Assembly (NCBI RefSeq): GCF_019218885.1 | Contig: NZ_JAHUWT010000003.1 | Span: 806,001 to 870,000 of the forward strand | Length of the DNA stretch: 64,000 nt | From: Bordetella sp. BOR01 | GTDB lineage: Bacteria > Pseudomonadota > Gammaproteobacteria > Burkholderiales > Burkholderiaceae_B | Direction of reading: 5' to 3' | In this document: piece after piece, positions 1 to 64,000 of the stretch | How positions within the stretch are numbered: position 1 is the stretch's first letter | How the letters are laid out: every line of letters starts with the position of its first letter | Translations under genes and position numbers: made by a program | The notes under the pieces: model-generated | Told to the model about the DNA's origin: nothing | The model's input: the letters and a program-made list of their open reading frames with translations, nothing else | Databases searched by the model: none

Positions 1-1
1 G

Positions 2-2272
2 CTGCCAGAGACAGACACCGGTTGCGTGGACCTCCAGACCCTGATCCCGGACGCACACGCCAGCTACAACGGCAACCAGCAGCGCCTGGACTTGAGCGTG
101 CCGCAGCAGTACCTGGCTGCGGTGCCACGCGGCTATGTGGCGCCATCACTGCGCGATCAGGGCATCAATGCGGCGTTCCTGAACTACAACCTGACCGGCA
201 TGCACAATCACCAGAAGCAGTCTGGCCGTTCGGACTATTTCTATGGCTCGTTCGGCAGCGGCATCAACCTGGGAGCCTGGCGCCTGCGCCATAACGCCAC
301 GGTCAACCATGAAAGCCACGGCACCGGCACCCATTGGCGCAACCAGAACACCTGGGCCGAACGCGACCTGCAATCCATCCGCAGCCGCATGCTGCTGGGC
401 GACGGCTTTACCAGCAACAGCGTCTTCGACAGCGTGCAGTTTCGCGGCGGTCAATTGGCCAGCGACGACGAGATGCTGCCCTACAGCCAGCGCAGCTACG
501 CGCCCGTGGTGCGCGGCGTGGCCGCCAGCAGCGCGCGCGTCGAGATCCGCCAGGACGGCAACCTGATCTATGCCGTGAACGTGGCGCCGGGCCCGTTCCT
601 GATCAACGACATCGTGCCCAACCGCATGAGCGGCGACCTGGAGGTAAGCGTGATCGAGGCCGATGGATCGGTGCAACGTTATCGGCAAGCCTTCTCGGCG
701 GTGGAAACCATGCTGCGTCCTGGACTGTGGCGCCACGAAATCAGCGCCGGCGAACTGCGCAATGGCTACGCACAATATCGTCCGGTTTTCCTGCAAGGCA
801 CGGTCGCACGCGGGCTGGAAAGCAACACCACGCCCTACGGCGGCCTGCTGCTGGCCGAGCACTATGCGGCCGCCGCGCTGGGCGTGGCGCAAAGCCTGGG
901 CGAATTCGGCTCGGCGTCGGTGGATGTGACCGCGGCGCGTACCAAACTGGCCAATGGCGACATCAAGACGGGCCAGAGCTATCGTTTCTTGTATTCCAAA
1001 TCGCTGAACGACCTGGGCACTGAGTTCCGCCTGGTGGGCCACCGCTACTCGACCGCGAACTACTACGATTTCAACGATGCGGCCGCCGAACGCGACCGCT
1101 GGCGCAACGGCTATTATGAAAGCGCTTACTGGGATCCGCGCGGCTTCGACGACGGCACCCCCGCCTGGGCTTCGTCGCATGAGCGGTACGCGTACAGCAC
1201 CCGCTACTACAACAAGCGCAATCGCCTTGACCTGGCGATCAACCAGCGCCTGTCCGACCAGGTGTCTCTCTACGCCAACTACAGTAACCAGACCTACTGG
1301 GGATCGGGCGACAAGGCACGCGACATCCAGGTAGGCCTGAACGGCCGCATCAAGACCGTGAACTACGGCCTGTTCTTGCGCGACACACGCAGCCAGCATG
1401 GCTACAACGACCGCATGGCGGGGGTGAGCATCGCGATTCCGCTGGGCCGGCGGGAACGCTCGCGCCTCAGTTCCAGTTCGTCGTACACCCATTCACGCGA
1501 ATCGGGTAGCAACATGCGAACGGGCATCAATGGCACCGCACTGGACGACAGCCGCCTGGCCTATGGCATGAATATCGGCCATTCGGATTCCTCGGGCGCT
1601 TCCGGCTCGGCCAACGTGGCCTACCAGGGCGGCAAGGCCGCCATCAGCGCCGGCGCCGCGTCTTCCGAACAGTACAGCCAGTTCAATTGGGGCTTGAGCG
1701 GCGGCCTGCTGGCGCACGGTGGAGGCATGACGTTCAGCCAGCCGCTACAGCGCACCATCGCAGTGGTGCATGCGCCCGGCGGCGCCGGCATCGGCATCGA
1801 GAACCAGGCTGGCGTACGCGTGGACGATGACGGTTATGCCGTGGTCCCGGGCATGAGCCCGTATCGCTTCAACCGCGTGGCATTGCGCACCGATGACCTG
1901 GGGGGCGATATCGATGCCAGCAAGGTCGCGGCCAATGTGGTGCCGACGCGCGGCGCGATCGTGCGCATCGATTTCGATACCCGGCGCGGCAACAGCCTGA
2001 TGATCCGCAGCACCCGCTCCAATGGCCAGGCCGTGCCGCTGGGCGCCAATGTATTCAACGCCCAGGGGCTCAATCGCGGCGTGGCAGGCCCGCAGGGCCA
2101 GATCTTCGTCAGCGGCGTGCAACCCGGCGACGTGCTGTCGGTGCGCTGGGGCGACGCCGAAGACGAGGGCTGCCTGCTGGACCTGGGCAGCCTGCCTGCC
2201 GCGCGGCTGGATGCGTCCAGCACAGGCTACCAGCGCGTCGAATTACTCTGCCGCCCGCAAGGGCGGCCCTAA
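2..2272 (+). CDS. Fimbrial outer-membrane usher, 5' truncated by window edge
   Basis: The protein is the outer-membrane pore of a chaperone-usher pilus; it accepts chaperone-subunit complexes and threads the growing fimbria outward. The frame is open to the first bases of the window, so the GTG at 26 is internal and roughly the first 80-100 residues are missing from the view. Visible features are the usher middle/plug region (motifs PVVRGVA and GPFLINDI), a long run of alternating beta-barrel strands rich in Tyr, Asn and Ser, and a C-terminal region with a Cys pair (GCLLDL and VELLC) typical of usher C-terminal domains. A fimbrial tip protein follows 11 bp downstream. The pair resembles Bordetella FimC-FimD. 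The family is clear; the pilus type is inferred. Confidence 0.93.
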   Translation: MPETDTGCVDLQTLIPDAHASYNGNQQRLDLSVPQQYLAAVPRGYVAPSLRDQGINAAFLNYNLTGMHNHQKQSGRSDYFYGSFGSGINLGAWRLRHNATVNHESHGTGTHWRNQNTWAERDLQSIRSRMLLGDGFTSNSVFDSVQFRGGQLASDDEMLPYSQRSYAPVVRGVAASSARVEIRQDGNLIYAVNVAPGPFLINDIVPNRMSGDLEVSVIEADGSVQRYRQAFSAVETMLRPGLWRHEISAGELRNGYAQYRPVFLQGTVARGLESNTTPYGGLLLAEHYAAAALGVAQSLGEFGSASVDVTAARTKLANGDIKTGQSYRFLYSKSLNDLGTEFRLVGHRYSTANYYDFNDAAAERDRWRNGYYESAYWDPRGFDDGTPAWASSHERYAYSTRYYNKRNRLDLAINQRLSDQVSLYANYSNQTYWGSGDKARDIQVGLNGRIKTVNYGLFLRDTRSQHGYNDRMAGVSIAIPLGRRERSRLSSSSSYTHSRESGSNMRTGINGTALDDSRLAYGMNIGHSDSSGASGSANVAYQGGKAAISAGAASSEQYSQFNWGLSGGLLAHGGGMTFSQPLQRTIAVVHAPGGAGIGIENQAGVRVDDDGYAVVPGMSPYRFNRVALRTDDLGGDIDASKVAANVVPTRGAIVRIDFDTRRGNSLMIRSTRSNGQAVPLGANVFNAQGLNRGVAGPQGQIFVSGVQPGDVLSVRWGDAEDEGCLLDLGSLPAARLDASSTGYQRVELLCRPQGRP

Positions 2273-2283
2273 GGAAACCCGTC

Positions 2284-3324
2284 ATGTTCCAGAGCTGGAT
2301 CTCAACCGTCACTTTGGCCGCGGCGCTGCTGGCCGCACCGCACGCGGCCCTGGCCTTGTCCTGCAAAGATGCCCAGAATGAATCGATCCGCAGCGTCATC
2401 GCCTTGGACAAAGACATTTTTGTGTCGACCGGCGATATCGTCCCAGGCAAGCTCCTGTGGCGCTCGTTCAACTACACCGTGAGTTTTCGCTGCGTGGATG
2501 ACTACGAGCAGCCATACGGCGAAAGTGCCTATCTGTATTGGGATCCCGTGCAGGTCCTGGGAAACATCCATCCGTCGATCGAGGTAGGCGTGACGTACCA
2601 ATCTGTCGATTACAAGCCTACCGTTAACGGCCGCGTCCTTGCAGGCGCAGCCACGACGCCACCGTCCAACAAGAGCAACTGCACGCAGTACTGGAACAAA
2701 TCCACGGCCCCTGCATGCGCCACGTCACAGGTCATTACCGTCACGTTCTCGGTCTACATCAAGGCGACAGGAGCTTCGCCGCCCCCCGGCGGCCAGATCA
2801 CCGATACAGGCACATACGATCTGTTCCAGGTCGACGGCGTGGCGAACCTGAATGCCAAGCCCGATTCCAATTTTCGCGCGGCGATTTCCGGCCTGGAGCG
2901 CATACGCTTCATCGCCTGCAATCCCGAGATCACCGTAGTGGCCAACGGCGGTTCAGCGGTGCAGTTTGGCAGGATTGCGGCCAGCGGGGCGCAGCCTGGC
3001 GCGGTGGCGCGTTCGGTACCCTTTGCCGTGGAAATCAACATGAGCGGCCCCAACGCAGGCGACGAGTGCCATGGACGGTCTCTGGTGGGCAGTTTCAGTA
3101 CCTCACATACCGTCATAGACAAAACCACCATCCTGCCTGACAACGACAGTGGCTTTGGCATCGTAATGACCCCAGCCGACCACCCCTTGGCTGCAGTTCC
3201 GATGAATACGGCAATGGCGCTGAATGCCGTGAACAACTTCATCGCATCGCTGAAATGGCTGAGCAATACACCGCGCATCGGACCGTTTCAAGCCAGCGCC
3301 ACGCTTGACGTGTCGTTCCGATAA
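2284..3324 (+). CDS. Fimbrial tip adhesin / minor pilin, FimD-like
   Basis: This 346-residue secreted protein follows the usher gene and is probably the tip adhesin of the same pilus. It has a signal peptide ending near residue 25 (ALALS), an N-terminal domain of about 170 residues with two internal Cys-containing loops, and a C-terminal pilin-like domain starting near residue 200 (RIRFIACNPEITV). That domain ends in alternating hydrophobic strands (ATLDVSFR) as expected for donor-strand pairing. Two-domain architecture and length fit FimD-type adhesins rather than a major pilin of about 200 residues. The receptor cannot be predicted. The gene lies convergently against the next gene, with 27 bp between their stops. 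Confidence 0.8.
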   Translation: MFQSWISTVTLAAALLAAPHAALALSCKDAQNESIRSVIALDKDIFVSTGDIVPGKLLWRSFNYTVSFRCVDDYEQPYGESAYLYWDPVQVLGNIHPSIEVGVTYQSVDYKPTVNGRVLAGAATTPPSNKSNCTQYWNKSTAPACATSQVITVTFSVYIKATGASPPPGGQITDTGTYDLFQVDGVANLNAKPDSNFRAAISGLERIRFIACNPEITVVANGGSAVQFGRIAASGAQPGAVARSVPFAVEINMSGPNAGDECHGRSLVGSFSTSHTVIDKTTILPDNDSGFGIVMTPADHPLAAVPMNTAMALNAVNNFIASLKWLSNTPRIGPFQASATLDVSFR

Positions 3325-3351
3325 CGGATACTTGGAATCGGCGGATCGTGT

Positions 3352-4242
3352 CTAGCCGGCAAAGCCATACAAGCGGGCCGGATTGTCCACCAGCACGCGC
3401 TGCCTGACTTCGGCCGGCGCCCAGCGCGACAACAGATTGCACAGTGCGCCGTCGTCGGGCATGCGGTCTGCCTGGTAATAGTTGATGTGCGGCCAGTCGG
3501 TTCCCCACACGACCTGTTCGCTGTTGGCCTGCAGGATGGCCTGCGCGAACGGGTCTACGTCGCGGTAAGGCGGCCCGCTGCTTGTATTGCGGTCGGCGCC
3601 GGATATCTTGGCCCAAAGGGCGCCCTGAGCCAACTGTTGGCACAAGAACCGGAAGCCAGGGTCATCCACGCCACGCTGCGTGCTCATGCGCCCCATGTGG
3701 TCGATGACCAGCGGCAAGTTCAAGGCCTTGAGCGCCGGCATGAGTTCCGGCAGATCGGGCGCATGTACCCAGATTTGCGCGTGCCAGCCCCGCGCCGCCA
3801 GGCGGGGCGCCAGGGCCTGCAGCACCTCGAGCCCCACGCCATTGCGATACACGGTCTTGCCATCCAGCCGGTACAGGTTGGCGCGCACACCTCTTACACC
3901 GGCTTCGGCATAGCGGTCCAGTTCGGCGTCGCGCAGGTCCAGGCGGGGCACGATCACGCCACGCAGGCGTTGGGGGTAGCGCGCCAGCGCGTCGAGCACG
4001 ATGTCGTTGGCGGTGCCAGACGCGCTGCCGGTGACCAGCACGCCGCGATCCAGCCCCAGCTCGTCCAGATGCGCAATGAAGGCCTCGGCCGGATACGCTT
4101 CGGGTGTGTAGCTGCGTTCTTTGTCCAGCGGAAACCGGTCGAACGGCCCGAAGATGTGCGCATGCGCGTCACAGCTTCGGGGCGGCGGCGCGAAATCAAG
4201 CGCCTGGGCTTCGGTACGCGCGGGCAAGCAGGGTCGGGTCAT
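3352..4242 (-). CDS. Amidohydrolase family protein, 2-pyrone-4,6-dicarboxylate hydrolase-like
   Basis: A 296-residue TIM-barrel hydrolase of the amidohydrolase_2 family, close in layout to LigI-type 2-pyrone-4,6-dicarboxylate lactonases. The metal-binding HxH lies in CDAHAHIFGP near residue 26, a conserved DHMGRM occurs near 181, and GTDWPH near 249 supplies the catalytic Asp. The length is normal for the family. The neighbour immediately upstream on the same strand is a Bug-type receptor (8 bp gap), so the two probably form one operon that takes up and hydrolyses an organic acid lactone. LigI substrate specificity is not proved; many family members act on other lactones. Confidence 0.82.
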   Translation of the reverse strand: MTRPCLPARTEAQALDFAPPPRSCDAHAHIFGPFDRFPLDKERSYTPEAYPAEAFIAHLDELGLDRGVLVTGSASGTANDIVLDALARYPQRLRGVIVPRLDLRDAELDRYAEAGVRGVRANLYRLDGKTVYRNGVGLEVLQALAPRLAARGWHAQIWVHAPDLPELMPALKALNLPLVIDHMGRMSTQRGVDDPGFRFLCQQLAQGALWAKISGADRNTSSGPPYRDVDPFAQAILQANSEQVVWGTDWPHINYYQADRMPDDGALCNLLSRWAPAEVRQRVLVDNPARLYGFAG

Positions 4243-4250
4243 GTCGGTCC

Positions 4251-5231
4251 TTAATCAGCGGCAAGTTTGCCTTGGGCATCCAGGGCGCGGGCGGTTTCCA
4301 GTTCAGCGGCCAGTATCCGCTGCCATTGGCCGGGCGTCACCACCAGGGCAACGCTGCCCGAGCCATGCAGGCGCTCGCGTACCGTGGCGGCCTGCAAGGC
4401 CTGGTTCAGTGCGGCATTCAGTTGCTTGATAGTGTCGCTGGGCGTGCCGGCCGGGGCCACCAGGCCGGACTGCGTCATGGAAGTGAATCCGCCCACGCCT
4501 GCCTCGGCCAAGGTAGGCACATCGGGCAGGAAGCGGTCGCGCTCGGCTGACAGTACGGCCAGGCCGCGCAGCTTGCCCGCCCGGATATTGGCGTACGAGC
4601 TCGTCACCTGATCGACAATGGCGTCGATCTGCCCCCCCAGCAAGGCCGTGATGGCCGGCGCCGAGCCCTTGAATGGCACGGCGGTGAAATGGCAATGCGA
4701 CGCCTCTTCGAGCCTGAGCAGCGCGATATGGTTAGTGGTGCCCAGCCCGGAATGCCCGACCGTGACGGCATCTTCGTGGCGCCGTGCCTCGTCGAGCAAC
4801 TGTGCCATGGTCTGGAACCGGCCTTTCGGATTCACCGCGACGACCTGCGAGGCCGACCCCAGTCCGCCCACGGCGGCGAAGTTCTTCAAGGTGTAGTCCG
4901 TATCGACCATGAAGGGCGCCACGGTGATCGCGTTGGGCGTGGTTACCAGCAGGGTGTGGCCGTCGGGCGCCGCACGCGCGACCAGGCTGGCGCCAATGAC
5001 ACCGCCCGCACCGGGCTTGTTCTCGATGACTACCGGCATGCCCAGCGCGGCCCCCAGCTCGGGCGCGACCGCGCGCGCCACGGTGTCCAGATTGCCGCCC
5101 GGCGAGAAAGGCACCACCAGCACGATGGGCTGGCCGTTATTGAATGCCGGGGACTGAGCCCGGGCCGGCGCCGCCCCCGCCAGCAGCGCCGGCGCCATGC
5201 CGGCGGCCGCACAGAATCGCCTTCGGTCCAT
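4251..5231 (-). CDS. Bug-type tripartite tricarboxylate transporter substrate-binding protein
   Basis: A 326-residue periplasmic receptor of the Bug/TctC family, which binds small carboxylates for secondary TTT-type uptake or for sensing. An N-terminal MDRRRF followed by a hydrophobic stretch and an AQS cleavage site near residue 26 looks like an export signal. The Bug fold hallmarks are present: IVLVVPFSPGG near 36-46, VIENKPGAGG, and a late PAGTPSDTIKQLN segment. The RBS-like CCAGGAG lies 8 bp ahead of the ATG. The gene is downstream of the IclR regulator on the same strand. No TctA or TctB membrane partner is visible, which is common for expanded Bug families. Confidence 0.93.
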   Translation of the reverse strand: MDRRRFCAAAGMAPALLAGAAPARAQSPAFNNGQPIVLVVPFSPGGNLDTVARAVAPELGAALGMPVVIENKPGAGGVIGASLVARAAPDGHTLLVTTPNAITVAPFMVDTDYTLKNFAAVGGLGSASQVVAVNPKGRFQTMAQLLDEARRHEDAVTVGHSGLGTTNHIALLRLEEASHCHFTAVPFKGSAPAITALLGGQIDAIVDQVTSSYANIRAGKLRGLAVLSAERDRFLPDVPTLAEAGVGGFTSMTQSGLVAPAGTPSDTIKQLNAALNQALQAATVRERLHGSGSVALVVTPGQWQRILAAELETARALDAQGKLAAD

Positions 5232-5295
5232 GCTGCGTCTCCTGGTCCGTTATAGGTATTGTCTTGGCGGGGTTGGGAACACGCCGTGGCCCCGA

Positions 5296-5316
5296 GGGCC
5301 CTGCCGGCCCTTTTTT
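5296..5316 (+). terminator. Terminator-like hairpin on the strand opposite to its neighbours
   Basis: GGGCC, a five-base loop and GGCCC are followed by six T residues on the plus strand. Both flanking genes (IclR and Bug) run on the minus strand, so this element would stop antisense transcription rather than close either gene. The stem is only 5 bp, so it may be fortuitous. Confidence 0.35.
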
Positions 5317-5366
5317 CAGGATAAGTAGCGCTGCCTGCCGCCGGTAGTTGCCGATGACTCAAGAGG

Positions 5367-5385
5367 GCTTCACGTTTCGTGAAGC
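5367..5385. promoter_or_regulatory. Inverted repeat GCTTCACG-TTT-CGTGAAGC
   Basis: A perfect 8-bp inverted repeat with a three-base loop lies 25 bp past the IclR stop and about 135 bp upstream of the Bug start at 5231. It could be a hairpin at the 3' end of the IclR transcript or an operator for the Bug gene. No U-run follows it on the minus strand, which weakens the terminator reading. Confidence 0.4.
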
Positions 5386-5409
5386 ACGCCCAGGCTGCGG
5401 TGCCACGCA

Positions 5410-6234
5410 TCAGGCCCAGCCCAAACGGGATGTCAGCGCCCCCACGCCTTCGCGCAGCAGCGCCACCCAGCCCGGCAGCTTGGCGGCATCGAAACGGAAG
5501 TCGGGCACGGTGAGCGTCAGGTTGCCCCGTATCTGGCCCTGGTTGTCGAAAAAGGGCACGGCAATGCCATGCGCTTCGGGTGCGCGTTCCGCATAGCTGA
5601 CGGCATACCCCTGTTGCCGTATGCGTTCTAGCGCCGCGCAGAGTTCGGTGGCCCGCAAAGGCCGACCGTTCAAGGGCGAGGGCTCGGCACGGCGGATGAC
5701 TTCATCGATTTCCTGCGGCCCGAGAAATGCCAGCAGCGAACGCGCGGTGGCGCCCCAGCTCAGGGGCTGCAGGCGATTGTGCTGGATGGTGTAGCGCAGG
5801 GGATGCGCGGGCGAGGCCGACAGCGAGAAGTACATCTGCAGTTCGGCGCGATCGAGCAGCGCCAGGATGACGGTTTCATCGGTGCGGTCGCGCACATCGC
5901 GCAGAATGGGCTCGGCCAGTTGGTTCAGCGGCATTTCCGATGCCAGCTTGCCCGCTAGCCGGTACAGCGCCAGCCCCGGCCGATACAGGCCGTCGTCGTC
6001 TTGCATGACGTAGTTCAGCGGCTTGCACAGGCCCAGCAGCCGATGCGCGGTTGCCTTGGGCAAATTCAGTGCCCGTGCCAGGTCGTTGAGCCCCCAGCGT
6101 TCTTGCTCGGCGAAGCAACCGAGCAAGCGCAGCACACGATTGACGGTGCCGCTGTCGCCGCCGCGCGGCAGGGTAGGCAGGGCAGCGGCCAGCGAAACCG
6201 CAGGCTTGTCGGCCGATGATTCATCAGATACCAT
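5410..6234 (-). CDS. IclR family transcriptional regulator
   Basis: A 274-residue IclR-type regulator. The winged helix-turn-helix lies near residues 28-85 (SGTVNRVLRLLGCFA, then LNDLARALNLPKATAHRLL), followed by the GAF-like ligand-binding domain with ETVILALLDRAE and the late AVPFFDNQGQIRGNLTL segment. The start at 6234 (ATG, MVSDES) was chosen because the family N-terminus begins just before the HTH; the longer in-frame extension upstream has no family character and would cross the divergent promoter. The gene is divergent from the MmgE/PrpD operon with an 87-bp gap holding a strong palindrome. It probably responds to the aromatic or dicarboxylic substrate of the cluster. Confidence 0.93.
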   Translation of the reverse strand: MVSDESSADKPAVSLAAALPTLPRGGDSGTVNRVLRLLGCFAEQERWGLNDLARALNLPKATAHRLLGLCKPLNYVMQDDDGLYRPGLALYRLAGKLASEMPLNQLAEPILRDVRDRTDETVILALLDRAELQMYFSLSASPAHPLRYTIQHNRLQPLSWGATARSLLAFLGPQEIDEVIRRAEPSPLNGRPLRATELCAALERIRQQGYAVSYAERAPEAHGIAVPFFDNQGQIRGNLTLTVPDFRFDAAKLPGWVALLREGVGALTSRLGWA

Positions 6235-6253
6235 AGTTTCACTAATCGATATG

Positions 6254-6274
6254 TAGTTCCGCTTAACGGAACTA
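6254..6274. promoter_or_regulatory. Candidate IclR operator, TAGTTCCG-N5-CGGAACTA
   Basis: A perfect 8-bp inverted repeat around CTTAA sits in the 87-bp gap between the divergent IclR and MmgE/PrpD genes, 20 bp from the regulator start codon and 48 bp from the other. Its position and symmetry fit an autoregulated divergent operator for the adjacent IclR protein. Binding is inferred. Confidence 0.62.
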
Positions 6275-6321
6275 TACCACTCCGCCCCACACCAGGCAAT
6301 TCCACACCCGCAGGGCTGCCC

Positions 6322-7647
6322 ATGACCGCCTCTCTTTCCCGGATGCTCGGCCAGTTCGTCCATGACACCCGTTTCGACGACCTGCCCGATCACGTCGTCG
6401 ACCTGGGCAAGGCCTGCTTGCTGGATGCCCTGGGCACCGCTTACGCGGCGCGCCATCTGCCGGTACCCGGCATCGCCCGCCGGTTCGTCGGCCACAACGC
6501 GGGCAGGGCGGTCGTCATTGCCGGCGGCCAGCGGGTTCCGGCGGTAGACGCGGCCTTTGTCAACGCCACGCTGGTCAATGGATGCACTCACGACGACTTT
6601 CTGCAGAAATCGCATCCGGGCGCCGTCGTGGTGCCGGCGGCCCTGGCCGTGGCCGATGAACAGAACTGCTCGGGTGCAGAGCTGTTGACTGCGATCGTGC
6701 TGGGCTATGACCTGGTGGCGCGCGCCTACCTGGGCGGCCCCGGCATGCTGCCCGCCTTTCGCGCCACGGGCGTGGCCGGCGCCATCGGCGCGGCGGGCGC
6801 GGCGGCCAGGCTATTGGGCCTGTCGGCCGAGCAAACCGCCCATGCCCTGGGCTGCGCGGCAATGTTCGCGTCCGGTTTCGGCGAAGGCTTCCGGTCGGGC
6901 ACCACCGAAGTCAAGCTGAATGTGGGCTGGGCCAGCCGCAGCGGCGTGTCGGCCGCCCAGCTTGCCCAGGCCGGCGCCACGACATCGCCGACGGTTTTCG
7001 AGGGCGAGTCGGGCTATTACCAGGCCTTTGCGCGCACGGCGCGGCATGCGGATGCGGCCGTCCAGGACCTGGGGGAACGGTTCCTGATCGAAGACACGGT
7101 CTACAAAGAGCGCCCCGTCTGCGTCTTCGTGCAAACGCCGGTGCAGCTTGCGCATCAACTGGCCAGCCAGCACCAGCTGGACGCCCAGGGCATCACGCGC
7201 GTTACGGTACGCGCGCCCGAACTGACACTGAGCAATCCCGGCTACCAGAATGTGGCGCCCTATGCATCGCCGCTGAAGGCGCGCATCAGCGCCCGGTTCA
7301 CGGTGGCGGCGGCCCTGTTGGGCCGGCCCGTCGACACCTATGCCTACTACGACAACACCGGCGACGGCCCGGTGCTTGCCCTGGCCGAAAAAATCCACTT
7401 GCTCGAGCCCGAGCCCGGCCAGGGCGGCCGGGTCGACGTGCAGATCACCTGCAACGGCGTCGGCTACTCAGCCTCGGGCCAGGAAATGGACACCCTGAAA
7501 CCGACGGCGGACAAGGTCGTCGCCAAATTCCGGCGCCTGACCGCCGACCTGGCCCCTGAAAAAACCGAACGCCTGCTGCAAACGGTGCTGGGCCTGCAAG
7601 ACCTGCAACAGATCGATGGGCTGAGCGCGCAGTTGGAGACGCTGTGA
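6322..7647 (+). CDS. MmgE/PrpD family protein
   Basis: A 441-residue member of the MmgE/PrpD family, which includes 2-methylcitrate dehydratase, cis-aconitate decarboxylase and iminodisuccinate epimerase. Characteristic segments include LGKACLLDALGTAYAAR near 33-50, FVNATLVNGCTHDDF near 87-101 (the family usually has an ANG.. .H.DD-like element) and KLNVGWASRSGVSAAQLA near 195-212. Length is normal. It is the first gene of a plus-strand run through a Bug receptor, hydrolase, racemase-like, OCD-like and FAD oxidoreductase genes, so it is more likely a catabolic dehydratase or isomerase for the cluster substrate than PrpD of the methylcitrate cycle; no prpB or prpC is nearby. Confidence 0.9.
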   Translation: MTASLSRMLGQFVHDTRFDDLPDHVVDLGKACLLDALGTAYAARHLPVPGIARRFVGHNAGRAVVIAGGQRVPAVDAAFVNATLVNGCTHDDFLQKSHPGAVVVPAALAVADEQNCSGAELLTAIVLGYDLVARAYLGGPGMLPAFRATGVAGAIGAAGAAARLLGLSAEQTAHALGCAAMFASGFGEGFRSGTTEVKLNVGWASRSGVSAAQLAQAGATTSPTVFEGESGYYQAFARTARHADAAVQDLGERFLIEDTVYKERPVCVFVQTPVQLAHQLASQHQLDAQGITRVTVRAPELTLSNPGYQNVAPYASPLKARISARFTVAAALLGRPVDTYAYYDNTGDGPVLALAEKIHLLEPEPGQGGRVDVQITCNGVGYSASGQEMDTLKPTADKVVAKFRRLTADLAPEKTERLLQTVLGLQDLQQIDGLSAQLETL

Positions 7648-7701
7648 TGCCAGTCTTGCTTGTCGATGATTCCTTCACAACGACCACCACAGGGAAGAAT
7701 C

Positions 7702-8670
7702 ATGAAACCCATACGCTTCATTTCAGCCAGCCTGGCGGCCGCCGCCTGCGTGTCGGCAACCGCCGCCCATGCCGCCTACCCTGACAAGCCCATCGTGCTG
7801 GTGGTGCCGTTCGCGCCAGGCGGATCCACCACTGTGGTGGCACGCGCGGTGGCCGAGCGCGCCGAGAAACTGCTGGGCCAGCCCATCGTCGTAGAAAACA
7901 AGCCCGGCGCCGGCAGCGTGGTGGGAAGCAACGTCGTCGCCAAGGCCGCACCCGACGGCTACACCTTGCTGGTGGGGCAGACCGGTTTCGCGGTGAATGA
8001 TTCGCTGCGCAAGAACCTGCCCTACGACACGCTCGAAGACTTCACCCCGATCGCACTGCTGGCTGACCATCCGGGCGTTTTCCTGGCGCAGGCGCAGAAG
8101 CCCTACGATACCTTCGAGCAATTCATTGCCTATGCGAAGGCGAATCCGGGCAAGGTGACCTATTCATCGGCCGGCGTGGGCAGTTGGCCGCACCTGTCGA
8201 TGGCCATGTTCGCCAACGAAGCCGGGCTGTCGCTGGTTCACGTTCCGTATCAGGGTACCGGGCCGGCCAAGGCCGACCTGGTGGCGGGGCGTGTCGACGT
8301 CAAGATCGAGGCTTATGCGACATCGCGCGCCATGGTCGAAGACGGCCGCCTGAAAGTGCTGGCCGTCACCAGCACGCAGCGGGCCGCCGAACTGCCCGAC
8401 AAGCCCACGATCGCCGAGTCCGGCTATCCCCGCTACGAGACTTCATACTGGATAGGCATTCTGGGTCCGGCAGGACTGCCGCCCGACATCGTTGCCAAAT
8501 TGCAGCAGGCCTTCACCACCGCGGCCAAAGACCCCGCTGTGATCGCGCAAATGGAACAACAGAGCATCGTGCCGCGCGGGCTGCCGGCGGCCGACCTGGA
8601 TACGCTGCTGAAGAAAGAAATTGCCAAGTGGCGGCAGGTGATCGAAGACAGCAACATGGAAAAACAATAA
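7702..8670 (+). CDS. Bug-type substrate-binding protein
   Basis: A 322-residue periplasmic Bug/TctC receptor. The ATG at 7702 is preferred over an in-frame start 42 bases earlier because it directly begins a signal peptide (MKPIRFISASLAAAACV, cleavage near AHAA) and follows AGGGAAG. Family hallmarks are YPDKPIVLVVPFAPGG, VENKPGAGS and GPAGLPPDIVAKLQQAF. It lies 54 bp after the MmgE/PrpD gene and 12 bp before the hydrolase gene, so it probably delivers or senses the cluster substrate. The ligand is unknown. Confidence 0.93.
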   Translation: MKPIRFISASLAAAACVSATAAHAAYPDKPIVLVVPFAPGGSTTVVARAVAERAEKLLGQPIVVENKPGAGSVVGSNVVAKAAPDGYTLLVGQTGFAVNDSLRKNLPYDTLEDFTPIALLADHPGVFLAQAQKPYDTFEQFIAYAKANPGKVTYSSAGVGSWPHLSMAMFANEAGLSLVHVPYQGTGPAKADLVAGRVDVKIEAYATSRAMVEDGRLKVLAVTSTQRAAELPDKPTIAESGYPRYETSYWIGILGPAGLPPDIVAKLQQAFTTAAKDPAVIAQMEQQSIVPRGLPAADLDTLLKKEIAKWRQVIEDSNMEKQ

Positions 8671-8682
8671 GGACGCCATGCC

Positions 8683-9519
8683 ATGACTACCGATCCGGAT
8701 TTTGCGGTGGACGACACTCTCCTGGCGTTTCGCGTGGACGACTTTACCGACGGGTGGATCGACGCGCCCCAGGTAATGCTGCTGCACGGCATCGCCGAAT
8801 CGGCCGAGGCGTTCAATGGCTGGGTACCGCACCTGGCCCGCCATTGCCGGGTCATCCGCCCGGACCTGCGCGGCCACGGCCGGTCGGGCCCGGTGCAAAA
8901 GGGCGAAACGCTGAGCGTTGCCAGGCTGGCCGACGATGTGCAGGCGCTGGCCAACCATCTGCGGCTCGAGCACGTGCACGTCGTGGGCGCCAAGCTGGGC
9001 GCGCAAGTGGCGCTGGAACTGGCGCAGCGCCGCGCGCCGTGGATGGTGTCGCTTACGCTGGCCGGCGTGCTGATCTCGCCGGCCGATGCGCTGGGCAAGT
9101 GGCTGGTGCAATGGATGCAACTCGTGGACGAGCAAGGCGTGGAAGGCTGGGCACGCGCGACCATGCCAGGGCGCATGGGCGCCGCCTTGCCCGCCGCCGG
9201 CCTGGCCTGGTGGACCGAATACATGGGCCGCACACAGGCCGAGACTGCCAGGGCCTGCTTCCGCTTGATTGCCGCGTCGCGAGAACCGCGGGCGCTGGAG
9301 CAGATATGCTGCCCCACCCAGGTGATCGCGCCCGTGCAGCCCGGGCAGGCCGCCGCGTTCAAGCAGCAGCCCTCGCTGGATGAAGTGCGCCGCTGGCTGG
9401 CGCGCATACCCGGCGCGCGGCTGGTCGAGCTACCGGCCGATTCGTACCATATCGCGGCCACGCATCCGGACGACTGCGCGGCCTTGACGGCAAAGTTCAT
9501 CAAGGAGCACACATCATGA
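8683..9519 (+). CDS. Alpha/beta hydrolase fold protein with atypical nucleophile elbow
   Basis: A 278-residue alpha/beta hydrolase-fold protein. The oxyanion-hole HG (VMLLHGIAES near residue 30) and the DLRGHGRSG segment near 63-71 are clear, and a His near the end (ADSYHIAATHP) matches the catalytic His. The nucleophile elbow, normally GxSxG, reads GAKLG near residue 106 (HVVGAKLGAQVAL), so Lys replaces Ser. The acid after strand 7 is also not obvious (PTQVIAPVQPGQ). The protein may be a lyase, a decarboxylase-type fold user or inactive. It overlaps the next gene by 4 bp, so translation is coupled. Substrate unknown. Confidence 0.85.
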   Translation: MTTDPDFAVDDTLLAFRVDDFTDGWIDAPQVMLLHGIAESAEAFNGWVPHLARHCRVIRPDLRGHGRSGPVQKGETLSVARLADDVQALANHLRLEHVHVVGAKLGAQVALELAQRRAPWMVSLTLAGVLISPADALGKWLVQWMQLVDEQGVEGWARATMPGRMGAALPAAGLAWWTEYMGRTQAETARACFRLIAASREPRALEQICCPTQVIAPVQPGQAAAFKQQPSLDEVRRWLARIPGARLVELPADSYHIAATHPDDCAALTAKFIKEHTS

Positions 9520-10280
9520 TGGGATGGCGAGGACGTATTGGCTTTCTGGTGCCGCCAGGCAACCCGACGGTCGAGCCCGAGATGATGCAATTGGCGCCAC
9601 AGGGGGTGTCGCTGCACTTTACCCGCATGGTGGCGCACGGCACCGCCGGCGCGCACGATGGCCAGGAAGACCGCAACCGCACCCAGATCGCCCACCTGGC
9701 CGAGAACACGGCCTTGCTGGCCATGGTAAAGCCCGGCGTAATCGTCATGGCGCACACGGCCACCAGCTACACGCTGGGCAAAGACGGCGAGGCCGCCATG
9801 GTCGAGCGCATGCGGCGCGAACACGGCATCCCCTTCATCACGGCATTCGGCAGCGTGCTGGCGGCCTTGCGGCACTTGGGTGTGGAACGGGTTGCCTATG
9901 CTACGCCCTACAACCAGCAGGTCACTGCCCGGGGCAAGGCGCATCTGGAGTCGCATGGCTTGCAGGTCGTGTCGCACGGTATGCTGCCAGGCGTGTCGAA
10001 CATCTACGACGAAACCGCCGAGCGCGCCTACCAACTGGCGCGCCAGGTCGATTGCCCCGAAGCGCAGGCGGTGTTCCTGAGCGGCGTCGGCATGCCCACC
10101 ATCGCGGTACTCGACCTGCTGGAACGCGACCTGGGCAAGCCGGTGATCTCAAGTGCATCGGCCATGATGTGGAATGCGCTGCGCGCCATAGGCCTGCGCG
10201 AGCCGCTGCGCCATGGCGGATGCCTGCCGTTCGGCGAAGACGAGCGGGAACAGGAACACGCACAGGAAAAACACTCATGA
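9516..10280 (+). CDS. Asp/Glu racemase superfamily protein, arylmalonate decarboxylase / maleate isomerase-like, lacking catalytic Cys
   Basis: A 254-residue member of the Asp/Glu racemase superfamily, nearest in pattern to arylmalonate decarboxylase and maleate cis-trans isomerase. Segments such as GFLVPPGNPTVEPEMM, LGVERVAYATPYNQQVT and GKPVISSASAMMWNALRAIG match that group. Family enzymes use Cys at one or both of two sites; here the first site reads MAHTATSYTLG and the second FLSGVGMPTI, so neither has Cys. The two remaining Cys residues (VDCPEA, HGGCLPFG) are outside the expected positions. It is translationally coupled to the preceding hydrolase and to the next gene (ATGA overlap at 10277-10280). 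Function is uncertain. Confidence 0.82.
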   Translation: MMGWRGRIGFLVPPGNPTVEPEMMQLAPQGVSLHFTRMVAHGTAGAHDGQEDRNRTQIAHLAENTALLAMVKPGVIVMAHTATSYTLGKDGEAAMVERMRREHGIPFITAFGSVLAALRHLGVERVAYATPYNQQVTARGKAHLESHGLQVVSHGMLPGVSNIYDETAERAYQLARQVDCPEAQAVFLSGVGMPTIAVLDLLERDLGKPVISSASAMMWNALRAIGLREPLRHGGCLPFGEDEREQEHAQEKHS

Positions 10281-11242
10281 TCCGCTATCTTTCCGAAGCG
10301 CAAGTACGCCAGCTGCTGACGATGCAGGATGCCATCGTCCAGGTCGAGCGGGCCTTCATGGCACGGGCGCAAGGCAAGGCATTCGACGTGCCGCGCGTGC
10401 GCACGCGGCAGCCCGGCGGGCACCTGCACATCCTGCAGGCGGCGGCGCCCGAGCTCGACTTCATCGGCTACAAGGCTTATTACATCCGGCCCGACAAATC
10501 GCGCACGTCGCTGTTGCACCTGATCAACATGAGCCAGGGCAACCTGGAAGCGATCATCCAATCGGACTGGTTGGGCCAGATACGCACGGGCGCGGCGACC
10601 GCGGTGGCGCTGCGCGCGCTGGCGCGCAAGCAGGCCGGCGTGCTGGGCCTGTTCGGCTCGGGCCGGCACGCGCAAACCCAGCTCGAGGCAGCCTGCGCCG
10701 CCTGCGCGCTGAGCGAAGTGAAAGTCTTCGGACGCGATGCCCAGCGCGTGCGCGAATTCTGCGACAAGATGGCGCGGCAGACCGGTGTCACGGTTCGGCC
10801 AGCCGCGTCGCGCGAAGAAACTGTCAAGGGCTCGGACATCATCCTGACCATCACGCGCAGCAGCGAACCGCTGTTCGACGGGCGCTGGCTCGAACCCGGC
10901 CAGTGCATCGCGGCCGTGGGATCGAACGCGCTGGACCGCCGCGAGATCGATACCCACACCGTGCGGCGGGCTGACTTGATCGTGGCCGATTCGGTGCAGG
11001 TCGCGCAACATGAATCCGGCGACCTGCTCAGCGCCTATGAAAGCGGCCTGGTCTACTGGGAAAACCTGGCCGACCTCGGCCAGGTGCTGGCCGGGTTGCG
11101 GCCAGGCCGGACCCGCGACGATCAGATCATTCTGTTTGAATCGCACGGCATGGCGCTGCAGGACATTTATGCGGGCGCGCACATCCTGCGCCTGGCGCGC
11201 AGCCAGGATGTGGGCCTGGACCTGCCCATCGGCGACCGGTAG
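10277..11242 (+). CDS. Ornithine cyclodeaminase / mu-crystallin family protein
   Basis: A 321-residue NAD(P)-binding protein of the ornithine cyclodeaminase/mu-crystallin family, which includes cyclodeaminases, ketimine reductases and alanine dehydrogenases. The N-terminal part has MIRYLSEAQVRQLLTMQDAI and the conserved SDWLGQIRTGAATAVALRAL region near 97-116; the Rossmann motif GLFGSGRHAQTQLEA follows near 127. A GSDIILTITRS segment and IAAVGSNALDRREID are also typical. The ATG at 10277 overlaps the previous stop. Earlier in-frame sequence is antisense-like and was excluded. It may reduce an imine or 2-oxo acid made by the cluster; the substrate cannot be told from sequence. Confidence 0.92.
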   Translation: MIRYLSEAQVRQLLTMQDAIVQVERAFMARAQGKAFDVPRVRTRQPGGHLHILQAAAPELDFIGYKAYYIRPDKSRTSLLHLINMSQGNLEAIIQSDWLGQIRTGAATAVALRALARKQAGVLGLFGSGRHAQTQLEAACAACALSEVKVFGRDAQRVREFCDKMARQTGVTVRPAASREETVKGSDIILTITRSSEPLFDGRWLEPGQCIAAVGSNALDRREIDTHTVRRADLIVADSVQVAQHESGDLLSAYESGLVYWENLADLGQVLAGLRPGRTRDDQIILFESHGMALQDIYAGAHILRLARSQDVGLDLPIGDR

Positions 11243-11263
11243 CCCCCGGCAGGAGCGGCATCC

Positions 11264-12382
11264 ATGCACAACATCGACTGCGCCGTCATCGGTGCCGGCG
11301 CCGTGGGGCTGGCGATCGCGCGCGAACTGGCCTTGGCCGGACGCGAGGTCATCATGCTGGAAGCCGAGCCCACGTTCGGCGCGCATACCAGCTCGCGCAA
11401 TTCTGAAGTCATCCATGCCGGCATCTCGTACCCGGCGGACTCGCTGAAGGCCCGCTTCTGCGTGCAGGGCAAGCATGCCCTGTACCAGTACTGCGCCCGG
11501 CGCGGCATCGACCATGCGCGCATCGGCAAGCTGATCGTGGCCACCGGCCCGGACGACCTGGCCGGCCTGCAAGGCTACGTCAGGCGCGCGCAGGAAGCCG
11601 GTGTCAATGATCTGCGCATGATCGATCAACACGAACTGGCCGACCTGGAACCGGCGGTCAGGGGCCTGGGAGCCGTTCACTCACCCTCGACCGGCATCGT
11701 GGACAGCCACGGCCTGATGCTGGCTTTACTGGGCGACGCGGAAAACGCGGGCGCGATGCTGGTCGCGAACAGCCCGGTGCTGGACGGCGAGATCGCGCAC
11801 GAAGGCATCGTGCTGCGCCTGGGCGGCGCCCAGCAAACCGAAATCTTGTGCGCGAACGTGGTCAACAGCGCCGGCCTGTGTGCAACGCGCGTGGCAGCCG
11901 GCCTGAAAAACCTGGCCGCCGGCAGCGTGCCGCGCATCCATTATGCAAGGGGGCGCTACTACACCATGAGCGGCGCATCGCCCTTTCGCCACCTGGTGTA
12001 CCCCGTGACGCGCGAGGCGACGATGCGCGTGCACGTCACCCTGGACCTGGCCGGGCAATGCCGCTTCGGCCCTGACCTGGAATGGATAGACGAGGTGGAC
12101 TACCGTTTTGGCGACGAGCGCGAGGCGCTGTTTTACGCGGGCATCCGCCGCTATTTTCCGGCCCTGCCCGACGGCGCGCTGCAGCCCGGCTATACCGGCA
12201 TCCGGCCCAGGCTGGCCGGGCCGGATGCGCCGCTGCATTCGGGCGCCGATGATTTCCGCATCGAAGGCCCCCGGCACCACGGCGCCAAGGGCCTGGTGAA
12301 TCTATTCGGGATCGAATCTCCGGGGCTGACCGCATCGCTGGCCATTGGGCAATATGTGCGCGACATGGTGGCGCAGGCCTGA
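11264..12382 (+). CDS. FAD-dependent oxidoreductase, L-2-hydroxyglutarate oxidase-like
   Basis: A 372-residue DAO-superfamily flavoprotein. The N-terminal dinucleotide-binding motif is VIGAGAVGLAIARELA at residues 7-22, followed by a charged-residue-ended second strand (VIMLEAE). The SSRNSEVIHAGISYP segment and the late RPRLAGPD... GLVNLFGIESPGLTASLAIG region match LhgO/YgaF-type L-2-hydroxyacid oxidases. It is the last plus-strand gene of the catabolic island, 21 bp after the OCD-like gene, and faces a convergent exporter gene. It probably oxidises a 2-hydroxy acid intermediate to the 2-oxo acid and passes electrons to quinone or oxygen. The specific acid is unknown. Confidence 0.9.
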   Translation: MHNIDCAVIGAGAVGLAIARELALAGREVIMLEAEPTFGAHTSSRNSEVIHAGISYPADSLKARFCVQGKHALYQYCARRGIDHARIGKLIVATGPDDLAGLQGYVRRAQEAGVNDLRMIDQHELADLEPAVRGLGAVHSPSTGIVDSHGLMLALLGDAENAGAMLVANSPVLDGEIAHEGIVLRLGGAQQTEILCANVVNSAGLCATRVAAGLKNLAAGSVPRIHYARGRYYTMSGASPFRHLVYPVTREATMRVHVTLDLAGQCRFGPDLEWIDEVDYRFGDEREALFYAGIRRYFPALPDGALQPGYTGIRPRLAGPDAPLHSGADDFRIEGPRHHGAKGLVNLFGIESPGLTASLAIGQYVRDMVAQA

Positions 12383-12407
12383 CGCGGCCTGGCGCGACAA
12401 GCCCGCG

Positions 12408-13286
12408 TCACCGCGCGGCGGCGCGCCGCGCGAACACCAACACGTTGCCCAGCATCACCAGCGCCAGCCCGGCCACCGCGGAAAGCGTCCATTGGTACCC
12501 CTCGGCCACGGTAGAGATGCTTAGCGCCACCACCGGGAACAGGACCGTGCAGTAGGCCGCGCGCGCCGGGCCCATGCGGCCGACCAGCGTCAGGTAGGCG
12601 GTGAACGCCACGATCGAGCCGGCGAAAGCCAAGTACAGCAGGGCGCCCACATACGTGGGCGAGGGGTCGAAATCGAAAGGTTGGCCGGTCAGCAGGCAAC
12701 CGGCCAGCAACACCAGCGACCCGTACATCATGCTGTAGGCATTGCCCGTCAGGGGGCCGATGCCGGCGCGCTGCTGCGCCGACGACAGCATGTTGCCGGT
12801 GGAAAAGCACAGCGTGCCCAACAATGCCAGGCCCAGCCCCAACAGGGTTTCATGGCTGGCCTGCTGGCCGGCCACCTCGGGCCAGAACAGCAGCAGCAAC
12901 CCGCACAGCCCGAAGGCACCACCCAGCATCACGCGCGGCGCGATGCGCGTGCCGAACCACAGGCGGGCGTTCAGCACATTCCATAAGGTCGAGGCGGAAA
13001 ACACCACCGACACCAGGCCGCTGGATATCCATTGGGTAGCGCTGTAGAAGCACAGGAAATTCAGGCAGAACAGGCACAGGCCCTGGCCCAGGCACAGCAA
13101 ATGGCCGCGGCGGTCCAGCCGCTGCAGCCGGCCCAGTATCGCCAGGCCTGCCAGCATCACCAACGATGCCAGCGCGAAGCGATAGAAGATGGACACGGGA
13201 ATGGCAACCACCCCCAATTGCAGCTTGATGGCGATCCAGGTGGAACCCCAGATCAATACGGTAAGCAGGTACAGGAACAGGTTCAC
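12408..13286 (-). CDS. EamA/DMT family transporter
   Basis: A 292-residue inner-membrane protein with about ten hydrophobic segments in two EamA repeats. The opening LFLYLLTVLIWGSTWIAIKL and YRFALASLVMLAGLAIL are typical of drug/metabolite exporters. The GTG at 13286 is chosen because transmembrane helix 1 begins right after it; the longer open frame upstream is hydrophilic, overlaps the divergent AraC gene and has no family character. The neighbouring AraC-type regulator, divergent with a gap of about 165 bp, may control it. The substrate is unknown; the family exports amino acids, nucleosides and similar metabolites. Confidence 0.88.
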   Translation of the reverse strand: MNLFLYLLTVLIWGSTWIAIKLQLGVVAIPVSIFYRFALASLVMLAGLAILGRLQRLDRRGHLLCLGQGLCLFCLNFLCFYSATQWISSGLVSVVFSASTLWNVLNARLWFGTRIAPRVMLGGAFGLCGLLLLFWPEVAGQQASHETLLGLGLALLGTLCFSTGNMLSSAQQRAGIGPLTGNAYSMMYGSLVLLAGCLLTGQPFDFDPSPTYVGALLYLAFAGSIVAFTAYLTLVGRMGPARAAYCTVLFPVVALSISTVAEGYQWTLSAVAGLALVMLGNVLVFARRAAAR

Positions 13287-13452
13287 GATAAGGGCTGAAG
13301 AAAAAACGGGCGGCTGTTGTTGGACGCGCGAGCATCCCGACCGCAGTCTAGGTGCGCCGCCGACGGCGCGATTGCCGGTTCTTGCGCTTTTTGCCATCCG
13401 GCCGGCCTGCGCGCGCGCGGGCGCGGACAAGCTGGCGTACGATGAGCGGGCC

Positions 13453-14358
13453 ATGAGCAAGATCGCATCGGCACCGTCCGACTTCGCCCTGTTCCATACC
13501 CTGCGCGACGCCAACGTCCAGCTCGACCGCGCCGCGACGCTGGGGGTCGGCCTGGCAGTGGCCCAGTGGAACCGCGACCAACGCGCCGGCCGGGCGCTGA
13601 TCGACTACGACACCCCGGGCCATCACACCCTGTCGCTGTACCTGCAGGGCGGCGAAACCTGCTTCCGGCTCAGCCATCGCGACCTGCATGGCGGGGCCGG
13701 CAAGTTCTGCGTGCTACCCGACCGGCATCACTCGCGCTGGAGCATGAACGAGGAAGTGCGCTTCCTGCACCTGTACATTGCGCCGCAGCGCCTGGCACGC
13801 GAGGCCGTCATGCGGCTGGACCGCGAACCCCGCGAGCTCGAACTGCGCGACCGCACCTATATTCAAGACCCGTCGCTGGCACAAGTGTGCCGCGCCCTGC
13901 TGGCCACCGACTGGAACCTGCCCGCAGCGCGCCTGGCCGCCAGCAGCGCCGCCGAAACCGTGCTGCATCACCTGCTGACGCAGAGCACGGGCCGATCGGC
14001 AGGCCGCACGGCTTCGGTGGGCGGCCTGGCACCCGTGGTGCGGCGCCGCGTACGCGACTATATCGACGCCCACCTGGCCGAGCCCCTGACACTGGACGTG
14101 CTGGCGGGCGTGGCGGCCTTGTCTACCTATCATTTCGCGCGCATGTTCCACGCCTCGTTCGGCGAGCCGCCCCACGCCTGGGTGCTGGGCCGCCGGCTGG
14201 CGCAGGCGCGCACCCTGCTGGCGTCCACGGCGGACGACCTGGCCGCCGTGGCGCAGGCCTGCGGCTTTGGCAACGCCAGCCACCTCAGCCGGGCATTCCT
14301 GCAGGCCGCCGGCGTCACGCCCGGCCAATACCGGGCCGCCACACGCCGGGGCCGCTGA
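13453..14358 (+). CDS. AraC family transcriptional regulator
   Basis: A 301-residue AraC/XylS-type activator. The N-terminal cupin-like ligand domain includes HHTLSLYLQGGETCFR and a downstream HLYIAPQRLAREAV segment. The C-terminal pair of helix-turn-helix motifs is at about 205-300 (LTLDVLAGVAALSTYHFARMF, then DDLAAVAQACGFGNASHLS and VTPGQYR). The ATG at 13453 follows a GAGCGGGCC stretch and fits the family N-terminus. It is divergent from the EamA transporter and 35 bp before a YkvA-type gene. Regulation of the transporter is a reasonable inference only. Confidence 0.9.
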   Translation: MSKIASAPSDFALFHTLRDANVQLDRAATLGVGLAVAQWNRDQRAGRALIDYDTPGHHTLSLYLQGGETCFRLSHRDLHGGAGKFCVLPDRHHSRWSMNEEVRFLHLYIAPQRLAREAVMRLDREPRELELRDRTYIQDPSLAQVCRALLATDWNLPAARLAASSAAETVLHHLLTQSTGRSAGRTASVGGLAPVVRRRVRDYIDAHLAEPLTLDVLAGVAALSTYHFARMFHASFGEPPHAWVLGRRLAQARTLLASTADDLAAVAQACGFGNASHLSRAFLQAAGVTPGQYRAATRRGR

Positions 14359-14393
14359 GGTTTCCCCCAGGGGACTACAATAGGCTATTGACC

Positions 14394-14801
14394 ATGAAGA
14401 CCGGGCGCAGCGCCCGACCCACCATGCCAATCGCCAATCCGACCTACGAAAAGGCCTATTCCGACCAGCGCTTCTGGCGCAAGGCGACGCGCCATGCGTC
14501 GGCAGCGGGCCGGCAGGCCCTGGAAAAAGCCCTGTGGCTCTATTACGCCGTGCAGAACCCCGGCACGCCCAAGTGGGCGCGCCGGGTCATCTACGGCGCG
14601 CTGGGCTATTTTGTGCTGCCGCTGGACGCCATTCCCGACTTGGCGCCGCTGGTCGGCTATACCGACGACCTGAGCGTCATGACGGCCGCCTTGGCCACCG
14701 TGGCGTTCTACATCAACGACGACGTCAAGCTACAGGCCAGCAACAAGCTGCAGGCCTGGTTTGGCGCGCCCGCTTCCGCCACGCCGCGCCGCGCTGGCTG
14801 A
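14394..14801 (+). CDS. YkvA family protein (DUF1232)
   Basis: A 135-residue small membrane-associated protein. The DUF1232 core is visible near residues 60-100: WARRVIYGALGYFVLPLDAI, then PDLAPLVGYTDDLSVMTAAL. The biochemical function of the family is not established. The ATG at 14394 is chosen; a second in-frame ATG at 14424 is possible. Its stop codon (TGA at 14799-14801) is immediately followed by the ATG of the DUF2868 gene, so the two are translationally coupled and form an operon with the GTPase gene downstream. Confidence 0.85.
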   Translation: MKTGRSARPTMPIANPTYEKAYSDQRFWRKATRHASAAGRQALEKALWLYYAVQNPGTPKWARRVIYGALGYFVLPLDAIPDLAPLVGYTDDLSVMTAALATVAFYINDDVKLQASNKLQAWFGAPASATPRRAG

Positions 14802-16238
14802 ATGGCCACCCCCGCGCCCGGCGCCACGCCCGCGGCCGAACCTTCCGGCGCCTGGCAGGCCCACTGGCTGGCCGAGACCATCCGCCTGCGTGAAGAGCAC
14901 TGGGGGCCGCTGGAAGATGCGGACGCCGTGCGCCAGGCTCGCACCGGCCCCGACACCCTGGAAGACCGCATCCTGTTGCGCGCGCGCCTGCTGGGCCGCC
15001 GCGAGGGGCTGGACAGCCTGGTGTCGCGCTGGCGCCAGGGCGCCGTGCTCAGCCTGGCTATCCTGCTGGTGATCGCGGTGGCTGCCGGCGTCCTGTCGGC
15101 CGCCGGTGCGCTGGGCGACGGTACCCGGCCCGTCAACGTGCTGTGGGCGGTGGGTGCGCTGCTGGGCGTGCACGCCCTGACATTCTTGTTGTGGCTGGCT
15201 TCGTTCCTGCTGCGCCCGGGCACAACCACCGGCCTGGGCCGACTGTGGCTCTGGGCCACCCGCAAGCTGGCGCGCGGCCCCGATGCGGCGCTGGTGCCGC
15301 AAGCCTTGATGAATCTGCTGGCACGCGCCGGCGCGCTGCGCTGGCTGTTCGGCGCCATCAGCCATGCGCTGTGGCTGGCCGGCCTGGCCGCGGCGCTGGC
15401 AACCCTGCTGGTGATGCTGTCGACCGCCAGCTACCGGTTTGTGTGGGCCACCACGCTGCTGCAGCCCGATACATTTGTCTCGGTTACCCGCGTGCTGGGC
15501 TGGCTGCCGGCGCAACTGGGCTTTGCCACGCCGGCCGAGGCCATCGTGCGCGCCAGCGACAACAACCAGGTGCTGCCCGCCGCGGCCCAGGCGCAATGGT
15601 CGGTCTGGCTGATCGGCGTAGTGGCCGTCTATGGCGTCTTGCCGCGCCTGTTGGCCTGGGCGCTGTGCCAGGTCCGCGTGGGCCGCGCCCGGCGGCGATT
15701 GCGCATCGACACCGCACTGCCGGGCTACGCCGTACTGCGCGACCGCTTGCTGCCCCCGGTGCAATTCATCGGCATCGACCGGCCGGCCGACCCGCTGCAC
15801 CAGCCGCAAATGGGTGCAGGGCAACTGGCCAACCTGGGCGACCAGCCGGTGCTGGCCGGGCTGGAACTGCCCGCCGACCTGCATTGGCCGCCGGCCGGAT
15901 TGCCGCCAGGCATACAAGATGCCGGCAACCTGGACAGCCGCGAACAACGCAACCGCCTGTTGGATGCCCTGGCCCAGGCCGGCGCCCGGCGCCTGCTGAT
16001 CGCCTGCGACGCGCGCCAGACACCCGACCGCGGCACCCTGGGCCTGATCGCTGCCCTGGCCGGCAAGGCCGGCCAGACACGCGTCTGGCTGTCTACCCGT
16101 CCTGGCCAGCCGGCGGCGGGCGAACCGGCCCGCCTGGATGCCTGGCGCGACCGGCTGGCAGCCGCCGGCATGGCACCCGACGCCATCCTGCAAGATGCCG
16201 ACCAGCCGTTGCGCTGGCTGGAGACCGGCGATGGCTGA
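14802..16238 (+). CDS. DUF2868 domain-containing membrane protein
   Basis: A 478-residue membrane protein. It has a hydrophilic N-terminus of about 80 residues, two hydrophobic segments near 85-140 (VLSLAILLVIAVAAGVL and VLWAVGALLGVHALTFLLWL), further pairs near 185-215 and around 265-285, and a soluble C-terminal part. The DUF2868 pattern and its fixed partnership with a DUF3482 GTPase gene identify the family; no function has been proved for it. It starts directly after the YkvA stop and overlaps the GTPase start by 8 bp. A membrane platform for the GTPase is a fair guess. Confidence 0.85.
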   Translation: MATPAPGATPAAEPSGAWQAHWLAETIRLREEHWGPLEDADAVRQARTGPDTLEDRILLRARLLGRREGLDSLVSRWRQGAVLSLAILLVIAVAAGVLSAAGALGDGTRPVNVLWAVGALLGVHALTFLLWLASFLLRPGTTTGLGRLWLWATRKLARGPDAALVPQALMNLLARAGALRWLFGAISHALWLAGLAAALATLLVMLSTASYRFVWATTLLQPDTFVSVTRVLGWLPAQLGFATPAEAIVRASDNNQVLPAAAQAQWSVWLIGVVAVYGVLPRLLAWALCQVRVGRARRRLRIDTALPGYAVLRDRLLPPVQFIGIDRPADPLHQPQMGAGQLANLGDQPVLAGLELPADLHWPPAGLPPGIQDAGNLDSREQRNRLLDALAQAGARRLLIACDARQTPDRGTLGLIAALAGKAGQTRVWLSTRPGQPAAGEPARLDAWRDRLAAAGMAPDAILQDADQPLRWLETGDG

Positions 16239-17640
16239 GCCGATGCTGAAGATCGCCGTGGTGGGCCACACCAATACCGGCAAGACCTCGCTGTTGCGCA
16301 CCCTGACGCGCAACAGCGGATTCGGCGACGTGGCCGACAGCCCCGGCACCACTCGCCACGTCGAGGGCGCGCGCCTGCGCCTGGATGGCCGCCCGGTGCT
16401 GGAATGGTTCGATACCCCCGGCATGGAAGACAGCATCGCGCTGCTCGAATACCTGGAGCGGCTGGATGAACCCGGCACCCGCATCGACGGGCCGGCGCGC
16501 ATCCGCCGCTTCCTGGATTCGCCCGAGGCCCACCGGCGCTACGAACAAGAAGCGCGTGTGCTGGCCAAGATGCTGGACTGCGATGCGGCGCTATATGTGA
16601 TCGACTCGCGCGATCCGGTGCTGAGCAAGCATCGCGACGAACTGGCCCTGCTGGCGGCGTGCGGCCGGCCTCTGCTGCCGGTGCTGAACTTCGTCAATGC
16701 GCCCGCCCACCGCGCCGACGAATGGCGCGACGCGATGGCCAGGCTGGGCCTGCATGCCGCGCTGGAATTCGACACAGTGGTGCCCCCCCTGGATGGCGAA
16801 CGCCAGTTGTACGCCAAGCTGGCCGTACTACTGGACCGCCATGCCGTCACGCTGAACCGCTTGTCGGACGAACTGGCGCGCCAACGCCAGGAACGCAGCC
16901 AGGCCGCCTGGCAACTGGCCGCCGACCTGCTGGTGGACGTAGCCGCGCTGCGCCTGGCCAGCCCCGCCGATGACGCCGCCTTGCAGGCCCATGCCACGAC
17001 GCTGCGCGACCAGGTGCGCCGCCGGGAACAAGCCTGCGTGGATGCCCTGCTGGCGCTGTACAACTTCCGCCGCAGCGACTATGCCGAAGACGACCTTCCG
17101 CTGGAAGGCACGCGCTGGGGCATGGACCTGTTCCACCCCCAGGCCCTGAAAGACATGGGCATCCAGCTCGGCACCGGCATGGCCGCCGGCGCCATGGCGG
17201 GCGCCGCCGTCGACCTGTTCAGCGCCGGCCTGAGCCTGGGCACCGGCATGCTGATCGGCGCGGCAGCCGGCGGGCTGTGGCAGGGCGCAGAACGCTTCGG
17301 CGGCCGCATCCTGGGCAAGCTGCGCGGCTACCGTGAAATCACGGTCGACGATGCCGTGCTGCGCCTGCTGGCCCTGCGCCAACGCCAGTTGATCCACGCC
17401 CTGGAACGCCGCGGCCACGCCGCGCGCGACCCGCTGCGCCTGGACCGCCCGGCCGACAAGACCTGGCGGTCCGGCCGCCTGCCCGACGCCCTGAAAGAAG
17501 CCCGCAGCCGCCCCGAATGGTCGGCCCTGGGCAAAGGCCACGAAGACGACGAGCGCCGCAAGCGCGTCGTGGCCGACCTGGCCCAGGCCTTGGCGAAAGA
17601 TGCCGCCGAGACCGCCACCCCCCACGCGCTCCCCGAATGA
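16231..17640 (+). CDS. DUF3482 domain GTPase
   Basis: A 469-residue GTPase of the Era-like group with a C-terminal DUF3482 domain. The P-loop is VVGHTNTGKTSLL at residues 8-20, switch-like SPGTTRHVEGA near 34-44, and the G3 DTPGMEDS near 57-64. The usual G4 NKxD reads LPVLNFVNAP near 150, so the canonical Lys/Asp are absent. A glycine-rich hydrophobic region near 310-350 (LGTGMAAGAMAGAAVDLF) could insert into or lie on the membrane. The ATG at 16231 overlaps the end of the DUF2868 gene. Function is unknown; co-occurrence suggests a membrane GTPase complex. Confidence 0.87.
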   Translation: MAEPMLKIAVVGHTNTGKTSLLRTLTRNSGFGDVADSPGTTRHVEGARLRLDGRPVLEWFDTPGMEDSIALLEYLERLDEPGTRIDGPARIRRFLDSPEAHRRYEQEARVLAKMLDCDAALYVIDSRDPVLSKHRDELALLAACGRPLLPVLNFVNAPAHRADEWRDAMARLGLHAALEFDTVVPPLDGERQLYAKLAVLLDRHAVTLNRLSDELARQRQERSQAAWQLAADLLVDVAALRLASPADDAALQAHATTLRDQVRRREQACVDALLALYNFRRSDYAEDDLPLEGTRWGMDLFHPQALKDMGIQLGTGMAAGAMAGAAVDLFSAGLSLGTGMLIGAAAGGLWQGAERFGGRILGKLRGYREITVDDAVLRLLALRQRQLIHALERRGHAARDPLRLDRPADKTWRSGRLPDALKEARSRPEWSALGKGHEDDERRKRVVADLAQALAKDAAETATPHALPE

Positions 17641-17652
17641 CAGCGCCCGAAT

Positions 17653-17687
17653 GGCAGAGCAAGCCGCGCAAGGCGGCTTGCTCTGCC
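17653..17687. terminator. 15-bp perfect hairpin after the DUF3482 gene
   Basis: GGCAGAGCAAGCCGC and its exact reverse complement flank a five-base GCAAG loop, 12 bp after the GTPase stop. The stem is strong, but no U-run follows on either strand. It may be a transcript-end stabiliser or a factor-assisted terminator. Confidence 0.5.
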
Positions 17688-18152
17688 GGCCCCACCCCCT
17701 CCGCTGCCCCCCACCCAGCCAGGAACACGCCCCGTGCCAGCGACGGAAAAGCTTGACTCATCACGGGTCGAGCCGTGGTGCCGGGTGGGGGCGGGCGCCG
17801 CCCCGCGCAAACAACCAAACACAGCGTTTCCCCTCACCCGCAACCAAGTACTTACCCCAAGTCAAAACGATTGACGCTTAAATCATTGCCTCTATAAGAT
17901 TCGACCTACATTGGCGCGGTCCTTCCACGCCAACAAGAATCACCCGAGGTCAGGTTTATCGTGAATCCGAAGCCCTATGCAGTGATCGCCATCGCCCCGC
18001 CCGCAGACGCGCGCGCGGCATCCCGCCTTCAACCGCAAGACCTCGCGTTGTCGTAAGCAGTACGCCGTGCCCCCGGCCTGAACCGAATAGGGGCGGGGGC
18101 CCTGTCACTTCTGTCGCGCGATCGACGCGCATCACACGGAGCACAAAGGGCT
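17688..18152 (+). promoter_or_regulatory. Leader region of the peptide ABC transporter operon
   Basis: This stretch holds the promoter of the downstream binding-protein gene. A sigma-70-like promoter is at 17871-17898: TTGACG, a 16-bp spacer and TATAAG. Transcription would begin near 17905, giving a leader of about 250 nt. Inside it a GTG at 17961, 10 bp after GAGGT, opens a 31-codon frame ending at 18056. GC-rich self-complementary stretches (CCCCCGG and GGCGGGGG) lie between 18060 and 18105. No protein-coding gene of normal length is seen. Confidence 0.6.
17961..18056 (+). CDS. Possible short upstream ORF in the transporter leader
   Basis: A 31-codon frame starts with GTG after a GAGGT ribosome-binding-like site and ends 96 bp before the binding-protein gene. 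It lies inside the predicted leader RNA. It has no recognisable domain and may be fortuitous. If translated, it could modulate expression of the downstream gene. Confidence 0.25.
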   Translation: MNPKPYAVIAIAPPADARAASRLQPQDLALS

Positions 18153-19757
18153 ATGCGTATCACACCATTCATCAAGAAATCGGCGCTGGCGCTTGCGGTT
18201 TGCGGCGTCTTGCTGGCAGGCACCGCGCATGCCAAGACCCTGCACTGGGCCTATCAGGGCGACGCCACCTCCATGGACCCGATGGCGCTGAACGAGACGT
18301 TCACGCTGGGTTTCCAAGGCAACATCTACGAAACCCTGGCCGGCTACGACGGCGACATGAAGCTGACGCCGCTGCTGGCCGAAAGCTGGGAAAACACCGA
18401 ACCCACCAAGTGGGTGTTCAAGCTGCGCAAGGGCGTCAAGTTCCATGACGGTTCGCCCTTCACGGCCGACGACGTCATCTTCTCGTGGAAGCGCAGCCTG
18501 ACACCCGGCTCGGACATGAAGGGCTACGGCGCCAAGGCGTCCGAGGTGAAGAAGATCGATGACCACACCATCGAAGTCATCACCCCCACGCCCAATCCCA
18601 TTCTGCCGCGCGAATGGACCTTCCTGTACATCATGAGCAAGTCGTGGTCGGAAAAGAACAAGACCACCGAAGCCACCAATGTGAAGGGCGACAACCAGGG
18701 CAACTACGCCAACCTGCACGCCAACGGCACCGGCCCGTTCATGCTGGTCGAGCGCCAGCCCGACGTGAAGACCGTGCTCAAGCGCTACGACGGCTATTGG
18801 GACAAGAACATCAAGACCAACGTCACCGAGGTGATCTTCCAGCCCATCACGCAAGAAGCCACGCGCGTGGCCGCGCTGATCTCCGGCGAAATGGACATCG
18901 TGCAGCCCGTGCCGGTACAAGACTGGCAGCGCCTGGAAGACGCGCCCGGCGTCAAGCCGCTGACCGAACCCGAGGCGCGCGCCATCTTCATCGGCATGGA
19001 CCAGGATCGCGACGAGCTGCTGTTCTCGAACATCAAGGGCAAGAACCCGTTCAAGGACGCGCGGGTGCGCGAGGCGGTCGTGCTGGCAGTGGACATCGAG
19101 GCCATCAACAAAAAGATCATGCGCGATGCGGCCAAGCCGCTGGGCTCGCTGGTGGCCACTTCGGTCAACGGCTACGACGATTCGTTCGGCACGCCCTACA
19201 AGCCCGACCCCGCGCGCGCCAAGAAGCTGCTGGCCGACGCCGGCTACGCCGATGGCTTCGAGGTAACGCTGGACTGCCCCAACGACCGCTACGTCAATGA
19301 CGAGAAGATCTGCCAGGCGGTGGCCGGCATGCTGGCCCGCGTCGGCATCAAGATCAACCTGCTGGCGCAGACCAAGTCCAAGTACTTCGGCAAGATCCTG
19401 CTGCAGGCCGGCAACCAGACCAGCATGTACATGCTGGGCTGGACGCCGAGCTCCACCGATGCGCACAACGTGCTGCTGAACCTGGCCGCGTGCCGCGACA
19501 GCAAGACGGCGGCCGGCCAGTTCAACCTGGGCGGCTACTGCAACCCGAAGGTCGATGAACTGACCAACCAGATCGGCGTGGAAACCGACCAGGCCAAGCG
19601 CAACGCGATGATCAAGGAAGCCTTCGACATCGTGCGCAACGACTACGGCTATCTCCCGCTGCACCAGCAACCCATGTCATGGGGCATCAAAGACAAGCTG
19701 GAAGTCGTGCAGCGCGCCGATGACGTGCTGGACCTGCGCAACGTCGTCATGCCCTGA
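18153..19757 (+). CDS. Peptide ABC transporter substrate-binding protein, DppA/family 5
   Basis: A 534-residue periplasmic binding protein of SBP family 5, which binds di- and oligopeptides. A signal peptide ends near residue 28 (LLAGTAHA-KT). The mature start KTLHWAYQGDATSMDPMALN and the WVFKLRKGVKFHDGSPFTADDV segment near 80-105 are diagnostic. Two Cys pairs occur near 373-384 (LDCPNDRYVNDEKIC) and 448-466. It heads the transporter operon, with permease, permease and fused ATPase genes following after a 229-bp repeat-containing gap. A Dpp-like peptide role is supported by an amidohydrolase at the operon end; the exact ligand is unknown. Confidence 0.93.
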   Translation: MRITPFIKKSALALAVCGVLLAGTAHAKTLHWAYQGDATSMDPMALNETFTLGFQGNIYETLAGYDGDMKLTPLLAESWENTEPTKWVFKLRKGVKFHDGSPFTADDVIFSWKRSLTPGSDMKGYGAKASEVKKIDDHTIEVITPTPNPILPREWTFLYIMSKSWSEKNKTTEATNVKGDNQGNYANLHANGTGPFMLVERQPDVKTVLKRYDGYWDKNIKTNVTEVIFQPITQEATRVAALISGEMDIVQPVPVQDWQRLEDAPGVKPLTEPEARAIFIGMDQDRDELLFSNIKGKNPFKDARVREAVVLAVDIEAINKKIMRDAAKPLGSLVATSVNGYDDSFGTPYKPDPARAKKLLADAGYADGFEVTLDCPNDRYVNDEKICQAVAGMLARVGIKINLLAQTKSKYFGKILLQAGNQTSMYMLGWTPSSTDAHNVLLNLAACRDSKTAAGQFNLGGYCNPKVDELTNQIGVETDQAKRNAMIKEAFDIVRNDYGYLPLHQQPMSWGIKDKLEVVQRADDVLDLRNVVMP

Positions 19758-19986
19758 GGGGGAACCACCCCCGAAGCGCTGCGCGCTTGCCTCAACGAGG
19801 CGGCGCTGGCGCTTCCGGGTGTCTGACTCCGCAGGTGTCAGACACCGTGCTATTGAGACAATCTCTGCCCACTTTGGTGTCTGACACCTGCGGAGTCAGA
19901 CACCTGACAATGCTCGGGACCCGCACGAACGACTGACACATTCCCCGGCTGGCGCCACGCGCCGGCCTTCAATCAGGAATTGCTTC
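19758..19986. repeat. Nested inverted-repeat element between SBP and permease genes
   Basis: The gap contains two palindromic units. First, GAAGCGC (19773-19779) pairs with GCGCTTC (19809-19815). Second, a perfect 29-bp inverted repeat has arms at 19818-19846 and 19876-19904 with a 29-nt spacer. Each arm is itself symmetrical: GGTGTCTGAC, nine bases, GTCAGACACC. The RNA can form two 10-bp hairpins or one 29-bp stem. The rest of the gap holds the permease leader and no gene. A REP-like function in lowering or stabilising permease mRNA relative to the binding protein is inferred. Confidence 0.8.
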
Positions 19987-20958
19987 ATGCTTTCTTTCAT
20001 CGGGCGACGCCTGCTGCAGTCCCTGCTGGTCATGCTGACCGTCGCGCTGATTGCGTTTGCCATGTTCCGCTACGTGGGCGATCCGATCGTCAGCATGGTG
20101 GGGCAGGACACCACTGAAGCCCAGCGCGCCGAACTGCGCGAACGGCTGGGGCTGAACGACCCGTTCGTGGTGCAGTACGCGCGCTTCGTGCGCGATGCCG
20201 CGCAGGGTAATTTCGGCATATCGTACCGCCAGCGCCAGCCCGTCAGCGACTTGATCAAACAACGCCTGCCCGCCACGCTGGAACTGTCGTTCGTCTCGGC
20301 GGTGATGGCGCTGGCGTTCGGCATTCCCATGGGCATCTACACCGCGCTGCGCCGCTACGGCGTGCTGTCGCGCGCCTTCATGGCCCTGTCGCTGGCCGGC
20401 ATCTCGCTGCCCACCTTCCTGATCGGCATTTTGCTGATCCTGGTGTTCAGCGTGCAATTGCGCTGGCTGCCCAGTTTCGGCCGCGGCGAAGTCATCGCCA
20501 TCGGCGGCTGGACCACCGGCCTGCTGACGCGATCGGGCCTGGCGGCGCTGATCTTGCCGTCGATCACGCTGGCACTGTTCCAGATGACGCTGATCATGCG
20601 GCTGGTGCGTGCCGAGATGCTGGAGATCATGCGGTCGGACTTCATCAAGTTCGCCCGTGCGCGCGGCCTGCCGGAACGGCTGATCAATTTTCGCCACGCG
20701 CTGAAAAATACCCTGGTACCGGTGATCACCATTACCGGCCTGCAACTGGGCTCGATCATCGCCTTCGCCATCATCACCGAGACGGTATTCCAGTGGCCCG
20801 GCATGGGGCTGCTGTTCATCCAGGCCATCAGCACCGTCGATATCCCGGTCATGGCGGCTTACCTGGTGCTGATCGCATTCTTCTTCGTGGTGATCAATCT
20901 TATCGTCGACGTGCTGTATGTCGTGGTCGACCCGCGCCTGCGCGTGCAAAGCAAATGA
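19987..20958 (+). CDS. Peptide ABC transporter permease, DppB-like
   Basis: A 323-residue inner-membrane permease of the DppB/OppB type. The first helix is preceded by MLSFIGRRLLQSLLVML, a periplasmic region follows (TEAQRAELRERLGLNDP), and about six helices are seen in total. The EAA-like coupling segment is near residues 210-240 (DFIKFARARGLPERLINFRH). It acts with the next permease and the fused ATPase to import the peptide bound by the upstream binding protein. It is separated from that gene by the nested repeat but only 10 bp from the next. Confidence 0.94.
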   Translation: MLSFIGRRLLQSLLVMLTVALIAFAMFRYVGDPIVSMVGQDTTEAQRAELRERLGLNDPFVVQYARFVRDAAQGNFGISYRQRQPVSDLIKQRLPATLELSFVSAVMALAFGIPMGIYTALRRYGVLSRAFMALSLAGISLPTFLIGILLILVFSVQLRWLPSFGRGEVIAIGGWTTGLLTRSGLAALILPSITLALFQMTLIMRLVRAEMLEIMRSDFIKFARARGLPERLINFRHALKNTLVPVITITGLQLGSIIAFAIITETVFQWPGMGLLFIQAISTVDIPVMAAYLVLIAFFFVVINLIVDVLYVVVDPRLRVQSK

Positions 20959-20968
20959 AGGAATCCCT

Positions 20969-21895
20969 ATGACTGCACGCATCGCCCCCTGGTTCGCGCG
21001 CGCGGCCGACAGCGACCTGTGGTACAGCTTCAAGCGTTCGCCCAGCGCGGTGATCTCGGCCATTGTCACCCTGGCCATCCTGCTGGGCGCGCTGTGCGCC
21101 CCCCTGATAGCGCCGCACAACCCGTTCGACCTGGCGTCGCTGAACATCATGGATGCCAATACGCCGCCGGCCTGGAATCCCGAGGGCAATGCCGACTTCC
21201 TGCTGGGCACCGATGATCAGGGCCGCGACATATTGTCGGCCATCCTGTATGGCTCGCGCGTGTCGTTGTTCGTGGGCTTCGCCTCGGTGCTGTTCTCGAT
21301 GGTGCTGGGCGTGTCGCTGGGCCTGATCAGCGGCTACGTGGGCGGGCGCGTCGACAGCATCATCATGCGTATCGCCGACGTGCAACTGTCGTTTCCGGCC
21401 ATCTTGATCGCGCTGCTGATCGACGGCGTGGCGCGCGGCCTGCTGCCGCGCGACATGCACAACGACCTGGCGCTGTACGTGCTGATCTTCGCCATCGGCA
21501 TCTCGGGCTGGGTGCAGTATGCACGCACCGTGCGCGGCTCGACCATGGTCGAGCGCAACAAAGAATACGTGCAGGCAGCCAAGCTGATCGGCATCGGCCC
21601 GCTGACCATCCTGCACCGCCACATCCTGCCCAATGTCATGGGCCCGGTGCTGGTGATCGCCACCATCCACCTGGCCATCGCCATCATCACCGAGGCCACG
21701 CTGTCGTTCCTGGGCGTGGGCGTGCCGCCCACCGCGCCCTCGCTGGGCACGCTGATCCGCATCGGCAACAGCTACCTGTTCTCGGGCATGTGGTGGATCT
21801 CGATTTTCCCGGGCATTGCCCTGGTCGCGCTGGTGCTGTCGGTGAACCTGCTGGGCGACTGGCTGCGCGACGCGCTCAACCCCAAGCTGCGTTGA
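20969..21895 (+). CDS. Peptide ABC transporter permease, DppC-like
   Basis: A 308-residue inner-membrane permease of the DppC/OppC type. The ATG at 20969 follows AAGGAAT, and an in-frame start further upstream would overlap the previous gene without adding family sequence. It has the OppC-type N-terminal helix (AVISAIVTLAILLGALCAPL near 27-46), the LGTDDQGRDILSAILYGSRV segment near 72-91 and the coupling segment YVQAAKLIGIGPLTILHRH near 198. It pairs with the DppB-like permease. The next gene starts 9 bp later. Confidence 0.94.
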   Translation: MTARIAPWFARAADSDLWYSFKRSPSAVISAIVTLAILLGALCAPLIAPHNPFDLASLNIMDANTPPAWNPEGNADFLLGTDDQGRDILSAILYGSRVSLFVGFASVLFSMVLGVSLGLISGYVGGRVDSIIMRIADVQLSFPAILIALLIDGVARGLLPRDMHNDLALYVLIFAIGISGWVQYARTVRGSTMVERNKEYVQAAKLIGIGPLTILHRHILPNVMGPVLVIATIHLAIAIITEATLSFLGVGVPPTAPSLGTLIRIGNSYLFSGMWWISIFPGIALVALVLSVNLLGDWLRDALNPKLR

Positions 21896-21904
21896 AGGAT
21901 CGCC

Positions 21905-23632
21905 ATGGCAATGCTCGACATCGACAACATGCGCATCGAATTCGCCAGCCGGCGGGGCACGCTGGTGGCGGTGGACGGCGTCTCGCTGACGCTGGACCGC
22001 GGCGAGATCCTGGGTGTGGTGGGCGAATCCGGCGCCGGCAAGTCCACCATCGGCAATGCCGTGATCGGCCTGCTGGAATTTCCGGGCCGCCTGGCGGGCG
22101 GCGAGGTGCACCTGGACAGCCAGCGCATCGATACCCTGCCCGAGCCCGACAAGCGCAAGGTGCGGGGGCGCCGCATCGGCATGATCTTCCAGGACCCCTT
22201 GACCTCGCTCGACCCGCTGCAGACGGTGGAAAGCCAGTTGGTGGAAACCATGCTGGTGCATCTGGACCTGACGCCCGCCCAGGCCGGGCAGCGCGCCGTC
22301 GACCTGCTGCGGCAGGTCGGCATCGATGCACCCGAATTGCGCGTCAAGCAGTACCCGCACCAGTTCTCGGGCGGCATGCGCCAGCGGGTGGTCATTGCGC
22401 TGGCGCTATGCTGCGAACCCGAGATCATCATTGCCGACGAACCCACCACCGCCCTGGACGTATCGATCCAGGCGCAGATCCTGGACCTGCTGCGCAAGCT
22501 GTGCAAGGAAAAGCAGGTAGGCATGATCATCATCACGCACGACATGGGCGTGATCGCCGACGTGACCGATCGCGTGGCGGTACTGTACCGCGGCAAGCTG
22601 GTTGAACAGGGGCCCACCACCAAGATACTGGGCGATCCCGACCATCCCTACACACGCAGCCTGATTTCGGCCGTGCCGCGCCCGGACATCAAGCTGCGCC
22701 GCTTTCCCCTGGTGACCTATATCGAGGACGTGAAGACGCCGGCCAAGCCGCTGGATATCTCCACGCACTGGCTGGGCCAGCGCCGCGATTTCGGCCAGGA
22801 TGCCGGCGGTCCGCTGGTGCAGACGCAAGACCTGGGCATGCGCTTCATCCTGAAGAACGCTTTCCTGGCGCGCAACCGCCGCACGCTGGATGCGGTCAAG
22901 CAGGTCAACCTGTCGATCGCGCAGGGCGAAGTGTTCGGCCTGGTTGGCGAATCGGGCTCGGGCAAGTCCACGGTGGCGCGCCTGATTTCCGGCTTGTACA
23001 CGCCCAGTGGCGGTTCAGTGACTTTCAATGGCACCAACCTGACGGCGCTGAAGGACGAAAAAAAGCTGAACGCCTTCCGGCGCCAGATCCAGATGGTGTT
23101 CCAGGATCCATTCTCGTCGCTCAATCCGCGCATGCGGGTGCTGGACATCGTGGCCGAGCCAATCCGCTTCCATAAGCTGGCCGACACCGAAACCCATGCG
23201 CGCCAGGTAGTGGCCGACCTGCTCGACATCGTGGGGCTGGGTGCGGCCGCCGCGCGCCGCTACCCCCACGAATTCTCGGGCGGCCAGCGCCAGCGCATCT
23301 GCATTGCGCGCGCGCTGGCCACCCGGCCCCGCTTCCTGATCTGCGACGAACCGACCTCGGCACTGGATGTGTCCATCCAGGCGCAGATCCTGAACCTGCT
23401 GAAAGACCTGCAGGAACAGTTGGGCCTGACCATGCTGTTCATCAGCCACGACCTGCCGGTCATCCGCCAGATGTGCGACCGCGTCGGCGTCATGCGCTAC
23501 GGCGAGCTGCTGGAAGTGGCCGACACCGAAACCCTGTTCAATGCCCCGCAGCACGACTACACCCGGCACCTGCTGGGCCTGATGCCGCGACTGCACGTCA
23601 TGTCCCGAGAAGGACTGGAGGTGGAATCATGA
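21905..23632 (+). CDS. Fused double ATPase of a peptide ABC transporter (DppD-DppF type)
   Basis: A 575-residue protein carrying two complete ABC ATPase domains in one chain. Domain 1 has Walker A GESGAGKST at residues 40-48, signature FSGGMRQRV and Walker B IIIADEPTTALD; domain 2 has Walker A GESGSGKST near 347-355, signature FSGGQRQR and Walker B FLICDEPTSALD. Each is followed by an oligopeptide-type C-terminal segment (HPYTRSLISAVP and HDYTRHLLGLMP). The fusion replaces the separate dppD and dppF genes, as in YejF or GsiA. Its stop overlaps the start of the amidohydrolase gene (ATGA). Confidence 0.95.
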   Translation: MAMLDIDNMRIEFASRRGTLVAVDGVSLTLDRGEILGVVGESGAGKSTIGNAVIGLLEFPGRLAGGEVHLDSQRIDTLPEPDKRKVRGRRIGMIFQDPLTSLDPLQTVESQLVETMLVHLDLTPAQAGQRAVDLLRQVGIDAPELRVKQYPHQFSGGMRQRVVIALALCCEPEIIIADEPTTALDVSIQAQILDLLRKLCKEKQVGMIIITHDMGVIADVTDRVAVLYRGKLVEQGPTTKILGDPDHPYTRSLISAVPRPDIKLRRFPLVTYIEDVKTPAKPLDISTHWLGQRRDFGQDAGGPLVQTQDLGMRFILKNAFLARNRRTLDAVKQVNLSIAQGEVFGLVGESGSGKSTVARLISGLYTPSGGSVTFNGTNLTALKDEKKLNAFRRQIQMVFQDPFSSLNPRMRVLDIVAEPIRFHKLADTETHARQVVADLLDIVGLGAAAARRYPHEFSGGQRQRICIARALATRPRFLICDEPTSALDVSIQAQILNLLKDLQEQLGLTMLFISHDLPVIRQMCDRVGVMRYGELLEVADTETLFNAPQHDYTRHLLGLMPRLHVMSREGLEVES

Positions 23633-24834
23633 GCAAGCCCGGCCCCATGCTGTTTACGGGCGGCAACGTATTCGACGGCCGCGGCGAGCTGCTGTCCGGC
23701 CATGCCGTGCTGGTGGAAGAAGGGCGCATCGCCAAGGTGGCGCCGGCTGGCCAGTTCGAAGGCTACGCCGGCCAGCGCGTGGATACCGCCGGCATGACGC
23801 TGATGCCGGGCCTGGCCGATTGCCATGTGCACCTGGTGTTCACCGGCAGCGCCGATCCGCATGCGCAGATGAGCCGCCAGGGCCCCGCGCAGATCACGCT
23901 GACCGCGCTCGAGAATGCGCAGGCGGCGCTGCGCGGCGGCATCACCGCGGTGCGCGACTGCGGCGGCAAAGACTACCTGGAGTTCGGCGTGCGCGATGCC
24001 ATCGCACGCGGCATCTTTGCCGGCCCCACCATCAAGGCGGCCGGCCGCATGATCTGCATGACTGGCGGGCACGGCAACCGCACCGGCCGCGTGGCCGATG
24101 GCTGCGACGAAGTCGTCAAGGCCGTGCGCGAACAAGTGCATGCCGGCTGCGACCTGGTGAAAATCATGGCTACCGGCGGCGTCATGACCCCGGGCGTCAA
24201 CCCCATGGATGCCCACTACAGCTTCGACGAGATGCGTGTCGGCGTACACGAAGCCAAGCGCTTCAGCAAAAGCACCGCCAGCCATGCGCAAGGCACCGAA
24301 GGCATCCTGAACGCGGTGCGCGCGGGCATCGATTCGATCGAGCACGGCATCTTCATGGACCAGCAATGCCTGGATGAAATGCTCGAGCGCCAGACCTACC
24401 TGGTACCCACCATCGCGGCGCTGCGCAACATCCTGGACAACGCCGAGCGCGGCATTCCGTCATATGTGGTGGACAAGGCGCGCGCCGTCGAACAGCGCCA
24501 CCGCGAGTCGTTCCAGATGTATTACCGCGCCGGCGGACGCATTGCCATGGGCACCGACGCGGGCACGCCGTTCAATCGCCATGGCAGCAATGCCGAAGAA
24601 CTGGCCTACATGGTGGAATTCGGCATGGCCCCCACCGACGCGCTGGTGGCGGGCACCTCGCGGGCACATGACCTGATGGGCATGCCCGGCCATGGCATCG
24701 TGGCCGAAGGCGCCATCGCCGACCTGCTGCTGGTGCGCGGCGATCCCACGCAGGATATCGGCCAGGCGGCCGACGTGCAGCATCACGTGGCGGTGTTCAA
24801 GCAGGGCATGCTGGTGGCGGGCGGGCTGAAGTAA
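23629..24834 (+). CDS. Metal-dependent amidohydrolase (dipeptidase/prolidase-like)
   Basis: A 401-residue amidohydrolase-superfamily enzyme. Metal-binding elements are GLADCHVHLV (HxH near 65-67), the Lys in LVKIMATGGV near 180, SHAQGTEG near 221, SIEHGIF near 241 and the catalytic Asp in GTDAGTPF near 307. The sequence order matches the Xaa-Pro dipeptidase/imidazolonepropionase-like group. Its ATG overlaps the stop of the ATPase gene, so it belongs to the transporter operon and probably hydrolyses the imported dipeptide-like substrate in the cytoplasm. No signal peptide is seen. Confidence 0.9.
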   Translation: MSKPGPMLFTGGNVFDGRGELLSGHAVLVEEGRIAKVAPAGQFEGYAGQRVDTAGMTLMPGLADCHVHLVFTGSADPHAQMSRQGPAQITLTALENAQAALRGGITAVRDCGGKDYLEFGVRDAIARGIFAGPTIKAAGRMICMTGGHGNRTGRVADGCDEVVKAVREQVHAGCDLVKIMATGGVMTPGVNPMDAHYSFDEMRVGVHEAKRFSKSTASHAQGTEGILNAVRAGIDSIEHGIFMDQQCLDEMLERQTYLVPTIAALRNILDNAERGIPSYVVDKARAVEQRHRESFQMYYRAGGRIAMGTDAGTPFNRHGSNAEELAYMVEFGMAPTDALVAGTSRAHDLMGMPGHGIVAEGAIADLLLVRGDPTQDIGQAADVQHHVAVFKQGMLVAGGLK

Positions 24835-24877
24835 GAGCCGGGCCGGGGGACCGGACACCGGACGGCAAGCGCGGGGG

Positions 24878-25828
24878 CTACCAGCGGCCCGAGGCGCCAC
24901 CGCCGCCGCTGCGGCCGCCGCCACCGCCAAAACCCCCACCACCGCCTCGCCCACCGCCGAAGCCTCCGCCACCACCGAAGCCTCCGCCGCCGCCCCGGCC
25001 GCCGCGGCGCGCCGAATTCAACAGGCGGCGCTTGATACCCAGTACGCCCAGCAGGCCGCTGATCGCAAACCCGCCCACGCCGCCCAGCACGGCCGCCCAC
25101 CAGGTGCCGAACGCCATCCACGACACTGCCGCCGCGGCCAGCCCGGCCACGATGGCCGGCAACCCCAGCATGAAGGCCCCCAGCATCAGGAAGAACGGCC
25201 AGTTCTCTTCCGCGCTGTCATCCTGGGCCTGCACGGGTGGCGGCAAGGGTTCGCCGTCGATCAGCTTTTCAATGGCGGCCACGCCGGCATCGATACCACC
25301 GGCGAAGTCGCCCGCCTGCAAGTGCGGCACGATCTGTTCGCGGATGATGCGGCCGGCCATGGCATCGGGAATGGCGCCTTCCAGCCCGTAGCCGACCTCG
25401 ATGCGCAGGGCGCGGTCATCCTTGGCCACCACCAGCAGCACACCGTCGTCGGTGTTCTTGCGGCCCAGTTTCCATTGGTCGAATACGCGCGTGGCGTACT
25501 GCTCGATCGTGTCGGGTGCCGTGGAAGGCACCATCAGCACCGCGACTTGCGCGCCTTTGCGTTGTTCCAGCGCGGCCAGGCGTTGCTCCAGGGCCTGCCC
25601 GCGGGTGGCATCGAGGGTGCCGGTGGTGTCGGTGACACGCGCCTGCAGGGTCGGCACCGCCGCCGGGGCAGCCGGTTGCGCAGCGGCCGGCATGCCGGCC
25701 AGCAGGCCCGACAGGAACAGCAGGGCGGCCAGCCAGGCGCCGGCGCCTCGCCGCAGCGCCGCCAGCCCGTTACTGGGCCGGGGCCGGGGCCGGGGCCGGA
25801 GCAGGGGCAGGCTTGGGAGCAGTTGCAT
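24878..25828 (-). CDS. TPM domain protein with glycine-rich tail (YgcG-like)
   Basis: A 316-residue secreted or membrane protein of the TPM (TLP18.3/Psb32/MOLO-1) family. After an Arg/Pro-rich N-terminus comes a hydrophobic signal segment (LAALLFLSGLLAGMPAAAQ) and the TPM domain near 55-180 (ARVTDTTGTLDATRG, VLLVVAKDDRALRIEVGYG). Two hydrophobic helices follow (about 205-260), then a C-terminal tail of Gly and Phe repeats (GGGGGFGGG units). The start at 25828 lies inside the 3' end of the LemA gene, overlapping by 59 bp; an alternative non-ATG start nearer the signal is possible. LemA-TPM pairs are a widespread envelope module of unclear function. Confidence 0.85.
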   Translation of the reverse strand: MQLLPSLPLLRPRPRPRPSNGLAALRRGAGAWLAALLFLSGLLAGMPAAAQPAAPAAVPTLQARVTDTTGTLDATRGQALEQRLAALEQRKGAQVAVLMVPSTAPDTIEQYATRVFDQWKLGRKNTDDGVLLVVAKDDRALRIEVGYGLEGAIPDAMAGRIIREQIVPHLQAGDFAGGIDAGVAAIEKLIDGEPLPPPVQAQDDSAEENWPFFLMLGAFMLGLPAIVAGLAAAAVSWMAFGTWWAAVLGGVGGFAISGLLGVLGIKRRLLNSARRGGRGGGGGFGGGGGFGGGRGGGGGFGGGGGRSGGGGASGRW

Positions 25829-26426
25829 CGTTGCTGAAGCGGATCTCTGGCGGCCGCGAAATGGCAGCCTCGTCGGCGACCCCGAAATTGGCCTTCGGCG
25901 CATAGCCGAAGATCTTGGCGGTGATCACCCCCGGGAACTGGCGCACCAGTACGTTGTAGGCCTGCACCGACTGCACGTAGCGGCCACGCGCCACCGAAAT
26001 GCGGTTCTCGGTGCCTTCCAGTTGCACCTGCAGGTCGCGGAACAGGCCATCGGCCTTGAGCTGCGGGTAGTTCTCGGACACGGCGATCAGTCGCGACAGC
26101 GCAGAAGTCAGCTGCCCCTGCGCCTCTTGGAAGCGCTGCACGGCGGCCGGGTCTTCGAGCTGGTCGGCAGTGATCTGCACGCTGCCCACCCTGCTGCGCG
26201 CCTCGGTGACCTGCGTCAGCACGTCGCGCTCGTGCGTCATGTAGGCGTCTACCGCCTTCACCAACTGGGGCACCAGGTCGGCGCGCCGCTGGTATTGATT
26301 CAGCACCTCGGACCAGGCCGCCTTGACCTGCTCGTCAGCCGCCTGGATGCTGTTGTAGCCGCAGCCCGACAGCACCGAGGCTGTCAGTACGACCAGGGAA
26401 AGGCCCAGCCAACGGAAGATATTCAT
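25770..26426 (-). CDS. LemA family lipoprotein
   Basis: A 218-residue LemA protein. The N-terminus MNIFRWLGLSLVVLTASVLSGC is a lipoprotein signal with lipobox LSGC (Cys22). The LemA helical core follows, with NSIQAADEQVKAAWSEVLNQ, RADLVPQLVKAVDAYM and the late VRQFPGVITAKIFGYAP element. The tail is Ala-Pro repeats. The ATG at 26426 is chosen because the lipoprotein signal begins there; the upstream in-frame extension is unsupported. The TPM gene follows in the same operon and overlaps its 3' end. LemA function is unsettled; envelope association is likely. Confidence 0.92.
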   Translation of the reverse strand: MNIFRWLGLSLVVLTASVLSGCGYNSIQAADEQVKAAWSEVLNQYQRRADLVPQLVKAVDAYMTHERDVLTQVTEARSRVGSVQITADQLEDPAAVQRFQEAQGQLTSALSRLIAVSENYPQLKADGLFRDLQVQLEGTENRISVARGRYVQSVQAYNVLVRQFPGVITAKIFGYAPKANFGVADEAAISRPPEIRFSNDATAPKPAPAPAPAPAPAQ

Positions 26427-26603
26427 GGTGTCGTGATTCCTGTCCTGGAACATGGCGTGCCTTCCGCGCCCCACCGGGCACGGCGCGGAAGTGCCGCCAT
26501 TACAGCAGGTCAAGGCCGCTTTGCCCAGGGCGGGGTGTAACGCCCTCTGTCGATTGTTACGGCGCGACACGCAGGTGGGGCGCGCAAACGCGCGCGCATG
26601 GGC

Positions 26604-26760
26604 TACAATGCCTGCGGTGTGCCCAGCCAATCGGCACACATTCGCTGGTGCAAAGCCGCCACGCCTGGCCCCTAGTACGGGCCTTTCATTTTTTCTCCTC
26701 ATCTCGTACGCCTGGATTGGAGTCTCTCAACTTGAGCGACAGGCTGCCGCTGGAGTTGTT
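26604..26760 (+). promoter_or_regulatory. Leader of the DEAD-box helicase gene with terminator-like hairpin
   Basis: A TACAAT -10-like box is at 26604-26609, without a convincing -35. The predicted leader then holds a 7-bp stem GTGTGCC/GGCACAC (26617-26639) and GGCCC-N7-GGGCC (26667-26683) followed by TTTCATTTTTT. The second hairpin looks like an intrinsic terminator placed before the gene, so conditional read-through is possible. The start codon TTG at 26761 has GGAG 5 bp ahead of it. The part from 26427 to 26603 shows nothing else clear. Confidence 0.5.
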
Positions 26761-28236
26761 TTGACTGCCACTATTTCTTTCGCCGACCTCGGTCTGGCCG
26801 ATACCCTTTTGCGCGCCATCGCCGATACCGGCTATACCGCGCCCACCCCCATCCAGGCCCAGGCCATTCCCCAAGTGCTCAAGGGAGGCGACCTGCTGGC
26901 CGCCGCCCAGACCGGCACCGGCAAGACCGCGGGCTTCGTGCTGCCCATCCTGCATCTGCTGATGCAGCAAAAGCCGGCCCTGAAAAAACCCGGCCGCCCG
27001 CGCTGCCTGATCCTGACCCCCACCCGCGAACTCACCGCCCAGGTGGCCGAGTCGGTGCAAACCTACGGCAAGCACACGCCCATGACCTCGATGGTGATGT
27101 TCGGCGGGGTCAACATCAACCCGCAGATCAGCGCGCTGAGAAAGCCGCTGGACATCCTGGTTGCCACCCCCGGCCGCCTGCTGGACCACTGTGGCCAGAA
27201 AACGGTCGACCTGTCCGGCGTCGAGATCCTGGTACTGGACGAAGCCGACCGCATGCTGGACATGGGCTTCATCCGCGATATCCGCAAGGTGCTGGCCCTG
27301 CTGCCCAAGCAGCGCCAGAACTTGCTGTTCTCGGCCACGTTCTCGGACGAAATCCGCAGCCTGGCGCGCGGCGTGCTGAACAACCCGGGCGAAGTCTCGG
27401 TCACCCCGCGCAACACCGCCACCGAACTGGTCACGCAAACCGTGCACCTGGTCGAACAGCATCACAAGCGCGACCTGATCAGCCACATCATCCGTGAAAG
27501 CGGCTGGCACCAGGTGCTGGTATTCACCCGCACCAAGCACGGCGCCAACCGCCTGGCCGAAAAACTGGTGAAAGACGGCCTGAGCGCCGCCGCCATCCAC
27601 GGCAACAAGAGCCAGGCGGCGCGCACCCGCGCCCTGGCGGGCTTCAAGGAAGGCAACGTGGCCGTGCTGGTGGCCACCGATATCGCCGCGCGCGGCCTGG
27701 ACATCGATCAACTGCCGCAAGTGGTGAATTTCGAATTGCCCAACGTGCCCGAAGACTACGTGCACCGCATCGGCCGCACCGGCCGCGCGGGTGCCACGGG
27801 CGCGGCCGTGTCGCTGGTCGACAGCAGCGAGATCAAGCTGCTCAAAGGCATCGAGCGCCTGATCGGCAAGACCATCGAGCGCCATCCGGTACAAGACTGG
27901 ACGCCGCCCGCGGGCAGCAACCCGGCTGCCTACGAACGCCAGGAACGCGATGAAGACAACCGCCAGCCGCGCCGCCAAGGTGCGCCGCGCGGCAATGGCG
28001 GCGACCGCGGTGGCCGGCCCGGCCAGGCGCCTCGCCAGGCTGCCCCGGCCCGGCCCGCCGGCCAGGCCCGCCCGGGCGGACAGCGCCAGGCCCCGGCCGC
28101 GCGCAGCGAACGCCCCGCTGGCGGTCACCGCGCCGACAACCGCGCCCAACCGCAAACGGCACGCCATGCCGAAGGCACGAACCGGCCTTCGGGCCGTCCG
28201 GCGGGCGGTTCGCGTGGAGCGCTGCTGGGCAAGTAA
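26761..28236 (+). CDS. rhlE: DEAD-box ATP-dependent RNA helicase, RhlE-like
   Basis: A 491-residue helicase that unwinds RNA duplexes in ribosome assembly or mRNA decay. All motifs are seen: Q motif [14 protein letters not shown], Walker [31 protein letters not shown] (VLDEADRML), SAT (LLFSATFS), [12 protein letters not shown] and [10 protein letters not shown]. The last 110 residues are Arg/Pro/Gln/Gly-rich and low complexity, as in RNA-binding tails. A TTG at 26761 is chosen as start because the family N-terminus (TISFADLGL) begins there and GGAG precedes it; longer in-frame upstream sequence lacks family features. RhlE is preferred over DeaD because the long DeaD C-terminal RNA-binding domain is absent. 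Confidence 0.9.
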
Positions 28237-28287
28237 TATCCGTATCCTGCCTTACACACCGGCGGTGCGCCGCCACAGGAAACCGAC

Positions 28288-28917
28288 ATGACGCTCTCGA
28301 CCTGGCTGACCTTCTTCCTGGCTGCCTGGGCCATTTCTTTCTCGCCGGGCGCGGGCGCCATTTCGGCCATGACGTCGGGGCTGAAATACGGCTTCGCGCG
28401 CGGCTACTGGAACACCGCCGGCCTGATCATCGGGATCCTGGCCCAGTTCGTGATCGTGGCGGTGGGCCTGGGCGCGGTGCTGGCCACCTCTGAAATCGCC
28501 TTTTCCGTGGTCAAGTACCTGGGCGTGGCCTACCTGATCTACCTGGGTGTACGCCAGATCCGTACCGATGCGGCGCCGGTGGCCGTGGACACCGGCAATC
28601 CCACGCATTTCTCGGTGCGCGAGCTGGTCGTGCGAGGCATCCTGGTCAATCTCATGAACCCCAAGGGCACGGTGTTCCTGCTGGCGGTCGTGCCGCAGTT
28701 CGTCAATCCGGCCAACGCCCTGACGCCGCAGTACGCGGCGCTGGCGGGTACGCTGGTGTTCACCGACATGGTAGCCATGGGCGTGTACACGCTGCTGGCC
28801 GCCAAAGTGCTGCGGTTGCTGCGCGAGGCGCGCCATATCCGCTGGATGAATCGTATTTTCGGCTCGCTGTTCATCGTGGCGGGCGTTTTCCTGGCTACCT
28901 TCCGCCGCCAAGCGTAA
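28288..28917 (+). CDS. LysE/RhtB family amino-acid exporter
   Basis: A 209-residue inner-membrane exporter of the LysE family with about six hydrophobic helices. The opening WLTFFLAAWAISFSPGAGAI carries the family SPGPG-like motif (here SPGAGAI) near residues 15-21. GLKYGFARGYWNTAGLIIG and FLVNLMNPKG-like sequence (ILVNLMNPKGTVFLLAVVPQ) are characteristic. The likely substrate is an amino acid or homoserine lactone; it cannot be resolved. It lies 51 bp after the helicase gene and 51 bp before prfC. Confidence 0.93.
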   Translation: MTLSTWLTFFLAAWAISFSPGAGAISAMTSGLKYGFARGYWNTAGLIIGILAQFVIVAVGLGAVLATSEIAFSVVKYLGVAYLIYLGVRQIRTDAAPVAVDTGNPTHFSVRELVVRGILVNLMNPKGTVFLLAVVPQFVNPANALTPQYAALAGTLVFTDMVAMGVYTLLAAKVLRLLREARHIRWMNRIFGSLFIVAGVFLATFRRQA

Positions 28918-28968
28918 CGGGCACCGGTGCCGGCGCGCACGATGCGCACCGGTAAAATCGCATCGACC

Positions 28969-30576
28969 ATGAATATTCCCCAAGAAGTCGCCCGGCGACG
29001 CACGTTCGCCATCATTTCCCACCCCGACGCCGGCAAGACCACGCTGACCGAAAAGCTGCTGCTGTTCGCAGGTGCCATCCAGATCGCCGGCAGCGTCAAG
29101 GCCCGCAAGGCCTCGCGGCATGCCTCGTCCGACTGGATGGAAATCGAGAAGCAGCGGGGCATTTCGGTGGCCTCGTCGGTGATGCAGATGGAATACCGCG
29201 ACTGCGTCATCAACCTGCTCGACACCCCGGGCCACCAGGACTTTTCCGAAGACACCTACCGGGTGCTGACCGCGGTGGACGCCGCGCTGATGGTCATCGA
29301 CGCCGCCAACGGCGTCGAACCGCAGACCATCCGGCTGCTGCAGGTCTGCCGGGCCCGCAATACGCCCATCATCACGTTCATCAACAAGATGGACCGCGAA
29401 GTGCGCGAACCCCTGGAACTGCTGTCCGAGATCGAAGGGCACCTGGGCATGGACGCCGTGCCGTTCTCGTGGCCGGTGGGCATGGGCAAGGCGTTCGCCG
29501 GCGTGTTCGACATCCGCCGCGACCGCATGCGCGTGTTCCGTCCCGGCCAGGAACGCCGCTCGGATGACGACGACATCATCCAGGGCCTGGCCAACCCGGA
29601 AATCAACCGCCGCTTCGGCTCGGCTTTCGAGCAGGCCAATGGCGAGATCGAGCTCATCCAGGAAGCCGCCCCTGCGTTCGACCGCGACGCCTTCCTGGCC
29701 GGCAAGCAGACGCCGGTGTTCTTCGGTTCGGCCATCAACAACTTCGGCGTGCAGGAAGTGCTGGACGCGCTGGTGGAACAAGCACCGCCCCCCGGTCCGC
29801 GCCAGGCGCTGGAACGCCTGGTCGAGCCCCAAGAGCCCAAGTTCACGGGCGTGGTGTTCAAAGTACAGGCCAACATGGATCCGGCCCACCGCGACCGCGT
29901 GGCCTTCGTGCGCGTCAGCTCTGGCCGCTTCGAGCGCGGCATGCGCCTGAAAGTGGCTCGCACCAACAAGGAAATGCGGCCCAACAACGTGGTGTCGTTC
30001 CTGTCGCAGCGCCGCGAACTGCTCGACGAGGCCTACGCGGGCGACGTGATCGGCATTCCCAACCACGGCGTGCTGCAACTGGGCGACGTCCTGACCGAAG
30101 GCGAAAGCCTGCGCTTTACCGGGCTGCCATTCTTCGCGCCTGAACTCTTCCAGGCCGTGGAAGTCAAAGATCCTCTACGCATCAAGCAATTGCGTATCGG
30201 CCTGACACAACTGGGCGAAGAAGGCGCCATCCAGGTCTTCCGCCCGGAAGCGTCCGGCGGCACGCTGCTGCTGGGTGCGGTCGGGCAATTGCAGTTCGAA
30301 GTCGTGGCGCACCGCTTGAAGACCGAATACGGTGTCGAGGCTCGCATGTTGCCGTCGCGCTACACCATGGCCCGCTGGATCACCTCTGAGAACCCGCGCG
30401 CGCTGCGCAAGTTCATGGATGCCAACGCGGCACACATCGCCTATGATGTGGTGGATGCGGCGGCTTTTTTGATTGGTTCACCCGCGCAGCTACGCGTGGC
30501 TGAAGACCTGTATCCGGATGTGAAATTCCACGCCATGCGCGAGCACGGCGGCCAGGTCTTCGGAAGCCAGGCTTAG
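28969..30576 (+). CDS. prfC: Peptide chain release factor 3
   Basis: A 535-residue translational GTPase that recycles RF1/RF2 after peptide release. G1 is ISHPDAGKTTLTEKLL near residues 16-31, the switch region includes EKQRGISVASSVMQ, G3 is LLDTPGHQDFSEDTYR and G4 is INKMDRE. The RF3-specific C-terminal region with LGAVGQLQFEVVAHRLKTEY is complete. Length matches the family. The ATG at 28969 is chosen by alignment of the N-terminus (MNIPQEVARRRTFAIISHP); an in-frame upstream start adds 14 residues without family similarity. Confidence 0.97.
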   Translation: MNIPQEVARRRTFAIISHPDAGKTTLTEKLLLFAGAIQIAGSVKARKASRHASSDWMEIEKQRGISVASSVMQMEYRDCVINLLDTPGHQDFSEDTYRVLTAVDAALMVIDAANGVEPQTIRLLQVCRARNTPIITFINKMDREVREPLELLSEIEGHLGMDAVPFSWPVGMGKAFAGVFDIRRDRMRVFRPGQERRSDDDDIIQGLANPEINRRFGSAFEQANGEIELIQEAAPAFDRDAFLAGKQTPVFFGSAINNFGVQEVLDALVEQAPPPGPRQALERLVEPQEPKFTGVVFKVQANMDPAHRDRVAFVRVSSGRFERGMRLKVARTNKEMRPNNVVSFLSQRRELLDEAYAGDVIGIPNHGVLQLGDVLTEGESLRFTGLPFFAPELFQAVEVKDPLRIKQLRIGLTQLGEEGAIQVFRPEASGGTLLLGAVGQLQFEVVAHRLKTEYGVEARMLPSRYTMARWITSENPRALRKFMDANAAHIAYDVVDAAAFLIGSPAQLRVAEDLYPDVKFHAMREHGGQVFGSQA

Positions 30577-30604
30577 GCGGGTCGCCGCAAAGATGAGGGT
30601 AGCA

Positions 30605-31264
30605 ATGTCTTGGCGTGTATTGTTCGCAACGCTCCTGCTCGCGCTGGGCGCCGCGGCGTGGGGCGGAATCCAACTGGGTGATTGGCTGGTGGCGCACGCG
30701 CCCAAGGCTACGGCTGCCCCCGGCCAGGAAGGCGGGGTATCCCAAGAGCCCATCCTTGACGCCAATGGCAGGCCGTATGTGGCGCAACCGCCCCAGCCGC
30801 GGGTCGATGGCACGCTGGGCGTGCCCGAGAAGCCCGCGGGCGAAAGCTGGACGGTGTCCACGGTGTCGCTGTTCGACACCACCACCGACCCCTCGGTACG
30901 CATCTCGCGCGACAACATCAGCATGGACGAAGCACGCGAACTCGCGGCCGCATCGCCGGTGCCGTTGCCGTCCGGCCAATCCGACGTCACCACGCTAGAC
31001 CTGCAGTCGCTGCCGCCCACCACCACGGTGCCGCCGCCGAACCAGCAGGCCTATGCGGTGAACCCGCCGGTCACCGCGCCAACCCAGGCGCCGGCCAACG
31101 CCAACGGTGGCGCCTGGAAAGAAGCGCTGCAACGCGAACTGGCGCATTGCGCCAACCAGGGCTTTTTCCAGCGCCCCACGTGTTCCTGGAACGCCCGCAA
31201 CAAGTATTGCGGCCCCAATCGCGCCTGGGGCACCATCGCCGAATGCCCGCGCCGGCCCGATTGA
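30605..31264 (+). CDS. Hypothetical secreted/anchored protein with Cys-rich C-terminal motif
   Basis: A 219-residue protein of unknown function. An N-terminal hydrophobic helix (VLFATLLLALGAAAWGG) is an anchor or signal, followed by a Pro/Ala/Gln-rich linker of about 130 residues. The final 45 residues form a small domain with four Cys: LAHCANQGFFQRPTCSW, KYCGPNRAWG and AECPRRP. The spacing suggests two disulfides. The ATG at 30605 is chosen over one 12 bases earlier because GAGGGT lies just ahead of it. It follows prfC and faces the PhoX gene convergently. Confidence 0.7.
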   Translation: MSWRVLFATLLLALGAAAWGGIQLGDWLVAHAPKATAAPGQEGGVSQEPILDANGRPYVAQPPQPRVDGTLGVPEKPAGESWTVSTVSLFDTTTDPSVRISRDNISMDEARELAAASPVPLPSGQSDVTTLDLQSLPPTTTVPPPNQQAYAVNPPVTAPTQAPANANGGAWKEALQRELAHCANQGFFQRPTCSWNARNKYCGPNRAWGTIAECPRRPD

Positions 31265-31341
31265 TACCTTAGGCCGCCTGACCGCGCACCGGCTGGCCGG
31301 CGGCCTGGAACGGGCATGCGGCCCGCCCCAGGCCAACCGGC

Positions 31342-33423
31342 TTACGTGCCGACGATGCCGCCGTCTTCTTTCCAGATCACCACAGTGGCCGGGCGCGGCC
31401 GGCTGGCCGCCGAACCGTCCGGCCAGGTCGAGGCCTGCAACGGGTCGGCCTGCGACGATGCCACGTCGGGGCCTTCGCCCGGGTGCTGGATATTGATGAA
31501 CAGGAACTTCTGGTCCGGCGTCCAGGTAATGCCGGTCACCTCGCAACCCACGGGTCCGGTCATGAAGCGGCGGATCTCGCGCGTGACGGGGTTGGCCACC
31601 AGCATCTGGTTGTGGCCCTGGCCCTCGTACTCATCGGTATTGGAATAGTTGCCGTCGGTTTCGATCCACAGCAAGCCCCGCGCATCGAAGGCCAGGCCAT
31701 CGGGGCTGTTGAAGGTGTTGTCCACGTTGATATTGTCTGAACCACTGCGCGGATCGGCTTCGTCGTACAGGTTCGGGTTGCCGGCCAGTACGAAGATATC
31801 CCATTCGAACGCCAGGGCGGTGGGGTTGCCGTCTTGCTCGCGCCAGCGCACGATCTGGCCGTAGACGTTGTCTTCGCGCGGATTGGCCTCGTCGGCCCCC
31901 GGATGGTTGGGGCCGCCCGGAAAGCGCGGGCTGCCGCTGCCGCGGCTGCTGTTGTTGGTCAGCGTCACGTACACTTCGCGCGTCTTGGGATGCACGGCCA
32001 CCCACTCCGGGCGATCCATCGGCGTGGCACCCACGGCATCGGCCGCCTGCCGCGTCTTCACCAGCAGTTCGCCCATGTCCTGGTTGAACAGGTCGCCCAG
32101 CGTGCCGCCGGCCAGCGCCGGGGTGTCCAGCTTCAGGGGCACCCACTCGCCGTTGCCCATCGCATCGCCCGCCGTATCGCCCGCCAGGAAGCGCGCCACG
32201 TACAGTGTGCCGCGGTCCAGCAGCAAGCGGTTCAGCGCGGGCGTGGCTGGATCGTATTTGCCATCGGACACGAACTTGTAGATGTATTCGCTGACCTGGT
32301 CGTCGCCCATGTACACCACCACGCGGCCATCGTCGGCCAATGCCATGGCGGCGTTCTCATGCTTGAAGCGGCCCAGCGCGGTCAGCTTCTTGGGCGTCGA
32401 GTTGGGATCGAACGGGTCGATCTCGACAATCCAGCCAAAGCGGTTGTATTCGTTCGGCTCGGCCGACCAGTCGAATCGCGTGTCATGCGTGTCCCAGCGA
32501 TACGAGCTGCTGGCCGTCTTGCCGCTACCCTTGTAGCGCTGCATGTGGGCCTGGTATTCGACGTCCGGATAATCGACGGTGGCCGCATCCTTCGTACCGA
32601 CGCCGAAGTAATCGGTGAAGTTCTCTTCACAGGTCAAATAGGTGTTCCACAGCGTATAACCGTTGCCGCAATTGCCAAAGGTGCCGAATACGCGCGTGCC
32701 GGAAGTATCGGCCACGGTGCGTGCCAGGCGGCTGCCGGCGGCGGGGCCGACCAGTTGCATGGCCGTGGTGCCATTGATGCTGCGGTTGAAGGGCGAGTCC
32801 AGCACCGGTTCCCAGTGGGTGCCATTGCGGCGGATGTGCACCACCGATGCGCCCTGCGCGTGCTGCGACTTGCGCACCCAGTCCAAGGTCCAGGCGGCAT
32901 TGCCGGGTTCTACGCCCAGCGGGAAGAAGTAATGCGGCGTGATGTATTCATGGTTGGTCACCATCAAGCCTTCGTCGCTGCTGCCCGAGACGCTGTTGCT
33001 GCCGTCGATCGGGAAGAAGTGCATTCCGTCGTGGTTGTAGCCAATCTGCAGCGCCTGTTCATCGCCGGTATTGCCGGCGTCGGCGCGAAACGCCGGTGAA
33101 TGGTTGTGCAGCTTGTCGCCCCAGCGGTTGATCACGGCCCAGGCATAGCCCGCGGGCACGGTCACGGTATCGGCCACGCTGAAGGGCACGGCCTTGAACC
33201 CCATATCGACGGGCTGTGGCGGTGGGTCGCCGCCCCCCGAACTGCCGTCGTCATCGTCGTCGCTGCCGCTGCCGCACGCCGTCAGGCCGGTGCCCAGGAA
33301 ACCTACCGCACCCGCGCCCAGGCCGGCCTTCAGGAAGCCGCGGCGCGACAGCGCATGGCGCACGATGTCATTGAAATGCGTACTGGCAGTGGGGTTGGAC
33401 GGAATGTCGTCGAAATCGGTCAT
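31342..33423 (-). CDS. PhoX family alkaline phosphatase (DUF839), Tat-exported
   Basis: A 693-residue PhoX-type phosphatase, a Ca/Fe-dependent periplasmic enzyme that releases phosphate from organic phosphoesters. The Tat motif SRRGFLKAG is at residues 26-34, followed by a hydrophobic region and a lipobox-like LTAC at 47-50, then an Asp/Ser/Gly-rich linker. The mature domain has the family's GLMVTNHEYITPHYFF, LTCEENFTDYFG, FGWIVEIDPFDP and WIETDGNYSN segments. The start at 33423 gives the Tat signal a normal N-region. It lies between a hypothetical gene and bfr. Phosphate control is expected, but no clear Pho box is seen. Confidence 0.93.
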   Translation of the reverse strand: MTDFDDIPSNPTASTHFNDIVRHALSRRGFLKAGLGAGAVGFLGTGLTACGSGSDDDDDGSSGGGDPPPQPVDMGFKAVPFSVADTVTVPAGYAWAVINRWGDKLHNHSPAFRADAGNTGDEQALQIGYNHDGMHFFPIDGSNSVSGSSDEGLMVTNHEYITPHYFFPLGVEPGNAAWTLDWVRKSQHAQGASVVHIRRNGTHWEPVLDSPFNRSINGTTAMQLVGPAAGSRLARTVADTSGTRVFGTFGNCGNGYTLWNTYLTCEENFTDYFGVGTKDAATVDYPDVEYQAHMQRYKGSGKTASSSYRWDTHDTRFDWSAEPNEYNRFGWIVEIDPFDPNSTPKKLTALGRFKHENAAMALADDGRVVVYMGDDQVSEYIYKFVSDGKYDPATPALNRLLLDRGTLYVARFLAGDTAGDAMGNGEWVPLKLDTPALAGGTLGDLFNQDMGELLVKTRQAADAVGATPMDRPEWVAVHPKTREVYVTLTNNSSRGSGSPRFPGGPNHPGADEANPREDNVYGQIVRWREQDGNPTALAFEWDIFVLAGNPNLYDEADPRSGSDNINVDNTFNSPDGLAFDARGLLWIETDGNYSNTDEYEGQGHNQMLVANPVTREIRRFMTGPVGCEVTGITWTPDQKFLFINIQHPGEGPDVASSQADPLQASTWPDGSAASRPRPATVVIWKEDGGIVGT

Positions 33424-33545
33424 GGCTTTTCCTGTTCCGGGAATAGGTGGTACGCCCCTCTGAGATCGGGGGTTGGCACGCATGTTCGCCAAGACAGGTT
33501 GCGTGGGCATGACAGGGCATTTTTTGCCTTGGGGCGGCCCGCGGC

Positions 33546-33572
33546 AAAAAAAAAGCCCGCTGGTGCGGGCCT
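33546..33572 (-). terminator. Rho-independent terminator of the bacterioferritin gene
   Basis: On the minus strand GCCCGC, a four-base ACCA loop and GCGGGC are followed by nine T residues, about 25 bp past the bfr stop codon. This is a strong intrinsic terminator in the right orientation. Confidence 0.92.
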
Positions 33573-33595
33573 TGGGTGTTGCCTGGCAGTGCGGA

Positions 33596-34072
33596 TCAGT
33601 CTTCGACTTCCATCTGGCTTTGCAGGTAGTTCTGCAGGCCGACCTTGTCGATCAGTTCGATCTGGGTTTCCAGATAATCGATGTGCTCTTCGGTATCGTC
33701 CAGGATGTCCTGGAACAGATCGCGCGACACATAGTCGCGTACCGATTCGCAATGCGCGATGGCGTCTTTCACGGTGGCCTGGGCGCCTTGTTCCAGCTTC
33801 AGGTCACAGGACAGCATTTCGGGCACGTCTTCGCCGATCAGCAGCTTGTGCAGGTCTTGCAGGTTGGGCAGGCCGTCGAGCATCAGGATGCGCTCGATCA
33901 GTCGATCGGCGTGCTTCATTTCGCCGATCGACTCTTCGTACTCGTGCTTGCCCAGTTTCTTCAGGCCCCAATGACCCAGGATGCGGGCATGCAGGAAATA
34001 CTGGTTGATGGCCGTCAGTTCGTTGGTCAGTTGCTTGTTCAGGAACTGGATGACAGTCTTGTCGCCTTTCAT
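33596..34072 (-). CDS. bfr: Bacterioferritin
   Basis: A 158-residue haem-containing iron-storage protein that forms 24-mer shells. Landmark residues match E. coli Bfr numbering: Glu18, Tyr25, Glu51, Met52 (haem ligand, in [13 protein letters not shown]), His54, Glu94 and His130. The position of the ferroxidase ligand Glu127 is Thr here ([12 protein letters not shown]), with Glu128 and Glu129 next to it. Length is exactly that of E. coli Bfr. The ATG at 34072 begins [16 protein letters not shown] bfd gene with a Fur box lies 2.5 kb away. A strong terminator follows. Confidence 0.96.
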
Positions 34073-34411
34073 GATGAACTCCTTGATCCGGGGCGCGGCG
34101 CCCGCGCCCCTGCGTACGCCATATCGCGCATGCAATGGTGGCAGGCTAACACTGCGCGCAAGCCGCGGCTAGGCTGGCGCTGCATTTGATAAATGGCTTT
34201 GCGAGCGCGATCCGAAAGCGACAATCGAATGAGAATGAGTATGCGTTTTGGACGGCCCGCATCAACGATGACGTCATTGCGGGCGTTGCGACGCACCACT
34301 ACCGCAAATTGCATCCCATAACAGTTGCGCCGAACACCTTGCATGGCCGCGCAACCGGCACGATAGTGCCTTCCTGCGTGCCGGCCGCCACGTTGGCGAA
34401 CTGCAACGCTG
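34073..34411. promoter_or_regulatory. Intergenic region upstream of bfr, with a Fur-box-like site
   Basis: The region between the bfr start and the EamA stop holds no gene. AATGAGAATGAGTAT at 34228-34242 matches 12 of 15 bases of the central Fur consensus AATGATAATCATTAT. Further on, GCCCGCA (34255-34261) and TGCGGGC (34278-34284) form a 7-bp inverted repeat around an ATGACGTCAT palindrome; this could end the EamA transcript but lacks a U-run. No clear -10/-35 pair for bfr was found by eye. Confidence 0.4.
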
Positions 34412-35332
34412 CTAGCGCGTACGGGTCGCCAGCCAGATTCCCAGGGCGATCGGCACGATGCCCAGCAAGTCGTGCCACGATACGGTTTCGCCCAGCAATG
34501 CCCAGCCGAACAACAGCCCCAACGGCGGCATCAGGAAATGCAGCGAACTGGCCGAGGTCGCACTGGCGCGCTGCAGGATCAGGAACCACAGGTAGTAGCC
34601 GCCCATGGACACGGCCACCACCATGTACACCATACTGCCCACCAGGCTGGGCGTCAGGCGCACCTGCGCCACGCTTTCCTGCCACAGCGCAAAGGGTAGC
34701 AGCGCCGCGGCGCCCGCAACGGCCTGGATGCCGGTCGACAGCCACAGACCGGACGACGGCCGCAGGCGCTTGTAAAGCAGCGTGCCCGCCACCAGCGCGG
34801 CCAGCGCGCCGGCCACCAGCAGCGTGCCGTGGGCATCTTCGGGCATGGCGCCCGACAGCCGCGAGCGCAGCACGATGGCCACCCCTGCCAGCCCCAGGCA
34901 CAGGCCCAGCACCCGCTGCCCGCCCAGCCGTTCGCCCAGCACCGGGCCGGCCAGCACTCCGATCAACAGGGGATTGGTACTGATCAGCACCGCGGCGAAG
35001 GCGGACGACACCGTGGTCATGCCCGACCAGCTCAACCCCAGGTACAGCGCGTTGTTCAGCGCCCCCAGCAGGACCAGGCCGGCCAGTTCGCGCCGCCCCG
35101 GCATGCGCCACGGCCCCGTCATCCGTGCCACGGCCAGCATGATCACGCCGGCCAACAGGAAGCGGACCACCAGGAAGGTCAGCGGCGGGCTTTCTTGCAC
35201 AGCAATCTTGGCCGCCGCGAATGCCGAGCTCCACAACAGGCAGAACACCATGATCGGCCCCCACAGGCCCATGGCCGGGGCAGGCGTACCCCAGGATGCC
35301 GAGGGGCGGGCGATGACTGCGCTACGCTTCAT
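34412..35332 (-). CDS. EamA/DMT family transporter
   Basis: A 306-residue inner-membrane exporter with about ten hydrophobic helices in two EamA repeats. Typical segments are PIMVFCLLWSSAFAAAKIAV near 30-50, FLVVRFLLAGVIMLAVA near 56-72 and the second-repeat end LHFLMPPLGLLFGWALLGET near 266-285. The ATG at 35332 is preferred; an in-frame start 69 bases earlier would reach into the divergent promoter region. It is divergent from a LysR-type regulator with a 133-bp gap, the usual setting for a LysR-controlled exporter. The substrate is unknown. Confidence 0.9.
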   Translation of the reverse strand: MKRSAVIARPSASWGTPAPAMGLWGPIMVFCLLWSSAFAAAKIAVQESPPLTFLVVRFLLAGVIMLAVARMTGPWRMPGRRELAGLVLLGALNNALYLGLSWSGMTTVSSAFAAVLISTNPLLIGVLAGPVLGERLGGQRVLGLCLGLAGVAIVLRSRLSGAMPEDAHGTLLVAGALAALVAGTLLYKRLRPSSGLWLSTGIQAVAGAAALLPFALWQESVAQVRLTPSLVGSMVYMVVAVSMGGYYLWFLILQRASATSASSLHFLMPPLGLLFGWALLGETVSWHDLLGIVPIALGIWLATRTR

Positions 35333-35465
35333 GTTACGGGTCCGATGTCGTTGAGGGCGCCGGCTTGGCCACCCGTGATCCGATTCTGAGCGGCCCGCCA
35401 TCCATTGACAAATTCTTTATTCGGATCAAAAGTATTTGAAATTCGAATGGAAATCACGGCTCTTC
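35333..35465. promoter_or_regulatory. Divergent EamA-LysR promoter region
   Basis: This AT-richer gap contains TTGACA at 35405-35410 and short symmetrical elements such as ATTCGAAT near 35440. It probably holds the operator of the LysR protein for itself and for the EamA gene, but no unambiguous T-N11-A box or -10 box could be fixed by eye. Confidence 0.4.
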
Positions 35466-36317
35466 ATGGACCTCGATCTTTTGCACAGCTTTGTCTCGGT
35501 GGTCGACGCCGGGGGGTTCACCCGGGCCGGCGAACGGGTGCACCGCACTCAATCCACAGTCAGCCAGCAGATCCGCAAACTGGAAGACGCGCTGGGCTGC
35601 GCCTTGTTCGTGCGGGAAGGGCGCCGCGTGCACCTGACGGAAGACGGCGAGCGCCTGCTGGGCTACGCGCGCCGCATGCTGGCGCTGTCGACCGAGATAC
35701 GGGAAACCGTCAGCGGGCGGCAGCGTGTCGATGTGGTGCGACTGGGGGTGCCCGATGAATTCGCGATAGAACGCCTGACCGATGTGGTGGCCGGCTTCGT
35801 ACGCCGCCATCCCCTGGTCAGGCTGTCGGTACGCTGCGATATCAGCATGTCGCTGACGCGCGGACTGGCTCGCGGCGATCTGGACGTGGCCCTGCTCAAG
35901 CGCGACCCCGGAACCGGCCCCAGCCTGGCGGCCTGGCCCGAGCACCTGTGCTGGATAAGCGGGCACGACAGCCGGCCTGAACAGGCCGACCCGATTCCGC
36001 TGGTGGTTTTTCCGCAAGGCTGCGTGTACCGCAACCGTGCCATCCACGCCCTGGAAAGCGCCGGGCGGCGCTGGCGCGTGGCCTACGAAAGCCCCAACCT
36101 GGCCGGGCTGCAAGCCGCCCTGGCCGGCGGCATGGGCATTGCCCTGCTGGAACGGCGCTGCATCACGGCCTCGCACCGGCTGCTCGACGACACGCTGCCA
36201 CGCGCGGCGCCTACCGAGCTGGCGCTGTGCCTGGGCAATTCAGCCTCGACCGCGGCGCGCCAGGTGGCGCATACCTTGAAGGAATTCTGTGACGAAGAGA
36301 TAGCCGCCACGCTGTAG
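35466..36317 (+). CDS. LysR family transcriptional regulator
   Basis: A 283-residue LysR-type regulator. The winged HTH fills residues 1-60 (DLDLLHSFVSVVDAGGFTRA, then STVSQQIRKLEDALGCALFV), followed by the linker helix and the periplasmic-binding-like effector domain (VRLGVPDEFAIERLTDVV near 88). The ATG at 35466 is chosen because it places the HTH at the N-terminus; an in-frame start 30 bases upstream lacks family sequence. It is divergent from the EamA transporter and convergent with bfd (18 bp apart). It probably controls the exporter. Confidence 0.92.
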   Translation: MDLDLLHSFVSVVDAGGFTRAGERVHRTQSTVSQQIRKLEDALGCALFVREGRRVHLTEDGERLLGYARRMLALSTEIRETVSGRQRVDVVRLGVPDEFAIERLTDVVAGFVRRHPLVRLSVRCDISMSLTRGLARGDLDVALLKRDPGTGPSLAAWPEHLCWISGHDSRPEQADPIPLVVFPQGCVYRNRAIHALESAGRRWRVAYESPNLAGLQAALAGGMGIALLERRCITASHRLLDDTLPRAAPTELALCLGNSASTAARQVAHTLKEFCDEEIAATL

Positions 36318-36335
36318 GCGCAAGGCGTGGTGCGC

Positions 36336-36620
36336 TCAGGCCGCGGCGACCAGGGGGATGGGAAAGCTGTTGGCGGCCGGGGCACCGCCTTCGACGACGG
36401 CGGCGGCAACTGCCGGCCCGACGGCCATGGCCACCGATTGCACGTTGCATACGCTCGAGCAGCGTCCGCCGGGCAGGTATTCCTGGGCCATGTCGGCGCA
36501 GCAGCCGCAGCAGGTGGCCACGCCCAATTCGAACTGCAGGTCCGAAAGCGTGCTGGCGCCTGCGTCCACAGAGGCGCGGACCTGGCGTTCGGTGATGGCG
36601 TTACATACGCAAATGTACAT
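36336..36620 (-). CDS. bfd: Bacterioferritin-associated ferredoxin, C-terminally extended
   Basis: A 94-residue [2Fe-2S] protein that delivers electrons to bacterioferritin to release iron. The cluster ligands are at Cys4, Cys6, Cys38 and Cys41 (ICVCNAIT and ATCCGCCADMA), the same spacing as E. coli Bfd. Typical Bfd is about 64 residues; this one has an extra Ala/Val/Pro-rich tail of about 30 residues with two more Cys near 54-58 (GRCSSVCN). A Fur-box match overlaps the start codon, so iron-repressed expression is likely. The gene is convergent with the LysR gene. Confidence 0.9.
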   Translation of the reverse strand: MYICVCNAITERQVRASVDAGASTLSDLQFELGVATCCGCCADMAQEYLPGGRCSSVCNVQSVAMAVGPAVAAAVVEGGAPAANSFPIPLVAAA

Positions 36621-36648
36621 GAGAATAATTATCGGGATTTATTCTCAT
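36619..36648 (-). promoter_or_regulatory. Fur box over the bfd start codon
   Basis: On the minus strand CGATAATTATTCTCA (36620-36634 in plus coordinates) matches the 7-1-7 Fur consensus TGATAATNATTATCA at all but two fixed positions. A 10-bp inverted repeat (ATGAGAATAA / TTATTCTCAT, 36619-36628 and 36639-36648) surrounds it. The site overlaps the ATG, so bound Fur would block transcription or initiation. Confidence 0.72.
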
Positions 36649-36719
36649 AAAAGCAAGCGGCCACGCTCCGCCCCGGATCACGCAAGCACTTGAAAATAGG
36701 GACAAATTATCCCGGGACG

Positions 36720-38141
36720 CTACCGCGCGGCATGCGCCTTGCGCAGGCTGGCTGGCGCAATACGCAGCGATTCACGGTACTTGGCGACCGTACGGCGCGC
36801 GATCACGATGCCCTGGCCGGCCAGCCGCTGGGTGATCTGGTTGTCGGAAAGCGGCTTGGCGCGGTCTTCGTTGGCCACCATCTGGCGAATGACGGCCTGC
36901 ACCGCCGTGGCCGATGCGACGTCGCCTCCATCGGTGGCCACCCCGGTGCCGAAAAAGTGCTTGAGCTCGAGCGTGCCGAATGGCGTCAGCATGTATTTCT
37001 GGGTGGTAGCCCGGGAAATCGTCGATTCGTGCAGCCCCAGTTCGTTGGCGATGTCTTTCAGGATCAGGGGCCGCATGGCGGCCGGGCCCACGCTGAAAAA
37101 AGCCGACTGATGCGCCACGATGGCCTGTGCCACGCGCAAGATCGTGTCGAAGCGCTGTTCGACGTTGCGTATCATCCAGCGCGCCTGCTGCAGTTGCGCA
37201 TGCAACCCTGCGTGGCTGGCTTCGCGCTGGTTGCCCAGCAACTGGGCATACAGCGTATTGACCTGCAGGCGCGGCACCGCGCCGCTGTTGAGCACCGCCT
37301 GCCAGCCCTGGCGCGTCTTGCGCACGATGACATCCGGTACCGCGTAATCGGCCGCGGGCACGGTCCAGGCCCGCCCCGGACGGGGGTCCAGCCGGCGTAT
37401 CAAGGCGTGCGCGGCGCGGGCCGTGGCTTCGTCGCAACGCAGGGCGTCACGCAGGCGCGCCACATTGCCGGCGGCCAGCAGCGGCAGGTGGTCGGCGCAC
37501 AAGCGGCGAGCACAGGCCAGCACGGCCGGATCGGCCGCTTCGCGCAGGCGCGTCAGGTCGGGGTTGCGTAATTGCAACACCAGGCATTCCGCCATGTCGC
37601 GCGCCCCGATGCCGGGCGGGTCGAACGACTGCAGCAGGGCCAAGGCCGCGCGCAGTTCGTCCAGGTCGCACTCGGCTTCGGGCGGCAGCCAACCCAGGAT
37701 TTCGTCCAGCGGCGAACCCAAATAGCCGTTTTCGTCGAGCTCGTCGATCAGCAAGGCCACCAGCGCGGCATCGCGGCGCCCGGCCCGGGTCAGCCCCAAC
37801 TGGCCCAACAAGTGTTCGCGCAGGCTGTCGCTGCGCGCGGTCTCCGGGCCGTCGGTCCGGTCATCGGCGTATACCCCCCCTGATCCGGGCATTTCGTCGA
37901 TGCGGGACTCGGCCTCGCGCTGGGGCTCGTCTTCGATGGACGCCTCGCGCTCGGACGGGGCATCCGCCTCGGCTTCGGAACGCTCGTCGTTGCGTTCAAG
38001 CATCGGATTATCGGCCAGCGCTTGCGAAATCTCGGCCTGCAGATCCAGCGTGGAAAGCTGCAGCAACCGGATCGATTGCTGCAGTTGCGGGGTCAACGTA
38101 AGGTGTTGACCTGTACGAAGTTCTAACGCTGGCCTAGTCAT
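36720..38141 (-). CDS. rpoN: RNA polymerase sigma-54 factor
   Basis: A 473-residue sigma-54 factor, which directs RNA polymerase to -24/-12 promoters dependent on enhancer-binding ATPases. The Gln-rich region I is LTPQLQQSIRLLQLSTLDLQ near 18-37, an acidic linker follows (about 60-120), then the core-binding and HTH regions; the RpoN box ARRTVAKYRESL is near the C-terminus. The ATG at 38141 (MTRPALELRTGQ) is preferred over one 18 bases upstream, which would overlap the divergent gene's start. The usual downstream hpf and ptsN genes are absent here; bfd follows. Confidence 0.95.
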   Translation of the reverse strand: MTRPALELRTGQHLTLTPQLQQSIRLLQLSTLDLQAEISQALADNPMLERNDERSEAEADAPSEREASIEDEPQREAESRIDEMPGSGGVYADDRTDGPETARSDSLREHLLGQLGLTRAGRRDAALVALLIDELDENGYLGSPLDEILGWLPPEAECDLDELRAALALLQSFDPPGIGARDMAECLVLQLRNPDLTRLREAADPAVLACARRLCADHLPLLAAGNVARLRDALRCDEATARAAHALIRRLDPRPGRAWTVPAADYAVPDVIVRKTRQGWQAVLNSGAVPRLQVNTLYAQLLGNQREASHAGLHAQLQQARWMIRNVEQRFDTILRVAQAIVAHQSAFFSVGPAAMRPLILKDIANELGLHESTISRATTQKYMLTPFGTLELKHFFGTGVATDGGDVASATAVQAVIRQMVANEDRAKPLSDNQITQRLAGQGIVIARRTVAKYRESLRIAPASLRKAHAAR

Positions 38142-38157
38142 AGGTACAATATTTTGC

Positions 38158-38811
38158 ATGATGAATCCCACCTCGCCCGAACGCGTCCGCCAAGATTGCC
38201 GCCTAATCGGCCAGACGCTGCTGAAACTGGCGCTACCCAGGCTGCTGATCCGGGCGGTGGTACTGGTCGTCGCCGCCATCGTGTGGCTACTGGTCGCCTC
38301 GTGGCTACTGGACTTCGGCCGCAGTCTATCGTTTGACAGCCTGCAGGCCCTGGGCCAGCAAACCAGCGACTTCCTGGCGCGCATCAATCCCTACGTGTGG
38401 TGGGGCGTGGTGGTGATCTGGACCCTGATCGTATTCTTTATCGTGCGTGCCTGGGTCGGCTCCGACATTGCCGCGGCGCGGGCCCGGCCAGTGCCCTCGG
38501 CCGATCTGGCCACGCTGGCCTCGCAATTGTCTGACGAAGTCTTGTCAGTGCTGCGCTGGGTATGGGGCAGCCGCGACGAACCCTTCACCGTGGGCGACCT
38601 GCGCCAGGCCCTGGCCGAACTGCGCCACAGCCGCATCGGCAAGATGGACCTGGTGCGCCAGCAGGGCGACATCCTGGAGGGCCGGGCCGCCCGCCAGCAA
38701 CCGGCCGGCGGCCCGTCGCAGGCGCAGCCGCCCATCGTGCCACCCAGCTCTCAAGCCACCGCCCAGCCCGACGCCCGCCCCGCCGGGACCCGCATCGAAC
38801 CCAACTTGTAG
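38158..38811 (+). CDS. Hypothetical membrane protein, two transmembrane helices
   Basis: A 217-residue protein of unknown function, divergent from rpoN with only 16 bp between start codons. Helix 1 is near residues 30-52 (LIRAVVLVVAAIVWLLVASW) and helix 2 near 79-100 (VWWGVVVIWTLIVFFIVRAW). A soluble C-terminal domain of about 75 residues (LSDEVLSVLRWVWGSRDEPF, then TVGDLRQALAELRHSRIGKM) precedes a Pro/Ala/Gln-rich tail. A second ATG is directly adjacent (38161). It may be an inner-membrane regulator; nothing more can be said. Confidence 0.75.
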   Translation: MMNPTSPERVRQDCRLIGQTLLKLALPRLLIRAVVLVVAAIVWLLVASWLLDFGRSLSFDSLQALGQQTSDFLARINPYVWWGVVVIWTLIVFFIVRAWVGSDIAAARARPVPSADLATLASQLSDEVLSVLRWVWGSRDEPFTVGDLRQALAELRHSRIGKMDLVRQQGDILEGRAARQQPAGGPSQAQPPIVPPSSQATAQPDARPAGTRIEPNL

Positions 38812-38822
38812 GCCTTTTTGAT

Positions 38823-38844
38823 GCCCCAGCCGTTGCGCTGGGGC
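38823..38844. other. Stem-loop GCCCCAGC-N6-GCTGGGGC
   Basis: A perfect 8-bp stem with loop CGTTGC lies 11 bp after the preceding gene, flanked by TTTTT on its left and AAAAA on its right. Those flanks extend the stem rather than provide a U-run, so it is a stable hairpin and not a canonical terminator on either strand. Confidence 0.5.
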
Positions 38845-38869
38845 CAAAAATGTGTTCGACTAACGGCTT

Positions 38870-38995
38870 ATGGCCGATATCCGATTCCCCCTCGCGATTG
38901 CCTCCGGACGCCTCAGCGCGCCGGGCGCCGGCCTGCGCGCGTCCCTCTCCCCCATCGCGCTATCGCTATACCTACCGATCGGTTGCCGGGCCTAG
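38870..38995 (+). CDS. Candidate leucine leader peptide upstream of leuA
   Basis: A 41-codon frame opens with ATG at 38870 and closes with TAG at 38993. Codons 31, 33 and 35 are CTA (38960-38974), the rarest leucine codon in GC-rich genomes; two further Leu codons are close by. A stop (TAA at 38861) precedes it in frame, so ATG is the only start. GCGCTA (38957-38962), inside the Leu run, can pair with TAGCGC (38993-38998) at the stop, and CTTGTGG (38999-39005) with CCACAAG (39026-39032) just after. No strong ribosome-binding site is visible. It fits an attenuator leader for leuA but is not proved. Confidence 0.45.
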   Translation: MADIRFPLAIASGRLSAPGAGLRASLSPIALSLYLPIGCRA

Positions 38996-39185
38996 CGCCT
39001 TGTGGTAGCTCGGCAGCCACGCTCGCCACAAGCCTGTTCCCCGTTCATTGCTTTGACCCCAGCCGGCCCATCCATGGCTTGCTGACGGCCCCGGACCATT
39101 ATCCAGGCCTGCCGAACAGGGACCCCCGGAACCGAACCCGGAATCCATCCCGCCACACATCGGGAATATTGATCAAGGTGTACTG
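38996..39185 (+). promoter_or_regulatory. Remainder of the leuA leader region
   Basis: After the possible leader peptide, the leader carries CTTGTGG/CCACAAG (38999-39032) and an imperfect GC stem near 39063-39100 (CCGGCC with GGCCCCGG). No U-run typical of an intrinsic terminator and no clear promoter were seen by eye. AAGGTG lies 6 bp before the leuA ATG as ribosome-binding site. Confidence 0.4.
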
Positions 39186-40895
39186 ATGCTTGCCAACCCC
39201 GCTACCAAATACGTACCGTTCGCGCCGTTCGCGCGCGATTTCTCTGAACGCACCTGGCCCAGCCGCCGCATCACCCAGCCGCCCATCTGGATGAGCACCG
39301 ACCTCCGCGATGGCAACCAGTCGCTGATCGAACCCATGAGCGTCGAGCGCAAGCTGCGTTTCTTCGAGCAACTGGTCAAGATCGGCTTCAAGGAAATCGA
39401 GGTGGGTTTCCCCGCGGCGTCGCAAACCGACTTCGACTTCGTGCGCAAGCTGGTCGACGAAAAACGCATCCCCGAAGACGTCACCATCATCGTGCTGACC
39501 CAGTCGCGCGAAGACCTGATCAGCCGCACGGTAGAAGCCGCGGCCGGCGCCAGGCAAGCGATGGTGCACCTGTACAACGCCTGCGCGCCGGCGTTCCGCA
39601 AGGTGGTCTTCAACATGAGCAAAGACGAGATCAAGCAGATCGCCGTCTCGGGAACGCAGTGGATCAAGCAATACATGGGCCAGCACCCGGAAACGCAATG
39701 GCGCTACGAATACTCGCCCGAGGTCTTCAGCACGACCGAACCTGAGTTCGCGCTGGAAGTGTCCAACGCCGTGGCCGAGGTCTGGGACGCCACGCCGCAG
39801 CGCAAGATGGTGCTGAACCTGCCGGCCACGGTCGAGGCCACCACGCCCAACCTGTACGCCGACCAGATCGAGTGGATGCACAAGAACCTGGCGCGCCGCG
39901 ACAGCATCATCGTAAGCGTGCACCCGCACAATGACCGCGGCACGGCCGTGGCGGCCGCCGAATTCGCCGTCATGGCGGGCGCCGACCGCATCGAAGGCTG
40001 CCTGTTCGGCAGCGGCGAACGCACCGGCAACGTCGACCTGGTGACCCTGGCGTTGAACCTGTATTCGCAAGGCGTGCATCCGGGCCTGGACTTCTCGGAC
40101 ATCGACGAAGTGCGCCGCTGTGCCGAATACTGCAACCAGCTGCCCGTGCACCCGCGCCATCCGTATGCCGGCGACCTGGTATTCACGGCCTTCTCGGGTT
40201 CGCACCAGGACGCCATCAAGAAGGGTTTCGCACAGCAGCAGCCCGACGCCGTATGGGAAGTGCCCTACCTGCCCATCGATCCGGCCGACCTGGGCCGCAG
40301 CTACGACGCCGTCATCCGCGTCAACAGCCAGTCGGGCAAGGGCGGGGTGTCGTACCTGCTTGAACAGGAACACGGCCTGGTATTGCCGCGTCGCCTGCAG
40401 ATCGAATTCAGCCGCGCCATCCAGCGCGTTACCGATGAAACCGGACGCGAAGTCACGGCCGACGACGTGCACACCATTTTCAACCGCGAGTACCTGGAAC
40501 AGCACAGCCCGTGGAAGCTGGTGCGCCACCGCATCGATGGCGACCCGAGCGCAGGGCAGGGCAAGCAATTCAGCATCCAGGTCGAACTGGACTACAACGG
40601 CGAACGCCGCGTGGTGACCGGCAGCGGCGACGGCGCCATCTCGGCCTTTGTTGCGGCCCTGGACGTGCCCGTGCGCATCATGGACTACCACGAACATGCC
40701 ATCGGCACCGGCACCGACACGCGCGCGGCCAGCTATGTCGAACTGCGGGTGGGCGACTCGGCCACCGGCTTCGGCGTGGGCATCGACCGCGATATTGTCA
40801 CCGCCTCGTTCCAGGCCGTGCTCGGCGCCGTGAACCGGCACCTGGCCCATGGCTCAGCAACGCAAACCGAAAGCGAGACCGCCCAGGCCGCGTGA
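39186..40895 (+). CDS. leuA: 2-isopropylmalate synthase, long form
   Basis: A 569-residue enzyme that condenses acetyl-CoA and 2-oxoisovalerate to 2-isopropylmalate, the first step of leucine synthesis. The HMGL-like domain has the catalytic DLRDGNQSL at residues 39-47 and the metal-binding [10 protein letters not shown] near 241-250. [17 protein letters not shown] is typical of the long (type 2) form. The C-terminal LeuA regulatory domain runs from about 430 to 555 and should bind leucine for feedback control. Length is complete. A strong terminator follows. The candidate leader peptide upstream suggests attenuation as well. Confidence 0.97.
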
Positions 40896-40912
40896 TCCGC
40901 GTCCCAGGCTCG

Positions 40913-40945
40913 AAGGCCCGCCTTACCTGGCGGGCCTTTTTGTTT
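40913..40945 (+). terminator. Rho-independent terminator of leuA
   Basis: AAGGCCCGCC, a six-base TTACCT loop and GGCGGGCCTT are followed by TTTGTTT. The 10-bp stem with U-rich tail lies 18 bp past the leuA stop. The stem could also slow transcription from the convergent amidase gene. Confidence 0.95.
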
Positions 40946-40966
40946 GTCGTTGAATAACCGGCGCCC

Positions 40967-42262
40967 TCAAGCGTCGGCGTCGGGCCGCAGCACGTTCAGC
41001 ATCCAGCGCGCGATCGCCAGCGTGCGGCGGTCGTCGCCGGGTCGGCCCACGGCCTGCAGCCCTACCGGCAGGCCCTGCGGCCCGGTATCGAATGGCAGAT
41101 GCACGCAAGGCGCGCCGAACAGCGTCCAGACCCGGCAGAACAGCGGATCGCCCGTGCCCTGGTCGATGAACGGCGCTTCGCCGATGGCGCTGGGCGCCAG
41201 CAGGATGTCGTACTGATCGAACCACGGTTCGGCCCGGGCGCGCCCCTGCGCCACGCTCGCCAGGTTGGCGCGATGCTCGTCGGCGCTGATCTGGCAGCCG
41301 ACTTCCAGCAAGGCCTGTAGCGCGCCGCTGAGTTGCCCGGCATGACGCGTGCGCTCGAATGCCAGTGACTGGGCTGCTTCGAAGCTCATGATGTCGGCGT
41401 GCGCCTGCACCAGCGCGCACAAGTCCTCGGGCAGTTCCAGTTCGCTGATCTGCGCACCGGCACGCGACAGGGCGCCGGCCGCGAGCTCATAGGCGGCACG
41501 CGTCTCGGGCAGGGTGTGACGCCATTGCAGGGTGCGGTACATGCCGATGCGCGGCCGGGCGTCGTAGTCCAGCTCGCGCAGGCCCGGATCGCCCATCAGC
41601 ACCGAGGCGAACAGCGCCACGTCGTCGACCGTGCGCGCAAGGCCGCCCACGGTGTCCAGCGAGTCGGCCAGGCCCTTCAGGCCAGCGCGCGCAATGGACC
41701 CGAACGACGGCTTGTAACCCACTACGCCGCAATACGCCGCGGGGCGGATGATGGATCCGGCGGTTTGCGTGCCCAGCGCGAACGGCACCATGAAATCCGC
41801 CACGGCGGCGGCCGAGCCGCTGGACGAGCCGCCCGGCGTGTAGGCCAGGTTGTTGGGGTTGCGCGTCGGCCCCGGCTGGAACGTGGCGAATTCGGTGGTG
41901 ACGGTCTTGCCCGCCACCACGGCGCCGGCCTCGCGGCACAGCGCCACCGCGGCCGCATCCAGCGGCGGCCGATGGCCTTCGTAGATTGACGAGCCGTAGC
42001 AGGTGGGCAGGTCGCAGGTGGCGAACATGTCTTTCACGCCGAACGGCAATCCGTGCAACACGCCACGCGTGGCAGATTGATCCAGCACGCGTGCCTGCTC
42101 CAGTGCCTGCGCCTTGTCCAGCGCGGCCCAGGCATGCACGGCATCGTCGCGTTGCTCGATGCGCGCGAAGCACGCGCGCATCAATTGTTCGGCACCCAGC
42201 TCGCGGCGTGCCAGCAACTGCGCGGCCTTCGTGGCGCTCAAGCGGTTCAGTTCAACAGCCAT
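40967..42262 (-). CDS. Amidase signature family protein
   Basis: A 431-residue Ser-cisSer-Lys amidase. The catalytic Lys is in AVVAGKTVTTEFA near 100, and the Ser-rich signature is GGSSSGSAAAVADF near 148, followed by LGTQTAGSIIRPAAYCG with the nucleophilic Ser near 171. Length is normal for single-domain members. GatA is unlikely because no gatB or gatC is adjacent. It lies convergent to leuA and divergent from the LacI gene. Substrates of such stand-alone amidases are aliphatic or aryl amides; not resolved here. Confidence 0.92.
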   Translation of the reverse strand: MAVELNRLSATKAAQLLARRELGAEQLMRACFARIEQRDDAVHAWAALDKAQALEQARVLDQSATRGVLHGLPFGVKDMFATCDLPTCYGSSIYEGHRPPLDAAAVALCREAGAVVAGKTVTTEFATFQPGPTRNPNNLAYTPGGSSSGSAAAVADFMVPFALGTQTAGSIIRPAAYCGVVGYKPSFGSIARAGLKGLADSLDTVGGLARTVDDVALFASVLMGDPGLRELDYDARPRIGMYRTLQWRHTLPETRAAYELAAGALSRAGAQISELELPEDLCALVQAHADIMSFEAAQSLAFERTRHAGQLSGALQALLEVGCQISADEHRANLASVAQGRARAEPWFDQYDILLAPSAIGEAPFIDQGTGDPLFCRVWTLFGAPCVHLPFDTGPQGLPVGLQAVGRPGDDRRTLAIARWMLNVLRPDADA

Positions 42263-42509
42263 TACCCCGTACCCCTGCTTTTTACTGCTTTGTTCTTGTT
42301 TAGCACCCGCCGATGACGGTTATTGCATCGCCACATGCATGGCGCACCTTATATCGGCACGCTCTACCCCGCACACGGCCGGCGGTGCTTGCGGCGCCGC
42401 ACCACCTGTTTTGATTGGCGCGGCGAAGAAATCACGATACCGTATCTTCAGACATCTGGCTGTCATGCTTTACCCCTAGAATGAAATCGTTTTCATTGGT
42501 GAACCCGCT
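42263..42509. promoter_or_regulatory. Divergent amidase-LacI region with a LacI-type operator
   Basis: At 42480-42497 AATGAAATCGTTTTCATT is a near-perfect palindrome with a central CG, the usual LacI/GalR operator form. It overlaps a TAGAAT -10-like box at 42477-42482 and ends 12 bp before the lacI-type start, so the regulator probably represses itself and the operon behind it. The amidase promoter was not located. Confidence 0.7.
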
Positions 42510-43553
42510 GTGCCTGACAAACTGCCGCATCGTCCGTCGATTCTGGAAATCGCCCGCAAGGCCGGCGTTTCGCCCGCCACGGTATCGCGTGCCTTCAATC
42601 AGCCCGAACTGCTGCGGCCCGAAACGCGGGCCCGCATCGAAGCCGTGGCGCAGCGCAGCGGCTTTCGCCCCAACCGGGTGGGCCGCAGCCTGCGTGCCGG
42701 ACGCACCCGCACCATCGGGCTGCTGCTGCCGACCCTGACCAACCCGGTATTCGCCGATTGCTTCGAAGGCGCCGAACAGCACGCACGCGCGGCAGGCTAC
42801 AGCGTGATGATGGGCATCACCGGCTACGACCCGTCGGTCGAGGCCGAATCGGTGCAGGCGCTGATCGACCACCAGATCGATGGCCTGATCCTCACGGTGG
42901 GCAACCCGGCGCGCAATGCCACGCTGCGGGCCCTGGACGCGGCCGGCATGCCGCACGTGCTGGCCTACAACGAATCCGGCACGCACCCGTTCGTATCGGT
43001 CGACAACCGGGCGGCCGCCCACGAAATGGTGGCGCGCCTGGCTGCGCTGGGGCACAGCCGTATTGCTTTCGTCAGCGGCCCGCTGACGGCATCCGACCGC
43101 GCCCGCCGCCGCCTGCAGGGCGCACAGGCCTGCGCCCGGGAGCTGGGCCTGCCGGCCGTGACCCACCTGGCCATGGCCGCCCATACCGAATCCAGTTCGC
43201 CGTCGCTGCGCAAGCTGCTGGCGCGCAGCGACGCCCCCACCGCCTTGTTCTGTTCCAACGACCTGCTGGCCGCCTCGGTCATTGCGCAACTGGCCGCGCT
43301 GCGGATGCGCGTGCCGGATGACATCGCGGTGTGCGGGTTCGATGGCGTCAGTATCGGCGCGTTGATGGTGCCGCCCTTGAGCACCGTGCAACAGCCCAGC
43401 CGCGAAATCGGCGCAAGGGCTTGCGCCCTGCTGCTGGCGCGCCTGGGGGGCGATGCCCCCGCTTCGGTGCGCCTGCCGCATCGCATCGTCGACGGTGGTA
43501 CAGCCACCGCCGTTGCCCATCCAGTTCCCTCGACAAGGAAACGCTCATCATGA
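42510..43553 (+). CDS. LacI family transcriptional regulator
   Basis: A 347-residue LacI/GalR-type repressor. The HTH is at residues 10-32 (ILEIARKAGVSPATVSRAFN), followed by the hinge helix (RPNRVGRSLRAGRTRTIGLL) and a periplasmic-binding-type effector domain with the late ALFCSNDLLAASVIAQL and VCGFDGVSIGAL segments. Its stop overlaps the start of the binding-protein gene (ATGA at 43550-43553), so it is the first gene of the importer operon. Matching palindromes lie before it and before the second importer operon. The effector is probably the transported ligand or a product of it. Confidence 0.94.
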   Translation: MPDKLPHRPSILEIARKAGVSPATVSRAFNQPELLRPETRARIEAVAQRSGFRPNRVGRSLRAGRTRTIGLLLPTLTNPVFADCFEGAEQHARAAGYSVMMGITGYDPSVEAESVQALIDHQIDGLILTVGNPARNATLRALDAAGMPHVLAYNESGTHPFVSVDNRAAAHEMVARLAALGHSRIAFVSGPLTASDRARRRLQGAQACARELGLPAVTHLAMAAHTESSSPSLRKLLARSDAPTALFCSNDLLAASVIAQLAALRMRVPDDIAVCGFDGVSIGALMVPPLSTVQQPSREIGARACALLLARLGGDAPASVRLPHRIVDGGTATAVAHPVPSTRKRSS

Positions 43554-44560
43554 AACCGCTCATCCACACCGCGCTGCGCGCGGCGGCGCTGGCCCTGGCC
43601 CTGACCGGCGCCACGGCCCAGGCGCAGAACGCCATCTGCTACAACTGCCCGCCCGAATGGGCCGACTGGGGCACCCAGCTGAAGGCCATCAAGCAGGCCA
43701 CCGGCATCACCGTGCCCGCTGACAACAAGAATTCGGGGCAATCGCTGGCCTCGATCGCTGCCGAGAAAAACAATCCGGTGGCCGACGTGGTGTACTACGG
43801 CGTCACCTTCGGCATACAGGCCGCGCAAGACGGCCTGGTGCAGGCCTATCGGCCGCAGCACTGGGACCAGATTCCCGATGGCATGAAAGACCCGGACGGC
43901 AAGTGGTTCGCCATCCATTCCGGCGCGCTGGGCCTGATGGTGAACGTCGACGCGCTGGACGGCAAGCCGGTGCCGCGTTCGTGGGCCGACCTGCTCAAGC
44001 CCGAGTACCGCGGCATGGTGGGCTACCTGGACCCGGCCTCGGCCTTCGTGGGCTATGTGGGCGCCGTGGCGATCAATCGCGCCATGGGCGGCACGCTGGA
44101 CGACTTCGGCCCGGCGCTGGACTGGTTCAAGAAGATGTCGGCCAACCGCCCCATCGTGCCCAAGCAGACAGCCTACGCGCGCGTGCTGTCCGGCGAGATC
44201 CCGATCTTGATCGACTATGACTTCAACGCCTATCGCGCCAAGTACAAAGACGGCAGCAATGTCGAGTTCGTGATCCCGTCCGAAGGCACGATTGCCGTGC
44301 CCTACGTGATGAGCCTGGTGACCAAGGCCCCGCACGCCGACAACGGCAAGAAGGTGCTGGACTTCACTTTGTCGGATGAGGGCCAGGCGATCTGGGCCAA
44401 TGCCTTCTTGCGGCCGGTGCGGCCCGAGGCCATGTCGGCCGAAGCGCAGAAGAAATTCCTGCCCGAATCCGAATACGCGCGCGTCGGCACGGTGGACTAC
44501 GTGAAGATGTCGGCCGGCCAGCGCGCGTTCTCGCAGCGCTACGCACAAGAGGTGAACTGA
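43550..44560 (+). CDS. ABC transporter substrate-binding protein (iron/phosphonate/polyamine type)
   Basis: A 336-residue periplasmic binding protein of SBP family 1/6 type, the group that binds ferric iron, 2-aminoethylphosphonate, spermidine or thiamine. The signal peptide ends near residue 26 (ATAQAQN). Near the mature start there is a CYNC pair (residues 30-33), unusual for the group. Later hallmarks are PRSWADLLKPEYRGMVGYLD and IPVLIDYD-like (IPILIDYDFNAYRAKYKDG). No Tyr pair for iron is evident, so a non-iron ligand is likely. Two permeases and an ATPase follow. Confidence 0.88.
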   Translation: MKPLIHTALRAAALALALTGATAQAQNAICYNCPPEWADWGTQLKAIKQATGITVPADNKNSGQSLASIAAEKNNPVADVVYYGVTFGIQAAQDGLVQAYRPQHWDQIPDGMKDPDGKWFAIHSGALGLMVNVDALDGKPVPRSWADLLKPEYRGMVGYLDPASAFVGYVGAVAINRAMGGTLDDFGPALDWFKKMSANRPIVPKQTAYARVLSGEIPILIDYDFNAYRAKYKDGSNVEFVIPSEGTIAVPYVMSLVTKAPHADNGKKVLDFTLSDEGQAIWANAFLRPVRPEAMSAEAQKKFLPESEYARVGTVDYVKMSAGQRAFSQRYAQEVN

Positions 44561-44605
44561 TGCGACAGGCGCACGCCGCCCGGACACGGGCCGAAGGCCG
44601 CTGAC

Positions 44606-45421
44606 ATGGCACGCCGCGGATGGATCTGGTTCGCCGCACCCGCGGCGACGCTGTTCCTGGCCTTCTGGCTGTTGCCGATGGCGGGCCTGGCGCTGGTCGG
44701 GGCCGAGATCAAGGACGGCCAGTCGGCCTACCTGACGGTGCTGACCCGTTCGCAGTATTGGGTCAGTCTGTTCAACACGGTGGCGCTGTCGCTGGCCGCA
44801 ACGCTGGCGACGCTGCTGGCGGCGCTGCCCGTGGGCCGCTTCCTGGCCTGGCACCGCGATTTTTCGGGGCGGCGGCTGCTGATGTCCTTGCTGATGTTTC
44901 CCCTGGCGTTTCCCGGCGTGGTGGTGGGTTTCCTGATCATCTTGCTGGCCGGGCGCCAGGGCGTCATCGGCGCCGTCACCGACTGGCTGACCGGCGATCG
45001 CATGGTGTTCGCCTACGGCATGGGCGGGTTGTTCCTGGGCTACCTGTATTTTTCGCTGCCGCGCTGTATCGGCGTGCTGGCGGCCGCGGCGGAACAGATC
45101 GACGCCAGCCTGCTGGAAGCCGCGCGCACGCTGGGCGCCAGCCCGTGGCGGCGCTTCGTCGATATCGAACTGCCGGCCTTGACGCCGGCGCTGATCGGCG
45201 CTGGCGCCATGAGCTTTGCCACCAGCATGGGCGCCTTCGGCACGGCTTTCACCCTGGCCACGCAGATCGACGTGCTGCCCATCACCATCTATAACGAGTT
45301 CACCAACTACGCCAACATCCCGGTGGCGGCCGCCTTGTCCATCGTGCTGGGCTTGGCCACCTGGGCCGTGCTGTATGTGGCGCACAGCCTGGCCGGCGCG
45401 CGCCTGGGCGCGGCGGCGTAG
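44606..45421 (+). CDS. ABC transporter permease (operon 1, first)
   Basis: A 271-residue inner-membrane permease with about six helices. The first helix is WFAAPAATLFLAFWLLPM. The EAA coupling loop near 175-195 reads LEAARTLGASPWRRFVDIELP. It belongs to the phosphonate/spermidine/iron importer group and pairs with the next permease. It is 45 bp after the binding-protein gene and 11 bp before the next gene. Confidence 0.92.
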   Translation: MARRGWIWFAAPAATLFLAFWLLPMAGLALVGAEIKDGQSAYLTVLTRSQYWVSLFNTVALSLAATLATLLAALPVGRFLAWHRDFSGRRLLMSLLMFPLAFPGVVVGFLIILLAGRQGVIGAVTDWLTGDRMVFAYGMGGLFLGYLYFSLPRCIGVLAAAAEQIDASLLEAARTLGASPWRRFVDIELPALTPALIGAGAMSFATSMGAFGTAFTLATQIDVLPITIYNEFTNYANIPVAAALSIVLGLATWAVLYVAHSLAGARLGAAA

Positions 45422-45432
45422 GAAGGACACGC

Positions 45433-46254
45433 ATGAACGCTTCCAAGACTGATACCCGCCTGGGCCTGGCCGTCACGCTGGCGGTGGCGGCCTTCCTGAT
45501 CGGGCCGGTGGTGTTGTCGGTGCTGGCCGGCCTGACCAAGAATTACTTCGTGGGCCTGTCCAGCGGGCTGACGCTGCGCTGGGTCGAGCAAGTGTGGTCC
45601 CTGTATGCCGACACCATCTGGCGCTCGTTCGCGGTGGCCCTGATGACGCTGGCCATCTGTACCGTGGTGGGCGTGCCGGCGGCCTGGGTGCTGACGCTGT
45701 ACCGCGGCCGGCTGGCGCGCGCGCTGGAGGAACTGCTGACCCTGCCCGTGGCGGTGCCCGGGCTGGCGTCGGCGCTGGCGCTGATTGTCTCCTGGGGCAC
45801 TGTGCGGGGCCTGCGCGGCAGCATCTGGTTCATCGTGATCGGCCATGTGCTGTTCACCTTGCCGTTCATGGTGCGCGCGGCGCGCGCCAGCATGCACGGA
45901 GCCAACCTGGCCACGCTGGACGAAGCCGCCGCCACCCTGGGCGCCTCGCGCACGCAGCGCTTCCTGCAGATCGTGGTGCCCAACGCCGCGCCCGGCATCG
46001 TTACCGGCGCGCTGACGGTACTGACGCTGTCGATCGGCGAATTCAACTTGACCTGGCTGCTGCACACGCCGCTGACCAAGACGCTGCCGGTCGGCCTGGC
46101 CGACAGCTACGCCTCGATGCGGCTGGAAGTTGCCTCGGCCTACACGCTGGTGTTCCTGCTGATGCTGGTGCCGCTGCTGGTGGGCCTGCAATGGCTGGCC
46201 GCACGCGGCGACCGTCCATCCCGCATCGCTACCACCCGGACCTTGCCATCATGA
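45433..46254 (+). CDS. ABC transporter permease (operon 1, second)
   Basis: A 273-residue inner-membrane permease with about six helices. The EAA coupling loop near 158-180 reads DEAAATLGASRTQRFLQIVV. It forms the membrane channel with the preceding permease. Its stop overlaps the ATG of the ATPase gene by 4 bp (ATGA at 46251-46254), so subunits are co-translated. Confidence 0.92.
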   Translation: MNASKTDTRLGLAVTLAVAAFLIGPVVLSVLAGLTKNYFVGLSSGLTLRWVEQVWSLYADTIWRSFAVALMTLAICTVVGVPAAWVLTLYRGRLARALEELLTLPVAVPGLASALALIVSWGTVRGLRGSIWFIVIGHVLFTLPFMVRAARASMHGANLATLDEAAATLGASRTQRFLQIVVPNAAPGIVTGALTVLTLSIGEFNLTWLLHTPLTKTLPVGLADSYASMRLEVASAYTLVFLLMLVPLLVGLQWLAARGDRPSRIATTRTLPS

Positions 46255-47231
46255 CCGACCCCGTTTCCATTACCCTGACCCGCTGCGCCAAGACCTGGCC
46301 CGACGGTTCGCGCGCGCTGCAGCCCATCGACCTGCAAGTGCAGGGCGGCGAAACGCTGGCGCTGCTGGGCCCGTCCGGCTGTGGCAAGACCACCTTGCTG
46401 CGCCTGATCTGCGGCCTGGAACAGGCCGACGCGGGCACATCGATCCGCTTCGGCGATGACGAGGTCACCGCGCTGCCGCCCGAGTCGCGCGGCGTGGGCG
46501 TGGTGTTCCAGAGCTATGCGCTGTTTCCCAACATGTCGGTCGCGCAGAACGTGGCGTATGGCCTGCGCGTGCGCGATGTCGGCGCAGCCGAGCGCAACCG
46601 GCGCGCGCGCGAGCTGCTGGCGCTGGTGCGCCTGGACGGCTTTGCCGACCGGCGTGTCGACCAATTATCGGGCGGCCAGCGCCAGCGCGTGGCGCTGGCC
46701 CGCGCCCTGGCCATCGAACCGCGCGTGCTGCTGCTGGACGAACCGCTGACCGCGCTGGACGCCAAACTGCGCGAGCACCTGCGCGTCGAGCTGGCCCAGA
46801 TGCTGCGCCAGTTGCGGGTCACCACCGTGATCGTCACGCATGACCAGGACGAGGCCATGATGCTGGGCGACCGCATCGCCGTCATGTCGGCCGGGCACCT
46901 GGAACAAGTAGGCACCGCCGAAACCCTGTACCGCGAGCCGGCCAGCGATTTCGTGGCCGAGTTCCTGGGCACCCTGTGCCGCGTGCAAGCGGGGCTGCAC
47001 GAGGGCGTGCTGGTGCCGGGCGGCGAAGCCCTGGCGTTCCGCCCGCACGAGGCGCGGCTGGAACCGGCGCGGGCCGGCACCTTGCCCGCGCGCGTGCTGG
47101 CACGTTTTTTCCTGGGCGGCTCGGTACGCTATGAAATCGGCCTGGACGACGGCCAACGCTTTCCCGTGGTGGCGCCCGCGCACAGCGCCCATGCCGCGGG
47201 CGAAACCGTCAGCGTCAGCCTGGCTCGCTAA
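46251..47231 (+). CDS. ABC transporter ATPase (operon 1), PotA/FbpC-like
   Basis: A 326-residue ATPase that powers the operon-1 importer. Walker A is GPSGCGKTT near residues 40-48, the signature is LSGGQRQRVALARA near 139, and Walker B is VLLLDEPLTALD near 160; the switch His lies in VIVTHDQDEA. A C-terminal TOBE domain (about 245-326) is typical of PotA/FbpC/PhnT. A gap of 53 bp separates it from the phosphodiesterase gene and includes GGCGGG/CCCGCC (47234-47252), a short hairpin. Confidence 0.94.
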   Translation: MTDPVSITLTRCAKTWPDGSRALQPIDLQVQGGETLALLGPSGCGKTTLLRLICGLEQADAGTSIRFGDDEVTALPPESRGVGVVFQSYALFPNMSVAQNVAYGLRVRDVGAAERNRRARELLALVRLDGFADRRVDQLSGGQRQRVALARALAIEPRVLLLDEPLTALDAKLREHLRVELAQMLRQLRVTTVIVTHDQDEAMMLGDRIAVMSAGHLEQVGTAETLYREPASDFVAEFLGTLCRVQAGLHEGVLVPGGEALAFRPHEARLEPARAGTLPARVLARFFLGGSVRYEIGLDDGQRFPVVAPAHSAHAAGETVSVSLAR

Positions 47232-47284
47232 CGGGCGGGAGTTCACCCCGCCGCGCACTTTGTCGATTACGGATATTTCTCATC

Positions 47285-48106
47285 ATGCTCATCGCACAGA
47301 TCACTGACCTGCACATCCGCATGCCGGGCCAGAAGGCCTACCGCGTGGTCGAGACCGACCGCTACCTGCCGCCGGCCGTCGACGCGCTGAATCGGCTGGA
47401 CCCCGCCCCCACGCTGGTGATCATCAGCGGCGACCTGACCGACTTCGGCCGCCCCCAGGAATACGCGCACCTGAAAGACATGCTGGCCCCCCTGCGCGCA
47501 CCGTACTTCCTGATGCCGGGCAACCACGACGCGCGCGTGGCGCTGGTGGCGGCGTTTCCATCGCACCGCTACCTGCAAGACATGGAAGGCTACGTGCAGT
47601 ACGCGGTGGAAGAGCACCCGTTGCGCCTGCTGATGCTGGATACCGTGGTGCCCCTGCAAAGCCATGGCGCGCTGTGCCGGCGCCGGCTGCAATGGCTGCG
47701 CGACCGGTTGGCCGAACAACCCGGGCGCCCCACCGCCATCGCCATGCATCACCCGCCGTTTGTCACCGGCATCGCCCACATGGATGCGATCGGCCTGCTG
47801 GAGGGCGCGGCAGAGCTGGAACAGATTGTCGCGGCGCATCCAAACGTGGAAAGAATACTGTGCGGCCATTTGCACCGCACCATTTTCCGGCGTTTTGGCG
47901 GCACGGTGGCGTCGACTTGCCCAGGTCCGGCACACCAGGTGGCGCTGGATTTGCGGCCCGACGGCCCGTCGGCGTTCGTCATGGAGCCGCCGGGATTTCA
48001 CTTGCACGAATGGCGGGCGGGCGCGCTGGTCACGCATCACGCCTATATCGGCGCCTATCCCGGCCCATATCCCTTTCATGAAGGCGGCGCCCTGATCGAC
48101 GAATGA
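47285..48106 (+). CDS. Metallophosphoesterase, GpdQ/3',5'-cyclic nucleotide phosphodiesterase-like
   Basis: A 273-residue calcineurin-like phosphodiesterase of the GpdQ/CpdA group, which cleaves glycerophosphodiesters or cyclic nucleotides with a di-metal centre. Metal ligands are seen in order: QITDLHIR (DxH at 8-10), IISGDLTDFG near 47-55, MPGNHDAR near 79-85, MHHPPF near 155 and CGHLHRTIF near 196. There is no signal peptide, so it acts in the cytoplasm. It sits at the end of the first importer operon and just before the second. A role on imported phosphodiesters is the simplest reading. Confidence 0.9.
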   Translation: MLIAQITDLHIRMPGQKAYRVVETDRYLPPAVDALNRLDPAPTLVIISGDLTDFGRPQEYAHLKDMLAPLRAPYFLMPGNHDARVALVAAFPSHRYLQDMEGYVQYAVEEHPLRLLMLDTVVPLQSHGALCRRRLQWLRDRLAEQPGRPTAIAMHHPPFVTGIAHMDAIGLLEGAAELEQIVAAHPNVERILCGHLHRTIFRRFGGTVASTCPGPAHQVALDLRPDGPSAFVMEPPGFHLHEWRAGALVTHHAYIGAYPGPYPFHEGGALIDE

Positions 48107-48274
48107 TCCGGGCCGGCTGTTGACACGGCGACGTCATGTTTGCACCGCAGAATGAAAAGGATTTCATTTGCCCCCAGAATGAGGGCTGGGCATCTGCGCA
48201 ACAGCGGCACCGTTCGCGCGCATGCCGCAAGCAGCCTGGCGCCGTGACAGCCTGACATCACCCTATCGAACACC
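48107..48274. promoter_or_regulatory. Promoter region of importer operon 2 with second LacI-type operator
   Basis: AATGAAAAGGATTTCATT at 48151-48168 matches the operator before the LacI gene at both 7-bp half sites (AATGAAA and TTTCATT). TTGACA at 48120-48125 is a likely -35, but the nearest -10-like CAGAAT (48148-48153) is 22 bp away, too far for a canonical promoter. The operator would block elongation or initiation. No other gene is present here. Confidence 0.68.
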
Positions 48275-49348
48275 ATGTCCACGCTCATTCTGGAAGACCT
48301 GACCAAACAGTACGGCGAGGCCGCCGCCATCCAGGGCGTTGGTTTCACCGCGCCCGCGGGCAGCTTCACCGTACTGCTGGGGCCGTCGGGCTGCGGTAAG
48401 TCGACCACGCTGCGCATGATCGCGGGGCTGGATACGCCCACCTCGGGCCGCATCCGCATCGGCGACCGCGACGTGACCCACATGCCGCCCTCGCAGCGGC
48501 GCATATCGATGGTGTTCCAGTCGTATGCCTTGTTCCCGCACCTGTCGGTGCGCGAGAACATCCTGTTCGGCCTGAAAGTGCGCAAAGAACCGGCGGCCGA
48601 ATACCCGCGCCGCCTGCAGCGCGTGGCCGACCTGCTGGGCCTGTCGGCGCTGCTGGACCGCAAGCCGTCGCAGTTGTCGGGCGGACAGCAGCAGCGCGTG
48701 GCCTTGGGCCGCGCGGTCATTTCCGAAGCGCCGGTATGCCTGATGGACGAACCGTTGTCCAACCTGGACGCCCAGTTGCGCCACGACATGCGGCGCGAAA
48801 TCCGCGCCCTGCAGCAGGCCCTGGGCATCACCATGGTGTACGTCACGCACGACCAGACCGAGGCCATGAGCATGGCCGACCAGGTGGTCTTGCTGCGCAA
48901 TGGCCGCGTCGAGCAACTGGACACGCCCGATGGCCTGTATGCCCGGCCCGCTACCGAATTTGCGGCACGCTTCATCGGCACGCCGCCCATGAACCTGGTC
49001 GACCTGGCCGAACAGGGCAGCGAACGCGTGATCGCCGGCACGCAGGGCCCGCCCTTGGCGCACACGCCCGGCGGCGCGGTGCGCCTGGGCGTGCGTCCCG
49101 AACATATCCGCATCGATGCCGACGGCCGGCCCGCCATCGTGGAAAGCGTCGAGTACTTCGGTGCCGATTCCATCGTGGTGTGCCGCCTGGGCAGCAGCCG
49201 CGGCGTGGCCGTGCGGGTGGCGGGACACCTGCGCGCCAACGGCGGCGACGCGCTGGGCCTGTCGTGGCAGCCCGAACACCAGCATTTCTTCGCCGCCGAT
49301 ACAGCGGTCATCCCCACCCCCGGGCGCCCCGGCGCCGGTTCCCACTAG
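48275..49348 (+). CDS. ABC transporter ATPase, UgpC/MalK-like
   Basis: A 357-residue ATPase of the carbohydrate/glycerol-3-phosphate importer class. Walker A is GPSGCGKST near 38-46, the signature is LSGGQQQRVALGRA near 134, Walker B is VCLMDEPLSNLD near 155, and the switch His lies in YVTHDQTEAMSM. The C-terminal regulatory OB/TOBE region (about 240-350) is typical of UgpC and MalK. It heads operon 2, behind the second LacI-type operator. The UgpC assignment is supported by the binding protein and permeases that follow. Confidence 0.94.
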   Translation: MSTLILEDLTKQYGEAAAIQGVGFTAPAGSFTVLLGPSGCGKSTTLRMIAGLDTPTSGRIRIGDRDVTHMPPSQRRISMVFQSYALFPHLSVRENILFGLKVRKEPAAEYPRRLQRVADLLGLSALLDRKPSQLSGGQQQRVALGRAVISEAPVCLMDEPLSNLDAQLRHDMRREIRALQQALGITMVYVTHDQTEAMSMADQVVLLRNGRVEQLDTPDGLYARPATEFAARFIGTPPMNLVDLAEQGSERVIAGTQGPPLAHTPGGAVRLGVRPEHIRIDADGRPAIVESVEYFGADSIVVCRLGSSRGVAVRVAGHLRANGGDALGLSWQPEHQHFFAADTAVIPTPGRPGAGSH

Positions 49349-49359
49349 GAAAAGCCATC

Positions 49360-50655
49360 ATGCGACGCATCGCCCTCAAAGCCCTGGCTGCCGGCCTGGC
49401 CGGCGCCTTTCTTTCGTTGCCGCTGTATGCGCAAACCAAGCCGGTAGAAGTCGAGTTCTACTATCCGGTGGCCGTTGGCGGCCCCATCACCAAGATCGTC
49501 GACGACATGGTCGCCGCGTTCGAGAAAGACAACCCCGGCATCGACATCAAGCCCATCTACGCCGGGTCGTACCAGGACTCGATCGCCAAGGCGCTGACGG
49601 CCCTGAAGGGCGGGACGCCGCCGCAACTGGCCGTGCTGTTGTCCACCGACATGTTCACGCTGATCGACGAAGACGCCATCGTGCCCATCGACGGACTGGC
49701 CAAATCCGATACCGACAAGAAGTGGCTGGGCGGGTTCTACGACGCCTTCATGCAGAACAGCCGCGCCAGCGGCCACGTATGGGGCGTGCCGTTCCAGCGC
49801 TCGACCATCGTGATGTACTACAACAAAGACCTGTTCAAAGAGGCGGGCCTGGACCCGGAACGCGCTCCCGCCACCTGGGACGAACTGGTCGACTACAGCA
49901 AGAAGCTGACCAAGAAAGATGCCGCCGGCAACGTGACGCAATGGGGTATCAAGATCCCCTCGGGCGGCGCATTCGCCTACTGGCTGTTCCAGGCCCTGAC
50001 CACGCCGAACGATGCCATCCTGATGAACGAAGAGGGCAATGAGGTCTACCTGGACAAGCCCGCCGTGATCGAGGCGGCGCAATTCTGGAACGACCTGTCG
50101 GCCAAGCATGGCGTCATGCCGCGCGGCACGGTCGACTGGGGCACCACGCCCAAGGATTTCCTGGAAAAGAAAGCCGCCATCGTCTGGACCACCACCGGCA
50201 ACCTGACCAATATCCGCAAAAGTGCCGATTTCCCGTTTGGCGTGGCCATGATGCCCAAGGCCAAGCGCGGCGGCAGCCCCACCGGCGGCGGCAATTTCTA
50301 CATCTTCAAGAGCGGCACCCCCGAGCAGCAGGCCGCGGCGCTGAAGTTCGCCCAATGGGCCACCACGCCCGAACGCGCTGCCGACTGGAGCATCGCCACC
50401 GGCTATGTCGCGGTGACCCCGGCCGCCTGGGAAACCGACAAGATGAAGAAGTACGCCGCCGAAGTCCCGGCCGCCACGGTGGCGCGCGACCAGCTTGAAG
50501 TCAGCGTGGCCGAGTTCTCTACCCACGAGAACCAGCGCGTGACCAAGACGCTGAACGATGCCCTGCAAGCCATGCTGACCGGCTCGAAGACGCCGCAGCA
50601 GGCACTGGGCGACGCGCAGCGCGAAGCCGATCGTGTGCTGCGTTCGTACCGCTAG
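49360..50655 (+). CDS. ABC transporter substrate-binding protein, UgpB-like
   Basis: A 431-residue periplasmic receptor of SBP family 1, closest in pattern to UgpB, which binds sn-glycerol-3-phosphate or glycerophosphodiesters. The signal peptide ends near residue 24 (LPLYAQ-T). VEVEFYYPVAVGGPITKIVD, GVPFQRSTIVMYYNKDLFKE and GGGNFYIFKSG are UgpB-like. The ATG at 49360 is 11 bp after the ATPase stop. UgpB and other sugar receptors are difficult to separate by eye, so a related polyol or sugar remains possible. Confidence 0.88.
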   Translation: MRRIALKALAAGLAGAFLSLPLYAQTKPVEVEFYYPVAVGGPITKIVDDMVAAFEKDNPGIDIKPIYAGSYQDSIAKALTALKGGTPPQLAVLLSTDMFTLIDEDAIVPIDGLAKSDTDKKWLGGFYDAFMQNSRASGHVWGVPFQRSTIVMYYNKDLFKEAGLDPERAPATWDELVDYSKKLTKKDAAGNVTQWGIKIPSGGAFAYWLFQALTTPNDAILMNEEGNEVYLDKPAVIEAAQFWNDLSAKHGVMPRGTVDWGTTPKDFLEKKAAIVWTTTGNLTNIRKSADFPFGVAMMPKAKRGGSPTGGGNFYIFKSGTPEQQAAALKFAQWATTPERAADWSIATGYVAVTPAAWETDKMKKYAAEVPAATVARDQLEVSVAEFSTHENQRVTKTLNDALQAMLTGSKTPQQALGDAQREADRVLRSYR

Positions 50656-50667
50656 GACCGCGGCGCG

Positions 50668-51543
50668 ATGAACCGGTCTGTGCAAGCGGTGTATGGCTGG
50701 CTGCTGCTGCTGCCGGCCCTGGTGCTGCTGGCCGCGTTCACGCACTACCCGGCGCTGGCCACGCTGTGGCACAGCTTCTTTTCCACTCCACGGGGCAGCC
50801 GGCCGGCGCGCTTCGTGGGGCTGGAAAACTACGCGCTGATGCGTGACGACCCGGTGTTCTGGCAATCGCTATGGAACAACCTGTGGTTTGCGCTGGGCAC
50901 GATCCCCACCTCGATCGCCATTGCGCTGGTCATGGCCCTGTGGGTCAACCGCAACCTGGCCGGGCGCGGCTTCCTGCGCATGGCGTATTTCACGCCCACG
51001 GTGCTGCCCATGGTGGCGGTGGCCAATATCTGGCTGTTCTTCTATACACCGCAGTACGGCCTGATCGCGCAGGTGATGGGCTGGTTCGGCATGGCCGGCC
51101 CCAATTGGCTGGGCAGCCGCGATACGGCGCTGCCGGCGCTGATGGTCGTCACCGTCTGGAAAGAAGCCGGCTTCTTCATGATCTTCTATCTGGCGGCCCT
51201 GCAGACGGTATCGCCCTCGCTGCGCGAGGCTGCGCTGCTGGAAGGCGCATCGCGCTGGCAGTACTTCCGGCGGGTTCTGTGGCCGCTGCTGATGCCCACC
51301 ACGCTGTTCGTGCTGGTCAATGCGCTGATCAATGCCTTCCGGCTGGTGGACCACGTAGTGGTCATGACGCGCGGCGGCCCCGATAACGCCAGCACGCTGC
51401 TGCTGTTCTACATCTACCAGGTGGGCTTCAGTTTCTGGGACACCTCGTATGCGGCCACGCTGACCGTGGTGCTGCTGCTGATACTGGCCATTACCGCGCT
51501 GGTGAAGTTTCGCTGGCTCGACCGCAGGACGCACTACCAATGA
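50668..51543 (+). CDS. ABC transporter permease, UgpA/MalF-like
   Basis: A 291-residue inner-membrane permease with six helices. The first is WLLLLPALVLLAAFTHYPAL, and the coupling loop near 190-210 reads REAALLEGASRWQYFRRVLW. MTRGGPDNASTLLLFYIYQ near 229-247 is a hallmark of the sugar/glycerophosphate class. It ends by overlapping the start of the next permease by 4 bp. It forms the channel with that permease. Confidence 0.93.
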   Translation: MNRSVQAVYGWLLLLPALVLLAAFTHYPALATLWHSFFSTPRGSRPARFVGLENYALMRDDPVFWQSLWNNLWFALGTIPTSIAIALVMALWVNRNLAGRGFLRMAYFTPTVLPMVAVANIWLFFYTPQYGLIAQVMGWFGMAGPNWLGSRDTALPALMVVTVWKEAGFFMIFYLAALQTVSPSLREAALLEGASRWQYFRRVLWPLLMPTTLFVLVNALINAFRLVDHVVVMTRGGPDNASTLLLFYIYQVGFSFWDTSYAATLTVVLLLILAITALVKFRWLDRRTHYQ

Positions 51544-52340
51544 CCCACAAGCTCGATACCCTGGGCGCCTGGCTGCTGGGCCTGCTGTGGATTTTGCCGC
51601 TGGCGTACGCGTTGTGGGCGGCCTTCCATCCGCCCGCCTACGCCACCCGTTTCGACCTGCTGGCGCCGCTGACGCTCGAGAACTTCAGCCGCGCCTGGCA
51701 TGCGGCGCCGTTCCCGCGCTATTTCCTGAACACCTTCATGCTGGTCACCATGGTTCTGGCGGCGCAGCTGGTGCTGTCGACCCTGGCGGGCTATGCCTTC
51801 GCGCGCTTCGAGTTCCGCGGCCGCGACCTGGTGTTCATGCTGGTGCTGCTGCAACTCATGATCATGCCCGACGTGCTGCTGGTCGAGAACTACCGCTCGA
51901 TGAGCCTGCTGGGGGTGCGCGACACGGTGTTCGCGGTGGGCCTGCCGTACTTCGCGTCGGCCTTCGGCATCTTCCTGCTGCGGCAAACCTTCAAGACCGT
52001 CCCGCGCGAACTGGAAGAAGCCGCGCGCGTGGAAGGCGCCGGGCCGCTGCAAATCCTGATGAAGGTATATGTGCCGCTGGCCAAGCCCATCTACGTAGCC
52101 TACGGGCTGGTGTCGGTCAGCCACCACTGGAACAACTTCCTGTGGCCGCTGATCATCACCAATTCGGTCGAGTCGCGCCCGCTGACCGTGGGCCTGCAGG
52201 TATTCGCGGCCACCGACCAGGGCATCGACTGGTCGGTGATCACGGCCGCCACGCTGCTGTCGGCCGCGCCGCTGCTGGTCGGGTTCCTGCTGTTTCAGCG
52301 GCAGTTCGTGCAATCGTTCATGCGGGCGGGGATACGCTAG
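51540..52340 (+). CDS. ABC transporter permease, UgpE/MalG-like
   Basis: A 266-residue inner-membrane permease with six helices. The family pattern ENFSRAWHAAPFPRYFLNTF near 42-61 is typical, and the coupling loop near 157-180 reads EEAARVEGAGPLQILMKVYV. It completes the UgpABCE-like importer (ATPase first). It overlaps the previous stop and ends 27 bp before a convergent TetR gene. Confidence 0.93.
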   Translation: MTHKLDTLGAWLLGLLWILPLAYALWAAFHPPAYATRFDLLAPLTLENFSRAWHAAPFPRYFLNTFMLVTMVLAAQLVLSTLAGYAFARFEFRGRDLVFMLVLLQLMIMPDVLLVENYRSMSLLGVRDTVFAVGLPYFASAFGIFLLRQTFKTVPRELEEAARVEGAGPLQILMKVYVPLAKPIYVAYGLVSVSHHWNNFLWPLIITNSVESRPLTVGLQVFAATDQGIDWSVITAATLLSAAPLLVGFLLFQRQFVQSFMRAGIR

Positions 52341-52367
52341 CCAGGGCTGCGCGCCCTTCGCGTCGGC

Positions 52368-53078
52368 TCAGGCCTTGGGTGCGCGCATGCCGCCGCTCAG
52401 GAAGCGCACCATCTGATTGATGGCCTCGTCGGCCGAGGCCGGCGGATGGGGCAGGCTGTCGGGAAAAGCCTGGGGCACCCGCGTCATGCGCGCGGTACCC
52501 GCCATGGCATAGATCAGCGCCCCCACCATCAGGTTGTAGCGCCAGATCACGTCTTCCAGGTGCAGGTCGGGCAGCCCGCGGCACAGGGCCTCGACGAAAC
52601 GGCTGCGCACCGGTTCGTAGTATTCCAACAGAAACGCGTCTTCACCCGGCATGGCGAACACGCGCGCCAGGAATTGCATCACCACCAATGCCGGGCGCCC
52701 GCTGGGGTCGATGAAATCAGTCAGCTTCATGGGCGGCGTGATAAAGGCCCGGATCACGCTTTCCAGGTAGTCGCCGTCTTGCCGCAGCCGGCATTGTTCC
52801 AGCATCGCCAGCCGCTCTTCATTGACCGGCACCACCCGGCGGCGAAACATCGCCTCGAACAACTGCCGCTTGGACCCAAAGTAATAGCTGATGGCCGCCA
52901 CGTTCACGCCTGCCACATTGGCGATCGCGCGGATGGACAGGCCCTCGAACCCTTCGCGCGCGCAGATCGCCTCGGCCACGTCGAGGATCTCGGTACGGGT
53001 CTGTTCGCCCAAGGCTGTCTTGGCTTTGGAGGGGCCTGCGGCAAGAGCGGCCTGTTGGGCCGGCTTGGAAGCGTTCAT
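52368..53078 (-). CDS. TetR family transcriptional regulator
   Basis: A 236-residue TetR-type regulator. The N-terminal HTH lies near residues 30-75 (TRTEILDVAEAICAREGFEG, then AIANVAGVNVAAISYYFGSK), followed by an all-helical effector domain (MFRRRVVPVNEERL onward). The length fits the TetR_C_33-like group. It is divergent from the BKACE operon, and the 346-bp AT-rich gap between them holds a palindrome close to the BKACE start. Repression of that operon is the likely role; the effector is unknown. Confidence 0.92.
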   Translation of the reverse strand: MNASKPAQQAALAAGPSKAKTALGEQTRTEILDVAEAICAREGFEGLSIRAIANVAGVNVAAISYYFGSKRQLFEAMFRRRVVPVNEERLAMLEQCRLRQDGDYLESVIRAFITPPMKLTDFIDPSGRPALVVMQFLARVFAMPGEDAFLLEYYEPVRSRFVEALCRGLPDLHLEDVIWRYNLMVGALIYAMAGTARMTRVPQAFPDSLPHPPASADEAINQMVRFLSGGMRAPKA

Positions 53079-53424
53079 GGAAACGGGCGCAACGTGGAAA
53101 CAGGTGGGCCAAACCGCGATACGGGGACAGTTATAGCGGTGTTCGGCATCTTACCGCGCAGTCCGGGTTGAATTTAAAACGTATGTTTATTTTATTTGAC
53201 TGAAAAAGCCCTATTTCTGATCAAATTTCTCAATTCAGTGGTTCGAAATACGAAACAATTCAATGAACGACAGATAAGAATCAGATGAAAAATGAGAAAA
53301 CACTTGCCGTTATCCCGCATGAATACTAGGATTCGATCGAAATGATGAAGATCTTCGCAGAGAACTCGCACCGGGTTTGTTGATAACAATAAATCAATCG
53401 ATTGTTTTAATTTGGAGAGGCAGT
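53079..53424. promoter_or_regulatory. AT-rich divergent promoter region with candidate TetR operator
   Basis: The gap is markedly more AT-rich than its surroundings. AAATCAATCGATTGTTTT at 53391-53408 is a near-perfect 18-bp palindrome centred on CG, 17 bp before the BKACE ATG (53425) and overlapping the region where RNA polymerase would start. A GGAGAGG ribosome-binding site lies at 53414-53420. The remainder holds no convincing gene, and its AT bias may reflect curvature or horizontal origin. Confidence 0.55.
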
Positions 53425-54303
53425 ATGAGCGAGCCAGTAATCCTTACCTGTGCCGTCACGGGCGGCGACGATGTCGCCAGCCGGTATCCCCAGCTACCCG
53501 TCACCCCCGCACAGATTGCCCAGGCCTCGGTCGAAGCCGCCCGGGCGGGCGCGGCCATCGTGCATATCCACGTCCGCGACCCTCGAACCGGCAAGCCCAG
53601 CATGGCAGGCGAGCACTACCGCGAAGTGGTGCAGCGCATCCGCGATAGCGGCTCGGATGTCATCATCAACCTGACCACCGGCCCGGGCGCACGATATGTG
53701 CCCGCCCTGGACCAGGCCAACGGCGCAGCCCCCGGCTCGAACGTGCGCCCGCCGCTCGAGCGGGTAAACCACGTGATCGAGCTGCTGCCCGAGATCTGCA
53801 CGCTGGACATGGGCTCGGTCAATTTCGGCGCAGGTGCGCTCATCAATACCGCCAGCCAGATCGCGGCGATCGCTGCCGCCATTCCGGCCAGCGTCAAAAT
53901 CGAGCTCGAGATATTCGATACCGGGCACCTGGCGCTGGCGCGCAAGATGATCGAAGACGGCACCATTGCAGCCGATTCGATCTTCCAGTTCGCCCTGGGC
54001 ATTCCGTGGGGAGCGCCGGCCAGCACCGAAACCATGCTGCTGCTGCGCAACGCGATCGGCCGCGATGCCATCTGGGCGGCGTTCGGCATCGGCCGCCACG
54101 AGTTCCCCATGGTGGCCCAATCGCTGTTGCTGGGCGGGCAGATCCGCGTCGGCCTGGAAGACAACTTCTATCTCGACAAGGGGGTGCAAGCGCAATCGAA
54201 CGCCCAACTGGTCGACAAGGCCGCAGCCATCGCGGCCGCGCTGGGCCACAGCCTGGCAACCCCCGCCCAGGCGCGCCGCAAGCTGGGACTGGCGGCCGCA
54301 TAA
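53425..54303 (+). CDS. BKACE family beta-keto acid cleavage enzyme (DUF849)
   Basis: A 292-residue enzyme of the BKACE family, which condenses a beta-keto acid with acetyl-CoA and cleaves it to acetoacetate and a CoA-linked product. Zinc ligands are in AAIVHIHVRDPRTGKPSMAG (His-x-His near 47-49), and the late RVGLEDNFYLDKGVQAQSNA segment near 243-262 carries the family Glu. The ATG at 53425 follows GGAGAGG; an in-frame start 48 bases upstream would run through the palindrome. It heads a nine-gene operon. The keto acid is unknown; family members act on 3-keto-5-aminohexanoate, dehydrocarnitine and related compounds. Confidence 0.93.
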   Translation: MSEPVILTCAVTGGDDVASRYPQLPVTPAQIAQASVEAARAGAAIVHIHVRDPRTGKPSMAGEHYREVVQRIRDSGSDVIINLTTGPGARYVPALDQANGAAPGSNVRPPLERVNHVIELLPEICTLDMGSVNFGAGALINTASQIAAIAAAIPASVKIELEIFDTGHLALARKMIEDGTIAADSIFQFALGIPWGAPASTETMLLLRNAIGRDAIWAAFGIGRHEFPMVAQSLLLGGQIRVGLEDNFYLDKGVQAQSNAQLVDKAAAIAAALGHSLATPAQARRKLGLAAA

Positions 54304-54308
54304 CCGCC

Positions 54309-55157
54309 ATGGCCATGCTCAAGATCGGCTGCATCCAGCTATGTCCAGGCAACGACATGGATGCCAACCTGGACGCCATCCGCATGCAGGTGGCTGCCGC
54401 CGCGGCAGCCGGCGCACAACTGATCGTGCTGCCCGAGTTCGCAGCCTTCCTGGACCGTAGCGGCCGCGCCATGACACAAGCGGCCGCCGCCTTGAATCAG
54501 CATCCGGCGCTGCCCGCCCTGCAAGCTTGCGCACGCGGACATGGCATCTGGCTGCTGGCCGGCAGCCTGACGGTAAAACTGCCCGGACCGCCGCACAAGC
54601 TGGCCAACCGCAGCCTACTGCTCGATGATGCAGGGCATATCGTCGCCGAATACGACAAAGTGCACTTGTTCGATGCGCACCTGCCGGATGGCCGCGATAT
54701 CGCCGAATCGCGCGCCTACCAGGCGGGCACCCACGCCGCGTTGGCCGATACCCCCTGGGGTCCGGTCGGCCTGAGCATTTGCTATGACCTGCGCTTTCCC
54801 GCCCTGTATCGCCGGCTGGCCCAAGCCGGTGCCGTCGTGCTGTGCGTGCCTGCCGCGTTCGCCCGGGAAACGGGTCGGGGCCACTGGCACACGCTGCTGC
54901 GGGCCCGTGCCATCGAGAACGGCTGCTACGTCGTTGCCGCGGCCACCTGCGGCGAGCATCCCGGCCGCTGGCAAACCTTCGGGCATTCGCTGGTGGTCGA
55001 CCCCTGGGGCACGGTCATCGCCGAGGCGGGCGACGCACCCGACATCCTGTTATGCGAGCTGGACCTGGACCAGGTCGCCCACACACAAGCGGCCTTGCCC
55101 GCGCTGATGCACGAACGCCCCTTCGAGCTGCGCCGCTTCCCTTTTCCGAACCCCTAG
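54309..55157 (+). CDS. Carbon-nitrogen hydrolase (nitrilase superfamily)
   Basis: A 282-residue nitrilase-superfamily hydrolase, most like Nit2/omega-amidase and other amidases. The catalytic triad is Glu in LIVLPEFAAF near 43, Lys in AEYDKVHLFD near 115 and Cys in LSICYDLRFP near 157. Length is normal. The ATG at 54309 is 5 bp after the BKACE stop. In this operon it probably releases ammonia from an amide or nitrile intermediate. No signal peptide is visible. Confidence 0.92.
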   Translation: MAMLKIGCIQLCPGNDMDANLDAIRMQVAAAAAAGAQLIVLPEFAAFLDRSGRAMTQAAAALNQHPALPALQACARGHGIWLLAGSLTVKLPGPPHKLANRSLLLDDAGHIVAEYDKVHLFDAHLPDGRDIAESRAYQAGTHAALADTPWGPVGLSICYDLRFPALYRRLAQAGAVVLCVPAAFARETGRGHWHTLLRARAIENGCYVVAAATCGEHPGRWQTFGHSLVVDPWGTVIAEAGDAPDILLCELDLDQVAHTQAALPALMHERPFELRRFPFPNP

Positions 55158-55168
55158 CGAACCTACCC

Positions 55169-55555
55169 ATGCCGATCATCAATGCACCGGAACATCGCTC
55201 CCGCTTCGTCGAAACCGCCCAGATGCCCTGGCAGGCCACGGCCTTCGACGGCATCGAAATGAAAGTCCTGTACCAGGACGAGGCCGGACGCTCGGCCATC
55301 CTGTTCAAGCTGGCGCCAGGCGCGGTCGTGCCCAGCCACGAGCACACCGCATTGGAAATGACCTACATGCTGGAGGGCACGCTGGTCGATGACGAAGGCA
55401 GCGCCAACGCGGGCGACTTCGTGTGGCGCCCGGCGGGCAACCGCCACATTGCCCATGCGCCGCAAGGGGCGGTGTTCCTGTCGATTTTCAACCAGCCCAA
55501 TGTATTCGACGACGGCCACCCCTTCTTCTCGCGCGGCGGGCGGGACCAGCCATGA
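55169..55555 (+). CDS. Small cupin domain protein
   Basis: A 128-residue cupin. Metal ligands are visible as VVPSHEHTALEMTYMLEG (two His and a Glu near 61-73) and the later NRHIAHAPQGAVF near 95. Such single-domain cupins act as dioxygenases, decarboxylases or stabilisers of small acids. It starts 11 bp after the nitrilase and overlaps the next gene by 4 bp. Confidence 0.88.
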   Translation: MPIINAPEHRSRFVETAQMPWQATAFDGIEMKVLYQDEAGRSAILFKLAPGAVVPSHEHTALEMTYMLEGTLVDDEGSANAGDFVWRPAGNRHIAHAPQGAVFLSIFNQPNVFDDGHPFFSRGGRDQP

Positions 55556-56892
55556 GCAAGAGCGCGGCCGATGCATGCCCTCGCACGCTGACGCTGGCGG
55601 CGGTGGGTGACTTGTACCTGGGCAGCCCTTTGCGCGGCGAGGCCCATCCGGCATTCCTGGACGCCGTGCAGACGCTGCGCAGTGCGGATGTGCGGCTGGC
55701 CAACCTGGAATGCCTGTTGCTGGGCGACGACCTCGCGGGTGCTGCGCAAGCGCCCGGTGCGTGGGCGGGCGCCCCGGCCAGCCTGGGCTCCGAACTGCAA
55801 TGGCTGGGTCTGGACGTGGTGTCCACGGCCAACAACCATGCCGGCGACTACGGCGATGCGGGCTTGTCCAGCACCTGGGAAGCGCTGCGCCAACTCGGTA
55901 TCGCACAAGCCGGGACCGGCACCGACCTGGCCGCCGCCCGCCAGCCAGCCTACGTGGATACGCCGGCCGGACGACTGGCGGTCATCGCGGCATCCTCATC
56001 GTATTTGCCGCAAGCCCGCGCCGGCCGTCCCGGTGTAGGCGTGCCGGGCCGGCCAGGCGTGGCGCCGCTGCGCTTCGGCACCGCGCATCGGATCGATGCC
56101 GAGGCATTCGCGGCCCTGCAACGCATCGCGGCGCAATTGCCGGCCCAGGCCCAGGGCCGGCATCGCGAGCGAGCGTTGGCGCGCGACTATGACCGCGAAC
56201 ATGGCGCCGCCGAGGCCGACGCGCTGTCGTTCTTCGGCACTGAATTCATCCGTTCGGACGGTTATGCCACCGAATCCTGGCCAGCGCCAGACGATCTGCA
56301 AGACCTGGAAGACAGTGTGCGGCAGGCCGGAGAACATGCGGATTTCGTCGTGGCCTGCCTGCACACCCACGAATTCGATCACGACCCGCAGCACCCCGCC
56401 GCGTTTGCCCAAGTGGCCTGCCGGCGTGCCATCGAGGCCGGGGCCGATGCGGTCATCGGCCATGGCGAGCATGGCGTGCGCGCCGTGGAGATCTGGCAGG
56501 GCAAACCCATCTTCTACGGCATCGGCGCCTTTGTGTTTCAACCGTACCGCTACCCGCGCCAGCCGGCCGATTTTCTTGAAGCATACGCAATGCGCGACGC
56601 CACGCTGGCGCAAGCCTACCAGGCGCGCCGCGAACGTGCCGGTTTCTTTCAGCGGCTCGACTACTGGGAAGCGATGCTGCTGCGGCTATCGCTGCACCGG
56701 CACGGCTCGCCTTCATTCGAGATTCATCCGATAACGCTGTGGCAGCCCGGTCACGACACGCCGACGGGCGTGCCGCACCTGGCCCGCAATGCGGACGGCA
56801 TCGGGCTGCTGGAGAAGATCGCAGCCTGCAGCCGCCAGCACGGCACGCGTTTGCGACTGGATGAGAAAGCCTGTGTATTGCATGGCCCCTAG
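55552..56892 (+). CDS. CapA family metallophosphatase-like protein
   Basis: A 446-residue protein of the CapA/PGA synthesis family, structurally a metallophosphatase. The motifs are AAVGDLYLGSPL near residue 16, NLECLLLGDD near 50, STANNHAGDYGDAG near 90, and IGHGEHGVRAVEIWQGKPIF near 303. Family members in capsule operons attach poly-gamma-glutamate, but no capsule genes are near; an unrelated catabolic or amide-linked role in this operon is plausible. It overlaps the cupin stop (ATGA). No signal peptide is visible. Confidence 0.88.
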   Translation: MSKSAADACPRTLTLAAVGDLYLGSPLRGEAHPAFLDAVQTLRSADVRLANLECLLLGDDLAGAAQAPGAWAGAPASLGSELQWLGLDVVSTANNHAGDYGDAGLSSTWEALRQLGIAQAGTGTDLAAARQPAYVDTPAGRLAVIAASSSYLPQARAGRPGVGVPGRPGVAPLRFGTAHRIDAEAFAALQRIAAQLPAQAQGRHRERALARDYDREHGAAEADALSFFGTEFIRSDGYATESWPAPDDLQDLEDSVRQAGEHADFVVACLHTHEFDHDPQHPAAFAQVACRRAIEAGADAVIGHGEHGVRAVEIWQGKPIFYGIGAFVFQPYRYPRQPADFLEAYAMRDATLAQAYQARRERAGFFQRLDYWEAMLLRLSLHRHGSPSFEIHPITLWQPGHDTPTGVPHLARNADGIGLLEKIAACSRQHGTRLRLDEKACVLHGP

Positions 56893-56942
56893 CCGGGCCG
56901 GCCCCCTTTTTACGTTCCCTTCACCAACAGGAATCTTCGACC

Positions 56943-57734
56943 ATGAAACTCTGGTACCAGCTAGTGTCTTCGGAAACAGGCATGCAGAACTTCATTGCCG
57001 CCACACAGGCCCTGTGCGACGGCGCTGCATTGCCGGACACCCGCGTGGAAGTGCGCGGCACCCGGCAAGGCGCACTGGGCGACCAATACCGCCTGTTCTG
57101 GAACTACGACGTTCGCGAGATCATCGACAACGCGCTAAACATCCGCAAAGAAGGCGGCTACGACGCTTTCGTGCTGGCCAACTCGCTCGACCCCGCGCTG
57201 GTCGAACTGCGCGAGATCATGGACATCCCCGTGGTGTCGTTCATGGAAGTGTGCTGTTTCCACGCCTGCACGATGGGCGAACGCTTCGGGCTGGTGGTGC
57301 CCAACATGAAGATGGTGCCGCGCTACCGCGAGATCCCCATCGGCTATGGCTTGCGAGACCGCTTGAGTAGCGTCGAGGCCATCGGCTTCGACAACATCCG
57401 CGGTTTTGATGCCGTGTTCACGGATCCGGCGCTGGGCGACGACTGCGTGGCGCAGATCCTGGCAGCCAGCCGCCGCTGCATCGCGCAGGGTGCCGAGGTC
57501 GTCATCCCCGCCGGCCCCTCTGCCACCTTGCTAGCCCAGCGCGGCATCTTCGAAGTCGATGGCGTGCCTTTGCTGGACTGCTACCGGCTGCTGGTGAAGG
57601 CTTCCGAGCTGGCGGTGGCCATGCGCGAACTGACGGGCGTGCACATCAGCCGCAAGCTGCTTTACCAAGCCCCCGCACAGGAATACATCGACCGCGTGGC
57701 GCAAGTGCGCCAGATCGATGCCCTGCGGGGATGA
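56943..57734 (+). CDS. Asp/Glu/hydantoin racemase superfamily protein lacking catalytic Cys
   Basis: A 263-residue protein with the Asp/Glu racemase fold and a hydantoin-racemase-like N-terminus (KLWYQLVSSETG). Family members use one Cys near residue 75 and one near 180. Here the first site reads FVLANSLDPAL and the second VVIPAGPSATLL, so both Cys are missing. A CCFHAC cluster near 103-108 lies elsewhere. It may be an isomerase of different chemistry or a ligand-binding protein. It follows the CapA-like gene by 50 bp within the operon. Confidence 0.82.
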   Translation: MKLWYQLVSSETGMQNFIAATQALCDGAALPDTRVEVRGTRQGALGDQYRLFWNYDVREIIDNALNIRKEGGYDAFVLANSLDPALVELREIMDIPVVSFMEVCCFHACTMGERFGLVVPNMKMVPRYREIPIGYGLRDRLSSVEAIGFDNIRGFDAVFTDPALGDDCVAQILAASRRCIAQGAEVVIPAGPSATLLAQRGIFEVDGVPLLDCYRLLVKASELAVAMRELTGVHISRKLLYQAPAQEYIDRVAQVRQIDALRG

Positions 57735-57759
57735 CTTTTTTCTAATGAAGGAGACAGCA

Positions 57760-58056
57760 ATGACAAAGAAAGTGATGCTGGTGGTCGAGTTTGAAATCAA
57801 GCCGGAACATCGCGACAAGTTCCTGACCATCATGCACGGCCATGCCAGCCGTACCGCCCGCCGCGAAAGCGAGTGCCTGCAGTTCGACGTGCTGCTGCCC
57901 GATGACGAGCCGCACAAAGTCTTTCTGGTAGAGGGCTACACCAGCCGCGAAGCCCTGGATGACCACATGGAGAATTCAGGCCTGAAGTTCGTGCGCGAAA
58001 CTTATAAAGACTGGATCGTCAGCCGCACGATCACCATCTGCGACGTGCTGGCCTAG
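57760..58056 (+). CDS. ABM-domain (antibiotic biosynthesis monooxygenase-like) protein
   Basis: A 98-residue dimeric alpha-beta barrel of the ABM superfamily, which includes cofactor-free monooxygenases and YgiN-type quinol oxygenases. The opening VMLVVEFEIKPEHRDKFLTI and ESECLQFDVLLPDD near 36-49 are typical. The ATG at 57760 is chosen because AAGGAG lies 6 bp ahead; two in-frame upstream ATGs are weaker. It may oxidise a cluster intermediate. It is 21 bp before the isomerase gene. Confidence 0.9.
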   Translation: MTKKVMLVVEFEIKPEHRDKFLTIMHGHASRTARRESECLQFDVLLPDDEPHKVFLVEGYTSREALDDHMENSGLKFVRETYKDWIVSRTITICDVLA

Positions 58057-58077
58057 CCACGCTGCGCAACCGCCACC

Positions 58078-58896
58078 ATGGAACTGCAGCGCCTGGCCAT
58101 CAACCAGATCACCACTCCCCGCTGGTCGCTGGCCCAAGCCATACAGGGCTACGCAAGGCAGGGGGTGGGCGGCATCGGCATCTGGCGCGACAAGTTGGCC
58201 GAATGCGGATTGCCCCAAGCTCGCCGCCTGCTGCGCGACACTGGCCTGCTGGTGCCCTCGCTGTGCAAGGCAGGCGATCTTGCATTGCTGGATGCGCAGG
58301 GCCCCCATACGGCACGCGACGATTGCCGACGGGCCATCGACGAGGCGGCCGAGATCGGCGCGGCCACGATCGTGTTCGTGGGCGGCGGCATGGGTACGCA
58401 CGCCAGCCTGCACGCTGCGCGCGCGCGGCTGTACGACGTGCTGCAAGAGGCCCAGGCGCACGCAAGCCAGGCAGGCGTACGCCTGGGCATCGAGCCCTTT
58501 CATCCCATGCATGCCGCCGAGCGGGGCTGCGTCAATACGCTGGCGCAGGCCCATCGCTTGTGCGATGCCCTGGGCCCTGCCGCCAGCGTGGTGCTGGACG
58601 TTTTCCATTGCTGGTGGGATCCGGACCTGGACCGTTATCTGGCGCCGCCTTATTTGCAGGCCGTATCCACGGTGCAGTTGTGCGATTGGCGCGTACCGAC
58701 CCGGCATCCCGTCACTGATCGCGCCATGGTCGGCGATGGCGCGGCCGACGTGGCCGGCATGGTGCGCCGCCTGGAGGCAAACGGCTATCGCGGCCCGTAT
58801 GAAGTCGAGATTTTCTCGACCGACTGGTGGGCGCGCGATCCCACCGACGTTACCCGGATATGCGTGCAGCGTTGCATGTCGCTCGAACGCGCCTGA
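58078..58896 (+). CDS. Sugar phosphate isomerase/epimerase family protein (TIM barrel)
   Basis: A 272-residue TIM-barrel protein of the AP-endonuclease-2/xylose-isomerase-like superfamily. The N-terminus NQITTPRWSLAQAIQGYARQ is typical, and metal-binding residues occur in GIEPFHPMHAAERG (Glu near 139), VVLDVFHCWWDP near 176 and PYEVEIFS near 240. It may isomerise, epimerise or dehydrate a hydroxy-carbonyl compound. It lies in the BKACE operon, before two Bug receptors. Confidence 0.9.
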   Translation: MELQRLAINQITTPRWSLAQAIQGYARQGVGGIGIWRDKLAECGLPQARRLLRDTGLLVPSLCKAGDLALLDAQGPHTARDDCRRAIDEAAEIGAATIVFVGGGMGTHASLHAARARLYDVLQEAQAHASQAGVRLGIEPFHPMHAAERGCVNTLAQAHRLCDALGPAASVVLDVFHCWWDPDLDRYLAPPYLQAVSTVQLCDWRVPTRHPVTDRAMVGDGAADVAGMVRRLEANGYRGPYEVEIFSTDWWARDPTDVTRICVQRCMSLERA

Positions 58897-58941
58897 CGGG
58901 AACCTATGACAAGGCGCGCAAGCGCCACACCGGAGACAAAC

Positions 58942-59949
58942 ATGTTCAAGACGATACTCTCGATGGCCTGTGGCCGACCGGCGGCCGGCAGGCTGCTGCT
59001 GGCGGCGCTGGGCATTGCGCTGGCAGCCTGCGGCACCACCGCGCAGGCCGGCGACTGGCCGTCGCAGCCTTTGCGCATCATCGTGCCCTATACCGCCGGC
59101 GGCGCCGTCGATGCGCTGGCCCGCCTGACCGGCCAGCAATTGGCCGCGCGCCTCGGGCAACCCGTGCTGGTGGAAAACAAGCCCGGCGCAGGCTCGAACA
59201 TCGGCATGGAGGCCGCGGCACATGCGGCCGCCGACGGCTACACACTATTGATGGCGGCCAACTCGCTGGCCACCAACAATTCGCTGTATCCCGATCTGCG
59301 CTTCAACGGCCTGCGCGATTTTGCAGCGGTGGCGCAGGTGGGCTACGCCCCACTCATGATCGTGGTGCCCGCCGATTCCCCACTGCGCACGCTGCAGGAA
59401 CTGCTGGATACGGCGCGCAAGTCGCCGGGCACGCTTAGCTATGCAAGCTCTGGCAATGGCAGCTCGTCGCACCTGGCCGGCGAATCGCTGAAGATCGCTG
59501 CCCGCATCGACGTGCTGCACGTCCCTTACCGCGGCGCCGCTCCCGCCATGACCGACCTGCTGGGCGGGCGTATCTCGTACATGCCGGTCAATCCCGCCGA
59601 GGCCATGCAGCACATACGCGCCGGCCGCCTGCGGGCGCTGGCGGTGGCCGCCAAGGAAAGGCTGGCCATCTTGCCCGATGTCCCCACGGCTGCCGAAGCC
59701 GGCCTGCCCGGCTATGAAGAGGCCGTCTGGTGGGGCCTGGTGGCCCCCGCCGGAACCCCGCCCGCCATCGTGGCACGCTTGAATCAAGCGGTGCGCGCCG
59801 CGCTGGATGATCCCGCCATGAAAGAACGCCTGCATGCCCTGGGCGTCATCACGCGGCCAGGCTCTTCCGAGCAATTTGCCGATTTCATCCAGGACGAGAC
59901 CGCGCGCGCCCGGCAAGTCATTGAACTCGCCCATATCCAGCCGAACTGA
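58942..59949 (+). CDS. Bug-type substrate-binding protein
   Basis: A 335-residue periplasmic Bug/TctC receptor. The ATG at 58942 begins an export signal (LLLAALGIALAACGTTAQAG) with a possible lipobox LAAC; an in-frame ATG 36 bases upstream gives a longer N-region. Hallmarks are WPSQPLRIIVPYTAGGAVDA, VENKPGAGSNIG and GLVAPAGTPPAIVARLNQA. It follows the isomerase gene in the BKACE operon and precedes a second Bug gene, so both may bind the operon substrate. Confidence 0.93.
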   Translation: MFKTILSMACGRPAAGRLLLAALGIALAACGTTAQAGDWPSQPLRIIVPYTAGGAVDALARLTGQQLAARLGQPVLVENKPGAGSNIGMEAAAHAAADGYTLLMAANSLATNNSLYPDLRFNGLRDFAAVAQVGYAPLMIVVPADSPLRTLQELLDTARKSPGTLSYASSGNGSSSHLAGESLKIAARIDVLHVPYRGAAPAMTDLLGGRISYMPVNPAEAMQHIRAGRLRALAVAAKERLAILPDVPTAAEAGLPGYEEAVWWGLVAPAGTPPAIVARLNQAVRAALDDPAMKERLHALGVITRPGSSEQFADFIQDETARARQVIELAHIQPN

Positions 59950-59970
59950 ACGGCCCACCAGGACACCATC

Positions 59971-60936
59971 ATGAATATCCGCCAAGCACTGCTTTGCGCC
60001 GCGGCGTTGGCCGTGGCGCCGCTGCCGGCACAGGCCGGCTATCCCGCCAAACCGATACACATCATCGTCGGGGCGGCCGCCGGCGGCCCCACAGACCAGA
60101 CCGCGCGCATCGTAGGCGAACGCATGGCAAGCGAATTGGGCGTACCGGTCGTGGCGCAGAATATCGCGGGCGGCGGCGGCAGCCTGGGCGCGGCCGCCGC
60201 CGCCCGGGCCCAGCCCGACGGCTACACCTTGCTGATGGGCACCATCAGTACGCATGGCGCCAATCCGTCGCTATACAAGCAACTGAACTACGACGCGATC
60301 AAGGACTTCACCCCGATCTCGACCCTGGTGACCTATCCGCTGGTGGTGGTCATCAACCCGCGGCAAGTACCCGCCCGCACCCTGGACGAGCTGATCCGCT
60401 ACGCCAAGGCGCACCCTGGGAAACTCAATCGCGGCTCGGCGGGAGTGGGTACGTCGATGCATCTGTCCGGCGAGCTCTTCGACAGCATGGCCGGTATCAA
60501 GACCACGCATGTTGCCTACAAAGGCAGCGCGCCATCCATGAAAGACCTGGTGGGCGGCCAGATCGACCTGTCGTTCGAGAGCCTTGCGGTGGCATTGCCG
60601 CACATCCAGTCGGGACGCCTGCTGGCACTGGCTGTCACGGGCGAGGCTCGCAGCCCGCTGCTGCCCGACGTGCCCACGGTAGCCGACACGCTGCCGGGCT
60701 ATCGCTTCTCGGCATGGCTGGGCTTGGTAGCGCCGGCGGGCACACCGGCGACGGCCATCGCGACATTGAATGGCGCGGTGCGCAAGGCGCTCGCCGACCC
60801 GGCCGTCATCGCGGCGCTGCAGTCGCAGGCCGCGCAGCCGGCATGGAGTACGTCCGAAGCATTCGGTGAACTGATTGCCAGCGATATCGCGCGCCTGCGC
60901 GACCTGATCAAGACCGCCGGCATCGCGCCGCAATAG
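59971..60936 (+). CDS. Bug-type substrate-binding protein
   Basis: A 321-residue periplasmic Bug/TctC receptor. The signal peptide ends near residue 23 (LPAQAG). GYPAKPIHIIVGAAAGGPTD replaces the usual PFAPGG opening, and VVAQNIAGGGGSLGAA replaces the usual ENKPGAG, so its ligand site is somewhat diverged. The last PAGTPATAIATLNGAVRKAL segment is normal. It ends the BKACE operon, with a convergent hypothetical gene 13 bp after its stop. Confidence 0.92.
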   Translation: MNIRQALLCAAALAVAPLPAQAGYPAKPIHIIVGAAAGGPTDQTARIVGERMASELGVPVVAQNIAGGGGSLGAAAAARAQPDGYTLLMGTISTHGANPSLYKQLNYDAIKDFTPISTLVTYPLVVVINPRQVPARTLDELIRYAKAHPGKLNRGSAGVGTSMHLSGELFDSMAGIKTTHVAYKGSAPSMKDLVGGQIDLSFESLAVALPHIQSGRLLALAVTGEARSPLLPDVPTVADTLPGYRFSAWLGLVAPAGTPATAIATLNGAVRKALADPAVIAALQSQAAQPAWSTSEAFGELIASDIARLRDLIKTAGIAPQ

Positions 60937-60949
60937 GGGCGAACGCCCG

Positions 60950-61267
60950 TCAATAACCGACCGACAGGCCCGGCAAGTCGACGATGATGCGTGGCTTGTC
61001 CAGGGCCAGGGCGGCGTGCTGGGCGAATTCGCCGCTTTCCTTGGCATCGGATGACAGCACGTCGTAGCCCAGTGCATCGGCCACGCCCATGATCTTGTCC
61101 AGCAGCAGCACCTTGCCGCTGGGCCGCAGCGGCTCGCAGCCCAGGGTGTCCCAGGCCGCCTCGAACCAGTCGCGGGCATCGCTCGCGGCCTGCGGGGAAG
61201 GCGCCACGTCGACGGACAGATCGACCGTCCGGCGGGCATCGAATATGACGGTCACGTCGCTGCGCAT
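60950..61267 (-). CDS. Hypothetical protein
   Basis: A 105-residue soluble protein of unknown function. The sequence begins MRSDVTVIFDARRTVDLSVD and contains SGKVLLLDKIMGVADALGYD near the middle; predicted alternating strands and helices suggest a small alpha/beta domain. No signal peptide, membrane segment or motif is recognised. The ATG at 61267 is chosen because upstream sequence in that frame is out of character. It is convergent with the last Bug gene. Confidence 0.6.
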   Translation of the reverse strand: MRSDVTVIFDARRTVDLSVDVAPSPQAASDARDWFEAAWDTLGCEPLRPSGKVLLLDKIMGVADALGYDVLSSDAKESGEFAQHAALALDKPRIIVDLPGLSVGY

Positions 61268-61356
61268 GGCGGGCTCCGGATGTGTAAGAAAAGATGGCGC
61301 CAGTATGCCGTGCCAAGGGGGCCGCAGACTGTCAGACCTGCGACATTGCCGCAAGC

Positions 61357-61710
61357 CTACCAGCCCTTGGTGGCCTCCCAGGTAACGTCGGCGTCTTCGG
61401 CCAGCGAACGGCGCATCATGTCCAGCAGCGGGAACGCCCGCTGGTGCAGCTCGACGGTTTGGGCAACGGGGTGCACCGGCGCCTTGTCGTGATCGTCGGC
61501 ATCGTCGTTCTGGCCAGGGTGGGCGCGTTCGTCGGCCGCGATGGCGGCTTCGATGCCGTCGATGGCCGCCTGAAGCTGGTCGCGGGTAAATACGCCGCGC
61601 TCGGGAACATTGTCGCCAAAGGACTTGCCGGCCGCGCGCAGCAGCGGAGCGGCATTGTGCGACAGCATCAGGACTTCGGCGACCGCCTTGGAATGAAACT
61701 TGATGAGCAT
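61357..61710 (-). CDS. DUF1840 family protein
   Basis: A 117-residue protein of the DUF1840 family, which is common in betaproteobacteria and has no proved function. The opening MLIKFHSKAVAEVLMLSHNA and the later GVFTRDQLQAAIDGIEAAIA match the family, as does the Asp/His-rich middle. The start at 61710 is chosen by the family N-terminus; a start 30 bases upstream is less likely. It lies in the same direction as the preceding hypothetical gene (upstream of it). Confidence 0.8.
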   Translation of the reverse strand: MLIKFHSKAVAEVLMLSHNAAPLLRAAGKSFGDNVPERGVFTRDQLQAAIDGIEAAIAADERAHPGQNDDADDHDKAPVHPVAQTVELHQRAFPLLDMMRRSLAEDADVTWEATKGW

Positions 61711-61883
61711 ATTGCGGACTCCCACAGTGGATACTTCCATACACTACCGCAATGCGCCGGCTGGCGCCAATGGCAGGATACGAGCATAGGGGCCGTCCGA
61801 TGGACGGCCCGCCGCCAGAGCGCAAGATGCGGCCCCGCTATCGGAAAAGACGCCAAATCCACGCTATGATCTAGGATATTCCC

Positions 61884-62108
61884 GTGAATGCCATGGTTTT
61901 CGACACGCATACGTACACCCACGCCGTCGTCAAACGGCTTACCGCCGCCCACCAAAGACGACTTACGGCGTGCCGTCACCCCCTGGCCGCCAAAGAAGCC
62001 CTCATGGAAGGCTTGGCCCCCGTGAAGACCGACATCGTGCTCTTGAAGTGGATGACGGGCATGGGCTTGGCAGGCGTGCTGTCGCTGATCCTAAAAACTT
62101 TCTTCTGA
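61884..62108 (+). CDS. Short coiled-coil/DUF1640-like protein, probably shortened
   Basis: A 74-residue protein with GTG at 61884 (or ATG at 61893) as start. The first part ([17 protein letters not shown]) and the end ([20 protein letters not shown]) match the termini of DUF1640-type proteins, which normally have 30-60 residues of coiled coil between. Here the coil is almost absent, so it looks like a shortened copy. The C-terminus is a membrane helix. A TATGAT -10-like box is at 61865-61870. It precedes argS by 7 bp. Confidence 0.55.
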
Positions 62109-62115
62109 TTCCTCC

Positions 62116-63801
62116 ATGCTCCCCGAGCAACAACAACAACTCATCTCGCTGATCCAGGCCGCCGTGGCGCGTGCATTGCCCGAGGCCCAGGCCCAGGTGC
62201 TGCTCGAGCGCCCCAAGGTCGCCGCCCACGGCGACGTGGCCACCAACGTCGCCATGCAACTGGCCAAGCCGGCGCGGCGCAATCCGCGCGAACTGGCCCA
62301 GGCCATCGTCGACGCCCTGATGGCCGAAACCGCGGCCCGCGCGCTGGTCGAAAGCGCCGAGATCGCCGGCCCGGGCTTCATCAATTTCCGCATCACCGCC
62401 GCCGCCCGCCAGGCTGTCGTGCAGGCCGTGGCCGACCAGGGCCAGGCCTACGGGCGCACGCCCGCCACGGGCGATAAAGTGCTGGTCGAGTTCGTGTCGG
62501 CCAACCCCACCGGCCCCCTGCACGTGGGCCACGCCCGCCAGGCGGCGCTGGGCGATGCCATTTGCCGCCTGTACGAGGCCACCGGCTGGGAAGTCACCCG
62601 CGAGTTCTACTACAACGACGCCGGCAACCAGATCCAGAACCTGGCGATCAGCGTGCAGGCGCGCGCCCGCGGCATCGCCCCCGATTCGCCCGACTACCCG
62701 GCCGACGGCTACAAGGGCGACTACCTCGTCGACATCGCGCAAGACTTCATCGCCGGCAAGACCCTGCAGGCCGCCGACGGCGCGGCCGTGACGGCCACCG
62801 GCAACATCGACAACCTGGACGATATCCGGGTGTTCGCCGTGGCCTACCTGCGCCGCGAACAAGACCTGGACCTGCAGGCCTTCGGCCTGGCCTTCGACAA
62901 CTACTACCTGGAAAGCTCGCTGTATACGTCGGGCCGGGTCGAACAGACCGTGCAGGCCCTGGTCGCCAAGGGTCATACGTACGAACAGGAAGGCGCGCTG
63001 TGGCTGCGCACCACCGAGCTGGGCACCGGCGACGACAAAGACCGCGTCATGCGCAAAAGCGAAGGCGGCTACACCTACTTCGTACCCGACGTGGCCTACC
63101 ACAAGGCCAAATGGGAACGCGGCTTTCATCGCGCCGTCAACATCCAGGGCAGCGACCACCACGGCACCGTGGCGCGGGTGCGCGCCGGCCTGCAGGCCCT
63201 GGAAGAGGGCATTCCCAAAGACTATCCCGCCTACGTCCTGCACAAGATGGTGAAGGTGATGCGCGGCGGCGAAGAGGTCAAGATCTCCAAGCGCGCCGGC
63301 AGCTACGTCACCCTGCGCGACCTGATCGACTGGGTGGGCCGCGATGCGGTGCGCTACTTCCTGATCCAGCGCCGAGCCGACACGGAATTCGTGTTCGACA
63401 TCGACCTGGCGCTATCGAAAAGTGACGAAAACCCGGTGTACTACATCCAGTATGCCCACGCCCGCATCTGCTCGATGATCGCCAACGCGGGCGCCGACGA
63501 TGCCCGTGTCGCGCAGGCCGACACCGCCCTGCTGGCGGCGCCATCCGAGTTCGCGCTGATGCAGCGGCTGGCGGGCTTCCCGCAGGTGGTGGCGCAGGCC
63601 GCCCAAGAATTGGCGCCGCACCATATCGCGTTCTGGCTGCGCGACTGCGCATCCGATTTCCACGCCTGGTACAACGCCGAGCGCGTACTGGTCGACGACG
63701 AACCCCTGAAACTGGCCCGCTTGCGCCTGGCCGCCACGACGCGGCAGGTGCTGGCCAATGGCCTGGCGCTGCTGGGCGTGTCCGCTCCGCAACGGATGTA
63801 A
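62116..63801 (+). CDS. argS: Arginyl-tRNA synthetase
   Basis: A 561-residue class I aminoacyl-tRNA synthetase that charges tRNA-Arg. The N-terminal Add-1 domain is present (residues 1-95), followed by HIGH-type [14 protein letters not shown] near 135-148, [12 protein letters not shown] overlapping, and a KMSKS-equivalent [18 protein letters not shown] near 376. The C-terminal DALR anticodon-binding domain ends [14 protein letters not shown]. Length matches the family. The gene is essential and begins 7 bp after the short DUF1640-like gene; a SPOR-type gene follows by 9 bp. Confidence 0.97.
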
Positions 63802-63810
63802 GCTGTATCC

Positions 63811-64000
63811 ATGGCCACCAAACGAAAAACGTCCCGACAACCCAACCAACGCGGCAGCACCATGTACGGCGCCCTGGCAGGCCTGCTGATCGGCCTGATC
63901 ATCGCAGCCGTCGTGGCGTTCTACGTTACGAAAGCGCCCATGCCGTTCGTCGACCGCGCCACCCGCGAACCCGACCGCACCCAATTGCCCGACCCGCGCC
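63811..64000 (+). CDS. SPOR/FtsN-like inner-membrane protein, 3' truncated by window edge
   Basis: The window ends after 63 codons. The start MATKRKTSRQPNQRGSTMYG is basic and is followed by a single membrane helix (ALAGLLIGLIIAAVVAFYV, residues 21-39) and a Pro/Asp-rich linker. This layout, and the place directly after argS, fit the SPOR-domain cell-division or sporulation-related protein found there in betaproteobacteria. The SPOR domain itself lies outside the window, so the assignment is inferred. Confidence 0.7.
   Translation, partial: MATKRKTSRQPNQRGSTMYGALAGLLIGLIIAAVVAFYVTKAPMPFVDRATREPDRTQLPDPR

Follow-up and report, generated by a model that had tools for sequence, protein, structure and literature searches.

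The leuA gene of Bordetella sp. BOR01 is preceded by a leucine-rich leader frame and by an RNA element that is backed by covariation and has no match in Rfam 15. This leader is probably, though by no means certainly, a leucine-responsive translational attenuator of leuA that is built like the LEU element of Actinobacteria. The analyzed window, a 64,000-nucleotide stretch of contig NZ_JAHUWT010000003.1 (positions 806,001 to 870,000), comes from a genome of 6.18 Mb in 29 contigs, and the nearest named relatives at leuA were two Bordetella petrii strains with 96% protein identity. leuA (39186-40895, + strand) encodes a 569-aa 2-isopropylmalate synthase of the leuA_yeast type (TIGR00970, 786.9 bits versus a cut-off of 697.4), and the ORF upstream of it stops at 38811, leaving 374 bases for promoter and leader. 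A scan of 38780-39240 returned no consensus promoter. No Rfam 15 family matched in the window, and three hits in 38812-39210 lay far under the gathering score (E 1.8-3.9); a known Rfam family was ruled out on that basis as the identity of the leader. The preceding gene and the leuA promoter are separated by an inverted repeat (38815-38850; TTTTTG-AT-GCCCCAGC / GCTGGGGC-CAAAAA), after which the + strand has no T-run.

In the proposed mechanism, the leuA mRNA would begin at or just before 38870, and its leaderless or nearly leaderless ATG would be translated. With Leu-tRNA plentiful, the ribosome would cross a run of CTA codons and exit at the TAG at 38993-38995, about 20 bases past the last CTA. 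The CTA run and the GATC that follows it would then pair with the Shine-Dalgarno sequence and AUG of leuA in a base stem (P0), beside a pseudoknot of two helices (S1 and S2), and leuA would be silent. Under leucine shortage, the ribosome would stall on the CTA codons and so occupy the very stretch that otherwise masks the leuA start, so that P0 could not form, leuA would be translated, and more LeuA would be made at low leucine. The pseudoknot perhaps holds P0 together. The transcript start, stalling, the direction of control, and the contribution of the pseudoknot are the parts of this scheme that we infer.

The leader ORF (38870-38995, + strand; ATG at 38870) has 41 codons and encodes MADIRFPLAIASGRLSAPGAGLRASLSPIALSLYLPIGCRA. 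It contains the stretch CTA-TCG-CTA-TAC-CTA (38960-38974, + strand), in which codons 31 (38960-38962), 33 (38966-38968), and 35 (38972-38974) are the proposed sensing Leu codons; the frame and its three CTA codons are present as the initial annotation described them. CTA was also confirmed as a rare codon here, accounting for 41 of 1,600 Leu codons (2.6%) in 39 window ORFs (mechanically called, at least 250 codons, overlaps below 100 bases), and at this rate the probability of three or more CTA codons among 41 is about 1.3e-4. For comparison, the best 80 of 310 leuA relatives were kept with their upstream DNA, together with eight further genomes of the genus. The 24-base core between the last CTA and the stop codon was found with at most four mismatches in 79 of these 80 loci, the 80th (L082) being a sequence that begins inside the element and retains only its 3' part. 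Within the window's own genome the core occurred at a single place at up to three mismatches, with no extra copies.

Comparison of relatives also revealed a conserved box, TGTGTTCGACTA (consensus TATGTTTGACTA; 38851-38862, + strand), which is likely the -10 region. A putative -35 hexamer, TTGCGC (38833-38838, + strand), is followed after a 17-base gap by TCGACT, a hexamer that reads TTGACT in relatives. TTGCGC was kept in 12 of 15 aligned rows; one row deviates and two are cut at that point. Among 80 sequences (the 79 loci and the window), 71 had the box, at up to four mismatches, with an ATG close behind, and the spacing was 5 to 7 bases in 67 of the 71. This ATG was in frame with the core, with no intervening stop, in 69 of the 71, for which chance would predict one third, and 32 to 61 codons precede the last CTA; in the two failures (L075 and L077) the ATGs lie 0 to 1 bases behind the box. 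The frame and its Leu codons are thus kept in relatives, the opposite of what the initial annotation had named as refuting it. Elsewhere in the Alcaligenaceae, the Leu codons form uninterrupted CTA/CTG runs, versus the alternation with TCG and TAC in the window. A conserved leader frame with a Leu (CTA) run before leuA probably means leucine control by ribosome stalling, and this half of the earlier proposal is supported; the attenuator stem order proposed with it is not. By eye, eight loci (L102, L105, L106, L108, L109, L112, L114, and L116) seemingly carry a second Leu-rich short frame upstream of the element, as tandem leaders.

The fixed short distance from the promoter-like box to the ATG points to an mRNA that is leaderless or nearly so, with a transcript start near 38868, and this would explain the absent ribosome-binding site, whose lack had been remarked on from the window alone. 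The Streptomyces lividans leuA leader (MRFGLLLLSCRGEGL) is reportedly transcribed without a 5' untranslated region and has no typical terminator (PMC8079986), and in Mycobacterium abscessus a ribosome-protected frame upstream of leuA has been reported (PMC4974804). A literature search for the leuA transcript start of Bordetella or Cupriavidus found no data, and neither PMC4833913 nor PMC4117421 mentions leuA.

The sequence elements GCGCTA (38957-38962), TAGCGC (38993-38998), CTTGTGG (38999-39005), and CCACAAG (39026-39032) all lie where the initial annotation placed them, and comparison with relatives separated the two stems that it had built from them. All pairs of GCGCTA:TAGCGC were possible in no more than 5 of 32 distinct combinations (mean, 4.3 of 6 pairs), and it was rejected as a conserved stem. 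CTTGTGG/CCACAAG corresponds to the helix termed S2 here, one half of a pseudoknot whose main helix, S1, had been missed.

S1 was identified by RNAalifold and by covariation, and joins GGTTGCCGGGC (38981-38991) to GCTCGGCAGCC (39008-39018), both on the + strand. The plain MAFFT alignment comprised 58 sequences, namely the window and 57 of 59 distinct loci sequences (L042 and L043 were omitted for their long insertion), and in it S1 was the main helix, with 11 pairs and two further pairs inside. Pairing was maintained in 99.2% of 638 cells, and none of 500 shuffles reached the covariation score; both-sided changes were seen at one pair only, which 29 of the 500 shuffles also reached. A wider set of 69 matches, hand-picked among the collected loci and aligned to the model, paired in 98.7% of 748 cells and had both-sided changes at 4 pairs in 13 cells (0 of 500 shuffles), in an alignment that is fitted to S1 by construction. 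Slid controls produced both-sided changes at up to five pairs and in up to six cells, yet at most 50% of their cells paired.

S2 was found by complement search in relatives and consists of a 5' strand at 38999-39006 (core GTGGT, 39002-39006) and a 3' strand at 39025-39032 (core GCCAC, 39025-39029), again on the + strand. S1 and S2 cross and therefore form an H-type pseudoknot. Of the 69 sequences, 64 had an S2 complement when S2 and S1 were required to be a single base apart, and 68 had one when 0 to 2 bases were allowed (20% of shuffles), L103 being the sole sequence without one. The S2 letters are identical in most sequences and so carry little information; 5' strands that differ, however, have differing partners, with compensated forms GCGGC:GCCGC (L106 and L108), GCTGGC:GCCAGC (L111), and GCGAC:GTCGC (L114). 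When strands were swapped among sequences, the strands of others found a complement in 86 of 473 trials. Farther out, S2 candidates were GAGGAGC:GCTCCTC in Sinorhizobium meliloti (L137), GACGGCA:TGCTGTC in Rhizobium (L129), ACGGC:GCCGT in Shinella (L127), Ochrobactrum (L130), and L140, and GGTGCAC:GTGTACC in L139; at the eight loci beyond the reach of the model that were examined for S1 and S2, such S2 candidates are the best of several, and no full S1 complement was found in one of the eight, L144. In L042, L043, L115, and L116 the S2 complement sits at least 17 bases past S1 and is unconvincing. Overall, the comparison of sequences indicates that the S1/S2 pseudoknot is conserved, with fewer changed cases for S2 than for S1.

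The leader stop was located in the S1 loop in 58 of the 69 sequences and within the 5' strand of S1 in another 5. Two sequences had it past S1, and four had it at the leuA start or farther on (in one of these four, L114, the leuA start is misplaced, so that this locus was left out of the overlapping cases). The stop comes two codons earlier in L069 and L081, where S1 still pairs, and L009 and L010 have lost the TAG and read on for another 12 bases with the S1 helix kept. These cases point to the RNA, rather than the peptide end, as what is kept.

Two helices around a leader stop could also serve transcription attenuation, with S1 as the antiterminator on stalling and S2 as the terminator when the ribosome reaches the stop. 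A ribosome at a stop in the S1 loop, the position in those 58 of 69 sequences, would indeed cover the S1 5' strand, and T-rich stretches occur a few bases past S2 in L039, L057, and L079. The window itself, however, has no U-run behind S2, as had been observed before, and the scan of 38780-39240 returned no intrinsic terminator, with which that candidate before leuA was dropped. Moreover, the conserved S2 core amounts to five pairs, S1 and S2 share no bases and need not be mutually exclusive, and in L042 and L043 an insertion carrying GACGTTCGTC-like repeats puts more than 30 bases between the 3' strands of S1 and S2. We consider transcription attenuation unlikely.

The lack of an intrinsic terminator in the window would equally suit Rho-dependent attenuation, in which Rho, when no ribosome is stalled, would load on the untranslated RNA at 39033-39170 and halt transcription before leuA. 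The spacer from the leader stop to leuA is untranslated and spans 97 to 233 bases in the 79 loci with the core. It is also poorly conserved, and how a ribosome stalled upstream would protect it is not obvious, leaving this a quite improbable account of the control; Rho-dependent attenuation could nevertheless add to the translational model.

The remark in the initial annotation that control could be translational has gained support. In the minimum-free-energy fold of 38868-39215, bases 38959-38973 pair with 39176-39189, which span the Shine-Dalgarno sequence to the AUG of leuA, and GATC at 38977-38980 pairs with GATC at 39171-39174, directly followed by S1. The P0 5' strand (38959-38980, + strand), taken from this fold and its pair probabilities, thereby overlaps the CTA run; the 3' strand (39171-39189, + strand) was taken from the same fold, register counts, and masking. 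Within the 13-base register 38961-38973:39176-39188 of the window, pair probabilities were 0.89 to 1.00 at 11 of 13 positions and 0.28 at one, and the remaining position is a C:C mismatch. Across Bordetella and Achromobacter, a mean of 11.85 of the 13 positions paired over 13 distinct combinations (L010 was dropped as no start site was found), and shifting the leader strand by 1 to 4 bases gave 3.0 to 7.1. The mean register probability had a median of 0.82 in 20 hand-picked Bordetella and Achromobacter loci, of which five were low (L036 and L037, 0.02; L040, 0.25; L028, 0.40; L042, 0.44). A pairing of CGATCGGTT with the leuA start was considered as the whole story and rejected, as it is not kept beyond Bordetella and Achromobacter.

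Opening the leuA start of the window has a computed cost of 12.3 kcal/mol, which a 24-base mask on the Leu run lowered by 6.0 kcal/mol; masks elsewhere averaged 1.3 kcal/mol. The largest effect of any one mask, 6.4 kcal/mol, came from that beginning at 38970, and individual masks elsewhere reached up to 5.9 kcal/mol. A gain of at least 2 kcal/mol from masking the Leu run was obtained in just 9 of 17 hand-picked loci. The exceptions include L057 and L063, in which the leuA start is already open, L042, L162, and L167, which change by less than 1 kcal/mol, and L127, in which opening became harder. The pairing energy of the Leu run alone ranked 11th among 47 start regions in the window (10 of the 46 others were as good or better), that of a 36-base segment ranked 28th (27 of 46), and 7 of 100 shuffles folded as well as the leader (z, -1.69). 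For the window species, P0 and the masking effect are computational predictions.

If leader and leuA start co-evolve, own pairs should beat swapped pairs. They did so in 18 loci of family f253, which belongs to another class and has a leader resembling that of Sphingomonas (L128), with -17.5 kcal/mol for own versus -14.0 kcal/mol for swapped pairs (0 of 10,000 permutations), and again when four loci, three rhizobial records and L144, were added (0 of 10,000). Control segments in f253 gave 1,619 to 5,480 of 10,000 for neighboring segments and 8,046 of 10,000 for the segment upstream of the Leu run. Likewise, 14 loci from other families of the window's order averaged -15.1 kcal/mol for own versus -12.0 kcal/mol for swapped pairs (0 of 10,000), and their three neighboring control segments gave 7,134 to 9,203 of 10,000. 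This set derives from an earlier one of 18 loci (6 of 5,000 and 7 of 10,000) by removal of the four own-family loci L101, L113, L115, and L117; one beta control, the segment upstream of the Leu run, was excluded for its meaningless energies. The sequences in these swaps are related, so that the permutation values are not exact probabilities, and the controls share the same relatedness. Within Bordetella and Achromobacter (n = 22), where both partners are nearly invariant, the swap gave no support (4,671 of 5,000). It was weak in the other Alcaligenaceae (n = 45; 389 of 5,000), and the value for all 67 Alcaligenaceae pooled (0 of 5,000) is mostly a between-group comparison. As judged from these swaps, P0 co-varies in relatives outside the family.

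The near-invariance of the core letters, which extends to loop letters and codon third positions, might instead mark the pseudoknot as a binding site for a protein or small molecule, with translation of the leader secondary. A binding protein has been proposed and favored for the actinobacterial LEU elements; the study reported that leader mutations at Streptomyces leuA did not agree with classical attenuation and concluded that mutation of leucine codons was without influence on regulation (PMC1262725), all of which also speaks against the stalling model. What argues against a binding site here is that the Leu codons and their reading frame are kept, that the P0 pairing of the Leu run co-varies in relatives, and that stop codons shift while S1 stays; we regard this explanation as having a low probability. 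A further point against the simple form of the translational switch comes from three genomes of three families (L109, L112, and L116), in which the leader frame continues past the pseudoknot and stops exactly 7 bases inside leuA, so that stop and start overlap. This arrangement suggests translational coupling and is unexplained by the simple model.

When the S1 covariance model was searched in 399 genomes of the order, whatever their leuA type, the element was found in 25 genomes at 26 places, a count that takes in the window itself and both copies of G245, and all 26 places adjoin a leuA homologue. Two genomes of the same family, G011 and G385, gave no match to the model, and seven loci of family f232 (L158-L161, L165, L168, and L169) had no such leader by eye. 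The second match in G245 (L117) lies at a second leuA copy, and the element there is diverged and GC-rich.

The enterobacterial leuL is a transcription attenuator, in which Leu codons of a leader peptide, among them rare codons, precede leuA and sense leucine by stalling. The leader described here shares the leader peptide with codons for the pathway's amino acid, the rare codons, and the stalling logic. Unlike leuL, it has no intrinsic terminator that we could find, a pseudoknot takes the place of the classical stem order, and its leuA belongs to another subfamily (TIGR00970). The erm leaders are translational attenuators in which a leader ribosome, stalled by an antibiotic as the signal, exposes a hidden start. 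Here too a stalled leader ribosome would open a hidden start, but the proposed signal is a lack of charged tRNA, and the sensing codons would themselves be the hiding strand.

The closest counterpart is the LEU element of Actinobacteria, described with a Leu-run leader, a conserved pseudoknot, a base stem that joins the Leu run to the leuA Shine-Dalgarno sequence, and an alternative hairpin on that stem (Seliverstov et al. 2005, PMC1262725). The position upstream of leuA is the same, as is the leader ORF with its Leu run, in the window three CTA codons alternating with TCG and TAC. A conserved pseudoknot is likewise indicated, here by S1 covariation and the compensated S2 cases. The base stem has its parallel in P0, strongly predicted in the window and co-varying outside the family, with no swap support in Bordetella and Achromobacter and with absences in some Alcaligenaceae. 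The leuA subfamily is also shared, TIGR00970 being over its cut-off in all four actinobacterial and all six proteobacterial loci tested. In contrast, the leader has 41 codons here versus 13 to 16 in L119-L121, its codons are CTA versus CTT, CTC, and CTG in Actinobacteria, a long spacer places the Leu run about 210 bases upstream of the leuA start, and the base stem has two parts. No sequence similarity to the actinobacterial elements was detected, model R1 having no match in L119-L124, and the Leu run paired with the leuA start in one (L121, Microbacterium) of four actinobacterial plasmid loci that were folded.

Tentatively, and more as a possibility than as an expectation, these likenesses could reflect one ancient translational leucine switch that accompanies leuA_yeast-type leuA across Actinobacteria and Proteobacteria. 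Its Leu codons would be both sensor and hiding strand, and the pseudoknot topology would have been kept while its helices were rewritten. The switch would act over a long range (about 200 bases) in Burkholderiales, and in some lineages it would be rewired, the leader frame ending on the leuA start codon. Translational leucine control was put forward for Actinobacteria in 2005, but mutant data that conflicted with it kept the matter from being settled there (PMC1262725); we found no proteobacterial report of the element in open papers. If the leader described here is a translational attenuator, such control would extend to Bordetella, Achromobacter, and other Proteobacteria, and the rare CTA codons would gain a reason. 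It also makes a sharp prediction, as the sensing codons would be the bases of the hiding strand, so that codon identity and pairing could be separated by chosen changes.

Additional leader-like features were observed by eye in relatives. In f253 (L145-L157, L162-L164, L166, and L167) and in Sphingomonas (L128), the leader ends in LRLTRP or similar before the stop, and a strong stem, CCCTTAGGCG:CGCCTAAGGG, contains the stop codon; within f253, TTAGG:CCTAA of this stem becomes TTGGG:CCCAA in L150 and L156. Upstream of an Acinetobacter leuA (L131, about 279-362), a frame ending in LLMLRLARV is a possible counterpart. Finally, L055, L058, L062, and L079 have an extra hairpin between the pseudoknot and leuA, of the type TCACCG...CGGTGA, which is apparently compensated in L079 (TCACTG...CAGTGA).
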